A stretch of 41,553 nucleotides of DNA from a virus, in IMG/VR virus record IMGVR_UViG_3300046003_002417, positions 1 through 41,553 of that record. One strand, written 5' to 3'. Position 1 is the first letter of the stretch. The number at the start of each line of letters is the position of its first letter. Below are positions 1 to 41,553 of this stretch, piece by piece. The position numbers were made by a program, and so were the translations under genes. The notes under the pieces were generated by a model, which was given only the letters and a program-made list of their open reading frames with translations, did no database searches and was not told the DNA's origin.

Positions 1-2150
1 GTTGTGTTACTTCCAGTTGGGGTCGGGAAACCAGTACTGTCATAATTTATATTTTTATAACCATTCCATTGTCCGCCGGATTGAACCATAATGTCTACTT
101 GGTCAATGACACTCCAGAACCAATTTGTACCTTGTGCAGGAGCTGCTACCGGAGCACCTTCATTTGCTGTAAACACTAGTGGAATCCAGTTACTAACTTG
201 AATAGAAGTTTTTAGTGAAGATACACCGCTGTAATAAGTTACTGCGGTAACTACACCTGAACTCACTGATACAACTTTTAATAATAAATCATTGGCCGGT
301 GTAGCTCCTCCCAATAATGCTCCACTAACTGTTATAGTATTACCTACAGCATAACCAGTTCCGCCAGACGCTACACCTGTTCCTATTATACCATAAAGGA
401 AGCCACTTTGAATATTTGCATTCACTGTCAATCCTGAGCCAGCACCACCTGTAGTAGCTATGCCATTAAAATCTACACTAGCACCTGAAAGTGGGCCATC
501 GTATTGAACAAAAGGAGTAATTTGAGCATCAAAGCCAGCTTGTGTTAGTATGGTGGCAGAACGCCCTTGATTAGCTCCTGCTGTTGATATACGATCATTC
601 ATTACAATTTCGCCACCTTGAGTATGTACTAATTGCACAGCATCGTCAGTAGTTAACAATGCAGTTGTATAAGGAATAGCAGCAGCTAACCAGTTAGTTA
701 CAAATTGCAACGGAGTACAATTATTAGGAATAGTAACAGTATATTGACTTGACAAGCTAGTACTATTTGGTATACTGGTTTGAACTGTAATAGTTGCTGT
801 TGACAACGTATACGGCAAAGCTATTGTGAAAGCTGTCTCACTGCCGGTTGCCACTGTTGGCCCTGTTGCTGCTCTTTCCCATAAATATATAGGAAAGGTG
901 CTGTTTTTAAAAGGATAGCTCCAATCGTATTGTGCGTAGACAGTACCTACCGGAATCGCTTGTCCGCCAGTGGCGTCAATAGTAGCATCTGCTGACCAGT
1001 TATTGGTAGCTAATGTTACAGATTTTGCTACAAAAGAACCAGTAACTGCATTATATTCAGAAACAACCGGGGTTAAACCAAGACCTGCATTGCTAGCCTT
1101 AATCCATACTGAACCAGTTGGATGAGGATATGTTTGACTACTTGACCATAACGGCATTTCTGCTGAAGTACCATATACAACTTGAGGTTGATAGTAATTT
1201 TGTGCAGTTAACCCTACATCAGCTAACACTGTGCCTGTGCCAGTAATTCCAAGATATTGATTACCAGTAGTTGAAGGTTGAGTAGATAATAAGACTAATT
1301 TACCTGATACTACCTCCGCAGTAATATAGCTATATCCCAATGAATTGATAGCATTTGCAACACCTTGAACAGTGTTAAAAGGGGATGCAGGCACCGCAAC
1401 AGTAGTAGACCACACCCCACTTAAACTAATAATTAAAGTGTCAGTGGCAGTTAATGTAGGGTTAGAATTTGTACCTTGAACAGTTGGCCATTGACCTCGC
1501 CATGTTCTGGACCCTAATGTTGTCCAAACATTACTAGAAGTTTTGTAATAATATTGTTGATATGCTGAATCAGCTTCAACCGTAGCATTAATTGCATAAT
1601 CACCAATATTACCTAAACTAGCAATAGGTTCACCATTGGTTAAATATGCCTGGTCTGTTATAACGATTGGAGTTTTTGCTGTAAATTGTCCGGTTGTTGC
1701 ATTGAACTGGAAGATACCCCATGTAGAAGTAGTTGTATCTAACCAATATGCACCATTTGCCGGTGCACCTGAAGGACGACCAACTGAACCTACTAGACTT
1801 GCTAGATCAATATCAGCACGTAATGTATATACCCGATTGGTTGTGCCTAATGCGGAATAAGCCGCTAATAACCCGTATTCGTTTAATTCGTAACCTTGGA
1901 TAGGTGTTCCTGCTGTTGTTGTATAAAAGAACGGTACACCATAAAAATCTACCAAATCTTTTTGACTTGTAATTTGATATAATTTACCTCCATTTGCCGC
2001 TGTAGTACCGGCTGCGACACCTGTACCAGAAGGGTTTGCTTTATTCTGTGCTGTTGCGAAAACTACCAACGGCACGGTGGCGCCTGGTGCAGGTAGATAT
2101 TGACTTTGGTCAATGATAGTGACTTCGACGCCCGGTGAGGTTAATGACAT
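1..2150 (-). CDS. 18: Contractile tail sheath protein (T4 gp18-like), C-terminus outside window
   Basis: An uninterrupted minus-strand frame runs from ATG at 2150 off the left edge, giving 716 residues without the C-terminus. The protein begins MSLTSPGVEVTIIDQ, followed by PLVVFATAQNK. This is the typical start of myovirus tail sheath proteins, which polymerise around the tail tube and contract on infection. The visible part is already longer than T4 gp18 (about 660 residues), and the middle is rich in Thr, Ser, Gly and Asn, suggesting extra surface domains inserted in the sheath core. A Shine-Dalgarno (AAAGGA) lies about 8 bases before the ATG. The expected conserved C-terminal domain cannot be checked here. 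Confidence 0.88.
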   Translation of the reverse strand, partial: MSLTSPGVEVTIIDQSQYLPAPGATVPLVVFATAQNKANPSGTGVAAGTTAANGGKLYQITSQKDLVDFYGVPFFYTTTAGTPIQGYELNEYGLLAAYSALGTTNRVYTLRADIDLASLVGSVGRPSGAPANGAYWLDTTTSTWGIFQFNATTGQFTAKTPIVITDQAYLTNGEPIASLGNIGDYAINATVEADSAYQQYYYKTSSNVWTTLGSRTWRGQWPTVQGTNSNPTLTATDTLIISLSGVWSTTVAVPASPFNTVQGVANAINSLGYSYITAEVVSGKLVLLSTQPSTTGNQYLGITGTGTVLADVGLTAQNYYQPQVVYGTSAEMPLWSSSQTYPHPTGSVWIKASNAGLGLTPVVSEYNAVTGSFVAKSVTLATNNWSADATIDATGGQAIPVGTVYAQYDWSYPFKNSTFPIYLWERAATGPTVATGSETAFTIALPYTLSTATITVQTSIPNSTSLSSQYTVTIPNNCTPLQFVTNWLAAAIPYTTALLTTDDAVQLVHTQGGEIVMNDRISTAGANQGRSATILTQAGFDAQITPFVQYDGPLSGASVDFNGIATTGGAGSGLTVNANIQSGFLYGIIGTGVASGGTGYAVGNTITVSGALLGGATPANDLLLKVVSVSSGVVTAVTYYSGVSSLKTSIQVSNWIPLVFTANEGAPVAAPAQGTNWFWSVIDQVDIMVQSGGQWNGYKNINYDSTGFPTPTGSNT

Positions 2151-2202
2151 TTTATTTTTCCTTTAGTAAAATTCTGAGGTTTACAACCTAATTGCATACT
2201 AT

Positions 2203-2210
2203 TATTTAGC
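2203..2210 (-). promoter_or_regulatory. Possible late promoter of tail sheath gene
   Basis: On the minus strand this reads GCTAAATA, six of eight matches to the T4 late octamer TATAAATA, and lies 53 bases before the sheath ATG. Other virion genes here carry the closer variant GATAAATA, so this is a weaker member of the set. Confidence 0.35.
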
Positions 2211-2245
2211 AAAAAATTTAAAAAATAACAAATTGCTTGCATTTT

Positions 2246-2253
2246 TATAAATA
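2246..2253 (+). promoter_or_regulatory. Late promoter (exact T4 octamer) for the endonuclease gene
   Basis: TATAAATA, an exact match to the T4 late-promoter octamer, ends 31 bases before the ATG of the plus-strand endonuclease. In T4 this element is read by RNA polymerase carrying the phage sigma gp55. Its presence suggests late expression of this endonuclease. Confidence 0.65.
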
Positions 2254-2284
2254 AGCATATCTTCAAAGGTATTTAGGAAATTAC

Positions 2285-3229
2285 ATGAATATAAAAAGTA
2301 CTGTTATCTATTGGATACATCTACCGGAACACACTAATGCAGCTACCGACGGATATGTTGGAGTCTCTAAAGATTATGCCCGTAGGTTAAAAGGACATTT
2401 GAATGACATTAATAACAAGAAACATAAAAATCCACATCTAATACATGCAGTTAGGAAATATGGATGGGACAATCTAATCAAAGATGTTATCTTATGCGGT
2501 GAAGAATCTTATTGCTATGAAATGGAAGAAATACTAAGACCAAAAAAAGCAACTGGATGGAACATTGCTCCCGGTGGACATAGAGGACCAGGTTGGACAA
2601 AAGGCAGACCTAAAAGTAAAGAATCCATCCAAAAACAAAAAGCGTCAATTGCACCTTTCAATGAAGCAAAACGACTTGAAAGAAACAAAAAAAGAGAAGA
2701 AAGATTGCATCAACGAGAACTAAACCGGCTATCCAAAATTCGTCAACTGGAAGAAAAAAATAAGGTCAAAGAAATTAAAAAATTAGAAAATGAAGAAAAA
2801 ATAAAAAGGCGGGTCGGCGAGCGTGATAGAAGAAAACAAAAAGCAATAGACAACGGCACATACGGTTCAAAACCCAATTACAATAATCGGCCATTCTGCA
2901 ATAAATGTAACAAGAATCACGCAGCAGTGAACTATAAACGTGCCGGTGTTACACATTACAGAAGCATATGTGATGAATGTAGTAGGAAGAAGCAGAAGCA
3001 AAAACCACAAAAAGCCAATTGGACTAAGAGTGGTTATAAGAAAAAAGCCACATGTGATTTATGTGGCTTTAAGAGTTTATTCGTTACACAAATAACAGTA
3101 TTTCATGTTGATGGGCACTTGGATCACAATGAACAAACTAATCTACGCAGCATTTGCTTAAACTGCATAGAAGTTGTGAAAAAGAAAGAGATTACTTGGA
3201 GACGGGGAGACCTTGAGATTGACTATTGA
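2285..3229 (+). CDS. Free-standing homing-type endonuclease: GIY-YIG domain plus C-terminal zinc/HNH-like domain
   Basis: A 314-residue protein in three parts. Residues about 7-100 look like a GIY-YIG nuclease domain (VIYWIHLP, DGYVGVSKDYARRLKGH, then an acidic CYEMEEIL and WNIAPGG). Residues about 120-200 are a Lys/Glu/Arg-rich helical linker. Residues about 205-305 carry paired cysteines: CNKC with CDEC, then CDLCGFKS, FHVDGH and CLNC. The last block resembles the zinc-binding HNH-like domain of other T4-like phage proteins (recalled, not searched). The gene is alone on the plus strand behind an exact late octamer, and its 3' end overlaps the convergent dNMP kinase gene by 38 bases, as expected for a mobile gene squeezed between others. 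The target site is unknown. Confidence 0.72.
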   Translation: MNIKSTVIYWIHLPEHTNAATDGYVGVSKDYARRLKGHLNDINNKKHKNPHLIHAVRKYGWDNLIKDVILCGEESYCYEMEEILRPKKATGWNIAPGGHRGPGWTKGRPKSKESIQKQKASIAPFNEAKRLERNKKREERLHQRELNRLSKIRQLEEKNKVKEIKKLENEEKIKRRVGERDRRKQKAIDNGTYGSKPNYNNRPFCNKCNKNHAAVNYKRAGVTHYRSICDECSRKKQKQKPQKANWTKSGYKKKATCDLCGFKSLFVTQITVFHVDGHLDHNEQTNLRSICLNCIEVVKKKEITWRRGDLEIDY

Positions 3230-3854
3230 TAATAGTATGAATCTTGGTATGTAACTCATCAATTGTTCCATTATTTTCAACAACATAATCATATTTTAAT
3301 CCTATGCTGCTGTACTCACTAGCATGAATTTTTAGTTTGTCTAACTTCATTTTACTTAGTGCCCAATATGAATTACCATCTGGTCCTCTATTATATGCAA
3401 TTGCAGCATCATACCATTCAGGATTTGGTCCACGCTGTACTCTAATAGCTATTCCACCTGCATTTTTAATAGCAGCAACTTCATTGTCAAACCTACAGTC
3501 TGTGATTACAACATCTTCTTTAGAGTTTAAGAGTTTGTGTTCTACACTTGCTACCCAGATGGCATTATGAAAATGGTTACGACATACATCTGTTCCCCAA
3601 TACTGTAGAATCCATCTTGGAGTAATGTTCATACCTAGACGATTACTCCACCATTCATCTTTTTTCTCCCTCCATGCTCTGCTGGCTTTTGTTGTGCCTT
3701 CTAGATACTCACGATTCCATCCAAAAACTGCTGCTACTGCATCTTTAAGACTAGCAGCAAAGCTGACTCGTTTGAAACCATGCTGTGTGGTGAGATAATC
3801 TGCAATGGTGTCTTTGCCAGATCCTATCAATCCGGTGATCCCCAAAATAATCAT
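3192..3854 (-). CDS. Deoxynucleoside monophosphate kinase (T4 gene 1 type)
   Basis: A 220-residue P-loop kinase that would phosphorylate dNMPs to dNDPs for phage DNA synthesis. The Walker A loop GLIGSGKDT is at residues 8-16. TDCRFDNE (about 118-125) fits the second conserved block of the T4 gp1/dephospho-CoA-kinase-like family, and RGPNPEW lies about 15 residues later. The ATG at 3854 has GGAG about 9 bases upstream. The last 38 bases overlap the convergent endonuclease gene, so the C-terminal SQSQGLPVSK may have been reshaped by that insertion. Substrate range cannot be read from the sequence. Confidence 0.78.
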   Translation of the reverse strand: MIILGITGLIGSGKDTIADYLTTQHGFKRVSFAASLKDAVAAVFGWNREYLEGTTKASRAWREKKDEWWSNRLGMNITPRWILQYWGTDVCRNHFHNAIWVASVEHKLLNSKEDVVITDCRFDNEVAAIKNAGGIAIRVQRGPNPEWYDAAIAYNRGPDGNSYWALSKMKLDKLKIHASEYSSIGLKYDYVVENNGTIDELHTKIHTIINSQSQGLPVSK

Positions 3855-3896
3855 ATGTGAAATGCTCCTATATTACTTATTATATTACAGGAGTAT

Positions 3897-3928
3897 GAAA
3901 AAGAAAACTGTTTAGGTTATCCTAACCT
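3897..3928 (-). terminator. Probable terminator after the neck gene
   Basis: On the minus strand AGGTTA-GGA-TAACCT forms a six-base-pair hairpin overlapping the stop codon of the neck gene, followed a few bases later by a TTTTCTTTTT stretch. The gap between stem and T-run makes it weaker than a textbook terminator. Confidence 0.4.
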
Positions 3929-4719
3929 TGGACCCACGTTAAGGGAAAAGAAAAATCCACATACTTCTTCAAATCTTCAATGAGTAATTCCATTGCTGCT
4001 TTACCTTCTGCTTTCATAGCAGTACCGTTCAATGATGTGCCACCACCCGGACCAGCAATAGTTCCAAATTTTTCACGGGCTTCTCCGATCATAAGTTTAA
4101 GATTAGCTAAAACAAAGTCACCGATCCATACTCCAGCACCCGGGTCTTGCAGTAATATTTCTTCTGTCTTTTGTACATCGGCCCATATCAATACATGTTC
4201 CCCTGATCCTTTTGGATCTCGCACAATACGCAATACTTTGGACACTGGATTAAATGTATATGTTACATAACCACCAAACATTCTTGCTGCTAATTTAACA
4301 TACCCTGCATAGAAATCATATGTTGCCATACCACCGGCATAGTTATAGTTAAGTAAGTATGTATTCAAAATAGCACTGGAGAAAGGATCAAAACTACTAC
4401 TTGACGGGCCTGTTTCTAAACCAATTGATCTACGGAAAATACTTCTAACATTGATAAACTCTGCGGGAAGAGTATATGTATCTACATTTTTCTCAATAGT
4501 CATCAATATGTACGATTCCTCAGTGGCTGCTTGTGCCCTTTGACGATATATCTTTATGGCATAGGTGTATGCTGCTTCATAATGCTGCGGGTCTAATTCA
4601 AGGTCAATCATACCATCACCTAAACGATATCTTAAATTAGTGAATAATAACTCTTTTAATTCATCTAGGTTTAATCCAGTTGGTGTAGAAAGAACTGATG
4701 CTGTTGGATATGTTGACAT
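3922..4719 (-). CDS. Neck/head-completion structural protein (T4 gp13-like)
   Basis: 265 residues. Blocks such as DLELDPQHYEAAYTYAIKIY, EESYILMTIEKN, FINVRSIFRRSIG, FDPFSSAILN, KLMIGEAREKFGTIAGP and the end FPLTWVQG match what I recall of the cyanophage and pelagiphage protein usually annotated as gp13-type neck protein. T4 gp13 works with gp14 to close the filled head and join it to the tail. It has its own late octamer 20 bases upstream and a terminator-like hairpin at its end, so it is a single-gene late unit. The gp14-like and gp15-like genes lie on the opposite strand about 4 kb away, so the T4 13-14-15 order is broken. The family name is from memory. Confidence 0.58.
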   Translation of the reverse strand: MSTYPTASVLSTPTGLNLDELKELLFTNLRYRLGDGMIDLELDPQHYEAAYTYAIKIYRQRAQAATEESYILMTIEKNVDTYTLPAEFINVRSIFRRSIGLETGPSSSSFDPFSSAILNTYLLNYNYAGGMATYDFYAGYVKLAARMFGGYVTYTFNPVSKVLRIVRDPKGSGEHVLIWADVQKTEEILLQDPGAGVWIGDFVLANLKLMIGEAREKFGTIAGPGGGTSLNGTAMKAEGKAAMELLIEDLKKYVDFSFPLTWVQG

Positions 4720-4738
4720 ATATGTTACCTAATAAGTG

Positions 4739-4746
4739 TATTTATC
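4739..4746 (-). promoter_or_regulatory. Late promoter of the neck gene
   Basis: The minus strand reads GATAAATA, one mismatch from the T4 late octamer, 20 bases before the ATG at 4719. The same octamer at a similar distance precedes most other virion genes in the window. Confidence 0.65.
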
Positions 4747-4784
4747 TGGGTATTACTGATTTGTTTATTCTATTTCTAGGCAAA

Positions 4785-5220
4785 GGCGAGTAGATATAAA
4801 ATACCTACTCGCCAAAAAGGTGTCTATTCCTGAGGCCCTTACGGGAGTGCGATGATGAATTCAAAAATTACAGTGGAGGATTGTCTATGTCTCACTAACC
4901 CGTAAAGGGATTTTGCCGTATTCGCTGTGTGTTAAATCTTCAATTCATCAGGTAGATTTAACCAGCCCGCGCCCTCTATCGCTATCACTATGACGCGGCA
5001 ATGCTTATAGTAGATTACTCTATCTCAACCAGTAAGGTACAGGAAACGTGAACTGCTAGTGAGCAGGCGTTTAGGCATCCCGAAGGGTAGTCCTGTAAAT
5101 TGGATGTTGGCATTCATCTTAACTACCGTCACCGCATGGATTGTGGACGGATTAATGGCACACTTCAAGGCGGCGCTGCCTATAAGCCAATAATGAAAGT
5201 AGGGCTACTGCCCTACTTAT
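4785..5220 (+). ncRNA. Putative structured noncoding RNA, about 430 nt; strand uncertain
   Basis: No convincing gene lies in 4720-5219, and the stretch is visibly GC-richer than its surroundings. It is dense in inverted repeats: GGCGAGTAG/CTACTCGCC (4785-4793, 4805-4813); CCCTTACGGG (4836) against CCCGTAAAGGG (about 4899); AAATCT/AGATTT (about 4934-4959) whose loop AATTCATCA can pair back to TGATGAATT (about 4853), a possible pseudoknot; TACAGGA/TCCTGTA (about 5037-5097) enclosing CTGCT-AGTG-AGCAG and CCC-GAA-GGG; CCGCA/TGTGG near 5130; and AAGTAGGGC/GCCCTACTT (5197-5218). Two hairpins (GGATG/CATTC near 5102 and CCGCA/TGTGG) need G-U pairs on the plus strand and would contain mismatches on the minus strand, which mildly favours plus. 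I do not recognise a tmRNA, RNase P, group I or group II intron signature. Terminator-like hairpins bound both ends. Confidence 0.42.
5197..5218. terminator. Strong hairpin, probable terminator of the MazG-like operon
   Basis: AAGTAGGGC-TACT-GCCCTACTT is a perfect nine-base-pair hairpin starting directly after the stop codon of the minus-strand MazG-like gene and followed on that strand by TTCATTATT. It could instead be the 3' hairpin of the structured RNA if that is read from the plus strand. Confidence 0.5.
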
Positions 5221-5660
5221 TAAATATCATTAGCTTTACGATTCTCGCTATACAATGCGTCAAACTTTCCACCGGGGTAGCGTGACTCTAGTTTGCGTAC
5301 ATTCTCTGCAATTACTTCATTAGGATCAAGTTTCAATGCACGACATGCATTTATCCAGTACCACATAATGTCACCGAGTTCACGTTTCATATGGAAGACA
5401 TTTTCATCAGTGAGGGGTTTACCCTGAAAAATGATCTTCTTGGGCACTTCAATAAATTCACCACTTTCTGCGGCTAATCCCAAACATGCAGTAAGTAGCA
5501 ACGGGATGTTAACATCAGGACCGTGCTTCATCTCACCGTCAACTAATTCGTAATTAGCATCAAGCCGATCACATGTATCCATAAATGTAGTCAAGTCATT
5601 GCTTGCTTTGCTTGTTACAGCTTCTACGAAATCTTTGTATTTGTTTAAATCTATATTCAT
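5220..5660 (-). CDS. MazG-like nucleotide pyrophosphohydrolase
   Basis: 146 residues from ATG at 5660, chosen over an ATG six bases upstream because GAAAG is then well spaced and the start overlaps the preceding stop as TAATG. The all-alpha MazG pattern is visible: LGLAAESGEFIEV (residues about 60-72, metal-binding Glu) and KRELGDIMWYW (about 92-102, Glu and Asp), then N120 and K123 in ENVRKLESRYPGGKFD. Such enzymes hydrolyse (d)NTPs to monophosphates; phage versions have been proposed to clean the nucleotide pool or lower host alarmones, which cannot be decided here. It is translationally coupled to the unknown gene upstream and so falls under the early promoter at 6854. Confidence 0.8.
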   Translation of the reverse strand: MNIDLNKYKDFVEAVTSKASNDLTTFMDTCDRLDANYELVDGEMKHGPDVNIPLLLTACLGLAAESGEFIEVPKKIIFQGKPLTDENVFHMKRELGDIMWYWINACRALKLDPNEVIAENVRKLESRYPGGKFDALYSENRKANDI

Positions 5661-6826
5661 TACCATGCTTTCAAAATTATCATTGACTCATTAAACCTGC
5701 CATTCGGCGTAGAGGCTACTGCTTTAATATCTGTGAAATATTTTCGTGCAGCCGGCTTGCTCCCCATAACTTCTTTAAGTTGTTCCCCTGGTTTGCGTAG
5801 TGTTTTGACTTCGCTCTTTGCTGAATCAAATCCTAGCAGTGTACTACCCTTAACAGTAAACACCTTGCTATACTCATCAGCAATGTAGTGATGAAGGCGC
5901 CGCTTTGCAGTATCATAGGCCCACGCTTCACTTGCACCATGCAACTTTGTAGGGTGAATGCTAATCAAGTCTAGCTTTGCAGCCGCATCCTTGAACACCT
6001 TCAAGTATTTCAATTTAGCAACAATCTTTTCAACAGGTACAGCCTTCTTCTTGCGAGGAGCCTTGCTTGCTTTCTTAATGCTAATGTAGCTGTTCAAGTC
6101 ACTGAGAACCCCATCAATGAATTTGAGAATGTTACGAATCTGAACCTTACCTAGAAACCTGTAACCCTCTTTAAGATACTCGTCACCGTCAGAAAGTTTC
6201 TGAAATTCAGCTTGTTTGCGTTTCCAGATTTCAACAATGATTGGGATATGCTGTGGCATAACATTATATTTTGCCACGATATCAACTGTCTTTTCTGTTG
6301 CTTTACCTTTAGTAACAAAATCGTCAATCATCCCTTCCATTTCACCTGCTGCTTCTCCCGCCTTTTCTTTTAGAATTTCCTGAATATTGGGGCGTGTTGC
6401 TACTACAGTTTCCTTAGCAATACTAGTTTGACTAGTTTTCACTTCTGTTTCGGTTAGTGTCTTGATCAGTCGTTTGATGTCATTTTGCAAGGCAAGTTCT
6501 TCATGCTCAGTCAATTCTAGCCCGCGCATTGTCATTCGTGCTATCCAGCACAATGTCAGAATGAATTCACTTTCATGCACTTTCCTAAGCAATTTGGCTT
6601 CATCAGGGCGTTTATTGTAATCTAGATATTGTGCCATCAAATCCCTAGCATCTTTTTTGCTATAGAATCGGGTGTACCAAGTAAAGCTGCGGGCAAGAGC
6701 CGAGAATCGTGCTTCGGTATTAGGTTGAAGTGGGAAGAAAGGTTCTTCACCCATATATTTTGTATCAGCATCACGTGGGTTGAGTGCTTTTACAAAATGC
6801 TCATCCGTATGTTTGCGTGTAGCCAT
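5660..6826 (-). CDS. Conserved phage protein of unknown function, early expressed
   Basis: 388 residues, mostly helical and lysine-rich, with aromatic YMGEEPFFPLQP near the N-terminus (residues about 24-35), SFTWYTRFYSKKDA at about 48-61, and a basic ASKAPRKKKAVP stretch near 260. I see no catalytic motif or membrane segment. It is the first gene behind a perfect sigma70-type promoter (6854-6882) and is followed by the overlapping MazG-like gene, so it is probably an early host-takeover or nucleotide-metabolism partner. GGAATCAAC precedes the ATG. It resembles unnamed proteins of other aquatic T4-like phages (from memory), but no function is proposed. Confidence 0.75.
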   Translation of the reverse strand: MATRKHTDEHFVKALNPRDADTKYMGEEPFFPLQPNTEARFSALARSFTWYTRFYSKKDARDLMAQYLDYNKRPDEAKLLRKVHESEFILTLCWIARMTMRGLELTEHEELALQNDIKRLIKTLTETEVKTSQTSIAKETVVATRPNIQEILKEKAGEAAGEMEGMIDDFVTKGKATEKTVDIVAKYNVMPQHIPIIVEIWKRKQAEFQKLSDGDEYLKEGYRFLGKVQIRNILKFIDGVLSDLNSYISIKKASKAPRKKKAVPVEKIVAKLKYLKVFKDAAAKLDLISIHPTKLHGASEAWAYDTAKRRLHHYIADEYSKVFTVKGSTLLGFDSAKSEVKTLRKPGEQLKEVMGSKPAARKYFTDIKAVASTPNGRFNESMIILKAW

Positions 6827-6853
6827 GTTGATTCCTATCTTTGTCTAAAGTAG

Positions 6854-6882
6854 ATTATAACAGTGATTGCACTTAATGTCAA
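6854..6882 (-). promoter_or_regulatory. Early sigma70-type promoter P1
   Basis: On the minus strand: TTGACA, 17-base spacer, TATAAT, both boxes perfect, 28 bases before the ATG at 6826. Its spacer differs from the other eight copies of the cassette after the first four bases. Confidence 0.85.
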
Positions 6883-6890
6883 AACTTATT

Positions 6891-7151
6891 TTACCGCCCT
6901 GCACTAATCACCATACGGGTTTCTTTGTCATCCTCGTCAGAGAACTCAGGTTCCTTGGAAATACATTGTTCCACATCCTGCAAGATACGCCGTAGTTCGC
7001 CAATGTTGATTCCTAACATCTGAATCATCATTTCTTTTACACCTTTAGGGTAAGGATTTACTGATGGATTCTGGTATGTGTCCAACAGCAATTCCTTGCC
7101 CATGATTGTGTTACGCAGATTAGATGCTACGGTTTGGAAACAGTTCATCAT
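6891..7151 (-). CDS. Small unknown early protein
   Basis: 86 residues from ATG at 7151, with AAGGA 4 bases before it. An in-frame TTG at 7163 that overlaps the previous stop is a possible but less likely start. The protein is largely helical: GVKEMMIQMLGINIGELRRI in the middle and an acidic stretch PEFSDEDDKE near the end. No family is recognised. It is downstream of and closely spaced to the 68-residue gene and shares promoter P2. Confidence 0.65.
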   Translation of the reverse strand: MMNCFQTVASNLRNTIMGKELLLDTYQNPSVNPYPKGVKEMMIQMLGINIGELRRILQDVEQCISKEPEFSDEDDKETRMVISAGR

Positions 7152-7159
7152 ATTGTCCT

Positions 7160-7366
7160 TCAAGCCACAGTAGCAAAATCTTCCGGAGTTTCTACCACTT
7201 CAACTACTTGAGATTTGAAACGCTCCAATGCATCATAATATTCAGCAGAGAAATTGGTATTTTTGCCAGCAACTTCCAGTTGATACTGATAGTTGCCAGT
7301 ACGCCACAGAACTACCCGCTCACGGTTCTTGTTGTAACCATCTGCGATATACTGAATTTGATTCAT
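7160..7366 (-). CDS. Small unknown early protein
   Basis: 68 residues beginning MNQIQYIADGYNK, with a beta-rich first half (RVVLWRTGNYQYQLEV) and a helical, acidic C-terminus. AAAGGA lies about 8 bases before the ATG. It is the first gene behind early promoter P2, followed immediately by the 86-residue gene. No known domain is seen. It is typical of small phage genes expressed at once after infection, but its role is unknown. Confidence 0.65.
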   Translation of the reverse strand: MNQIQYIADGYNKNRERVVLWRTGNYQYQLEVAGKNTNFSAEYYDALERFKSQVVEVVETPEDFATVA

Positions 7367-7399
7367 TGCGTTGTCCTTTAATTAACTGTCTAAGTATGT

Positions 7400-7428
7400 A
7401 TTATACACCCAAAACTATTTAATGTCAA
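7400..7428 (-). promoter_or_regulatory. Early sigma70-type promoter P2
   Basis: Minus strand TTGACA, 17-base spacer starting TTAAATAG, then TATAAT. The leader downstream contains CTTAGACAGTTAATTAAAGG, nearly the same as at P6 and P7. Confidence 0.88.
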
Positions 7429-7439
7429 CCTGCTTAATC

Positions 7440-7589
7440 TTAGTAATCTTCGGGATGACCTTGATCAGGACCGCGATAGTGCGGGTTGGGTACCCATGAA
7501 TCGTAGTCTGTCAGTAGCCATTGCTGATCCGGGCGTTCCTCGCCCACGATCCAAGCCCATTCGCGGATTGCTTGTTGAATATAAGACAT
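7440..7589 (-). CDS. Very small unknown early protein (49 residues)
   Basis: A 49-codon frame from ATG 7589 to TAA 7440, below usual gene-finder cut-offs. It begins MSYIQQAIREWAWIVGEE and ends in a proline-, histidine- and aspartate-rich tail (HYRGPDQGHPEDY). It has its own perfect promoter P3 and a GGA-containing ribosome-binding region, and fills exactly the gap between P2 and P3. Codon use (CGC, CCG, GGC) is slightly richer in G and C than its neighbours. The promoter-gene pairing is the main reason to believe it; no homology is recognised. Confidence 0.62.
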   Translation of the reverse strand: MSYIQQAIREWAWIVGEERPDQQWLLTDYDSWVPNPHYRGPDQGHPEDY

Positions 7590-7619
7590 TTTTGTTCCGT
7601 TTTGCGAGTTGATAAGAGT

Positions 7620-7648
7620 ATTATATACCCAAAATCATTTAATGTCAA
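7620..7648 (-). promoter_or_regulatory. Early sigma70-type promoter P3
   Basis: Minus strand TTGACA, spacer TTAAATGATTTTGGGTA (17 bases), TATAAT. It drives the 49-residue gene and overlaps the stop codon of the gene upstream. Confidence 0.88.
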
Positions 7649-7902
7649 CCTAATTCGTAGATACAAATGCTAGGATCCAGTTTTTTCAACTGAGTTGCTG
7701 CGGCCATCAATTGTTTGAATCGTGCGTTAACTTGGGTGCGGCTCAGTTCGCCATCGCAGGACAAGTTCTCTGGGCTCAAGTCAGCATCAAGGCTGTTGGC
7801 AATGCCCTGCCGACCCTTAGCAGTTTCAAACTCATATTCTTTGCCTTTGAACAATCGGTTCCATTTGTTCTTTTGGTCAATGTATGCTTGTAATGCTGAC
7901 AT
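7645..7902 (-). CDS. Small unknown early protein
   Basis: 85 residues, start MSALQAYIDQKNKW, with CGGAG 7 bases before the ATG. A helical protein with a charged first half (FKGKEYEFETAKGRQ) and ARFKQLMAAATQLKKL near the end. No known motif. It is a single-gene transcription unit behind promoter P4, and its stop overlaps the -35 box of P3 by a few bases, showing how tightly the early cassettes are packed. Confidence 0.66.
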   Translation of the reverse strand: MSALQAYIDQKNKWNRLFKGKEYEFETAKGRQGIANSLDADLSPENLSCDGELSRTQVNARFKQLMAAATQLKKLDPSICIYELG

Positions 7903-7935
7903 AATTTACTCCGTTTGTTTACTGTCTAAGATTCT

Positions 7936-7964
7936 ATTATAGCACCAAAACCATTTAATGTCAA
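7936..7964 (-). promoter_or_regulatory. Early sigma70-type promoter P4
   Basis: Minus strand TTGACA, spacer TTAAATGGTTTTGGTGC (17 bases), TATAAT; the core and spacer are identical to P5. Confidence 0.9.
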
Positions 7965-7982
7965 ATTTAGAGTATACTACTT

Positions 7983-8210
7983 TTAGTTTACCTTTTCGGT
8001 AACTGTCTTGTTGAAACGCAAATAACATACATCATGCGATTTACTAAATGCGGTCCCGGATCCGGTCATTGATCGGCTGTTTTCTACAAGAGTAGCACGA
8101 CCCTCACTGACCATCTTGAGTGCTAGCTTATTCCACTTAGCACCTTCAACTGTGCGGCAACGCCCATTAGCATCCATCATGTCTACTAGATCAAAAGTAA
8201 AACTACGCAT
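7983..8210 (-). CDS. Small unknown early protein
   Basis: 75 residues beginning MRSFTFDLVDMMDANGR. AGGAAACAAA precedes the ATG. A short mixed alpha/beta protein with a C-terminal strand-like segment (HDVCYLRFNKTVTEKVN). No family recognised. It is the outermost gene of the left early cluster, behind P5, and is back to back with the late plus-strand unit that starts at 8331. Confidence 0.66.
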   Translation of the reverse strand: MRSFTFDLVDMMDANGRCRTVEGAKWNKLALKMVSEGRATLVENSRSMTGSGTAFSKSHDVCYLRFNKTVTEKVN

Positions 8211-8242
8211 TTTGTTTCCTATTCTTTACTGTCTAAGATTCT

Positions 8243-8271
8243 ATTATAGCACCAAAACCATTTAATGTCAA
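8243..8271 (-). promoter_or_regulatory. Early sigma70-type promoter P5
   Basis: Minus strand TTGACA, spacer TTAAATGGTTTTGGTGC, TATAAT. It lies 32 bases from the diverging late octamer at 8303, so early and late transcription start back to back here. Confidence 0.9.
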
Positions 8272-8302
8272 GTTTTGGTAATACCCCGTCATCTATATTT
8301 AC

Positions 8303-8310
8303 GATAAATA
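8303..8310 (+). promoter_or_regulatory. Late promoter of the gp14-gp15-Nudix unit
   Basis: GATAAATA on the plus strand, ending 20 bases before the ATG at 8331, the same octamer and spacing as at the neck gene on the other strand. Confidence 0.68.
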
Positions 8311-8330
8311 AGTAATAAAGTGAATTAATT

Positions 8331-10055
8331 ATGCCTAGATTAAGCCTTTGGCGCCCCAATAAAACGAACGACTACAACTTTTTTGATAGAACGATATCAG
8401 AACAGTTCACCGCAGGTGCCACGGATTTGTATGTTCATAAATACCTAGGCCCTACCAATCAGGGCACTTCAACTGATTATACACAACCAAACTATGATGT
8501 ATTAAGCCCCACTAACATTCAAGACTTGTTATTTCTAGAGAATCGTGACAGAACATACGACCCAAATGTTTACCGTGTGCGTGGTCACTATAATGTACAG
8601 AATTTAGACTTTGATTTGAGTCAGTTTGGATTATTCTTAAACAATGATATCATATTCATTACGGTTCATTATAATGATATGATTGATTTAGTTGGTAGAA
8701 AATTGATGGTAGGCGATGTGATTGAGTTACCGCACTTGCTTGATTATAATCCGTTAAAAGAAACTATACCAACCGCATTGAAGCGATTCATGCAGGTTAC
8801 CGATGCAAACTATGCAAGTGAAGGTTTCAGCCCAACTTGGTTCCCTCATATATGGCGTATAAAGTGTGAACCACTAGTTGATAGTGAAGAATTTAGTCAG
8901 ATATTAACTGCTCCGATAGACCAAGATACTTACTTGGGTATTTGGGATATTGCCAGTCCGTACCCTGCAGGATATGTTATTACTTACGGTGACAAAAATT
9001 ATACGGCATTGATTGATGTTCCTGCAGGGATTACCCCACCTAATACTACATATTGGCAACTGGATACAGCAGATAATCTCAAAGATATTCTTGCTACTTA
9101 CAATACCAACATTGCAATCAATAATGCTGCACTTCAAGAAGCTGCCAGGCTTGTTCCAAAATCAGGCTACAATAGTAATAATTTGTATATTGTACCTACA
9201 TACGGGGAATATTCAAGTAACGGTGTATTATCCAGAGCAATTAACAATCCTGCTCCGCCTATCAATGTAAACACAAATGGCGGAGTACCTAATCCTGCTT
9301 ATACAGGTACAGTGATGATGGTGAGTAGTAGCCTATATAAAAATGCAAGTCCAGTAATCAGAATACCTAAGGCAGCAATAAAAAGTATTTGGGATATGAC
9401 TGCTGACATGGGGTATGATAAATTAGAGGTATTCAATACCACTCATTTAGAAACATTCACACTAGCACCAGAAAGAACAGATACAAATTCAGGTAGAGTT
9501 AGTGGTGAAATAGTACTAACTGTTACTAGTAGCGGACCAAGCACGGGGCCATATGGCACCGCGGATAATACATACGCCACTGCTGATGCTAACCCTGAAC
9601 TTCCGGGATTTACCGGAACAATTAGTCAACAAATGGATTGGAGAGCAGATTGTGATCCTGCATTTCAATTTATTTCTCGTAGTAGTCCACGTAGTTTTGG
9701 TTATAGTGCCGGTTATATGACAGGTGATGGGACCGCTCCTAATGGAGTCTCAGATGGTGCTTCTATTTCCGGTGCTGGCATCAGTTTCCCAACAAGTCCC
9801 CAAGTAGGTGATTATTTCTTACGAATTGATTACTTCCCACAACTATTATATCGTTGGGACGGTAGAGTATGGGTTAGAATATCATCTAATATAAGAACAG
9901 ATACGGGATTCACTGCACAAGATCAATCGTTGTTATCAGGTTTCATCAATGATACCGCACAGACAAAACTTACTGACGGTACATATGTTCCGCAACGCCA
10001 AGCATTGTCTACTGCCCTAGCATTACAACCAGATCCAATTCCCCCACAACCTTAA
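8331..10055 (+). CDS. 14: Neck protein (T4 gp14-like), enlarged
   Basis: 574 residues. The N-terminal third follows the layout of T4 gp14: NFFDRTISEQF, LYVHKYLGP, then FGLFLNNDIIFITVHYND, a GDVIELPH block (about 127-134), and WRIKCEPLVDSEEF at about 176-189. gp14 joins the filled head to the tail with gp13. T4 gp14 is about 256 residues; here a long Thr/Ser/Pro/Gly-rich middle and a C-terminal FLRIDYFPQLLYRWDGRVWV module have been added, a display-type extension common in large aquatic myoviruses. It is followed after nine bases by the gp15-like gene, as in T4. The assignment rests on motif layout and neighbour, not on a search. Confidence 0.62.
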   Translation: MPRLSLWRPNKTNDYNFFDRTISEQFTAGATDLYVHKYLGPTNQGTSTDYTQPNYDVLSPTNIQDLLFLENRDRTYDPNVYRVRGHYNVQNLDFDLSQFGLFLNNDIIFITVHYNDMIDLVGRKLMVGDVIELPHLLDYNPLKETIPTALKRFMQVTDANYASEGFSPTWFPHIWRIKCEPLVDSEEFSQILTAPIDQDTYLGIWDIASPYPAGYVITYGDKNYTALIDVPAGITPPNTTYWQLDTADNLKDILATYNTNIAINNAALQEAARLVPKSGYNSNNLYIVPTYGEYSSNGVLSRAINNPAPPINVNTNGGVPNPAYTGTVMMVSSSLYKNASPVIRIPKAAIKSIWDMTADMGYDKLEVFNTTHLETFTLAPERTDTNSGRVSGEIVLTVTSSGPSTGPYGTADNTYATADANPELPGFTGTISQQMDWRADCDPAFQFISRSSPRSFGYSAGYMTGDGTAPNGVSDGASISGAGISFPTSPQVGDYFLRIDYFPQLLYRWDGRVWVRISSNIRTDTGFTAQDQSLLSGFINDTAQTKLTDGTYVPQRQALSTALALQPDPIPPQP

Positions 10056-10064
10056 GGTATTTAC

Positions 10065-11441
10065 ATGGCCGCCTTCTTCTATGATTCGCAGATACGCAGA
10101 TTTTTAATCCAGTTTGGAAAAATATTTTCAAACTGGGAAGTTACTAAAGGTAAAGACCCTGCAGGTAATGATATTATTGTGCGTGTACCAATCATGTATG
10201 GTGATAGTAGTAGACAAGCCGCAACTATTATTGCTAATAATAGCGCAAGTAACTTGCCTAGCGCACCGTTAATTACATATTATATAAGTGGTCTGGAGTA
10301 CAATCAAAAATGGACTCAGGATCCTACGTTCGTAGACAAGATTAATGTTCGTCAACGAGCATATAATCAAGAAACACAACAATATGAAACTGTACAAGGA
10401 CAAGCATTTACGGTTGAAAGATTAATGCCAGTTCCGTATACATTAAGAATCACAGTTGATTTTTGGACAACCAACTATAATCAAAAATTACAATTAGTTG
10501 AACAAATAGGAACGATATTTAATCCTGCATTAGAAATTCAAAGTACTGATAACTTTCTAGACTGGACAAGTCTTAGTGCCGTGTTTCAAGATGGATTGAC
10601 ATTTAGCAGTCGTATTATTCCAGTTGGTACTGGAAATCCCATTGATGTTTTGAGTTGGAAATTCTATATGCCAATATGGATCACTACTGCAAGTAAAGTC
10701 AAGAAGATGGGAGTTGTTGAGAAAATTATAGCAAGTATTTTTTCAGGTAATGCATTACAAGATATGCAAAATGATGACATGTTATTGGGCACCAGACAAA
10801 AGATAACACCATATGGTTATAAGATTTTGTTATTAGGAAATACCTTACAGATATTACCACAGGCTATTGCATTTGATCCTTCTAATGATAATCTAAATCT
10901 ACCGGATAATCCTGATACAGATATATACTGGTCCAGTGTATTGAATGTATACGGAACTATTAAACCGGGCATAAGTCAAATTTGGCTGCAAAATCCATAT
11001 ATGACTACTGAAATTGTAGGTACTATTGTACCCAATCCAAACGATGATAGGGTATTGATCTACAACATTGACCCTGATACATTGCCGCAAAATACATTAA
11101 CTCCAGTTGATGGTGTTATAAATCCTCAAATGACAGGCCCTAATGCAGGATTACCCGGACCAATTAATGGTCGTAGATATTTACTAGTAGAAAATATTGG
11201 TGCACCGGGTGATAGTACAGTTTCTTGGGGCACGGTGATTGCTTTTGCTAATGATATCATTGAATACAGCACAGGTACTGGTGAATGGGTTGTCAGCTTT
11301 GATAGCACGGTAGCAACACCAACTACATTAGAATATGTAACCAACTTAACAACTAATGTCCAATATCGTTTTATAGATGATATTTGGCAGAAAAGTTTTG
11401 AGGGTTGGTACGATCAGGGAAATTATTCAGTGGTCATCTAA
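10065..11441 (+). CDS. 15: Tail completion and sheath-stabiliser protein (T4 gp15-like)
   Basis: 458 residues. The first ~230 follow T4 gp15 closely: AFFYDSQIRRFLIQFGKIFS, VRVPIMYGDSSRQA, MPVPYTLRITVDFWTTNYNQ, QLVEQIGTIFNPALE, then SWKFYMPIWITTASK. gp15 forms the hexamer that caps the tail tube and sheath and docks to the head. T4 gp15 is about 270 residues, so the C-terminal ~200 residues are extra; they include FANDIIEYSTGTGEWVVSF and a W-rich end (IWQKSFEGWYDQGNY) that may be another display module. AAGG lies before the ATG, and it is co-transcribed with the gp14-like gene. Confidence 0.74.
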   Translation: MAAFFYDSQIRRFLIQFGKIFSNWEVTKGKDPAGNDIIVRVPIMYGDSSRQAATIIANNSASNLPSAPLITYYISGLEYNQKWTQDPTFVDKINVRQRAYNQETQQYETVQGQAFTVERLMPVPYTLRITVDFWTTNYNQKLQLVEQIGTIFNPALEIQSTDNFLDWTSLSAVFQDGLTFSSRIIPVGTGNPIDVLSWKFYMPIWITTASKVKKMGVVEKIIASIFSGNALQDMQNDDMLLGTRQKITPYGYKILLLGNTLQILPQAIAFDPSNDNLNLPDNPDTDIYWSSVLNVYGTIKPGISQIWLQNPYMTTEIVGTIVPNPNDDRVLIYNIDPDTLPQNTLTPVDGVINPQMTGPNAGLPGPINGRRYLLVENIGAPGDSTVSWGTVIAFANDIIEYSTGTGEWVVSFDSTVATPTTLEYVTNLTTNVQYRFIDDIWQKSFEGWYDQGNYSVVI

Positions 11442-11460
11442 TACTGTGAAAAATCATAGT

Positions 11461-11877
11461 ATGAGCAACCAGGCAGCGGGAGTTTTCTTTTATAGCAATA
11501 AAACAGATCGCTACCTATATCTGTTGCGTACTGATAATAAGAACCCGGGAAACTGGGGAATACCCGGCGGAAAGATAGAAGATGATGAAACTCTATTTGA
11601 AGGGATCGCAAGAGAATGTCAAGAGGAACTAGGATCTTTTCCATATAATGCAAAATTAGTTCCACTTCAAAAATTTATCAACCATGCATTCACCTATCAT
11701 ACATTTTTCTGTGAAGTAGACGATGAGTTTGTACCAAAACTAAATGACGAACATTGTGGTTATGCATGGGTGGGTGATAATCAATATCCTAAACCGTTGC
11801 ATCCGGGATTATTTAACACAGTACATTTTGATGTGGTTCAATCTAAATTAAAGTCACTTACAAAAAAAGAGACCTAA
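11461..11877 (+). CDS. Nudix hydrolase
   Basis: 138 residues from ATG 11461. An upstream in-frame ATG at 11377 would overlap the gp15-like gene by 65 bases and add a tail outside the Nudix fold, so it is not chosen. The Nudix box is complete: G37, five residues, E43, seven residues, then RECQEELGS (51-59), the GX5EX7REUXEEXGU pattern that binds the metal and cleaves nucleoside diphosphate linkages. The substrate cannot be read; phage Nudix enzymes include dNTP-cleaning and NAD- or cap-acting types. It is the last gene of the plus-strand late unit, ending inside a terminator. Confidence 0.85.
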   Translation: MSNQAAGVFFYSNKTDRYLYLLRTDNKNPGNWGIPGGKIEDDETLFEGIARECQEELGSFPYNAKLVPLQKFINHAFTYHTFFCEVDDEFVPKLNDEHCGYAWVGDNQYPKPLHPGLFNTVHFDVVQSKLKSLTKKET

Positions 11878-11890
11878 GTCTCTTTTTTTA
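11862..11890. terminator. Bidirectional intrinsic terminator
   Basis: AAAAAAAGAGAC-CTAA-GTCTCTTTTTTT is a symmetric hairpin with T-runs on both strands, placed between the convergent Nudix gene and the minus-strand coiled-coil gene. It includes both stop codons. Confidence 0.85.
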
Positions 11891-12187
11891 TTTTAATAGT
11901 GCTGCCACTGTAGGTAACCCCATAGAGCCGATTACTACACCGGCCCCCATTAGCATCCATCGCCATTTTTCAAGTGCAGAAATTTTACTAGCTAATTCAT
12001 TGTGTTCTTTGACATCCTGTTCGCGCATAGATTTCAGCATTTTTCTAGTTTCTTCTGCATTAGCTTCAATTGCATCATGTAATGCCCTCAGATTCAGTTT
12101 AAGTTCCCCAATTTTATCCTCAAGGTTCTTAACTTGGTACTGAAGTACTGCAATTTCAGTTTCCGGTTGCATTTTAGAGGGCACCAT
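11888..12187 (-). CDS. Small coiled-coil protein with C-terminal membrane anchor (XhlA-like architecture)
   Basis: 99 residues. Residues about 8-70 are a continuous amphipathic coiled coil (EIAVLQYQVKNLEDKIGEL, RKMLKSMREQDVKEHNELA), then KWRW and a single membrane segment MLMGAGVVIGSMGLPTVAAL at about 77-96. This architecture resembles XhlA-type accessory proteins of phage lysis modules, but no endolysin is adjacent, so a lysis role is only a guess. An internal ATG five codons in (MQPETE) is an alternative start. The gene directly follows the 421-residue structural gene with a 2-base gap. Confidence 0.65.
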   Translation of the reverse strand: MVPSKMQPETEIAVLQYQVKNLEDKIGELKLNLRALHDAIEANAEETRKMLKSMREQDVKEHNELASKISALEKWRWMLMGAGVVIGSMGLPTVAALLK

Positions 12188-12189
12188 GA

Positions 12190-13455
12190 TTATGCGCTAG
12201 CAATAGAAACTATTTCGTAAGGCTGAGCACCAACTGAGTTGGCTGCTGCTGCGGTGTTGAATGTAGCAAATATCGGAGTAGCATTTTGAAATACAATATT
12301 ACCGGTGGCAACTGGACCAGAAGTAGCAGTAAACAACTCGCCAACGTGATCACTTAAACTTTGAACCGTTTGAGTAGCACTATTAGCATATGTAGCAAGA
12401 ATCCGCATTGTATTAGGAGTCAATGCGGTATTTGCAAGATTTGCAGTAAAGCACTGTGATGTTAATCCAGTAACTGTGCCTGTAACTAAATATTTTTGCT
12501 TACCCTTTTGACGAACAATGAAACCTGCTTCATCATTTGCATAGACAAATGCGGCGCCTGTTGAGGCAACTGCGGCGTTTGCAACTAGTTCAACTACATC
12601 TTGTTGTGCATCAGGTGTGCCCGTAGCATTAGACAAATCAACTTCTGCTCCAGCCAATGTTTCTGAAACAGTAAGTGCAGTTGCGTTAGCAATTGCTTTA
12701 ACAAAATAAACTTGACCAGATACTAGACCACCCAAGTTAGCAGTAAATCTTACTGTACCATTAGCAAACAATGTCTGAGCATTACCGGTAGTACGAATGA
12801 TGTTACCGGTGTTGTTTGTGTTAGCAACAGCAATTGCTGTGAAGCCACCAACGGTGTTAGCAAAACCTATCGTAGTATAATTTGTACTACCGTTGATGTT
12901 TGCGCTAGCAACTTGAATAGCAGAACCTACACTTAATGTGTTTGCCAAATCAGTACCAATACCAGTTACATAAGCGGTATTAGTTGCAGAGTACAATGTA
13001 CCTGTACCATTAACACCAATAGCAACTTGTGCAAGTACTTGCTTACCGATAATAGCTGTATTACCACCTACTACGCTATATGTATTAGCATTTGTTGCGG
13101 GAAAACCAGTTCCACCAACTGGGTTATTGAAATATGCATCAACGACATTAAAAGATGCTTTAACCGTGCCTCCTGATGAATTAGTTAATGTAGCCATCAC
13201 ACGAGGTTGAACACTTAATTGTGTAGTTGAAACGCTGAATGTAGTGTTTGATAAAATAGTATCAACATAATATATTGTGTTGGCTACTAAACCACTAATG
13301 CTTGATGCAGGTACAAATGACATACCGTTAGCTACACCTACTGTAGGGGTTGTAGTTAGATTTCCACCTGAAATTGTAACGATACTGCCTGTTGTTGCTG
13401 TATTTGTGATTGTTAAGACTGCTTGAGCCTTTGCGATTTTTAGAGGGCGTCCCAT
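12190..13455 (-). CDS. Virion structural protein, Thr/Asn/Ala-rich
   Basis: 421 residues beginning MGRPLKIAKAQAVLTIT, a start seen in structural proteins of large aquatic phages (from memory). The rest is beta-rich, low in charge and full of Thr, Asn, Val, Ala and Gly; it has motifs such as GTDLANTLSVGSAIQV that recall the VTGxGTxF-type strands of phage fibre and decoration proteins. AGGAG precedes the ATG at the right distance, and a late octamer lies 83 bases upstream. Its place in the virion (capsid decoration, whisker or tail appendage) cannot be decided. Confidence 0.65.
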   Translation of the reverse strand: MGRPLKIAKAQAVLTITNTATTGSIVTISGGNLTTTPTVGVANGMSFVPASSISGLVANTIYYVDTILSNTTFSVSTTQLSVQPRVMATLTNSSGGTVKASFNVVDAYFNNPVGGTGFPATNANTYSVVGGNTAIIGKQVLAQVAIGVNGTGTLYSATNTAYVTGIGTDLANTLSVGSAIQVASANINGSTNYTTIGFANTVGGFTAIAVANTNNTGNIIRTTGNAQTLFANGTVRFTANLGGLVSGQVYFVKAIANATALTVSETLAGAEVDLSNATGTPDAQQDVVELVANAAVASTGAAFVYANDEAGFIVRQKGKQKYLVTGTVTGLTSQCFTANLANTALTPNTMRILATYANSATQTVQSLSDHVGELFTATSGPVATGNIVFQNATPIFATFNTAAAANSVGAQPYEIVSIASA

Positions 13456-13538
13456 TTTGATTTCTCCTATTATGGGTTGCGGGTTCTAGCCGCCGTTAAT
13501 GAGAACATTACGAAGCACCTTATTATGCTATATCAATA

Positions 13539-13546
13539 TATTTATC
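13539..13546 (-). promoter_or_regulatory. Late promoter of the 421-residue structural gene
   Basis: Minus strand GATAAATA, 83 bases before the ATG at 13455, which leaves a longer leader than at the other late genes. Confidence 0.58.
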
Positions 13547-13561
13547 TTAAGGAGCTAAAAA

Positions 13562-14125
13562 TCAATAGTTGGGAAGTCCGGATGGGTTATTTCCAACTGG
13601 ATTAACACCAGAGGTGCCGCTGTTTGGATGCGGCATACCCAATTCTGTAATAGAGAATATAGTGTTAGCTCCTGCTACGGTTAAGAAAGAAACAATGTTA
13701 CCCTGCCCTACAATAATACTATTATTTACAGTGTTTGCCGGAATGACTTCACTATTTGCAGTTGCCACTGTATAAGGCACACCGTAAGGATTATATCTTG
13801 CTGTAGTAGCTGATATTGCTACAGCAGCATTTGCTGTTAGTGTTAAACTAGTGTTATTGGCAATTGATTTAACAATGCCAACTGTGTTTCCAGTAGTATT
13901 GCCAATCCAATAACCGATTCCTAATTCTGTTAAAAATAATGTTCCTGAGCCGGTTACTGTATTACTATTAGTAGCACATGTTACAGTTCCACTTAGTGCT
14001 ACATTAGGGTAACTAGTAGTGTATTGAATAGCTGCATTAGAAGTGGCTATTCTTACTTTATCGGTTGCAATGTTTGCCGAAGCTGCTGGTGTTGCAATGT
14101 TTGCTGTATATGCGTATGTTGTCAT
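13562..14125 (-). CDS. Small virion structural protein, Thr/Asn/Ala-rich
   Basis: 187 residues. TVTGSGTLFLTELGIGYWIG (residues about 57-76) followed by VKSIANNTSLTL is a recurrent strand pattern in phage fibre and decoration proteins. The N-terminal half is TTYAYTANIATPAAS-like and nearly free of charge. GGAAT lies before the ATG and a late-type octamer (AATAAATA) lies 16 bases upstream. It is compositionally like the 421-residue neighbour, and the two probably form parts of one surface structure. The C-terminus is Pro/Gly/Asn-rich. Confidence 0.62.
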   Translation of the reverse strand: MTTYAYTANIATPAASANIATDKVRIATSNAAIQYTTSYPNVALSGTVTCATNSNTVTGSGTLFLTELGIGYWIGNTTGNTVGIVKSIANNTSLTLTANAAVAISATTARYNPYGVPYTVATANSEVIPANTVNNSIIVGQGNIVSFLTVAGANTIFSITELGMPHPNSGTSGVNPVGNNPSGLPNY

Positions 14126-14140
14126 TTTTATTCCTATATC

Positions 14141-14221
14141 TTATTTATTGTTAAAGTCTGCCAACTGCAACTTCAATAATGCTTTCGCCACGGTGATAAA
14201 CGATATTTCGTTGGCAATCAC
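14141..14221 (-). CDS. Tiny possible gene or coding remnant (26 residues)
   Basis: A GTG-started frame whose GTGA overlaps the stop of the tail-fibre-assembly-like gene. GAGG sits about 9 bases before it inside that gene's last codons. It would encode an amphipathic peptide ([13 protein letters not shown] in the middle). It ends within the late octamer at 14142. It may be real, a decayed C-terminal extension, or chance. Confidence 0.2.
14142..14149 (-). promoter_or_regulatory. Possible late promoter of the 187-residue structural gene
   Basis: Minus strand AATAAATA, one base from the common GATAAATA, 16 bases before the ATG at 14125. Confidence 0.45.
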
Positions 14222-14502
14222 TTGGGGTACCTCAATTTAACGTCTAGGCACGCAGCGATGTAAGCCTGCACCTGAGCCGCGTCACCCTTAACGATCCCAT
14301 CGAGGTAGTCCGTGGCGTCGGGGTAGGCTGCACGGCGGAGTTCTTGGTACGTGGCAACCGGCGGTGGATCGGCGGGCTCTGGTGTGTTTCCCTCTGCTAC
14401 CCACGCAAGGTATCGCTGGTAGTCGGAGTTTGCGGGGTCTGTCGGAATGTAAGCCCTGTCAGAGAGCCGGATGACGGCAGTTGTGTTGGTTAGTTTGTAC
14501 AT
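14218..14502 (-). CDS. Tail-fibre-assembly-like / tail accessory protein
   Basis: 94 residues, beginning [20 protein letters not shown] and continuing [20 protein letters not shown], the phrase typical of small proteins encoded just after tail fibre genes in many tailed phages. It ends with a helical [16 protein letters not shown] segment. Such proteins are thought to help fold or attach the adjacent fibre. It lies 9 bases after the tail fibre stop with AAAAGG before its ATG. Its DNA is clearly GC-richer (codons GCG, GCC, CGG) than the phage backbone and matches the GC-rich 3' end of the fibre gene, so the two probably arrived together. Confidence 0.62.
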
Positions 14503-14511
14503 GATAGCCTT

Positions 14512-17500
14512 TTAAAATTCTGCGGAAGCGGTGAGTTGCCCGACAAGAGATGATGATGCTGCGCAAACGGTACACAGGGTCAATACGCCGGATGACCCCG
14601 ACGCTGTCATAGACACCGCCCTAGCAGTGGCGCCACCGTCCATCCATGTGCCGACAGCCCCACTTACTGGGTTGTAGTAGACCACCGTCGGGGTAGTACG
14701 CATGGTCACTGGGAACGAACCAGTTATTACCGCTAGCCCACCGGCTGTCGCAATCCCCCCTATAGATCCGGCACTGCCACCCACCGCGCCAGGGGTCAGA
14801 GATTGATCGTAGGTTTTGTAGAAGTACCGCTGGCACAGCGACAGCTCCAGCCCGTAAGACCGTTGCTCAAACTTAGTGTTCACGGAACCAATCTCAATTT
14901 GTACCTGCGCTATGCCGACCGATATCCCGGCCCCTACCGCGCCGAACGTCAACGAAGGCTGCAGGCCGAACTGCTGCGCCGGTATGGTGTACTGGTACGT
15001 TATTTTTCTCCACCCAGTTTCGGCCTCAGATACGTTAGACCCGAGGTTGATGTACGAGGTGTAGTTGTCAGTGGCAGTTGGGTACACAAGGTCCATGGTG
15101 ACCGTGCGCGAATCACTGGAGTAGACCCACGCCGATACCGTCACAATCTGTCCGCTCATGTCGTACATATTTAACGACTCAATGCGCTGTGCGAGGGAAA
15201 TCACGGTGTTCCCCGCAGACCCGTTGTAGAGTAGCGAGTACAGAGACTGTGCATTTGGGACATTGGTGGACTGCGTTGCTACGGCAGGCACAGTTCCGGT
15301 GGTAACTAGGAACCATCGGTCTGCTAAAAATGATCCGTTTGCGGGGTTGGTTATAAACGTTCCACGCCCCCACACCATCATGTTCCCGTTGATGATCCGA
15401 TTGCGTAGGCCAGCAAGCTGTCCGCTGTTGATAGCCTTGAGGTCTCTGATGCCAGTAGCGTAGGTATCAGAAAACGTGAGGCTGTCCACTGTTACATTAC
15501 CGTTGAAATCGTGAGTAGTTGCTATATAGGTGATCACATTGGCTGCGCTATCAGCTAATGCATAGTCTTGAACTAATATTCTAGGCCCCGCTGTAGGATA
15601 ACCTAACATTACTGCATTTACATTACCTGTATACAATGGTTCCAGACCTGTTGTCAGCCTGAGAATATCTGTATAAGTTCCTGACACAAATGCCAATCCG
15701 GCTGCTTTGCTGCCGTAACTAGTACCAAGCGCCATTGATATATTACTATTTCCTATATTAGTAAAAGTTGATGAACCCAACGAAAGTACTTTTAAGCCAT
15801 CATTCATTGAAGTTATCGTATTAGTACCGTCATAGTCAGCAAACATATTAGCAGCAAGGCCTGCCGCATTAGCATACCTACCTAACATTCTACCAGATAA
15901 GATTGATCCATCTGTAGCATATTGAACAGGTGTTCCAGTATTGATATTTACATTACCATTACCATTATTGTTATTGATATTTACATTACCGTTGAAAGAG
16001 TGAGTATTTGCTATATAGGTAATCACATTGGGCGCACTATCAAGTAATGCATAGTCTTGAACTAATATTCTAGGGCCCACTGTAGGGTAACCCAACATTA
16101 CTGCATTTACATTACCTAGATACAATGGTGTGCCATTTATTGCTATTGCAAGAACATCATCTGCAGTTCCTGACACAAATGCCAATCCGGCTGCTTTACT
16201 GCCATAATTAGTACCAAGCGCCATTGATATATTACTATTTCCTATACCAGAATCAAGTTGTCGACCCAATTGGCCCGCCCTTAATGCATCAGTAGATGTT
16301 ATAGAATTGGTTCCGTTATAATCAGCAAAATAAGAATTAATATTACCCGTACGATTAGCATACCTACCTAATAGCCTACCAGATATGATTGATCCATCTG
16401 TATTATATTGTACCGGTGTTCCAGTATTGATATTTACATTACCAGTAACACTTGAACTTGTTAATGTGCCGGTACTTGTAATATTTGGTTGTGCCGCAGT
16501 TGTTACTGTTCCTGCTGTAGTTGCATTACCGATGAATGTTGTTGCTGAAACATTACCTGCTGTTATATTACCAGTAACACTTAAACTTGTCAATGTACCA
16601 ACACTTGTTATATTACCTTGTGCCGCAGTTGTTACTGTACCTGCTGTAGTTGCAGCACCAGTTAAGGCACCGGTGAATGTTGTTGCTGCAACATTACCTG
16701 CTGTTATATTACCGGAAACACTTAAACCTGTCAATGTACCAACACTTGTGATATTACCTTGTGCCGCAGTTGTTACTGTACCTGCTGTAGTTGCATTACC
16801 TGTTAATGCACCGGTGAATGTTGTTGCTGCAACATTACCTGCTGTTATATTACCGGAAACAGATGCGGTACCGGTAACACTTAATGTATGAGTTGGGGCA
16901 ATATTGGCAATACCCACGTTGCCGCCGGATAGGATGGTCATCCGTGTGGTGTTCGTACTATTGCGGAAATGGATTTCGTTGGGGGCGGTAGCGTGAGCCT
17001 CACCGAATGCAATTATCGCACCGCCAAGTCCGACACTTGATCCACCTGAAATACCCAAGTAGCCATCTGCGCCGTTTTGTACAACTCCTTGACTTATGCC
17101 AAGTATTAGTTTGCCAGCCAAGTAATTATCCGCAGTCCCCGACATGTACAGGTTGTACCTGCCAGTGGCAGCGGCGATAATCCCGTGGAACCCGTAGTTA
17201 TTAGTGGCACCAGTAAGCGTAGAATCCGCAAGGAAACCTGTTTGGTAGGTAACCGCAGACCCGGCACCCATGGTACTTATGCCGCCTGCTATGTAGTGAT
17301 AGAGGCTCGGTATCGTAAATGCCGCTGCAACAGTGGATGGGTATGAGTAATATCCGATGTAGTTGTTGATGACATCACTTTGAATTTGCCCGTTATTCTG
17401 AACTCCGATTGAAGTCACGCTTCCGGTAACATTTTTCCCTACAGTCAACGACCGGCCAGCACTCGGCGCAACCCCGATACCAAGGTTCTGACTTGCATCA

Positions 17501-19245
17501 AGGGTCATTGCTGGTGAGCTACTCGTTTTCCACACATGGTATGAAGCATCGGTGGACTTGTACACATACCCACTTTGTGCTGCGTTGGTAGACACCTCTT
17601 GTACATAGCCGGCGTTATTTACTTCCCAGCGAATTTGTGATGTGCTTGTTCCTCCGTTAACGCTTAATTTAGCAGTACTAGATGAAGTGCCTATTCCCAC
17701 GTTACCGCTAGTAGTACTAAGGAATGCGCTACCAGTAACCGTTAAAGTTGTCAATGAACCGGTACTTGTAATATTTGGTTGTGCCGCAGTTGTTACCGTA
17801 CCTGCTGTAGTTGCACTACCTGATATAGTAGCAACAAGTTGTCCAGATATAGAAACAGAGGTTGTATTGGCACTAATTGTTTGTGCGCCTATATAGATCG
17901 TACTATTAGCCAAATACAAATCATTAAATCTATTTGTATTATTACCCAAATTATATGTTATGTTTGCATTAGGTGTAATATTACCCGCAACAACAAGACC
18001 AGTTAATATTCCAACACTTGTGATATTACCCTGTGCCGCAGTTGTTACTGTACCTGTTAAGTATGTCGCACTTAATAAATTACCACCTGTAATATTGCCT
18101 AAACTCGTCAATACAATTGTTCCATTGCCAAATACTGCATTAGCAGTTACATTACCAACTGTTAATCCAGTTAATATTCCAACACTTGTGATATTACCCT
18201 GTGCCGCAGTTGTTACTGTACCGGCAGTTGTTGCACTGCCTGCAGTTGCTACTGATAAATTAGCTACTGGTGTTGTACTTGTTACGGTTAACGGTGCCGT
18301 ACCGGTTGCAATATTGGAAATTAATACAGGAGCAGTAATTAGTGATGTTGCATTTATGTTTTGAGTACTAATATTACCTGAAAAAACTGTTAAGGTTGCG
18401 GTAGATTTATCAAATGTAAATCCTGCAACACCGTTTGAGGTGCCTTGGTCATTAAATTGTACTGATCTATTTGAACCACCTGCGACGGCGCCGCCGCTAC
18501 CGCTACCTAGTACTGCTGTTGCAGTACCTGTATTCGCTGTATACGACAATAATCCAGCACCATTGGCTGTGGTTGATAAACCAGTATCAGTGTACAATAC
18601 TACATTACCTGAACCAACTACACTACTATTAGCACTAAAATTTGCATCAACTTTAACATAAAATGTTTGACTATTGATATTTGCACTTGCGCTACTATTA
18701 GAAATATTTGCGCCAGATATAGTAATTGATTGGCTGTTGATATATGGAGTAGTGTTTGCAACTGTCATTGTAACAATATTACCAGTTACATTATTAGTCA
18801 ATCCTATTATAGTAGTTCTTAAAGAATTCTTAGGTGTCCAGGATAAATTACCTAAGCCGTCTGTTTCTAGCACATACCCAATGGCTCCGCCTGTCATTGA
18901 AATGTTTGATACACTTCCTAATTGTAGTTTAGTTCCGCCAAATTGACTAGCATTACCTGAATAATTTTCCCAAGTATCAGTACTTGACACATAAGTTAAT
19001 ATTTGTCCATTTTGAGCAGCAGAAATATTAAAGTTTCCTCCGTCTGAGCCGGTAATCTGACTGAAATTTATATTTGAATAAGAAGTTAGTACTTCAATAT
19101 TTTCATCTGCATAAACATTTCCAGTTTTGCCTATGAAAAGACGATTTGTGTCGGTTGCCCAACCAAATTCGCCGTTATCTAGCTGAGGTAGATCAACTAG
19201 ATTTCCTGCTCGTTGTGTTATCTTTGAGATTTGTACTATGGCCAT
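14512..19245 (-). CDS. Large mosaic tail fibre / receptor-binding protein
   Basis: 1577 residues. The N-terminus (MAIVQISKITQRAGNLVDLP, GEFGWATDTNRLFIGKTGNV) resembles the attachment domain of major-tropism-determinant-like fibres. The middle is a chain of beta-repeats around TTAGTVTTAAQGNITSVG (six copies), an inserted module (about 16905-17640) with GIGTSS and MTILSGGNVGI motifs, and two tandem ~150-residue modules starting NVNINTGTPVQY. The C-terminal ~320 residues (LRNRIINGNMMVWGRGTF, ADRWFL, later KFEQRSYGLELSLCQRYFYK) are a common phage sugar-binding-type tip. DNA for this tip (14512 to about 15480) is strikingly GC-rich compared with the AT-rich repeats, so the receptor-binding end looks transferred. 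A late octamer lies upstream. Confidence 0.82.
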   Translation of the reverse strand: MAIVQISKITQRAGNLVDLPQLDNGEFGWATDTNRLFIGKTGNVYADENIEVLTSYSNINFSQITGSDGGNFNISAAQNGQILTYVSSTDTWENYSGNASQFGGTKLQLGSVSNISMTGGAIGYVLETDGLGNLSWTPKNSLRTTIIGLTNNVTGNIVTMTVANTTPYINSQSITISGANISNSSASANINSQTFYVKVDANFSANSSVVGSGNVVLYTDTGLSTTANGAGLLSYTANTGTATAVLGSGSGGAVAGGSNRSVQFNDQGTSNGVAGFTFDKSTATLTVFSGNISTQNINATSLITAPVLISNIATGTAPLTVTSTTPVANLSVATAGSATTAGTVTTAAQGNITSVGILTGLTVGNVTANAVFGNGTIVLTSLGNITGGNLLSATYLTGTVTTAAQGNITSVGILTGLVVAGNITPNANITYNLGNNTNRFNDLYLANSTIYIGAQTISANTTSVSISGQLVATISGSATTAGTVTTAAQPNITSTGSLTTLTVTGSAFLSTTSGNVGIGTSSSTAKLSVNGGTSTSQIRWEVNNAGYVQEVSTNAAQSGYVYKSTDASYHVWKTSSSPAMTLDASQNLGIGVAPSAGRSLTVGKNVTGSVTSIGVQNNGQIQSDVINNYIGYYSYPSTVAAAFTIPSLYHYIAGGISTMGAGSAVTYQTGFLADSTLTGATNNYGFHGIIAAATGRYNLYMSGTADNYLAGKLILGISQGVVQNGADGYLGISGGSSVGLGGAIIAFGEAHATAPNEIHFRNSTNTTRMTILSGGNVGIANIAPTHTLSVTGTASVSGNITAGNVAATTFTGALTGNATTAGTVTTAAQGNITSVGTLTGLSVSGNITAGNVAATTFTGALTGAATTAGTVTTAAQGNITSVGTLTSLSVTGNITAGNVSATTFIGNATTAGTVTTAAQPNITSTGTLTSSSVTGNVNINTGTPVQYNTDGSIISGRLLGRYANRTGNINSYFADYNGTNSITSTDALRAGQLGRQLDSGIGNSNISMALGTNYGSKAAGLAFVSGTADDVLAIAINGTPLYLGNVNAVMLGYPTVGPRILVQDYALLDSAPNVITYIANTHSFNGNVNINNNNGNGNVNINTGTPVQYATDGSILSGRMLGRYANAAGLAANMFADYDGTNTITSMNDGLKVLSLGSSTFTNIGNSNISMALGTSYGSKAAGLAFVSGTYTDILRLTTGLEPLYTGNVNAVMLGYPTAGPRILVQDYALADSAANVITYIATTHDFNGNVTVDSLTFSDTYATGIRDLKAINSGQLAGLRNRIINGNMMVWGRGTFITNPANGSFLADRWFLVTTGTVPAVATQSTNVPNAQSLYSLLYNGSAGNTVISLAQRIESLNMYDMSGQIVTVSAWVYSSDSRTVTMDLVYPTATDNYTSYINLGSNVSEAETGWRKITYQYTIPAQQFGLQPSLTFGAVGAGISVGIAQVQIEIGSVNTKFEQRSYGLELSLCQRYFYKTYDQSLTPGAVGGSAGSIGGIATAGGLAVITGSFPVTMRTTPTVVYYNPVSGAVGTWMDGGATARAVSMTASGSSGVLTLCTVCAASSSLVGQLTASAEF
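15493..15954 (-). repeat. Tandem ~150-codon module, copy 2, in tail fibre
   Basis: Encodes a block from NVNINTGTPVQYATDGS to THDFNGNV. Shared landmarks with copy 1 are SNISMALGT, YGSKAAGLAFVSGT, GNVNAVMLGYPT and GPRILVQDYAL. Differences concentrate between these landmarks, for instance ANMFADYDGTN against SYFADYNGTN. Confidence 0.8.
15986..16440 (-). repeat. Tandem ~150-codon module, copy 1, in tail fibre
   Basis: The upstream copy of the same module (NVNINTGTPVQYNTDGS to THSFNGNV). It is separated from copy 2 by a short Asn/Gly stretch encoded by repeated AAC/AAT and GGT codons near 15955-15985. Confidence 0.8.
16440..16880 (-). repeat. Short tandem repeats coding for TTAGTVTTAAQ-type fibre units
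   Basis: Three consecutive units of roughly 110-135 bases encode NITAGNVAATTF, then TGALTG, then TTAGTVTTAAQGNITSVGT or close variants. Three further copies occur at about 17750-17830, 18000-18060 and 18180-18250. These are coding repeats inside the fibre gene and a likely place for recombination-driven length change. Confidence 0.8.
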
Positions 19246-19270
19246 AAGTGTAATTCTTCACGTTTACACT

Positions 19271-19278
19271 TATTTATC
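19271..19278 (-). promoter_or_regulatory. Late promoter of the tail fibre
   Basis: Minus strand TGATAAATAAGTGT contains GATAAATA 26 bases before the fibre ATG. The 14-base string is repeated exactly at the late promoter of the GIY-YIG gene (20250), evidence that the two copies share an origin. Confidence 0.7.
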
Positions 19279-19296
19279 ATAATAATTACTTAATCG

Positions 19297-19449
19297 CTAA
19301 AGGAATTTTGTGTAGTATTGTTCTACTCGTTTGAACCACACGTCACTATACTTGTCAAATTCATTACCTTCAATGATGAATTCCTGATAAACATTGTCTT
19401 TGGTACACATAAAGATAACACCTTTGCGTATTTTAGTACCATGAACTTC
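19297..19449 (-). pseudogene. Relic 3' end of the PD-(D/E)XK nuclease gene (relic A)
   Basis: Fifty codons and a stop, without a start, encode EVHGTKIRKGVIFMC, TKDNVYQEFIIEG and then NEFDKYSDVWFKRVEQYYTK. The first 28 codons are nearly identical in DNA to the intact nuclease gene at about 20334-20414; after the shared Glu-Gly the two diverge completely. The relic sits directly before the tail fibre promoter, where the nuclease gene should originally have ended. Confidence 0.75.
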
Positions 19450-19511
19450 ATGTAGTATTGTTCTACCCGCTTAAACCACATGTCACTATATTTGTCAAAT
19501 TCATTACCTTC
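19441..19511 (-). pseudogene. Second relic of the nuclease 3' end (relic B), fused to the GIY-YIG stop
   Basis: In a different frame from relic A, this encodes GNEFDKYSDMWFKRVEQYYM immediately after the TAG of the GIY-YIG gene. It is a near copy of the end of relic A (DNA repeat 19452-19511 against 19312-19371). It joins relic A through a 13-base microhomology (19439-19451) that also occurs in the intact gene at 20404-20416. Confidence 0.72.
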
Positions 19512-20191
19512 TACTTGGTTGTTTTAGAAGACCAGTAATCTCGTTTTTTATTTCGGCGTAATTCTTTTAATTCTGCTGCTTTTTCAGGACCGTAGATTTC
19601 TTCATATGTCATTCCCTTTTTGCCTGAAGGTATACCTTTATTATGAGAAGGACCTAATTTTTTTCCTTTGTTCCATCCTTCTTGGACTCCTGTTTTACCT
19701 TTATTCCAGGGAATTCTGCCCTTAGGCGGGCCCATATTTATTTTTTGTTCAGGTGTTAATGTTTTGCCCTTATTCCATGCCTCTTGTAACCCAGTTAAAC
19801 CTTTGTTCCATGCTACAATTTTCCCCTCATTGATACCTTTTATTCTTGCTTGAGACATGCTTTGTTTTCTTTCGTCAGAATACGGTCCGTATACTGCACC
19901 AGACGTTCCCTCGCCACCGTCTGTTAGATTACGGAGTATGCCTGTTCCTAAATCTTTTCTCCCATACCAAGCTATCATTCGTCGTTCAATTGCGAATGCA
20001 CCTATCTCAGTGAGATTACTCTCTAATATTATTATTTTTTCAGGATCCTTAGGCACAGCGATATTTTTGTGAGGGGTCCACGCTCTACCTAATTTACCCT
20101 TTCCTATGTAATAAGGAGTATTGCCATACTTACGGATATATGCGTAAACATAGAATCCGCAAGGCGGATAGAGTTTTGAATAAATATTCAT
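19511..20191 (-). CDS. GIY-YIG homing endonuclease with NUMOD3-like repeats
   Basis: 226 residues from ATG 20191 (AAGGAG eight bases upstream; an in-frame ATG at 20212 lacks a ribosome site). GIY-YIG motif elements: FYVYAYIRKYGNTPYYIGKG (residues about 13-32), GRAW, and the catalytic-type Glu in AIERRMIAWYG, ending LRNLTDGGEG. The C-terminal half has repeated WNKGKTG-type units (AWNKGLTG, AWNKGKTL, PWNKGKTG, GWNKGKK, HNKG), the DNA-binding NUMOD3 pattern, and a lysine-rich end. It has its own late octamer. It is inserted at a Glu-Gly codon pair of the neighbouring nuclease gene, whose displaced 3' end follows directly after its stop. Confidence 0.85.
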   Translation of the reverse strand: MNIYSKLYPPCGFYVYAYIRKYGNTPYYIGKGKLGRAWTPHKNIAVPKDPEKIIILESNLTEIGAFAIERRMIAWYGRKDLGTGILRNLTDGGEGTSGAVYGPYSDERKQSMSQARIKGINEGKIVAWNKGLTGLQEAWNKGKTLTPEQKINMGPPKGRIPWNKGKTGVQEGWNKGKKLGPSHNKGIPSGKKGMTYEEIYGPEKAAELKELRRNKKRDYWSSKTTK

Positions 20192-20249
20192 GCTGATTGC
20201 TCCTTGTAGCATTAGAGTGAGTGGGGATTGCAGTCCCGCGACTCACACT

Positions 20250-20257
20250 TATTTATC
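20250..20257 (-). promoter_or_regulatory. Late promoter of the GIY-YIG gene
   Basis: Minus strand TGATAAATAAGTGT, the same 14 bases as at the tail fibre promoter, placed just after the stop of the intact nuclease gene. Between it and the ATG lies an imperfect hairpin (GTGAGT ... ACTCAC) around 20216-20245. Confidence 0.68.
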
Positions 20258-20261
20258 AAAA

Positions 20262-20948
20262 TTACACAAATTTATTATAGTATTCCTCTGCTCTGTACCA
20301 CATTTTAGTTACATACTGGTCCCATTCAGCCCCTTCAATTATGAATTCTTGATACACGTTGTCTTTGGTACACATAAAGATAACACCTTTGCGTATTTTA
20401 GTACCATGAACTTCATTATGTGCGGTTCCATAAAATACTAGTTGTAAAAAGTAATCATCAATCCACTCTCGTTTTTTTAGCTTATTTGTTTGCTTGAAGT
20501 CCATAATTGCATCTGATCCACTATGAACTCCACACAAGTCAGTAGTACCTGCATATATCTTAGGATAGTGAAGTGGAACTTCTGTTCCCCAGTATTCATT
20601 ACAGTTTATCAGTCCCTGCTCAATAATTTGCTTTGCCATACTATGGCTTTGTATGCTGTATGGATTTGATCCAGATGCAGTAACTATGCCAGTCTTAATA
20701 TAATCCTCTAAGAATTTATGCATTCTTGTTCCGCGACTTGCAGCTTCAGTGGTAATTTCTTGTGCTTTTTGAACTCCAACGGACCTTCGCCAATTTTGTA
20801 ATGCTTGTTTACTTTCTTCTGATTTGGTTGCTTCTAGTATTGTAGTAACACTTGGCAGCTTCTCGCCATCTGGTGTGGCATATCGGCGACCTTCAGAGGT
20901 ATCAGTTCTTTTAATTGGTTCGTATTTATATTTGTTTGGATTATACAT
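20262..20948 (-). CDS. PD-(D/E)XK (RecB-like) exonuclease
   Basis: 228 residues from ATG 20948; an in-frame TTG four codons earlier lies inside a TTGACTATAA direct repeat and is not preferred. RecB-like motif series: SRGTRMHKFLEDY (H77), EYWGTEVPL (E123), GTTDLCGV (D137), IMDFKQT (D150, K152) and QLVFYGTA (Q169, Y173). Such single-domain nucleases in T4-like phages act on DNA ends in recombination or host DNA breakdown. The last ~22 residues (AEWDQYVTKMWYRAEEYYNK) differ from both downstream relics although the preceding stretch is almost identical, so this 3' end appears to have been swapped in by the adjacent endonuclease insertion. Confidence 0.8.
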   Translation of the reverse strand: MYNPNKYKYEPIKRTDTSEGRRYATPDGEKLPSVTTILEATKSEESKQALQNWRRSVGVQKAQEITTEAASRGTRMHKFLEDYIKTGIVTASGSNPYSIQSHSMAKQIIEQGLINCNEYWGTEVPLHYPKIYAGTTDLCGVHSGSDAIMDFKQTNKLKKREWIDDYFLQLVFYGTAHNEVHGTKIRKGVIFMCTKDNVYQEFIIEGAEWDQYVTKMWYRAEEYYNKFV

Positions 20949-20997
20949 AATTATAGTCAATTATAGTCAATTATATTCCAAGTATCAACTGATTTGG

Positions 20998-21318
20998 TTA
21001 GATCCTAAAACTTTCTCCACATCCGCATTTATCACGAACATTTGGATTTAAAAATTCAAACCCTTCATTAAGTCCATTGCGGACATAATCTATTGTCATC
21101 CCTTGAAGATAGGCACAACTTTTTGGATCAACATATAAAGCGCACCCGTCACAATCAATTTTCAAATCTTCATTGAGTGGGATATCAACATATTCTAGTA
21201 CATAGGCCAAACCAGAACAGCCTGTCGTTTTGACACCTATTCTGATTCCTAATCCCTTACCCCTTTTAGCAAGAGTTTGTTTTACTTTGTTGGTTGCTTT
21301 ATCGGTAACAGTTATCAT
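20998..21318 (-). CDS. iscA: A-type iron-sulfur carrier (IscA/HesB-like)
   Basis: 106 residues, full family length. The three cluster-binding cysteines are present: C34 in TTGCSGLAY, and C98 and C100 in DKCGCGESF, the usual C-x63-C-x-C spacing. Cellular members carry Fe-S clusters to target enzymes; phage copies are frequent in T4-like viruses, where the target is unknown. The start ATGA overlaps the stop of the gene before it. It belongs to the block of conserved genes driven by the late octamer at 22393, so it is expressed with virion genes rather than with metabolism genes. Confidence 0.85.
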   Translation of the reverse strand: MITVTDKATNKVKQTLAKRGKGLGIRIGVKTTGCSGLAYVLEYVDIPLNEDLKIDCDGCALYVDPKSCAYLQGMTIDYVRNGLNEGFEFLNPNVRDKCGCGESFRI

Positions 21319-21653
21319 TGTGTTGGCATCGCATTTTGAGCCATTTGACCAACCACTTGTTGACTTTGAGTTTGATCCGGGGGTGCTTGTGTATCATCAT
21401 GTCCTTTGAAGATAATTTTATCACCTTGAATATTTTTAATAACAGTATTTAATGGCGGGTTCTTAATCATATCATACAAGTCAGTTACATCTAAAACAAT
21501 ATCCCCGTTATCTTGTAGATAATCTAAAAACTCTTCCGTTGTATAGCTACTAGGATCAATCGCACCGCGCTCAACATCAGATTTAAGCTGATTAACAAGA
21601 ACGATGAGTGTAGTACTTAACGGGTCTCCACCATCAAGTTCAAATAGAAACAT
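21315..21653 (-). CDS. Conserved T4-like phage protein of unknown function
   Basis: 112 residues. It begins MFLFELDGGDPLSTTLIVLV and has a core TDLYDMIKNPPLNTVIKNIQ followed by GDKIIFKG; the C-terminus is a Gln/Pro-rich tail. I recall similar small proteins next to the same neighbour in other aquatic T4-like phages but know of no function. Coupled at both ends: 1 base after the preceding gene and overlapping the IscA-like gene by four bases. Confidence 0.68.
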   Translation of the reverse strand: MFLFELDGGDPLSTTLIVLVNQLKSDVERGAIDPSSYTTEEFLDYLQDNGDIVLDVTDLYDMIKNPPLNTVIKNIQGDKIIFKGHDDTQAPPDQTQSQQVVGQMAQNAMPTQ

Positions 21654-21654
21654 A

Positions 21655-22365
21655 TTATCTCTTTGCTCTACCTACCCCACCCGATGGAGGCATTTCTGGT
21701 TCTTCAGTTGGGGGAGGAATCGCAGATGCTTCATCACCCATATCTGCGTCCATACCAGCATCTAATCCTGCGTCCATACCAGCATCTGCCCCTAAATCAG
21801 CACCGGCATCAAACGCTGCATCTACGGTTTGACCAGTTAGACTATTCAATGCATTCTTCAATGCACTTGAAGATTCTTTTAATGAGGCAGACAGTGAATC
21901 TAATTGTGCTGAAACTGCATCATTATATGCTTGACTTTCGTTTACGCCAATTTCGCTTTCAATACTGGATACTAATGCAGGCAATTCTTTAACTTGCATT
22001 TGCCCAACATCTTCAAGCATTTTTTGTATTTGGTCTACCATGTCTTGTGCTGCGAGTACAACTTGTGACTTTTCAACTTCTTCGTTCTCAACCATGATTC
22101 TTGCTCGCGGTTGTGAGCGTAATTCAGTATAATGATCTGCAAGTGCTTGCTCCATGAATACCAGTTTCATATATGAACTTGATGATTGGATATTGTGATA
22201 GTCAGGAGTTTGTTTTGATTCATTCATCAATCCGCGAACTTTTGCAAGCATGGTTCGTGTAGATGACATTGACATGCTATCTACATTGAAAGGCATTTCA
22301 TATTGTTCTGTTAATACTCTAGTAGAGTACGCACGGCGATTGTTGTTTAGTTCGGTTAGTTTCAT
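21655..22365 (-). CDS. Probable virion or prohead-core structural protein, Asp/Gly/Ala-rich tail
   Basis: 236 residues. A helical body (SYMKLVFMEQALADHYTELR, ARIMVENEEVEKSQVVLAAQ, MVDQIQKMLEDVGQMQVKEL) is followed by SALKNALNSLTG and a repetitive acidic stretch GADLGADAGMDAGLDAGM, then a proline-rich end. Comparable proteins of cyanophages are annotated as structural (from memory). The long-helix plus acidic-tail layout would also suit a scaffold or prohead core component; neither is shown. It has a late octamer 28 bases before the ATG and GGA before the start, and heads a three-gene unit with the small conserved protein and IscA-like gene. Confidence 0.6.
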   Translation of the reverse strand: MKLTELNNNRRAYSTRVLTEQYEMPFNVDSMSMSSTRTMLAKVRGLMNESKQTPDYHNIQSSSSYMKLVFMEQALADHYTELRSQPRARIMVENEEVEKSQVVLAAQDMVDQIQKMLEDVGQMQVKELPALVSSIESEIGVNESQAYNDAVSAQLDSLSASLKESSSALKNALNSLTGQTVDAAFDAGADLGADAGMDAGLDAGMDADMGDEASAIPPPTEEPEMPPSGGVGRAKR

Positions 22366-22392
22366 ATTTGTTTTCCAAAGAAATATATAATA

Positions 22393-22400
22393 TATTTATC
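22393..22400 (-). promoter_or_regulatory. Late promoter of the 21655-22365 unit
   Basis: Minus strand GATAAATA, 28 bases before the ATG at 22365. Confidence 0.66.
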
Positions 22401-22410
22401 TTTTCTTTAT

Positions 22411-22887
22411 TTAATGTGTGGATTTGTTCAACCGTTTATTTTGCCAAATTCTAGAACTAGTCACATATCCAGCTAATTCTTCAGTAATGTGCTTTCGTTC
22501 CATCTTTTCCTCTCCCATTTTAGCAAGATAAATTAATTTTTCTTCTAAATTTTTAGCCCTTTTCGCCAGATGTTGATGTATTTGAATCTCGCTATCTACA
22601 CTGGCTAAGTTGTTATCTAGGGTCAATATACGATTGGATTCATATAAGCTGTTTTGTTGATCAAATGTACACCAGGCCACGGCATTCTTTAATATATTGA
22701 AGGATTTGTTTCCTGCTATACTATCTTTTATTACTATAAAACAATCGTTATTTTTTCTAATTGTATATTTGTTAAACAGAAAATAAGAACCATCTGGTCC
22801 TTGCATTATGGATAGTTCACTTAACTTATTCAAATCCATTTTGGATACTGTTTTTTCTAATTTGTGTAAAAGTTTATCACTAATCAT
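22411..22887 (-). CDS. Conserved T4-like phage protein of unknown function
   Basis: 158 residues. The first half looks like a small alpha/beta domain (QGPDGSYFLFNKYTIRK, CFIVIKDSIAG, FNILKNAVAWCTFDQQN), the second half a helical pair (IQIHQHLAKRAKNLEEKL and EEKMERKHITEELAGYV). It overlaps the gene upstream by eight bases, so the two are translationally coupled. I recall homologues in aquatic T4-like phages without a known role. Confidence 0.68.
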   Translation of the reverse strand: MISDKLLHKLEKTVSKMDLNKLSELSIMQGPDGSYFLFNKYTIRKNNDCFIVIKDSIAGNKSFNILKNAVAWCTFDQQNSLYESNRILTLDNNLASVDSEIQIHQHLAKRAKNLEEKLIYLAKMGEEKMERKHITEELAGYVTSSRIWQNKRLNKSTH

Positions 22888-23338
22888 TTTTTAATACTTT
22901 AAAATATATATTTCTTAGTTCATCGCTTGAGTCTAAGAATGCAGGAAGTTGTTTCCATTCTGTGTGACATTTGATCATAGGAACCTGATCGCAATCACGA
23001 TACAATGATCCTAATTCATTTACCCCGTCATAAAACACACTGGGGTGTTGAACTGTAAAATCAAATGACCAGCAGGGATAAGATTCGTTTTCTAATTGTT
23101 CAAACAAAAATCCAAACTCAGTGAACTCATTAAATCTTATATCAATTCTTTCAGGAAAACGAACTACTTCGGGCTGGCTACGCAATGATATTGCTTGTTG
23201 TATGGTATCAAAATTGCATTGAGTATTGCGTTTATGCATCCATTCTTTTACATCTTGATCCTGTACAGGCCGATGCCGATTGAGTACTTTCGTCTGTGTG
23301 ATATCAAATAAGGTATAGCAACGGAAGGTGTAACTCAT
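22880..23338 (-). CDS. Conserved T4-like phage protein of unknown function
   Basis: 152 residues beginning MSYTFRCYTLFDITQTKVLN, with NTQCNFDTIQQAISLRSQPE (about 38-57) and a WSFDFTVQHPSVF segment. It has conserved aromatic and acidic positions but no catalytic pattern I know. It starts after the terminator of the 129-residue structural gene, so it must have its own promoter; TTAAATAG about 10 bases before the ATG is a weak late-like octamer. The family is known to me only as conserved hypothetical in T4-like viruses. Confidence 0.66.
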   Translation of the reverse strand: MSYTFRCYTLFDITQTKVLNRHRPVQDQDVKEWMHKRNTQCNFDTIQQAISLRSQPEVVRFPERIDIRFNEFTEFGFLFEQLENESYPCWSFDFTVQHPSVFYDGVNELGSLYRDCDQVPMIKCHTEWKQLPAFLDSSDELRNIYFKVLKND

Positions 23339-23357
23339 ACTACTATTTAACAGCCGT

Positions 23358-23387
23358 AAAAAAACCCTAGAAATTCCAGGGTTCTTT
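23358..23387 (-). terminator. Intrinsic terminator of the 129-residue structural gene
   Basis: On the minus strand AACCCTGG-AATT-TCTAGGGTT forms a stem of about eight to nine pairs followed by six or more T. It starts 15 bases after the stop codon. Confidence 0.8.
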
Positions 23388-23401
23388 TATACAGATATTG
23401 A

Positions 23402-23791
23402 TTAACCTGTGAATGTAGCTGTAGCTGTTGTTACAGTGGTATTAGCTGCACCGCCTGCAGTCAATGCAGCAACGACCGCTGCGTTCAATGTAGTAGTTGT
23501 CCATGCAGCGACTGGATAAACAGCCATTGCCAATGTGTCAGGACCTGCAGTTGTAAACTCATATATATAAACTGTAGCTAACTGTTGTGTAGCTTGGATG
23601 ATCAAGCTAACTTGAGTACCAGTCAATGCACTTGATCCACTAGCTGTAACTGTGAAGAAGTCTAGCTTAGGACCTTGTGGTTGAACGGTGTTAGCTGTGC
23701 TAACTGCGTTTGCACCACTGTTTGTGTATGCAGGTGAATCAAAGTTGATTACCGGTAGCAAGTCGCCATTTGTTTTTGTAAATTGTGCCAT
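23402..23791 (-). CDS. Small virion structural protein
   Basis: 129 residues, Ala/Thr/Val-rich with almost no charge: MAQFTKTNGDLLPVINFDSP, then KLDFFTVTASGSS and ATVYIYEFTTAGPDTLAMAV, ending in a TTVTTATATFTG tail. The composition and single-gene late unit (late octamer upstream, strong terminator downstream) suggest an abundant virion component such as a head or tail decoration. No specific family is recognised. Confidence 0.64.
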   Translation of the reverse strand: MAQFTKTNGDLLPVINFDSPAYTNSGANAVSTANTVQPQGPKLDFFTVTASGSSALTGTQVSLIIQATQQLATVYIYEFTTAGPDTLAMAVYPVAAWTTTTLNAAVVAALTAGGAANTTVTTATATFTG

Positions 23792-23836
23792 TTTTTAAAT
23801 CCTTAAATGTTTTGAAGCCTGTTGCTTCATAAGAAT

Positions 23837-23844
23837 TATTTATC
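23837..23844 (-). promoter_or_regulatory. Late promoter of the 129-residue structural gene
   Basis: Minus strand TGATAAATAAT contains GATAAATA, 45 bases before the ATG at 23791. Confidence 0.62.
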
Positions 23845-23887
23845 ATTTATTACAAAAAAGTAGGTTTTGGGTTGTTATTTTGGATTG

Positions 23888-23953
23888 TTATTGTTGACTG
23901 GCCATAGCCTGTTGAACTCTTTGGCTTCGGTATTTCATTTCATTCAATTTCAC
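23888..23953 (-). CDS. Tiny possible coupled gene (21 residues)
   Basis: A GTG whose GTGA overlaps the stop of the 79-residue gene opens a 21-codon frame containing MKYRSQRVQQAMASQQ. The basic, helical peptide and the stop-start overlap are suggestive, but the frame is too short to judge by composition. Confidence 0.25.
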   Translation of the reverse strand: MKLNEMKYRSQRVQQAMASQQ

Positions 23954-24189
23954 GGCTTTTTCTTTAATGATTTAGCAAATCTTTGCTGATCCTTGCTTTT
24001 AATCGCACTCAATAGCTTTCGCTCTAATATCTGTGCTTGCTCTTCTGGATAGTGCTTACTAATTAACTCAAGTAAATTAATTGCACTGGTTATGATATTA
24101 TGGGCTCTACTCTCAATAATGTGACTAGTATCACGATTATTTCCTAGTGCTTCTAATTCCTGCAGCAGGGATCGGGTTTGTTTTTGCAT
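23950..24189 (-). CDS. Conserved small T4-like protein of unknown function
   Basis: 79 residues, all helical: MQKQTRSLLQELEAL, IIESRAHNIITSAINLLELI and LERKLLSAIKSKDQQRFAKS. Proteins with the same ESRAxxIITSAINLL core occur in cyanophages and other T4-like phages (from memory), always small and without a named function. A late-type octamer (CATAAATA) lies upstream within the gap to the helicase gene. Its expression may therefore be separate from the replication genes despite their proximity. Confidence 0.7.
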   Translation of the reverse strand: MQKQTRSLLQELEALGNNRDTSHIIESRAHNIITSAINLLELISKHYPEEQAQILERKLLSAIKSKDQQRFAKSLKKKP

Positions 24190-24205
24190 ATAATTATCTT
24201 ATTTG

Positions 24206-24213
24206 TATTTATG
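24206..24213 (-). promoter_or_regulatory. Possible late promoter of the 79-residue gene
   Basis: Minus strand CATAAATA, one mismatch to the T4 octamer, 17 bases before the ATG at 24189. Confidence 0.5.
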
Positions 24214-24227
24214 CGATTATCAAATAA

Positions 24228-25670
24228 TTATTTCTTTAGAGAGTTCAATAAAGATTTTAACTTAGCTCCCTGTGCATCAGCATGTACGGTCCTAGTCAAT
24301 GGTGCAATTGTTATTTCACCTGTGGCTTGATCAACGCTATAGCCAGAGACAGTAGATTGTGGTTTTAATGTACTCATAATGTCATTTGCACTAGATTTTG
24401 GAGCATAACTATCCTCACCCTCACCTCCTGAATCACTAATACGCATGGTTTCAACATCGTATTCTAAATCAATCTTCATTCCTACACCCGTTGAACTGCG
24501 GGATTTCATACACTGGATCTGATACTTTCCGCGTTCACGCATACTGCGACTTGTGAAAATACCAAACACATTATCTGCTGTGTTAATCTTACTGATACCA
24601 CCTGCAATATGACTGTGGTCAAATTCTTGTTCGTCAACAGCACTACGATTCAACTGACTTGCAGTAACTAACAAGACACCAAGTTCCTTTGCTAGATTAC
24701 GCAATTCTTCCGCAACATACTTGTCTTTAATAAACTGGTCATTTGGATTAACTTTGACAGATACTGGCATAACCAAGTCAAGATAATCAACCATAACAAA
24801 GTCAATCTTAATTGCGGTTTGAATCTGCACCTCTTTCAAATAAGCACGAATGTCATTGACATTACTTTGGGCAGGAAAATTCTTAACCTGATACTTACCA
24901 GATTTTTTGCCTGCCATTTTAACTCTAAGTTCTGTGGTATCAATGTCTTTGCGAATCGCCTTTGTACCCATCATAGTCAACATAGCATCTGTACGCAATG
25001 AAGTTAATTCTTCACTCAATTCTAGTGTGATGTATACCCCACTCATACCAGCTTGAATCCAACTTAATGCAATATTCATCATCACCAAACTTTTACCTGA
25101 ACCACTGCCGCCTGCAAAAATATTCAATTCGCCTCTGCTCATTCCACCATACAGAATACGATCCATCTGTGGCCAACCAGTAGATACTTGTCCACCTGAA
25201 TTAAAATACTTATTAATACGACCTTTTGGATCAGCAAAGTAATCCGTACCCATGTCTTTCTGTAAACTAATCTGTACCGCATCTTTGATTAGTTTCTCAA
25301 CTGGTTCAAACTCACCCTTCTCTAACAAGTCTGCTGCTTTAAGAATCGCTCGTTCTAGTTCTTGCCGTTTGGTAAATGATTCAAACTCATCAAAGAACCA
25401 TTCAAAATGCCCATCATTTAATTCTGGAATAGGATCAATATCTATACCAGTTGTTGCTTTAATCTGTGTTGTATCCGGTAATACTCTATATTTGTCTGTA
25501 TGTGATTTAAACAACTCAGCCACCGGGCGTAGAGAACGCTCAAAGTTCTCACTGTTCATAATATTCATAACACGGGTATACAATTCCGCGTTGGTTATCA
25601 TCATCCTCAGAAATAGTTTCTGAACATCGGCTGTATATTCCAACTGCTTTTTAGTTTCCTGCTTTGACAA
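24228..25670 (-). CDS. 41: Replicative DNA helicase (T4 gp41 / DnaB family)
   Basis: 480 residues, close to T4 gp41 (475). N-terminal helical domain about 1-150; RecA-like motor from about 165 with Walker A GGSGSGKS (187-194), ITLELSEE, and Walker B FVMVDYLDLV (about 279-288), then LLVTASQLNRSA as the DnaB-type sensor segment. It unwinds the lagging-strand template as a hexamer with the primase. The frame begins with TTG at 25670, supported by a strong GAAGGAAG six bases before it; the next ATG would delete 22 conserved-looking residues. It overlaps the upstream primase gene by 20 bases, so helicase and primase are translationally coupled. Confidence 0.9.
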   Translation of the reverse strand: MSKQETKKQLEYTADVQKLFLRMMITNAELYTRVMNIMNSENFERSLRPVAELFKSHTDKYRVLPDTTQIKATTGIDIDPIPELNDGHFEWFFDEFESFTKRQELERAILKAADLLEKGEFEPVEKLIKDAVQISLQKDMGTDYFADPKGRINKYFNSGGQVSTGWPQMDRILYGGMSRGELNIFAGGSGSGKSLVMMNIALSWIQAGMSGVYITLELSEELTSLRTDAMLTMMGTKAIRKDIDTTELRVKMAGKKSGKYQVKNFPAQSNVNDIRAYLKEVQIQTAIKIDFVMVDYLDLVMPVSVKVNPNDQFIKDKYVAEELRNLAKELGVLLVTASQLNRSAVDEQEFDHSHIAGGISKINTADNVFGIFTSRSMRERGKYQIQCMKSRSSTGVGMKIDLEYDVETMRISDSGGEGEDSYAPKSSANDIMSTLKPQSTVSGYSVDQATGEITIAPLTRTVHADAQGAKLKSLLNSLKK

Positions 25671-26625
25671 TTTTCTTCCTTCTCATTTCTATTTTGATTT
25701 TACTATTAGTTGCACTCTGTAGTATACTTAATAGTGTAGGTAGCTTACCATATTTAACGACTGCATCATTTACATCTTTAACATCACTATCCCAATCAGG
25801 TAAGCTAACACTATAACCCAATTCTAGTGCTTTATCACATAATGTTAGTCCTGTCTTATCTCTATCTGGAACTAGTATAATTTGTTTGTTTAAGGTACTT
25901 AACAACAATGATTGATCGCTACTTATATCATCATGCATTAATGCTACCCCATCAATACTTAATGCATCAAATATACCCTCTGTTACTAGACATACTTGCC
26001 ATTCTGGTTTCTGCATGTCAATATTAAACACATACCCCGGTTGTTGTTCATTGATATACTTGGGAATTTTGTTATCTAGAAATCTGCTAGTATGTCCTAC
26101 AATCTTATTCTTATAAGTGTAAGGGACTACTACCCTATTTGCCATCCTACCTATTTCATTTGGGGTAATTAAGAAAGGATAATCATTACTATCTATCTTC
26201 CTACTTTGCAGATATTCTACATATACTTTGTGCAATGGGTTATTACTATCTACAATCTCACCTTCAGGGAGTATGTGATCATTAAACTTGATTTTTATCT
26301 GTTGTTTCTTGTGTTGAGTAAAGTCTATCAAGTCCTTTTGTTGTAAACTTTCTAAACTCCATCGCTTGACTTGTTGATCATCAACGCCACACCAAACTAA
26401 TAGATTGCGAGTTTTAGTACTTATTGAACGGCCTAATACAAAGTTACATTTGAACCCGCAATTAAAACAATGCATCGTCCAGTTAGCACCATCAAACTTG
26501 ATACCACCGCGCATTCTTTTATCTTGACTGTGACCAAAGTGGGTACAGCAGATAGCATTAAAACTGGTCCAGCCCGAGCTTGTTTGTTTCTTTTTGCCAG
26601 GTAATATAGACAGGATATCAAACAT
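25651..26625 (-). CDS. 61: DNA primase (T4 gp61-like)
   Basis: 324 residues, near T4 gp61 (342). N-terminal zinc region: Cys/His cluster ICCTHFGH (about 25-32) paired with CFNCGF (53-58). TOPRIM-type catalytic core: VTEGIFDAL (E216), then LVPDRDKTG (D254, D256) and DWDSDVKDVND near 280. It makes RNA primers for the lagging strand and binds the helicase encoded next. No strong ribosome-binding site is visible before its ATG. Compared with bacterial DnaG it is short and lacks a helicase-binding C-terminal domain, as expected for the T4 type. Confidence 0.88.
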   Translation of the reverse strand: MFDILSILPGKKKQTSSGWTSFNAICCTHFGHSQDKRMRGGIKFDGANWTMHCFNCGFKCNFVLGRSISTKTRNLLVWCGVDDQQVKRWSLESLQQKDLIDFTQHKKQQIKIKFNDHILPEGEIVDSNNPLHKVYVEYLQSRKIDSNDYPFLITPNEIGRMANRVVVPYTYKNKIVGHTSRFLDNKIPKYINEQQPGYVFNIDMQKPEWQVCLVTEGIFDALSIDGVALMHDDISSDQSLLLSTLNKQIILVPDRDKTGLTLCDKALELGYSVSLPDWDSDVKDVNDAVVKYGKLPTLLSILQSATNSKIKIEMRRKKIVKAGN

Positions 26626-26661
26626 CTATTGAGTGTAACACAATAGAAATGTTAAAGCAAA

Positions 26662-27348
26662 TTATCTGGTCAATATATTAGTTACAGCACCTGCATTGCT
26701 GGTAAATTGCATTCGGATATAAGGATGGAATCCTTGAATGACATATCCAACCGTTTGTGTAACATTAGATACTTCTTGAGTAGTTACAATGTTATACCAG
26801 TTGTTATCTACGATACTGCTACCTTGAATGGTTGTATTGCCGTAAAATTCAATATATTCAGTTTGTATGGTCAATATTGGATTATTGCTGGTACTTAGTA
26901 CACTTGTAGTATAGGTTAGACTACTTCCATTGCTGTTTGGTGTATTTGGGAATTGTTGACCAGTTGGAATTGTAATAAAATATGATGGGACAAAGTTAGG
27001 TAATACACTATTAACAATATTCATTACACCACGGGCGCCGGCGTTTTGATCTACAAATACAGGGAAGTCAAATTCATTGACTGGAATTTCCAAAGTGTAA
27101 TAGCATTTCTGAGCCTCAATCCCTTCAAGATCCGCAGCATTTAAGAATAACGCACAGATACCCGTAGCAGCAAATTGTAATGTCAATGCTTTTTGCAATA
27201 GAATTTCATTACCCATATAATTTAATATACGGCAAGTTATGCTTTTTCCGGTAATGTCAATGGGCCGCTGCTCTTGATTTATGAACTGGAACTGGATCTG
27301 ATTATCCACACCCTTATGTAGGGTTAGGGGTTTGGCGTATTGTGGCAT
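26662..27348 (-). CDS. Virion structural protein with baseplate-upper-protein-like N-terminus
   Basis: 228 residues from ATG 27348, chosen because GAGGAG lies 4 bases upstream; a longer frame to 27426 lacks a ribosome site. The N-terminal ~100 residues (PLTLHKGVDNQIQFQFINQ, RPIDITGKSITCRIL, ADLEGIEAQKCYYTLEIP) follow the pattern of the immunoglobulin-like N-terminal domain of phage baseplate upper (BppU-type) proteins. The second half is Thr/Asn/Ser-rich (TIQTEYIEFYGNTTIQGSS). It is probably a baseplate or fibre-base component. A CTAAATA string about 100 bases upstream is a doubtful late promoter. Confidence 0.6.
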   Translation of the reverse strand: MPQYAKPLTLHKGVDNQIQFQFINQEQRPIDITGKSITCRILNYMGNEILLQKALTLQFAATGICALFLNAADLEGIEAQKCYYTLEIPVNEFDFPVFVDQNAGARGVMNIVNSVLPNFVPSYFITIPTGQQFPNTPNSNGSSLTYTTSVLSTSNNPILTIQTEYIEFYGNTTIQGSSIVDNNWYNIVTTQEVSNVTQTVGYVIQGFHPYIRMQFTSNAGAVTNILTR

Positions 27349-27487
27349 ATATCTCCTCGGTGAATAGCCTGACAATAGTACAACAATGTTGCGCTGAAGG
27401 TAATAAAATACTGATGTTGAATACACAAATGTAGGCTCCTATCACATATTTAGTCTATTATATTAATTTGAATATCTTTGGTTACCC

Positions 27488-27495
27488 GATAAATA
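27488..27495 (+). promoter_or_regulatory. Late promoter of the 27513 gene
   Basis: GATAAATA on the plus strand, 17 bases before ATG 27513. It decides the start: an in-frame TTG at 27468 lies upstream of this promoter. Confidence 0.6.
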
Positions 27496-27512
27496 AACTG
27501 TTAACTAAAACA

Positions 27513-27893
27513 ATGATACAAAACGAATTCTTCAGGAAACTTACAGAACTACACCCGTTCATCACCGTTTGCTCCTATGCCAGTCAGGATTATGTTGGAA
27601 TCGTTCAAAATCGTGATGACATGGTTACCACTATATACGATTACGGTGCTATTGCAGACAGTAGTATAAAAGAAAAGTTCCTAGAACTAGGAGAAATTTG
27701 GTGGTGGGAATCAAATCGTCTTATCCCAATTAATTTGTTCTTAAAGGATGATTGGGCCATTTTTAAACCATATCTAAGAACATTCAATAATAAGAGTTTA
27801 ATCGTAGTTCACGGTCCAATTTGTAGTATGAGTGATTTAGGTAAGCGCCGCTCAAAAAGAAGATCCATAACACTAGTTAAGCGACTGTCCTAA
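27513..27893 (+). CDS. Conserved T4-like phage protein of unknown function
   Basis: 126 residues beginning MIQNEFFRKLTELHPFITVC. A distinctive central block EIWWWESNRLIPINLFLKDD (about 71-90), then HGPICSMSDLGKRRSKRRS and a basic end. I recall the WWWESNRxIPIN pattern from cyanophage proteins of unknown role. The gene is the only plus-strand gene of the region, has its own late octamer, and its last 21 bases overlap the convergent polymerase-like gene. The basic tail could bind nucleic acid, but this is only composition. Confidence 0.68.
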   Translation: MIQNEFFRKLTELHPFITVCSYASQDYVGIVQNRDDMVTTIYDYGAIADSSIKEKFLELGEIWWWESNRLIPINLFLKDDWAIFKPYLRTFNNKSLIVVHGPICSMSDLGKRRSKRRSITLVKRLS

Positions 27894-28448
27894 GAGGTTT
27901 ATATGTACCACAACCAGTTGACTGTAAGCTAGGCTATGACTTTTTTTGAACACATACCCATCTGTACCCTTATCCCACACTGTTTTACTAATCTCACTCC
28001 AAGTTTTCCCGATTAAATGCTTTTTGCCAGGACGAATAACTGCTAGAAACATTGCTAATCTTGGGATACTGTCTATGGGTTCTGGCATCTTCACTAAGTT
28101 GTAATACTGATTATTCAAGTGAATTAGTTTCTCAACAAAAGATTTATCCTTAAGTTTACTCCAATCGGGGTCAACCATTAATTCATTGAGATGTTGTTCA
28201 TCTTTGACATTCTCATAGACATGAACATTCAATAAGTCTAGTTTAAAGTATCCGCGCTTTTCTGCTACTGTATAATCAATACTAGCTATGTCATTGATAG
28301 GGTCATAGGGAATAGGGGTAACATATACACCAGTTGCATGTTTGCGAATTGGATTAACATTACGCATTGCCGCGCTTGTATGCTTAATCAGTTCAAGCAA
28401 TTTATTTCTTGAACCAAAGTCAATGTCAATGTCACTATCTATTCTCAT
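27873..28448 (-). CDS. Miniature C-family polymerase-like protein (DNA polymerase III alpha core homologue)
   Basis: 191 residues that line up with scattered landmarks of bacterial Pol III alpha. SDIDIDF (5-11) matches the PDFDVDF motif that holds two catalytic aspartates in E. coli (D401, D403). KHATGVYVTPIP (36-47) matches KHAGGVVIAPT. GYFKLDLLNVHVY (67-78) matches GLVKFDFLGLRTL with the third catalytic Asp (D71). LAVIRPG (135-141) matches the LFRPGP loop, and FKKSHSLAY (167-175) matches FNKSHSAAY. E. coli alpha has about 1160 residues; here PHP, thumb and tau-binding parts are absent. All three aspartates remain, so activity is possible but unproven. It is the last gene of the long uvsW-led run. 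Homologues exist in other T4-like phages (from memory), usually unnamed. Confidence 0.68.
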   Translation of the reverse strand: MRIDSDIDIDFGSRNKLLELIKHTSAAMRNVNPIRKHATGVYVTPIPYDPINDIASIDYTVAEKRGYFKLDLLNVHVYENVKDEQHLNELMVDPDWSKLKDKSFVEKLIHLNNQYYNLVKMPEPIDSIPRLAMFLAVIRPGKKHLIGKTWSEISKTVWDKGTDGYVFKKSHSLAYSQLVVVHINLLGQSLN

Positions 28449-28756
28449 CCTCTGAAACCAGGTAAATCATCCCAGTCACCGTTCCAATCAGGAGGTAACC
28501 ATGGATTGCTAAAGTCACAATCATACGGTCCTTCTACAGTTAATCTAAATGCATTTGCAAATCTTTTTGCATCTTTTTTTAATTTAAAACTAAACTCTGC
28601 ACTATCTTTACCGTTATCGTCACAATCTTCAATTGAAATAGGAGATATTTCCTTGTCAACCAACCAAGAGATTAACTTAAAATCATCTCCGAGTTTACGA
28701 AAGTCACTATATTCTTTTTCTGTTTCAAATGTATACTTTACAATATATGCTTTCAT
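28445..28756 (-). CDS. Small unknown protein
   Basis: 103 residues: MKAYIVKYTFETEKEYSDFR, then an acidic loop EDCDDNGKDSAEF, FSFKLKKDAKRFANAF and a tail rich in Trp, Pro and Asp (NPWLPPDWNGDWDDLPGF). The FSFKLKKDAKRFANAF segment faintly recalls the FxxExDAxxFxL pattern of the array proteins upstream but lacks the LRW end. Four-base ATGA overlaps join it to both neighbours. Confidence 0.66.
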   Translation of the reverse strand: MKAYIVKYTFETEKEYSDFRKLGDDFKLISWLVDKEISPISIEDCDDNGKDSAEFSFKLKKDAKRFANAFRLTVEGPYDCDFSNPWLPPDWNGDWDDLPGFRG

Positions 28757-29304
28757 CGCGGTTGAACCAATCCTGCTTTCATTAATTTCATGTATGCATC
28801 CTGAACCACAATTGCTTGATGTTCAGCATCTTCTACTGCCTTGTGTGTGGTTGAAGTTTTATATTTTTTGTCTCTAAGACTAACACCGGTGATATCAAAC
28901 AATGTTCGTGTATCTCTGACATCCCCGTAAGACCACGGTGATCTTAAACCAAGTTGTCGCCAAGCATGTTCCATAACCACAATGTCAAATGGTGCTCCAT
29001 GACTCCATGGCTTACCATGATTCCAACAAAAGTCATACAGTTGTTTCATTGCATCACTAAATGATACACGACCTTGATCACCCATAGCTTCTTCAATAGC
29101 TTCTGGACTTTGTTTACCCCACCATTCTAAAGTGGCATCATTGATACTACGATTGTAAATCTCTGTTTGATCTTCAATCGTAGGTCTAATTTCAATCTTG
29201 CTAATAATGCCCTGACCGCGAGGGTCAAACAATACTGCACCAATCGTAAGAATCACACAATCTGGTGTCGTGTTCAAACTTTCAATATCTATCATAATAT
29301 CCAT
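28753..29304 (-). CDS. DEDD-family 3'-5' exonuclease (RNase T / DexA-like)
   Basis: 183 residues. MIDIESLN (D6, E8) is exonuclease motif I. WSHGAPFDIVVME around 100 provides the second conserved Asp region. DVRDTRTLFD and THKAVEDAEHQA near 148-160 give the HxxxxxD motif III of the DEDDh type. Such enzymes trim single-stranded DNA or RNA; the short single-domain size fits the phage RNase-T/Rv2179c-like group better than T4 DexA (227 residues), so RNA is a possible substrate. The start has GAGGAAAT before the ATG, which lies 9 bases after the array. Confidence 0.8.
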   Translation of the reverse strand: MDIMIDIESLNTTPDCVILTIGAVLFDPRGQGIISKIEIRPTIEDQTEIYNRSINDATLEWWGKQSPEAIEEAMGDQGRVSFSDAMKQLYDFCWNHGKPWSHGAPFDIVVMEHAWRQLGLRSPWSYGDVRDTRTLFDITGVSLRDKKYKTSTTHKAVEDAEHQAIVVQDAYMKLMKAGLVQPR

Positions 29305-29313
29305 TTTATTTCC

Positions 29314-29670
29314 TCATTTCTTTAGTATATGCCATATGTATTTTTGTTCAAGGCGCTTAGTAAAAACTTCAACATCGGTTGTGTTATCAAATATAGCACC
29401 TAGTATTTGTGTCTCGTCAAACACCCTACCAACACGCTCAAGATATTCTGTTAGTGTGTCATATCTCAATGTAACCAATAATATTGAACTTAACCACATT
29501 ACATTCCCATCACTTAATATAATTCCAACTGTAGATGATTTAACATTGTCTAACATCATATTAAGCAACAGATGTACTTTGGGGCCATAAACACTTAAAC
29601 CAGTGATATGTTTATTCCAAGTTACTGCATACTTATTGCCTACAACTCGCACATCACACAGATCGGTCAT
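29314..29670 (-). CDS. Small unknown protein at the end of the LRW array (A11)
   Basis: 118 residues from ATG 29670, which overlaps the previous stop as TAATG; an ATG 12 bases upstream is also in frame. Beta-rich: DVRVVGNKYAVTWNKHITGL, VGIILSDGNVMWLSSILLVT, then helical TLTEYLERVGRVFDETQ and DVEVFTKRLEQKYIWHILKK. The end (VEVFxKRLxxxYxWxxLKK) may be a distant relative of the LRW motif. Function unknown. Confidence 0.62.
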   Translation of the reverse strand: MTDLCDVRVVGNKYAVTWNKHITGLSVYGPKVHLLLNMMLDNVKSSTVGIILSDGNVMWLSSILLVTLRYDTLTEYLERVGRVFDETQILGAIFDNTTDVEVFTKRLEQKYIWHILKK

Positions 29671-29945
29671 TACATATACCACATTTCATACATTGTTATA
29701 AACTTAGCATCCCACAACTCTATTATAACACATCCGCTAGCTAAGGAGAAGTCCCAACCATGGTGTCTTTCACCGAAATTTCTTCTCATCCATTTTACTA
29801 GGCTAACTGGATCTTCTTTATGATAACTACAATCTCTTTGGTAGATTGTTTTGCTACCTGATGTTGTTTTACTGTCACGGCAAAGTTTACTACTGGTATA
29901 ATTTTGAATCGGGGCATAATTTCCGCTATATATGATTTTTGCCAT
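29670..29945 (-). CDS. LRW-array protein A10, terminal motif changed
   Basis: 91 residues. An N-terminal Ser/Thr/Lys-rich stretch is followed by SLVKWMRRNFGERHHGWDFS (about 48-67), the WxxxNFG element shared with A2 and A5. It then has a strand VIIELWDAK and the end FITMYEMWYM in place of the usual FxLRW. The ATG lies 8 bases after AGGTGG, which is the Arg-Trp of the preceding gene. Unknown function. Confidence 0.62.
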   Translation of the reverse strand: MAKIIYSGNYAPIQNYTSSKLCRDSKTTSGSKTIYQRDCSYHKEDPVSLVKWMRRNFGERHHGWDFSLASGCVIIELWDAKFITMYEMWYM

Positions 29946-29949
29946 AGTT

Positions 29950-30183
29950 TTACCACCTCAATCTGGCTAAAATGTAATCTCGTTCATATCTAAATTTAAT
30001 TTTAAATAGCCAACAAATCTCATTATGCATCCAAGCATACACACAATGCCTCTCTGATTTTTGTATGTTTGCTATTATCCAATCTATTATCTCTATGCGC
30101 TGTTCAGCTAGGTCATACATATTAAGTTTAATAACTAGTTCATGCCATCCTGGCTTAATATTTTCCCAGTCTATATTCTTCAT
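29950..30183 (-). CDS. LRW-array protein A9
   Basis: 77 residues: EIIDWIIANIQKSERHCVYA (helix with DWxxxN), then ICWLFKIKFRYERDYILARLRW, ending on Trp directly before TAA. The Arg-Trp codons AGG TGG form the ribosome-binding site of A10. It starts in an ATGA overlap with A8. No enzyme motif. Confidence 0.66.
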   Translation of the reverse strand: MKNIDWENIKPGWHELVIKLNMYDLAEQRIEIIDWIIANIQKSERHCVYAWMHNEICWLFKIKFRYERDYILARLRW

Positions 30184-30452
30184 TGAAACCTCAATAAGAA
30201 TATCAAGTATTTTTGTTCGTCCACTATCGTGTAACCATCAGTGATGTTACCGTTGACTAAGATCATCTTTAGTCCATACTTATTTTCAATATAAGTTTCA
30301 AAATCATGGTCATAATAATTTGTCTTATCTTCTTCCATGAATTCTACTCTTGCTTGTTTAAGTAGCTTCCAATACTTCCAACGATTCTTTCTGAAATCTA
30401 TATCAGGATCATCGTGATCATAATCTTGGAATGACTTTGATATATTGGTCAT
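30180..30452 (-). CDS. LRW-array protein A8
   Basis: 90 residues with an acidic N-terminus (FQDYDHDDPDIDFRKNRW), FETYIENKYGLKM and the terminal TIVDEQKYLIFLLRFQ, where Phe replaces Trp. An alternative ATG 6 bases upstream exists; the chosen start makes the ATGA overlap seen throughout the array. The TTGAGG coding Leu-Arg precedes the next ATG by 6 bases. Confidence 0.64.
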   Translation of the reverse strand: MTNISKSFQDYDHDDPDIDFRKNRWKYWKLLKQARVEFMEEDKTNYYDHDFETYIENKYGLKMILVNGNITDGYTIVDEQKYLIFLLRFQ

Positions 30453-30814
30453 GACCATCTCAATGCTGCTATTGTAGCATATTTGGCATGCTTTTGTCTA
30501 ATCTTTATGGTTAATCGGTTCTCGGTAGCATCCCGATCGGCTAGACCCCAGTCCCAATCCCATCCTTGTTTTCCAATATGTTTTTCCATCCAGGGCCTAT
30601 AATGAACGTTTGGATCTGCTGACAACCACTGCTCGTCCGTTTTATATTGATCAATGAATTCTTTAATTATTGGACCATCAGGCCACGCAACATTGATAAC
30701 AACACCGGGAACAAATCTCCACCAGAGTTTTTCGTTGATGGTTAGTCCACAGGGTATCCAATGTGAATATTTTTCCTTCCAAAAGAAAATACCTTTGATG
30801 TTATACTTGCTCAT
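30449..30814 (-). CDS. LRW-array protein A7
   Basis: 121 residues, one of the longest members. The N-terminus is Trp-rich (GIFFWKEKYSHWIPCGLT, EKLWWRF) and may be a fused extra domain. The shared module follows at the end: PWMEKHIGKQGWDWDWG, then LTIKIRQKHAKYATIAALRWS. ATGA overlap with A6; TTGAGATGG before the next start. Confidence 0.65.
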   Translation of the reverse strand: MSKYNIKGIFFWKEKYSHWIPCGLTINEKLWWRFVPGVVINVAWPDGPIIKEFIDQYKTDEQWLSADPNVHYRPWMEKHIGKQGWDWDWGLADRDATENRLTIKIRQKHAKYATIAALRWS

Positions 30815-30996
30815 GTCCACCTCAACTTAAACCAAATAGCATCTTGCTCATCACTAAAAAAGTAATCAATCTGATAAAGATCATAGTGATTGTACCCATC
30901 CTGATGTAGATCATTGGTAACATAACTTGGGGAATGTTTTTTGGCCCAAGCTAATGCTTCCCAAGTCAAATCGTACGGCAATGTAACATACTTCAT
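30811..30996 (-). CDS. LRW-array protein A6 (minimal member)
   Basis: 61 residues, close to the smallest form of the family: MKYVTLPYDLTWEALAWAKK, then a Tyr/His/Asp-rich loop and YQIDYFFSDEQDAIWFKLRW plus a final Thr. This is the clearest example of the terminal consensus (hydrophobic strand, acidic turn, DAxxFxLRW). TTGAGGTGG, coding Leu-Arg-Trp, stands 3 bases before the next ATG, close for a ribosome site but the only candidate. Confidence 0.68.
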   Translation of the reverse strand: MKYVTLPYDLTWEALAWAKKHSPSYVTNDLHQDGYNHYDLYQIDYFFSDEQDAIWFKLRWT

Positions 30997-31238
30997 TCCC
31001 ATCGTAGTAAAAACAAAGTTAAATCTTCATCACGAGTTAATACTATCTCGCTAATTTTACTATTATCTAACCAACGATTGCTACTAGTTTCATCATCATA
31101 GCCTGAGTTGCCAAAATTCTTCTTACACCATTTCTTTACTTCTTTGGTGTCAACATCTTCTTGTCCCTTCCAAGAGATAGTATGTATATTAATTTTGCTG
31201 CCAAAATAGCGTTCTGTTCTGTGTACGAATTTGCTCAT
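30993..31238 (-). CDS. LRW-array protein A5
   Basis: 81 residues: a beta-rich, basic start (HRTERYFGSKINIHTISW), then EVKKWCKKNFGNSGYDDE (the WxxxNFG element) and ISEIVLTRDEDLTLFLLRWE. Here Leu-Arg-Trp is written CTA CGA TGG, so the ribosome-site overlap is lost or weak. ATGA overlaps on both sides. Confidence 0.66.
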   Translation of the reverse strand: MSKFVHRTERYFGSKINIHTISWKGQEDVDTKEVKKWCKKNFGNSGYDDETSSNRWLDNSKISEIVLTRDEDLTLFLLRWE

Positions 31239-31633
31239 GTGAATTTTAATGCTATCATCACAGCATCCCTTTCATTGTTGGTTGCTACGAATACTTGGTC
31301 TTGTTCGTGCCGCATATCATTAATATGAAACTTTCCATCCCATCGATCTCTATACCCGCGGGCAAAGTAATATACTGCACAGTTATTTAACGCTCGGTTA
31401 GGATACATGTACTGCCGAAAGTCTTTACTCGGGTTCCAACCAAATGGGTCAGAAGAATTAAATATCTCAGTGGAGACTGGAAGTATGTATTTGAAATTCA
31501 TAAACATATTTTCAATCGTGCCGGCACCATGTACAACTGTTTCTTCGTACCACTTGCGATGATCGCGGGTTTGTTTGTCTAGCCCAGTACGCCAAGTTAG
31601 ATACTTGTCTACAATGTAGTCAATTATTTGCAT
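31235..31633 (-). CDS. LRW-array protein A4, extended
   Basis: 132 residues. The first ~90 (MQIIDYIVDKYLTWRTG, FKYILPVSTEIFNSSDPFGW, NCAVYYFARGYRDRWDG) are unlike other members. The end DQVFVATNNERDAVMIALKFT keeps the acidic turn and DAxxxAL core with LKF in place of LRW. Linked to A5 by ATGA. No known domain. Confidence 0.62.
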   Translation of the reverse strand: MQIIDYIVDKYLTWRTGLDKQTRDHRKWYEETVVHGAGTIENMFMNFKYILPVSTEIFNSSDPFGWNPSKDFRQYMYPNRALNNCAVYYFARGYRDRWDGKFHINDMRHEQDQVFVATNNERDAVMIALKFT

Positions 31634-31914
31634 AACGCCAGTAACATTTTATATTTGTCATATGCATCAGCCACTGCAGGATACTTTGCACGAATTTGTC
31701 GTTCTTCCTGCTGCTCTCTACTATCTTCCTCTGCACGATTATCCAGACGAACCATAAGCTGAAATGCTCTTACGGGGAGTTCAATCTCTACTCTATCTCT
31801 GGAATCAGTGTAATCTAATGCTCCAAGTGAGGCATGGGGGCTGTTGCGATAATACTGATAATGTATCCTGGCATTATATCGTCTTGTAAAATCTTCAACC
31901 ATTATATTATTCAT
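31624..31914 (-). CDS. Array protein A3 lacking the LRW end
   Basis: 96 residues from ATG 31914 (ATGA overlap; TTGAGGTGG directly upstream), rather than an in-frame ATG at 31935 that would lie upstream of the ribosome site. It is a different type: beta-rich first half (VEIELPVRAFQLMVRLDN) and a charged helix EEDSREQQEERQIRAKYP, ending MLLALCK. It may be an unrelated gene inserted in the array. Confidence 0.6.
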   Translation of the reverse strand: MNNIMVEDFTRRYNARIHYQYYRNSPHASLGALDYTDSRDRVEIELPVRAFQLMVRLDNRAEEDSREQQEERQIRAKYPAVADAYDKYKMLLALCK

Positions 31915-32198
31915 AGCCACCTCAACATGAACCAATTACGATCTGCTTCATTACGGAACCAATATTTACGATCACTGCCTATCCAACAACTATTAGGGGT
32001 TGACCAATCACTATCCCCAAATGTCATTGTTATCCAATCTGCCATTGCATACCACTCAACAGCAGAAAAGTACATTGGTTTAACCCAATAAGGATATTTA
32101 GGGTAAGCGTCAGCATAACCAGTTTCAAGGTGTTTCATGTTATCAGTTTCAATGCAATTAGCCCATCTTGCTGTACTCATGGCGCGTTTCTTTATCAT
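31911..32198 (-). CDS. LRW-array protein A2
   Basis: 95 residues from ATG 32198 (ATGA overlap). Aromatic-rich: YPYWVKPMYFSAVEWYAMAD, then DWITMTFGDSDWSTPNSCW and the terminal YWFRNEADRNWFMLRWL. Its Leu-Arg-Trp codons TTG AGG TGG lie 3 bases before the ATG of A3. Function unknown. Confidence 0.66.
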   Translation of the reverse strand: MIKKRAMSTARWANCIETDNMKHLETGYADAYPKYPYWVKPMYFSAVEWYAMADWITMTFGDSDWSTPNSCWIGSDRKYWFRNEADRNWFMLRWL

Positions 32199-32368
32199 AA
32201 CCATCTCAACGCAAAATATATTGCATTCCTCTCATCATAAAAATAAAAATCCATATAATGTACAGAACAATTAGTGTGAAAATTTTCTCCTTGCACTCCT
32301 AAATTTTCTACTGCCCAAGCATAAGGGTCATTCCAACCTGGGCCGCCTGTAATTGCCGTCCATGGCAT
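32195..32368 (-). CDS. LRW-array protein A1 (first of the array)
   Basis: 57 residues from ATG 32368, just after the stop of the zinc-motif gene: MPWTAITGGPGWNDPYAWAV, ENLGVQGENFHTN and MDFYFYDERNAIYFALRWL. A longer frame from 32428 would read through the end of the upstream gene in another frame and adds residues absent from the similar-sized member A6, so the short start is preferred, although its ribosome site is weak. Confidence 0.6.
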   Translation of the reverse strand: MPWTAITGGPGWNDPYAWAVENLGVQGENFHTNCSVHYMDFYFYDERNAIYFALRWL

Positions 32369-32375
32369 GCGAACT

Positions 32376-33113
32376 CTAGTACCCAGCTTCGCTGAGGGTG
32401 TCTTTAACTCGTTTAGTAAGGTCTGCATCTCGTTTGAACTTTATTGCCCATTGTTCTGGGTTGATATAATCAATGATTAGTTTAACATGTCCTTCATTTA
32501 ATGTATCTAGAAAATGGGTACCACTGTTACTTTGATACAACAACCATGGACTTATCTTACCTGCGGTGATAGCATAACATATTTTATTTACATTCCCGTA
32601 TCTTAAAATATCTTGTGGTTGTATACCTGCATCTTCTGCTAAGTTAATACAATTTCCCACGCTACGATGTATAGCATCAAATGCGTCCTCGTATCGCAAA
32701 TATTCAACAAGATATTTAGTGTATGTACTATCACTGCACCAGTTGTCAATCTTAGTTTGATTCTTCAATAACCAATCAATAAATCTGGGAATGTTAATTG
32801 CATTGATACTGACACAATAGTTACCAAACTTAACAAACGCAATGTAGTATGGGTTCTTAATAAAATCTTCGTGTGCTAGATTTTTTCGTTTTGATGTATT
32901 CTTTTTATAAAAATCTAACCAGCATTGGAATGCAATTCTATTGCCATGATTGTCTTTGTCTAACCATCTGCGTTTCGTTTCACATACATGTCTAAGCGTG
33001 GTTGATTCTTTGAGGAATTCTCTTTTGCAAAACTCGCAACCATACTTCACCGGCTTATCAATTGCCGAGGTCTCGTTCATATTGCTTAAGTTGCTGATCA
33101 GTGATAGTTTCAT
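32376..33113 (-). CDS. Unknown protein with N-terminal C2HC zinc-finger motif
   Basis: 245 residues. Near the N-terminus, CEFCKREF followed by LRHVCETKRRWLDKD gives a Cys-x2-Cys ... His-x2-Cys motif (about residues 26-44). The rest is mainly helical with RLxxxx aromatic blocks (FQCWLDFYKKN, YYIAFVKFGNYCVSIN) and IQPQDILRYGNVNKICYA. It may be a DNA- or RNA-binding regulator, but no known family is recognised. GAGG lies 6 bases before the ATG at 33113, inside the previous gene, giving a 56-base overlap. A start at 33080 is also possible. Confidence 0.66.
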   Translation of the reverse strand: MKLSLISNLSNMNETSAIDKPVKYGCEFCKREFLKESTTLRHVCETKRRWLDKDNHGNRIAFQCWLDFYKKNTSKRKNLAHEDFIKNPYYIAFVKFGNYCVSINAINIPRFIDWLLKNQTKIDNWCSDSTYTKYLVEYLRYEDAFDAIHRSVGNCINLAEDAGIQPQDILRYGNVNKICYAITAGKISPWLLYQSNSGTHFLDTLNEGHVKLIIDYINPEQWAIKFKRDADLTKRVKDTLSEAGY

Positions 33114-33651
33114 TTAAAACCTCAATATCTGTTAATTTCATATTAGGAAACAATTCTGCTAATTTAAGTTTGCGCTTTTGACCAGATACAAACGCTTCAC
33201 TTACCGCGTCAATGTCATCACTATCCGCTCTAGGATATATTTTATTGTAATACTCTTTGATATCTTTTAGTTTAGCCGGTGCTTGTAATTTACTTACCTT
33301 AGGACTAATGTTGGGTATCCACTGATGAAATTGTTTACCTACTCCCGGACTACTTGCACACATCATTAACCATTGTAATTTTGGGTGCTTCTGCACATTC
33401 TCATTAAACAAATACTTATTCGCATACTCGGCTGTACTCATTACATAATATCTGCTCAATGCTTCATTGCCCTTAATTGCACTTAGCCATTGAATCATTG
33501 TGAACGGGACAAACTTCTTTTGTTGTTCAGGTGATAGCCTGTCAAAGAAATCATAATCCTTTTTATCTAATGCGGCAAGGACCTCAAACAAGTTTAAATC
33601 TTGTTTATCAAATTTTTCATCAGTTGGTGTTGCTGCTTTTTTGGTTGCCAT
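33058..33651 (-). CDS. Possible sliding-clamp loader small subunit (T4 gp62-like)
   Basis: 197 residues. The layout recalls T4 gp62 (187 residues): NLFEVLAALDKKDYDFFDRL, FVPFTMIQWLSAIKGNEALS, SRYYVMSTAEYANKYLF, then LQWLMMCASSPGVGKQFHQW (the gp62 stretch before KW has a similar position), and a helical C-terminus. There is no Walker motif; GVGK here lacks the loop context. gp62 with gp44 loads the sliding clamp gp45; neither partner gene is in the window. A plausible but unproven assignment; a profile search would settle it. Confidence 0.45.
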   Translation of the reverse strand: MATKKAATPTDEKFDKQDLNLFEVLAALDKKDYDFFDRLSPEQQKKFVPFTMIQWLSAIKGNEALSRYYVMSTAEYANKYLFNENVQKHPKLQWLMMCASSPGVGKQFHQWIPNISPKVSKLQAPAKLKDIKEYYNKIYPRADSDDIDAVSEAFVSGQKRKLKLAELFPNMKLTDIEVLNETITDQQLKQYERDLGN

Positions 33652-33653
33652 AA

Positions 33654-34157
33654 TTAAAAGGCTTGGTTATAGTCCACAATCTCGCAATTACGACTAATCT
33701 CTTTTACAAAATAAACACATTCGGGTTTAGGACCATCATTCAGTGGAACACACAGAAATTGACCATTACGCAATCGCGGAGCATACCATGTTACATCGTG
33801 ATAGATATCTACAATCTCAATGGGCAGAAATGTAGGACTAAAACTAGTTAATGGATTAAACTGAAACACATTAAATCCTCTGTCATTGATACTTGTCAGT
33901 GGTAATGTCTCTAAGTCCCCGTGTTCTTTTTCACCAATCAATATCTGCCAATCTACTGGCATCTTAATTGTATGATTACCAATCTTCAATACAAGAGCCG
34001 GGGCATTAAAACTTTCTAAAAAGATTAACGGGATATAATGATAATCCACATTTGAAGGGTTTGAATTGTCTAGTATAGCGAATCTAAGGTCTTCCACTTC
34101 TTCGGGTAACATTTCCAAATTGTAGCGGGTATTTGTGTCTAGCAATAAAATATTCAT
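33654..34157 (-). CDS. Conserved phage protein of unknown function
   Basis: 167 residues, beta-rich: MNILLLDTNTRYNLEMLPEE, IPLIFLESFNAPALVLKIGN, MPVDWQILIGEKEHGD and WYAPRLRNGQFLCVPLNDGP, ending in EIVDYNQAF. The GP.P.C.YF..EI pattern near the end looks structured but is not one I know. A TATAAATG string (34171-34178) just upstream is one mismatch from the late octamer and overlaps the end of uvsW; its relevance is doubtful. Confidence 0.64.
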   Translation of the reverse strand: MNILLLDTNTRYNLEMLPEEVEDLRFAILDNSNPSNVDYHYIPLIFLESFNAPALVLKIGNHTIKMPVDWQILIGEKEHGDLETLPLTSINDRGFNVFQFNPLTSFSPTFLPIEIVDIYHDVTWYAPRLRNGQFLCVPLNDGPKPECVYFVKEISRNCEIVDYNQAF

Positions 34158-34169
34158 ACAATTATTGTA

Positions 34170-35657
34170 TCATTTATATGTAACTTTTTCTACATCAAAC
34201 GGGTAGTTAGCCTCTTTATAAAATGTTTTTCGTTGGGTAAGATGTCGTTTAGCAAATTTACAGCTACTTGTGATATCCCAAATTTCCACGTGAGCCTTAT
34301 CTTCGGCTTTACGAATACCACGCCCGATACTTTGTATTACCCTGACAAAACTCTTACCCGGTTCAATTAGCACAAGGTTAAAGATTCGTGGAATATTAAT
34401 ACCCACGGCCGCTACACCATAAGTAGCTATAATGATTTTGTTAGTTGATGTTGCAACCTCATCATATTGTTCTTTGCGTTCATTCATACCAGTATTACCT
34501 GATACGAATACAACATCATATTCTGTTTTGAAGTCCCGTAATAGTTCGGCTAATCTGTTATGTAATTCTTTGCCTGCTGCTACTCTATCAACTAATATCA
34601 ATGTGTTACCAGTGTTTTTAATTGTATCTACTAGTTGACTAATCTTATCTAACCGTTTGCCATCTTCAAGCAAATGTTTTAATTCAGATTGGTAATTACT
34701 GAATTCAACACCATCTTGCAGTTGAACGATGTTTACATGACATTGTGCTAGTACACCTCTGTCTTGCAACTCGCTGGCTGATAGTTTGTTAATTACATTG
34801 CCTAGACTGATAAAGATCGCTTGACTTGCAAATTTTTCTTTAGGGATAGTTCCAGTCAATCCCCAACGAATCGGGATGTTGCTCATTACCCCAGTAAGTA
34901 ATTCTTTTAGTGCATCTGCTTTGGCCATGTGAACCTCGTCAACCATGACACACACTACATTTTCAAGAAAGTCACCAATCTCAACTTCGGCTTCACCTGC
35001 TTTTGTTTTCTTAAGCATATTGTTAAGACTTTGCCAAGTACAAATTGTATGTGTTTTACCAAATTCTTTTCTATCGCCAAAGTATACACCAACATCTAAT
35101 CCAAGATTAATGTAATCTGCTTCTGTTTGTATCACAAGACTTTTGTTAGGTACAATAACAATACTACGGCCATAACTTTCAATAGACCAACTTAGTGCTG
35201 CTGTGATTAAAGTTTTACCTGCACCTGTTGCAATCTCTTGTAGCGACTGAGGATTCTTTAGAAACTCATTGATGATTGATATTTGATAGTCCCGCAATAC
35301 CACCGGTTGCCCTGCGATTGGATGTCCTTCGGGCCAATTCTTATGCTTGAATGTTTCTTCGGACACTTCAGCAAAATTAAACGAGGTGCTATATGTACGC
35401 AGGTCTTCTAGTTCAATATCATAGCCTCTGCTATCAATGAACGGGAGTATTTCAGGAAGTAGATTAACATAGCTTGATCCAGCTAGACTAAAGAAACTTA
35501 CCTTACCATTCCATCTACCAAGTCGCACTGCAGGAAGATATCGTGCACCGGGTACATCGTACTCAAACATTTTAACTAATGCTTTGCGTTCGGTTAGTTC
35601 CAATCCATGGATCTTAACATTTACTTCATCTTTAATTTCTAATTTAACTTGTTTCAT
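34170..35657 (-). CDS. uvsW: UvsW-type SF2 helicase
   Basis: 495 residues from ATG 35657 (T4 UvsW is about 503). Upstream in-frame codons to 35741 run through a terminator hairpin and are not part of the gene. Helicase motifs: IATGAGKTL (motif I, about 142-150), DEVHMA (II, 240-245), WGLTGT (III), LILVDR (IV), ATYGVAAVGIN (V) and QSIGRGIRK (VI). The N-terminal ~100 residues (KMFEYDVPGARYLPAVRLGR, WNGKVSFF) match the small substrate-binding domain of UvsW. UvsW remodels branched recombination and stalled-fork DNA and shuts off origin R-loops. It heads the long overlapping run that reaches 27873. Confidence 0.92.
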   Translation of the reverse strand: MKQVKLEIKDEVNVKIHGLELTERKALVKMFEYDVPGARYLPAVRLGRWNGKVSFFSLAGSSYVNLLPEILPFIDSRGYDIELEDLRTYSTSFNFAEVSEETFKHKNWPEGHPIAGQPVVLRDYQISIINEFLKNPQSLQEIATGAGKTLITAALSWSIESYGRSIVIVPNKSLVIQTEADYINLGLDVGVYFGDRKEFGKTHTICTWQSLNNMLKKTKAGEAEVEIGDFLENVVCVMVDEVHMAKADALKELLTGVMSNIPIRWGLTGTIPKEKFASQAIFISLGNVINKLSASELQDRGVLAQCHVNIVQLQDGVEFSNYQSELKHLLEDGKRLDKISQLVDTIKNTGNTLILVDRVAAGKELHNRLAELLRDFKTEYDVVFVSGNTGMNERKEQYDEVATSTNKIIIATYGVAAVGINIPRIFNLVLIEPGKSFVRVIQSIGRGIRKAEDKAHVEIWDITSSCKFAKRHLTQRKTFYKEANYPFDVEKVTYK

Positions 35658-35707
35658 ATTAGTACTTAGTATAGCATAATCAATTATACGATTACAACAA
35701 TAACGGC

Positions 35708-35733
35708 AAAAGGGACCCAAGTCCCTTTTTTTT
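35708..35733. terminator. Bidirectional intrinsic terminator
   Basis: AAAAGGGAC-CCAA-GTCCCTTTTTTTT: a perfect stem with T-runs on both strands. On the minus strand it lies directly after the small membrane protein gene and separates it from uvsW. Confidence 0.85.
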
Positions 35734-35743
35734 ATCATCAACC

Positions 35744-35989
35744 TTATTTGGTGATATCAGCAATACGGTCAGAAAGTTTTTTTGAATTTTGCTCTTGTTT
35801 TACTTTATCTAGCATAAGGCTATATATCATAGAAATTGATAGACACAGTACAAATCCAACAAGTACCAACATCATAATCTGATAACTACCGTAAATAAGT
35901 AGAACCTGAAAAACTCCCGCACCTACTAATATGGATGCAAAAACTGCCAATGTACGCATAGCAGCAATAAAACGAATATCCTTAAACAT
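35744..35989 (-). CDS. Small membrane protein, two transmembrane helices
   Basis: 81 residues: a short basic start (MFKDIRFIAAMR), membrane helices at about 13-33 (LAVFASILVGAGVFQVLLIY) and 37-58 (QIMMLVLVGFVLCLSISMIY), and a charged C-terminal helix (DKVKQEQNSKKLSDR). AAAGGG precedes the ATG. Possibly an inner-membrane modifier; no known family. It follows the RNA ligase gene and ends in the terminator. Confidence 0.7.
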   Translation of the reverse strand: MFKDIRFIAAMRTLAVFASILVGAGVFQVLLIYGSYQIMMLVLVGFVLCLSISMIYSLMLDKVKQEQNSKKLSDRIADITK

Positions 35990-36016
35990 AAATTAACCCT
36001 TTATAAAATAAAACCA

Positions 36017-37039
36017 CTACTCACCGCCCTTAAGCAAAAACTTATTAGAAACTGTCTTGAAGGACACTTGCCGTTCGTTGCACTTGTACACAAGACCTTC
36101 ACGCTCTGGACCAACAATGTTGCCCATTACACTCTTACCTTCTGCCATCTTTAGCAAATCCGCCACAGTCTCAGTGGTAAGCATAAAGTCTGACTTGAAT
36201 ATCGGACAATAATTCAACTCATGTTCTGATACAAATATGTGGCGTTCAGCGGGGGTAAAGTAATGTCCCGCGTCAATGTCGTAAATGTCGTAAACATAAA
36301 AGTCTTGATCACGAAACTTGTACATATTTCCTTGAATGCCATTGCCAATCAATTCACCTTGAACTGCAATATTGCGGCCATAAGCAACTAGCTTTGGTTC
36401 AAGTCCGTGCTTGATAGCAGCACGCCATAGTGAATTGTCTGGGTTACGCTTGAGGTCAAGATTGCGGGAACAGACACCAACTTCCCCATCAATAACATAA
36501 ACAGTCATTGACGAGCCATCTAACTTCTCAGACACTTCCCAGGTGAGACCTTCTGCCCGCCATTCTTCCAACTCAGTTGACAAGTTTTGAATACGCTCTT
36601 GATCCGTCTTGGGAATACGGGAAGGGAACATTCCCTTAACTTCTCCGGCCAATGCCGCAGAAATTGGTGCTTCATACTTGACAATGCCAAGCAGTTCTGA
36701 AACATCCATACCTTCGTAAATCTCTCCGATCTTGTCTAGTGCAGCATGCCTAGGCAGCAACAAGCCTTGGCTCAATTGGCCACGCAATTTTACAGTACGC
36801 AGACGTTCGCCTTTGACTTCATTGTAAACGTGAGGGAAGTTTCCCTTTGATAGAAATGGTGCCACCTCATATGGAATCCATGAATCAATTTCACAGTACA
36901 CTGCTAGATCACCGGCAGTATATTCGCCCTTACGAGTAACAACATTCCACCCTCCAAGGGAGCAACACTCAATAGAGTCTGCTCCGGGAATATCCCGAAT
37001 AGAGTCAATTTTTCGGATAGTAGCCATCTTGCGAGTCAT
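36017..37039 (-). CDS. RNA ligase, Rnl5 / DRB0094 family
   Basis: 340 residues from ATG 37039 (AAAGGAAA seven bases upstream; an ATG at 37072 has a badly spaced site). N-terminal OB-like domain about 1-140 (DLAVYCEIDSWIP, LRTVKLRGQLSQGLLLPR), then the ligase core: motif I EKLDGSS with nucleophile K172, CSRN, QGELIGNGIQGN (motif III region), FYVYDIYD, EGLVYK (IV) and SFKTVSNKFLL (V). The order OB then ligase is typical of the Deinococcus Rnl5 type, which seals nicked RNA with a 3'-OH. Phages use RNA ligases to repair tRNAs cut by host defence. It follows the early AAA+ gene, so early expression is likely. Confidence 0.86.
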   Translation of the reverse strand: MTRKMATIRKIDSIRDIPGADSIECCSLGGWNVVTRKGEYTAGDLAVYCEIDSWIPYEVAPFLSKGNFPHVYNEVKGERLRTVKLRGQLSQGLLLPRHAALDKIGEIYEGMDVSELLGIVKYEAPISAALAGEVKGMFPSRIPKTDQERIQNLSTELEEWRAEGLTWEVSEKLDGSSMTVYVIDGEVGVCSRNLDLKRNPDNSLWRAAIKHGLEPKLVAYGRNIAVQGELIGNGIQGNMYKFRDQDFYVYDIYDIDAGHYFTPAERHIFVSEHELNYCPIFKSDFMLTTETVADLLKMAEGKSVMGNIVGPEREGLVYKCNERQVSFKTVSNKFLLKGGE

Positions 37040-37095
37040 AAAATTTCCTTTTCCTACGGGACTTATTGACATTGCCCTTTACTCACACTGTAGAG

Positions 37096-38127
37096 TTAAG
37101 TCCGCATACAAGTAGTACGAGCAAGATTTTTCCAGTTTGCTGGGCTGATCTTGATCAGGTCAGAAATCTTCAAGCACATACGCAAACTCAATTCACGCAA
37201 CTTGCTATGATTTTCCCACATGAAATCCAACACTTCATTTTCCAATTCAGGAGTGAAGCCATAGTCCTTGAACAAGCCGCCGTCTGCATCACGATGCACT
37301 TGCTTGATACGCAACATTTTGTCACGCTCACTATTGATCGTCAGGTCCAGAAAGTGACAACGACTTTGCAATGCTTCCAAGTGATCCTGCAACTTCTTGC
37401 TTTTGATATTGTCAAACTTCAAGTTAGTGATAAAGATAGCACTGCCATTGAATTTGAATTCGTTCGGGATACCTTCTTCACGCAGCAAACGACTGTCACT
37501 ATTCCAGCAAATTTTGCGAGTCTTACCTGAATCCAATGCTGCTTTCAGAATGTTCAATGCCAACTCATCGGCGAACACGCTATCACAATCATCAAAAATC
37601 AGTACATTCTTTGTGTCAGAATATTTGTACAATTGTGTGTACAGCCCAAGTGCAGTCATTGCACCCTTGACGACATTGAAACGAACCTTCTTGCCGGCAA
37701 TCTTGTCAAACATGCTAGCTTTTTCCATTTGTGTCTCAACACCATAACTCTTGCCAACACCCGGAGGGCCTGCAACAATCATTGCACGGATATCACCGCT
37801 GATACATGCACGAGCCATTTCATCAAGAATGCCAAATCGTTCGGCAATGCGATTCATTGCTTCTTCTTCAGTTTCTGCGGGCACTTCATGCCTTACCTTG
37901 AATTCTACAGTATTACTAATCATATGCTCTCCGTTCATAAATTCAATATCTTCAATGCTTTGAAGATTGATACGGACCTGAGGACCACCTACTTCAAGCT
38001 GACCTTCATTTTTAACAGTAACAAAACCGCCCTTTTTGCCAACTTGATAACCCTTGACCAGAGTAAACACTTCACCAGCAACGGTGTTATTGCGATAAGA
38101 GCCAGCGAGAATGCGAATTGTTGACAT
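37096..38127 (-). CDS. AAA+ ATPase with N-terminal beta domain, early expressed
   Basis: 343 residues. The N-terminal ~75 residues look like a small beta-barrel (AGEVFTLVKGYQVGKKGGFV). AAA+ motor: Walker A AGPPGVGKSYG (119-129), Walker B NVLIFDDCDS (174-183), sensor 1 SAIFITNLKF, and SRCHFLDLT as the arginine-finger region. The C-terminal lid is helical. The pattern fits single-ring AAA+ remodelling ATPases common in large T4-like phages, not the clamp loader gp44. ACAGGAG precedes the ATG, and the gene is directly behind early promoter P6, with the RNA ligase 56 bases downstream. Its client protein is unknown. Confidence 0.82.
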   Translation of the reverse strand: MSTIRILAGSYRNNTVAGEVFTLVKGYQVGKKGGFVTVKNEGQLEVGGPQVRINLQSIEDIEFMNGEHMISNTVEFKVRHEVPAETEEEAMNRIAERFGILDEMARACISGDIRAMIVAGPPGVGKSYGVETQMEKASMFDKIAGKKVRFNVVKGAMTALGLYTQLYKYSDTKNVLIFDDCDSVFADELALNILKAALDSGKTRKICWNSDSRLLREEGIPNEFKFNGSAIFITNLKFDNIKSKKLQDHLEALQSRCHFLDLTINSERDKMLRIKQVHRDADGGLFKDYGFTPELENEVLDFMWENHSKLRELSLRMCLKISDLIKISPANWKNLARTTCMRT

Positions 38128-38161
38128 ATAAAAACTCCTGTAATTAACTGATTAAGACTCT

Positions 38162-38190
38162 ATTATATACCCGAATTGATTTAATGTCAA
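38162..38190 (-). promoter_or_regulatory. Early sigma70-type promoter P6
   Basis: Minus strand TTGACA, spacer TTAAATCAATTCGGGTA (17 bases), TATAAT, then GACTCTTAATC / AGTTAATTACAGGAG leader. It drives the AAA+ ATPase and ligase genes and overlaps the stop of the 60-residue gene. Confidence 0.88.
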
Positions 38191-38369
38191 TAGTCAGTAA
38201 ACCCTAGATTGAACATAGCACTACGAAAAGGTTCCGAGCTTTCAAGATCGGCCCAGAAATAAACCTCAGTACGGACAGTGTCGTTGCAATTGAATTCAAA
38301 CATTTCATAAATTTGATCATTTGAGGACACTTCACATTGCTGAATAAATTGTGCGAGTGTAGTAATCAT
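38187..38369 (-). CDS. Small unknown early protein (60 residues)
   Basis: 60 residues: MITTLAQFIQQCEVSSNDQI, MFEFNCNDTVRTEVYFWADL and a short helical end. Acidic overall. AAAGGAATC before the ATG; single-gene unit behind P7. No family recognised. Confidence 0.64.
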   Translation of the reverse strand: MITTLAQFIQQCEVSSNDQIYEMFEFNCNDTVRTEVYFWADLESSEPFRSAMFNLGFTDY

Positions 38370-38402
38370 TTTTGATTCCTTTAATTAACTGTTTAAGAGT
38401 CT

Positions 38403-38431
38403 ATTATATACGAAAACCCATTTACTGTCAA
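38403..38431 (-). promoter_or_regulatory. Early sigma70-type promoter P7
   Basis: Minus strand TTGACA, spacer GTAAATGGGTTTTCGTA (17 bases), TATAAT; overlaps the stop codon of the upstream gene by four bases. Confidence 0.88.
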
Positions 38432-38646
38432 GCCTTCAGTATGTTCACGATTCGCTGATGGATCAGGTCCATTTCAGACTGCTCAACATAAAAATCCGAT
38501 TTAGGATCATAGTACTGACCCTCTATGTTGTCATAATACAACACTCGACCGGTGAAGTTGAAGGGGCCTTCCAGACCCTTACGCGGACCGTACTTAGTAC
38601 GCATTTCATCCATTTGATGCTTGTCTGCGACAACTTTGTAAGCCAT
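38428..38646 (-). CDS. Small unknown early protein (72 residues)
   Basis: 72 residues from ATG 38646, with AAAGGAG 7 bases upstream. A longer in-frame reading to 38784 would cross promoter P8 and is rejected. Sequence MAYKVVADKHQMDEMRTKYG, PRKGLEGPFNFTGRVLYYD, then an acidic YDPKSDFYVEQSEMDL and a helical end. The GPFNFTGRVLYYDNIEGQYY block looks like a small beta domain. Unknown function. Confidence 0.67.
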   Translation of the reverse strand: MAYKVVADKHQMDEMRTKYGPRKGLEGPFNFTGRVLYYDNIEGQYYDPKSDFYVEQSEMDLIHQRIVNILKA

Positions 38647-38676
38647 GAACAACTCCTTTTGACTGAATAAGACTCT

Positions 38677-38705
38677 ATTATATACCCAAAACCATTTAAT
38701 GTCAA
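38677..38705 (-). promoter_or_regulatory. Early sigma70-type promoter P8
   Basis: Minus strand TTGACA, spacer TTAAATGGTTTTGGGTA (17 bases), TATAAT. Its spacer differs from that of P3 by a single base although the two lie 31 kb apart. Confidence 0.9.
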
Positions 38706-38707
38706 GT

Positions 38708-38932
38708 TTAAGCAAACAATTCGCGGTAATATTCCTCGTCCACTGCATCAAAACTTTTAGTGGTCCACTCAACTTTGTATCCATTCAGTTCATATTCATC
38801 AACCATAACTTGCAATTTACGCAGAGCCTGATGGTAAGACAGTTTCTGATTTTCCATCAGGCTCATGTTGGTACAGTACATGAAATTATTGCTGTCTTTG
38901 CGGGCGCTAACTTGTACAAATTGCTTAGTCAT
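38708..38932 (-). CDS. Small unknown early protein (74 residues)
   Basis: 74 residues: MTKQFVQVSARKDSNNFMYC, then helical KLSYHQALRKLQVMVDEYEL, NGYKVEWTTKSFDAVDEEYY. AAAGGACAC precedes the ATG; its stop is three bases from P8. Acidic C-terminus. No family recognised. Confidence 0.66.
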   Translation of the reverse strand: MTKQFVQVSARKDSNNFMYCTNMSLMENQKLSYHQALRKLQVMVDEYELNGYKVEWTTKSFDAVDEEYYRELFA

Positions 38933-38962
38933 TCTAGTGTCCTTTAATCAATCTAAGTATCT

Positions 38963-38991
38963 ATTATATACCCAAAGCCATTTACTGTCAA
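38963..38991 (-). promoter_or_regulatory. Early sigma70-type promoter P9
   Basis: Minus strand TTGACA, spacer GTAAATGGCTTTGGGTA (17 bases), TATAAT. Directly upstream of its -35 box is a perfect palindrome (38994-39009). Confidence 0.88.
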
Positions 38992-38993
38992 CC

Positions 38994-39009
38994 TCAGATT
39001 TTGATCTGA
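38994..39009. other. Palindrome adjoining early promoter P9
   Basis: TCAGAT-TTTG-ATCTGA, a perfect six-base inverted repeat, two bases from the -35 box of P9 and between two genes. It has no T-run, so it is a poor terminator; it could be an operator or a transcript-end hairpin of the 39022 gene. Confidence 0.4.
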
Positions 39010-39021
39010 CCAGAACAATAA

Positions 39022-39831
39022 TTATGCTAGAGTCCACTTAAATAGTTTATTAAAATGTACCCCGTCACGCTCCATGAATTTAATTAACCCATCTAAACTT
39101 ATAGATTGACCTTTGTCAAAAAAGTAATCCCACAAGTGTATCAATTCATTAATAGCAGAAACTTCAATCTTATACGGAATATTATCACTGTCTTTTAACC
39201 AATACTCAACGAATTTTCCTGATTTGCGTTTGTATGCGAATTTTTTAACCGGGGTTAAATTTAATACTTTAGGATATACTTGCGCTGGCCCTTCAAACCT
39301 AGTATTCAAATTTCTAAACATTTCATCGGTGCCGATATCATGTTCATGGAATTCAGGTAGACGATAAATCAAAGGCATGAATTCTTCTTTAACTACTTTG
39401 CCATCTCCATGGATGAATATAGATAAATCTTTTCTATAATTAGAAATCCGTTGACCTCGTAAGTTACTCATCATAAGTTTCTTGCTGTAATAGTCACGGA
39501 TAATATTAGCCTTTTCTCTATCTTCCTGAATCATTTCTTTGAATAAGATGTCATCAGTAAGTTTAGTTGGTCTATCTATAGTACTAATACCTTGATTGAT
39601 TAGTGTTCGCAATCTATGCCAAGTAACACTCAATGCTAAAACATCTTCTGTGGTTTCAACCACTATAGATTTCTTTACATACTTATTATCACAATCAATA
39701 GCTTCCCCAAGAATATTCATGTTGAAGATGCCACCACTAGCACCAAACGGTGTCAAGGACTGTGTAGCGATTGCATTAAGGGATACTTGCTGCGCTGCAA
39801 TTTGATTTGTATTTGAATTTGAATTAGTCAA
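39022..39831 (-). CDS. Unknown T4-like phage protein
   Basis: 269 residues. The frame opens with TTG at 39831 (weak site); the first ATG is 37 codons in (39720) without a ribosome site, so the start is uncertain. The N-terminus is Asn/Ser/Thr/Gln-rich and probably disordered. The body has WHRLRTLINQGISTIDRPTK, SNLRGQRISNYRKDLSIFIH, LPEFHEHDIGTDEMFRNLNT and ends RDGVHFNKLFKWTLA. Charged, soluble, no catalytic motif known to me. It follows uvsY by 18 bases in the recombination gene group, so a DNA-metabolism role is possible. Confidence 0.62.
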   Translation of the reverse strand: MTNSNSNTNQIAAQQVSLNAIATQSLTPFGASGGIFNMNILGEAIDCDNKYVKKSIVVETTEDVLALSVTWHRLRTLINQGISTIDRPTKLTDDILFKEMIQEDREKANIIRDYYSKKLMMSNLRGQRISNYRKDLSIFIHGDGKVVKEEFMPLIYRLPEFHEHDIGTDEMFRNLNTRFEGPAQVYPKVLNLTPVKKFAYKRKSGKFVEYWLKDSDNIPYKIEVSAINELIHLWDYFFDKGQSISLDGLIKFMERDGVHFNKLFKWTLA

Positions 39832-39849
39832 TTGTAATTTCTTTCATTG

Positions 39850-40308
39850 TTAACCTATTGTAATATCTTCCATACCTGCTGCCCGCAACCGAGTAATATG
39901 ACCCAGCATGAAATTTTTTGATTCTAATGCCTTCATAATTCCTAAAAACTTATTTCTAAGATAAGCTACTTCGTTAATCAAAACTTCCATGTCAATTACT
40001 TCATCTTCACCTTCAGCATATTTTTCAGCATCACGGCTTGTCAATGCTCTATTATACGCTTCTAAATATTTTTGAAAATGTTTTCGGCGAATTTTCCGTA
40101 ATTGAATATTTAAGTAGTTAAGCACCGCTTCTACTTCTTGTAATTGATTAAATCTGTGTTCTGTTACCCCGGGTATTGCAGCAATGTTCTTTTCAACATT
40201 ACCATATATCTTTACCTCTTTTTTTGCATGTTCTAATTCAGCTTCAAAGTACTGAATGAAATCTGGGAGTACACCTAGATTTACTGTTATGCGGGTATAC
40301 CAATTCAT
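39850..40308 (-). CDS. uvsY: Recombination mediator (UvsY-like)
   Basis: 152 residues against 137 in T4. All helical, with LEHAKKEVKIYGNVEKNIAA, RKIRRKHFQKYLEAYNRALT and the C-terminal AYLRNKFLGIMKALESKNFM followed by LGHITRLRAAGM, which parallels the T4 end (GILLDFCSGALDAIKSRGFA, then IKHIQDMRAFEAG). UvsY loads UvsX onto gp32-coated single-stranded DNA. The position two genes after uvsX supports the call. The ATG directly follows the stop of the small acidic gene, with GGGAC upstream. Confidence 0.75.
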   Translation of the reverse strand: MNWYTRITVNLGVLPDFIQYFEAELEHAKKEVKIYGNVEKNIAAIPGVTEHRFNQLQEVEAVLNYLNIQLRKIRRKHFQKYLEAYNRALTSRDAEKYAEGEDEVIDMEVLINEVAYLRNKFLGIMKALESKNFMLGHITRLRAAGMEDITIG

Positions 40309-40542
40309 TTAGTCCCAGTCGTCAGCATCATCTTCTTCATCTTCGTCTTGAAAATGTTCTTCGGCATATCCTTTTAATGCTTTGGTAATATCTTTATCCT
40401 TAAAGGCATCTTTGATATCATCAATTTCATAATTATTGTCAATTAAAAAATTAACAAGTGTATCTGCTGCATTACCACGATCATTCAAATCAACATGTTC
40501 ACGCAATGCATCCCAAACTTCTGCAATAATATCTAAACTCAT
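40309..40542 (-). CDS. Small acidic protein between uvsX and uvsY
   Basis: 77 residues: helical MSLDIIAEVWDALREHVDLN, AADTLVNFLIDNNYEIDDIK and a strongly acidic tail (HFQDEDEEDDADDWD). It starts in an ATGA overlap with uvsX (GAGGAAA upstream) and ends one base before uvsY, so all three are translated as a unit. The acidic tail resembles the C-terminal tails of single-stranded-DNA-binding and mediator proteins, so a recombination accessory role is a reasonable guess only. Confidence 0.7.
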   Translation of the reverse strand: MSLDIIAEVWDALREHVDLNDRGNAADTLVNFLIDNNYEIDDIKDAFKDKDITKALKGYAEEHFQDEDEEDDADDWD

Positions 40543-41553
40543 TCTGTGATTTCCTCTTCAACGGTTACAGTACTTATCACACTTTTAGATTTTCCAGTAT
40601 ACTCCAGCATAACTTTATCTAAGCAACCGTCTTTATTAGCTTCCCATCCCTTACGGAATGATTTCAGAATTTCACCGGAATCAGTTACGAAAACTAAACT
40701 GTTACCTTCTTTCTTCAAAGCCCCAGACTTCTCAAACATATCAGTCAATCCACTGTATGGACTCATCCCTGTTTCGTATGGAATCTTAACTTGAATAGTT
40801 TCAAACGGCTTTGCATAGCGGGTTTTCATAATCTTACAAGCAGCACGAATACCATTTACTTCGGGAACCTTGTTACCATCTTCATCTTCTTTCAACTTCA
40901 ATTTCTTCATAGCAACTACAATTGAACTTGCATAAACAAAACCCTGTCCACCTGAGATTTTATCATCTGGGTCAAACATATCTTGACTTGCATAGGTATG
41001 ATTAGTAGCAACCAATCCTACATTATGACTACCAAACATGTTTACACAATTGCGAACAAGACTAGTTAGTGCTTTTGGTTTGCGACCCATGTCACCTTTC
41101 ATGTTACCATCTTCAAACTGATTAACATCAGTTGGTGTCAATAACATACCAAGACTGTCAATGATAAACAAAACTTTCGGCTTGTCTGTTTCTGGCAAAA
41201 CTTTATATGATTTCATAAACTCGCTGATAGTCTTTGCTACATCGTCAATCATAGCCATATTCAACTTGAGCAATTTAGTTTCGCTGGTGTCTACTCCTAG
41301 ATCATGCAACCATTTTTCATCTAGTGCATTTTCGCTGTCAATTAATACAACATATATGCCTTGTTGTTGTGCATGTCGGACGAGATTTCCTGAGCAGATG
41401 AATGATTTACCTGATCCAGACTCTCCGGCAAAGACAGTAACTTTACCAAGAGGTACGCCTTTATTAAAATCACCTGATATCAAATAGTTTAAGCCGAAAT
41501 TACCAGTTGAAATCCAATCAGTTGGGTCGTTATATCCTATGCTAAGTCCTTCA
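40539..41553 (-). CDS. uvsX: UvsX recombinase (RecA family), N-terminus outside window
   Basis: 337 residues are visible; the start lies beyond the right edge (T4 UvsX is about 390). The open frame continues from the edge: SIGYNDPTDWISTGNFGLNY then LISGDFNKGVPLGKVTVFAG. Walker A GESGSGKS, VLIDSENALDEKWL, Walker B KVLFIIDSLGML, the L1 loop region DMGRKPKALTSLV, VATNHTYASQDMFDPDDKIS and GGQGFVYASS are all as expected of UvsX. It forms filaments for strand exchange in recombination-dependent replication. Apparent TTG start at 41483 is internal and not the true start. Confidence 0.93.
   Translation of the reverse strand, partial: EGLSIGYNDPTDWISTGNFGLNYLISGDFNKGVPLGKVTVFAGESGSGKSFICSGNLVRHAQQQGIYVVLIDSENALDEKWLHDLGVDTSETKLLKLNMAMIDDVAKTISEFMKSYKVLPETDKPKVLFIIDSLGMLLTPTDVNQFEDGNMKGDMGRKPKALTSLVRNCVNMFGSHNVGLVATNHTYASQDMFDPDDKISGGQGFVYASSIVVAMKKLKLKEDEDGNKVPEVNGIRAACKIMKTRYAKPFETIQVKIPYETGMSPYSGLTDMFEKSGALKKEGNSLVFVTDSGEILKSFRKGWEANKDGCLDKVMLEYTGKSKSVISTVTVEEEITE

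Follow-up and report, generated by a model that had tools for sequence, protein, structure and literature searches.

A putatively translationally coupled array of small paralogous phage genes with a common C-terminal motif at their junctions

Jumbo phages carry hundreds of small orphan genes, the origin and turnover of which are poorly understood. The coupling of termination to reinitiation at ATGA overlaps is well known (Nat Commun 2019, PMC6728339), and in most prokaryote groups a Shine-Dalgarno (SD) sequence lies within the upstream gene at above or around 50% of these overlaps (PMC6728339). Recombination at short boundary sequences between phage modules is also of a known kind (PMC3029335). 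In mycobacteriophage Island3, the genes of gp67 and gp68 have different bodies and a C-terminal segment that is common in protein and in DNA, and a gene was gained or lost via recombination between ∼50-bp copies (PMC3029335). In T4-type phages, shuffling of genes mediated by PeSLs has been reported (Arbiol 2010 and Comeau 2014, as far as these are cited in PMC4503421). Cyanophage S-PM2 contains an "ORFanage", in which rows of small overlapping orphan genes occur in an order that is rarely conserved (PMC4503421).

The DNA analysed here, which we refer to as the window, is an entire 41.6-kb virus contig (IMG/VR record IMGVR_UViG_3300046003_002417). Its UvsW-type helicase, RNA ligase, primase and DnaB-like genes identify jumbo myophages such as Phosso, Atu_ph07 and PA5oct/Paride as its relatives.

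The array and its recurrence

Between the replication-region gene A0 and a DexA-like exonuclease gene lie eleven small minus-strand genes, A1 to A11 (Table 1), whose coordinates, C-termini and codons are as an initial annotation had given them. Eight of the eleven (A1, A2 and A4 to A9, and not A3, A10 or A11) carry L(R/K)(W/F) at the C-terminus, followed by one further residue or none. Seven of the junctions are 4-nt ATGA overlaps (A1/A2, A2/A3, A4/A5, A5/A6, A6/A7, A7/A8 and A8/A9), and the remaining ones are TAATG (A10/A11), a 10-nt overlap (A3/A4) and a 4-nt gap (A9/A10). Leu-Arg-Trp is encoded as TTG AGG TGG in A2, A6 and A9 and as TTG AGA TGG in A1 and A7, with TTG AGG TTT in A8, TTA AAA TTC in A4 and CTA CGA TGG in A5. 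We refer to the segment that holds these codons and the next start codon as the seam.

Table 1. Genes of the array and its two boundary genes in the window.
Gene	Coordinates	Strand	Length (aa)	C-terminal end	Seam or motif codons	Family	Remarks
A0	32376..33113	-					Left boundary gene, replication-region gene (phrog_11058); query used to fetch 80 loci
A1	32195..32368	-	57	FALRWL	TTGAGATGGTTATGA	0
A2	31911..32198	-	95	FMLRWL	TTGAGGTGGCTATGA	0	97 aa if from 32204
A3	31624..31914	-	96	ALCK		11	Without LRW
A4	31235..31633	-	132	ALKFT	Without SD	29
A5	30993..31238	-	81	LLRWE	CTA CGA TGG	3
A6	30811..30996	-	61	KLRWT	TTGAGGTGGACATGA	12	63 aa if from 31002
A7	30449..30814	-	121	ALRWS	TTGAGATGGTCATGA	9	Weak profile match
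A8	30180..30452	-	90	LLRFQ	TTGAGGTTTCAATGA	2
A9	29950..30183	-	77	RLRW	TTGAGGTGG TAA, then 4-nt gap to A10	1
A10	29670..29945	-	91	MYEMWYM		7
A11	29314..29670	-	118			17	Without motif; last array gene
DexA-like exonuclease	28753..29304	-					Right boundary gene of 44 complete arrays (phrog_255)

In phage Paride (L005), a hypothetical gene directly abuts a polymerase/exonuclease gene and the array is absent; from the gene order, we take this pair as the equivalents of A0 and DexA. Because no array separates the corresponding genes of Paride, the array has the appearance of an island with a fixed position.

Eighty related IMG/VR loci were fetched with A0 alone, so that no selection for the motif was involved. 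The statistics given here come from such neighbour-gene-selected loci, with the seam-selected loci (L086 onwards) left out, and the loci are related to one another, so that the counts are not independent. In the 44 complete arrays the interval between A0 and DexA holds 5-29 small genes. The terminal motif was found in 453 of 623 array genes as against 8 of 853 other genes of the same loci, and 411 of the 453 stand in runs of two or more, as the initial annotation had expected. The 623 genes fall into 67 families that occur in many different orders between loci. Within complete arrays, the motif is present in 295 of 387 genes at other positions and in 4 of 43 last genes, which are drawn from few families only; the family of A10 is commonly final or penultimate. 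When 171 loci are considered, 920 motif genes (median ∼80 aa) form 198 clusters at 40% identity.

A scan of viral contigs for the seam revealed, among the matches listed, arrays in many other large contigs and in varied genome contexts, and the 364-kb record behind L067 contains a second array. In bacterial genomes the exact seam gave four matches, three of them without an array. The fourth is a true array (L206) with 17 motif genes; its contig was assigned to a Bacteroidetes MAG by binning and is possibly of phage origin.

A C-terminal domain apparently common to most motif proteins

The motif proteins follow the common pattern W...E...W.....G.....W....F..E.....F.LRW. The profiles of the A5 and A8 families match with 86.7% probability over 47 columns that cover a helix-hairpin-helix, and the AlphaFold models of A5 (pLDDT 87, bb-a-bb-a) and A8 (pLDDT 77, a-a-bb-a) both end in helix, hairpin and helix, with LRW closing the last helix. 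The initial annotation had taken the end of these proteins for a hydrophobic strand; the L(R/K)(W/F) terminus stands, and in the models it is the end of a C-terminal helix, preceded by a beta hairpin and an acidic cap. From these profiles and models, most motif proteins seem to share one previously unnamed helix-hairpin-helix domain with LRW at the end of its last helix. Other cassettes ride along, and the domain is unproven for some of the motif genes, because profile comparison gave no match to the LRW domain for A3 and A11, no support for A4 against the A5 family, and a weak match only for A7 and A10. A3 is a different cassette riding in the array, and A10, with its pattern W..NFG..W, is possibly a diverged member. 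A1 is paralogous to A6 (39% over 33 aa). The families are under purifying selection, with a median dN/dS of 0.13-0.60 (0.13 for the family of A5).

Searches of Pfam and PHROGs gave no name to single window proteins, and neither database gave a match among 106 diverse members. PADLOC and NCBIfam yielded one or two marginal single matches that we took as chance, and no match was found by a PDB sequence search or by tblastn of three members against 50,697 phages. The best PDB fold matches were to the SUI1/eIF1 fold (Foldseek E 0.05, TM about 0.5; VIA-align Z 5.5-6.2, tied with a GyrA domain); they are below the level of kinship and were not used for function. In the open-licence literature we found no report of the LRW motif in phages.

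Members of the family also occur in cultured jumbo phages. Searching selected records with the profile of A1 identified 24 members in Phosso (PV764938), three in Paride and three in Atu_ph07; these members were found by the profile search only, and not by tblastn. Those of Phosso form ATGA runs ending FKLRW, FKLTW, FKLAW, FKLAI and FKLMM, the Arg being missing in most, and one member stands directly before a polymerase/exonuclease-like gene in the DexA position. In contrast to the arrays of the window and its relatives, these three phages are nearly devoid of the SD seam and the Arg is unconserved. On the basis of these sequences, the helix end is general, and the AGG-coded Arg is confined to lineages that build the SD into the motif. 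That Phosso keeps the helix end, mostly without the Arg, suggests that the ribosome site is the later addition, fitted into a protein motif that already existed. As Phosso is cultured on Sinorhizobium meliloti, the protein family is testable in the laboratory.

The seam as putative translation signal and candidate recombination site

The initial annotation had proposed that the next gene uses the motif codons as its ribosome-binding site. It had named Arg codon usage equal to that elsewhere in the genome, or motif genes standing mostly alone, as grounds for refuting this, and a comparison of Arg codons with and without a following gene as a check. We ran the comparison mechanically and free of gene-caller bias, by scoring the ATG of an open reading frame of at least 40 codons located 3-15 nt past the Arg codon. 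The Arg was AGG in 90 of 190 distinct motif genes with such an ATG (47%) and in 6 of 41 without one (15%; Fisher p = 9e-5), AGG making up 7% of Arg codons elsewhere. The same tendency is seen within family 1 (6/13 with a downstream start, 2/19 without) and family 4 (8/16 and 0/4). CGT, the commonest Arg codon, is nearly gone at the seam, and the spacing is 5 nt in 317 of 384 cases. ATGA junctions account for 302 of 423 motif-gene junctions in arrays as against 94 of 754 non-array junctions.

The proposed bias is therefore present, but dual use alone is ordinary, because intragenic SD sequences before ATGA starts are common both among prokaryotes (PMC6728339) and in the same loci, where SD-like words are found at 40% of non-array ATGA overlaps, about as often as at array seams. 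Among 330 ATGA motif seams, GAGG occurs in 128 (∼40%) and GAGA in 77, so that the SD in the upstream gene is partial and non-universal. Nor does the protein motif depend on the SD: it persists, written in non-SD codons, at genes that have no successor, and it is kept in Phosso. Judged from the codon counts, the signal is real, and its unusual part is the fixed place of the SD inside a recurrent protein motif.

At the DNA level, TTnnTnTTGAG(A/G)TGGnnATGA is kept across unrelated gene bodies and conservation ends at the start codon. For the core TTGAG(A/G)TGGnnATGA, 81 loci have 195 occurrences on the gene strand and none on the opposite strand, with ∼0.3 expected. A family-balanced profile of 33 families anchored at the stop is conserved from -21 to -1, with information near zero past the start codon. 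When loci with flanking genes at least 85% identical were compared, the switch point fell within -24..+3 in 39 of 40 distinct gene indels, two of the 39 (L055 and L049) being uninformative, which leaves ∼37. In the comparison of L014 and L016, the joint ATATTGAGGTGGTCATGAACATTAAG matches both parents across the seam. The longest shared words of at least 16 nt between different families were at the seam in 21 of 28 cases, and L206 carries recent head-to-tail tandem copies. Families re-ordered between loci, gene gains and losses and these tandem copies bear out the earlier suggestion that the module is swapped and duplicated between phages. An analysis of HSP ends placed right ends near stops in 80% and left ends in only 42%, which is why we prefer the gene-indel analysis.

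As expected of recombination at boundary sequences, short DNA is thus shared at the joints and the crossovers lie in shared sequence (39/40), and from these alignments the seam is likely a recombination site. It is not strictly required, because a few events have ATGA alone in common (L013 and L019, L031 and L035). Its role in recombination is likely rather than proven, because selection for working junctions could yield the same breakpoint positions.

Interpretation and comparison with described systems

The reading that we favour, and consider fairly probable, is that of a hypervariable, translationally coupled array of cassettes for small paralogous proteins, with recombination at the seams, which probably serves as a set of early proteins aimed at the host. 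According to this model, most array genes would encode variants of the helix-hairpin-helix domain, with FxL(R/K)(W/F) closing its last helix, as sequence and profiles indicate for the larger families. Where a gene follows, the Leu-Arg-Trp codons are biased towards TTG-AGR-TGG, which places the end of GAGG or GAGA 5 nt ahead of the overlapping ATG. Ribosomes would then be passed from gene to gene by termination and reinitiation at the 4-nt stop-start overlap. The near-identical seams in unrelated bodies would allow recombination to delete, duplicate, import and re-order whole genes, leaving all reading frames and ribosome sites intact. The products may be early host-directed proteins, for instance for takeover or counter-defence, with each phage keeping the set that its hosts demand; such a repertoire would agree with the place of the genes among those for replication, with their small size and rapid turnover, and with the purifying selection on them. 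The term host-interacting proteins, used in the initial annotation, we infer rather than observe.

One may go further and speculate, more tentatively, that the array is a self-propagating operon format, in which a single ∼20-bp segment forms the core of the last helix, provides the next gene's ribosome-binding site and acts as a recombination site, an integron-like role with no dedicated integrase. If so, any cassette could enter the row at any point, be copied there or be lost from it, and would be expressed at once, and the array would give the phage group an evolvable stock of host-directed proteins.

The main rival is ordinary divergence of tandem paralogues from one ancestor, the seam being kept by constraint on the C-terminal helix and by the SD common at ATGA starts, with mosaicism filtered by selection. 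The frequency of SD-like words in the same loci (40%) and in prokaryotes (PMC6728339), the persistence of the motif without SD codons, the junction events sharing ATGA only, and the fact that selection for viable junctions alone would also put breakpoints at gene ends are all in its favour. We nevertheless regard it as rather unlikely, because unrelated bodies carry identical 15-nt seams and the information drops to zero once the start codon is reached, because AGG usage differs according to whether a start lies downstream, and because long shared words are concentrated at seams. It is improbable that LRW is a C-terminal tag for a common partner (a protease, chaperone, phage shell or host complex) with the shared seam as a by-product: the motif does close the protein irrespective of the body, most genes having 0-1 residues beyond it, and Arg or Lys is mostly retained even where no gene follows, but in the AlphaFold models the motif lies within the last helix of the shared domain, its F, L and W are all conserved as a packed core would predict, the Arg varies in Phosso, and one Paride member has a ten-residue tail past the motif.

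Read as a recombining cassette array, the locus provides a searchable domain for a large set of the small orphan genes of jumbo phages and a concrete route to adding small genes without new regulatory DNA. On this reading, a protein motif, a translation signal and a recombination joint also come together at one place, and in the open-licence literature we found no described system that joins all three roles in one coding segment.

Each described system resembles the arrays in part. Like the S-PM2 ORFanage, they are rows of small overlapping orphan genes whose order is rarely kept; the ORFanage itself has no LRW motif or SD seam, many of its genes ending in ND with ATGACTGA overlaps, and we did not count it as a member. 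As with PeSLs, to the extent that PMC4503421 cites them, a repeated regulatory sequence between small genes is linked to shuffling, but PeSLs are promoter stem-loops, whereas the seam is a translation signal located within the genes. A PeSL cassette was rejected, as the overlapping genes leave no room for a promoter stem-loop; sigma-70 promoter-like sites were no more frequent than in shuffles. Like coupled overlapping gene pairs (PMC6728339), the arrays have 4-nt stop-start overlaps, of the ATGA/TGATG type, and an SD in the upstream gene. In those pairs each has its own 3' sequence, whereas in the arrays the SD falls within a recurrent protein motif and keeps its register there through dozens of families. 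The pair of gp67 and gp68 of Island3 is close in kind, as array genes with different bodies share a C-terminal segment and are gained or lost at it (PMC3029335). The Island3 report describes one event and two genes, whereas in the arrays a ∼20-bp segment recurs over up to 29 genes and also carries the ribosome site of the next (PMC3029335).

Additional array sites

The 364-kb contig behind locus L067 carries a second array of small genes mostly ending in L(R/K)(W/F) (an LRW array), at 197-216.5 kb (L207) and on the strand opposite to the first, and more than one array site per genome is therefore possible. A 17-gene LRW array that includes recent duplicates lies on DLXM01000070.1 (L206), which is binned with a Bacteroidetes MAG and may be an unrecognised phage contig.

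Cassettes without LRW and unrelated genes

Gene A3 of the window array and its look-alikes are charged, probably helical cassettes without LRW, carried in the arrays of different phages and bearing a PAVxxAxxxY or KLDMW element close to their end. Some arrays (L059, L061, L062, L072, L063, L050) hold interspersed unrelated genes.

Genes without LRW and other proteins found inside arrays
Feature	Family	Location	Basis of name
A3-type cassette		window 31624-31914	
A3-type cassette		L137:3827-4192	
A3-type cassette		L101:3965-4402	
Radical-SAM-like proteins	24, 26	inside arrays	reading of sequence
Amidotransferase-like protein	28	inside arrays	reading of sequence
HNH-like endonucleases	25, 36	inside arrays	reading of sequence

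Comparison with the S-PM2 ORFanage

In the S-PM2 ORFanage (L202), a cyanophage region for which shuffling was previously reported (PMC4503421), many successive genes have ND as their C-terminal end, with an 8-nt overlap, ATGACTGA, at the junction. This recurrent junction differs from that of the LRW arrays and is without a Shine-Dalgarno site.
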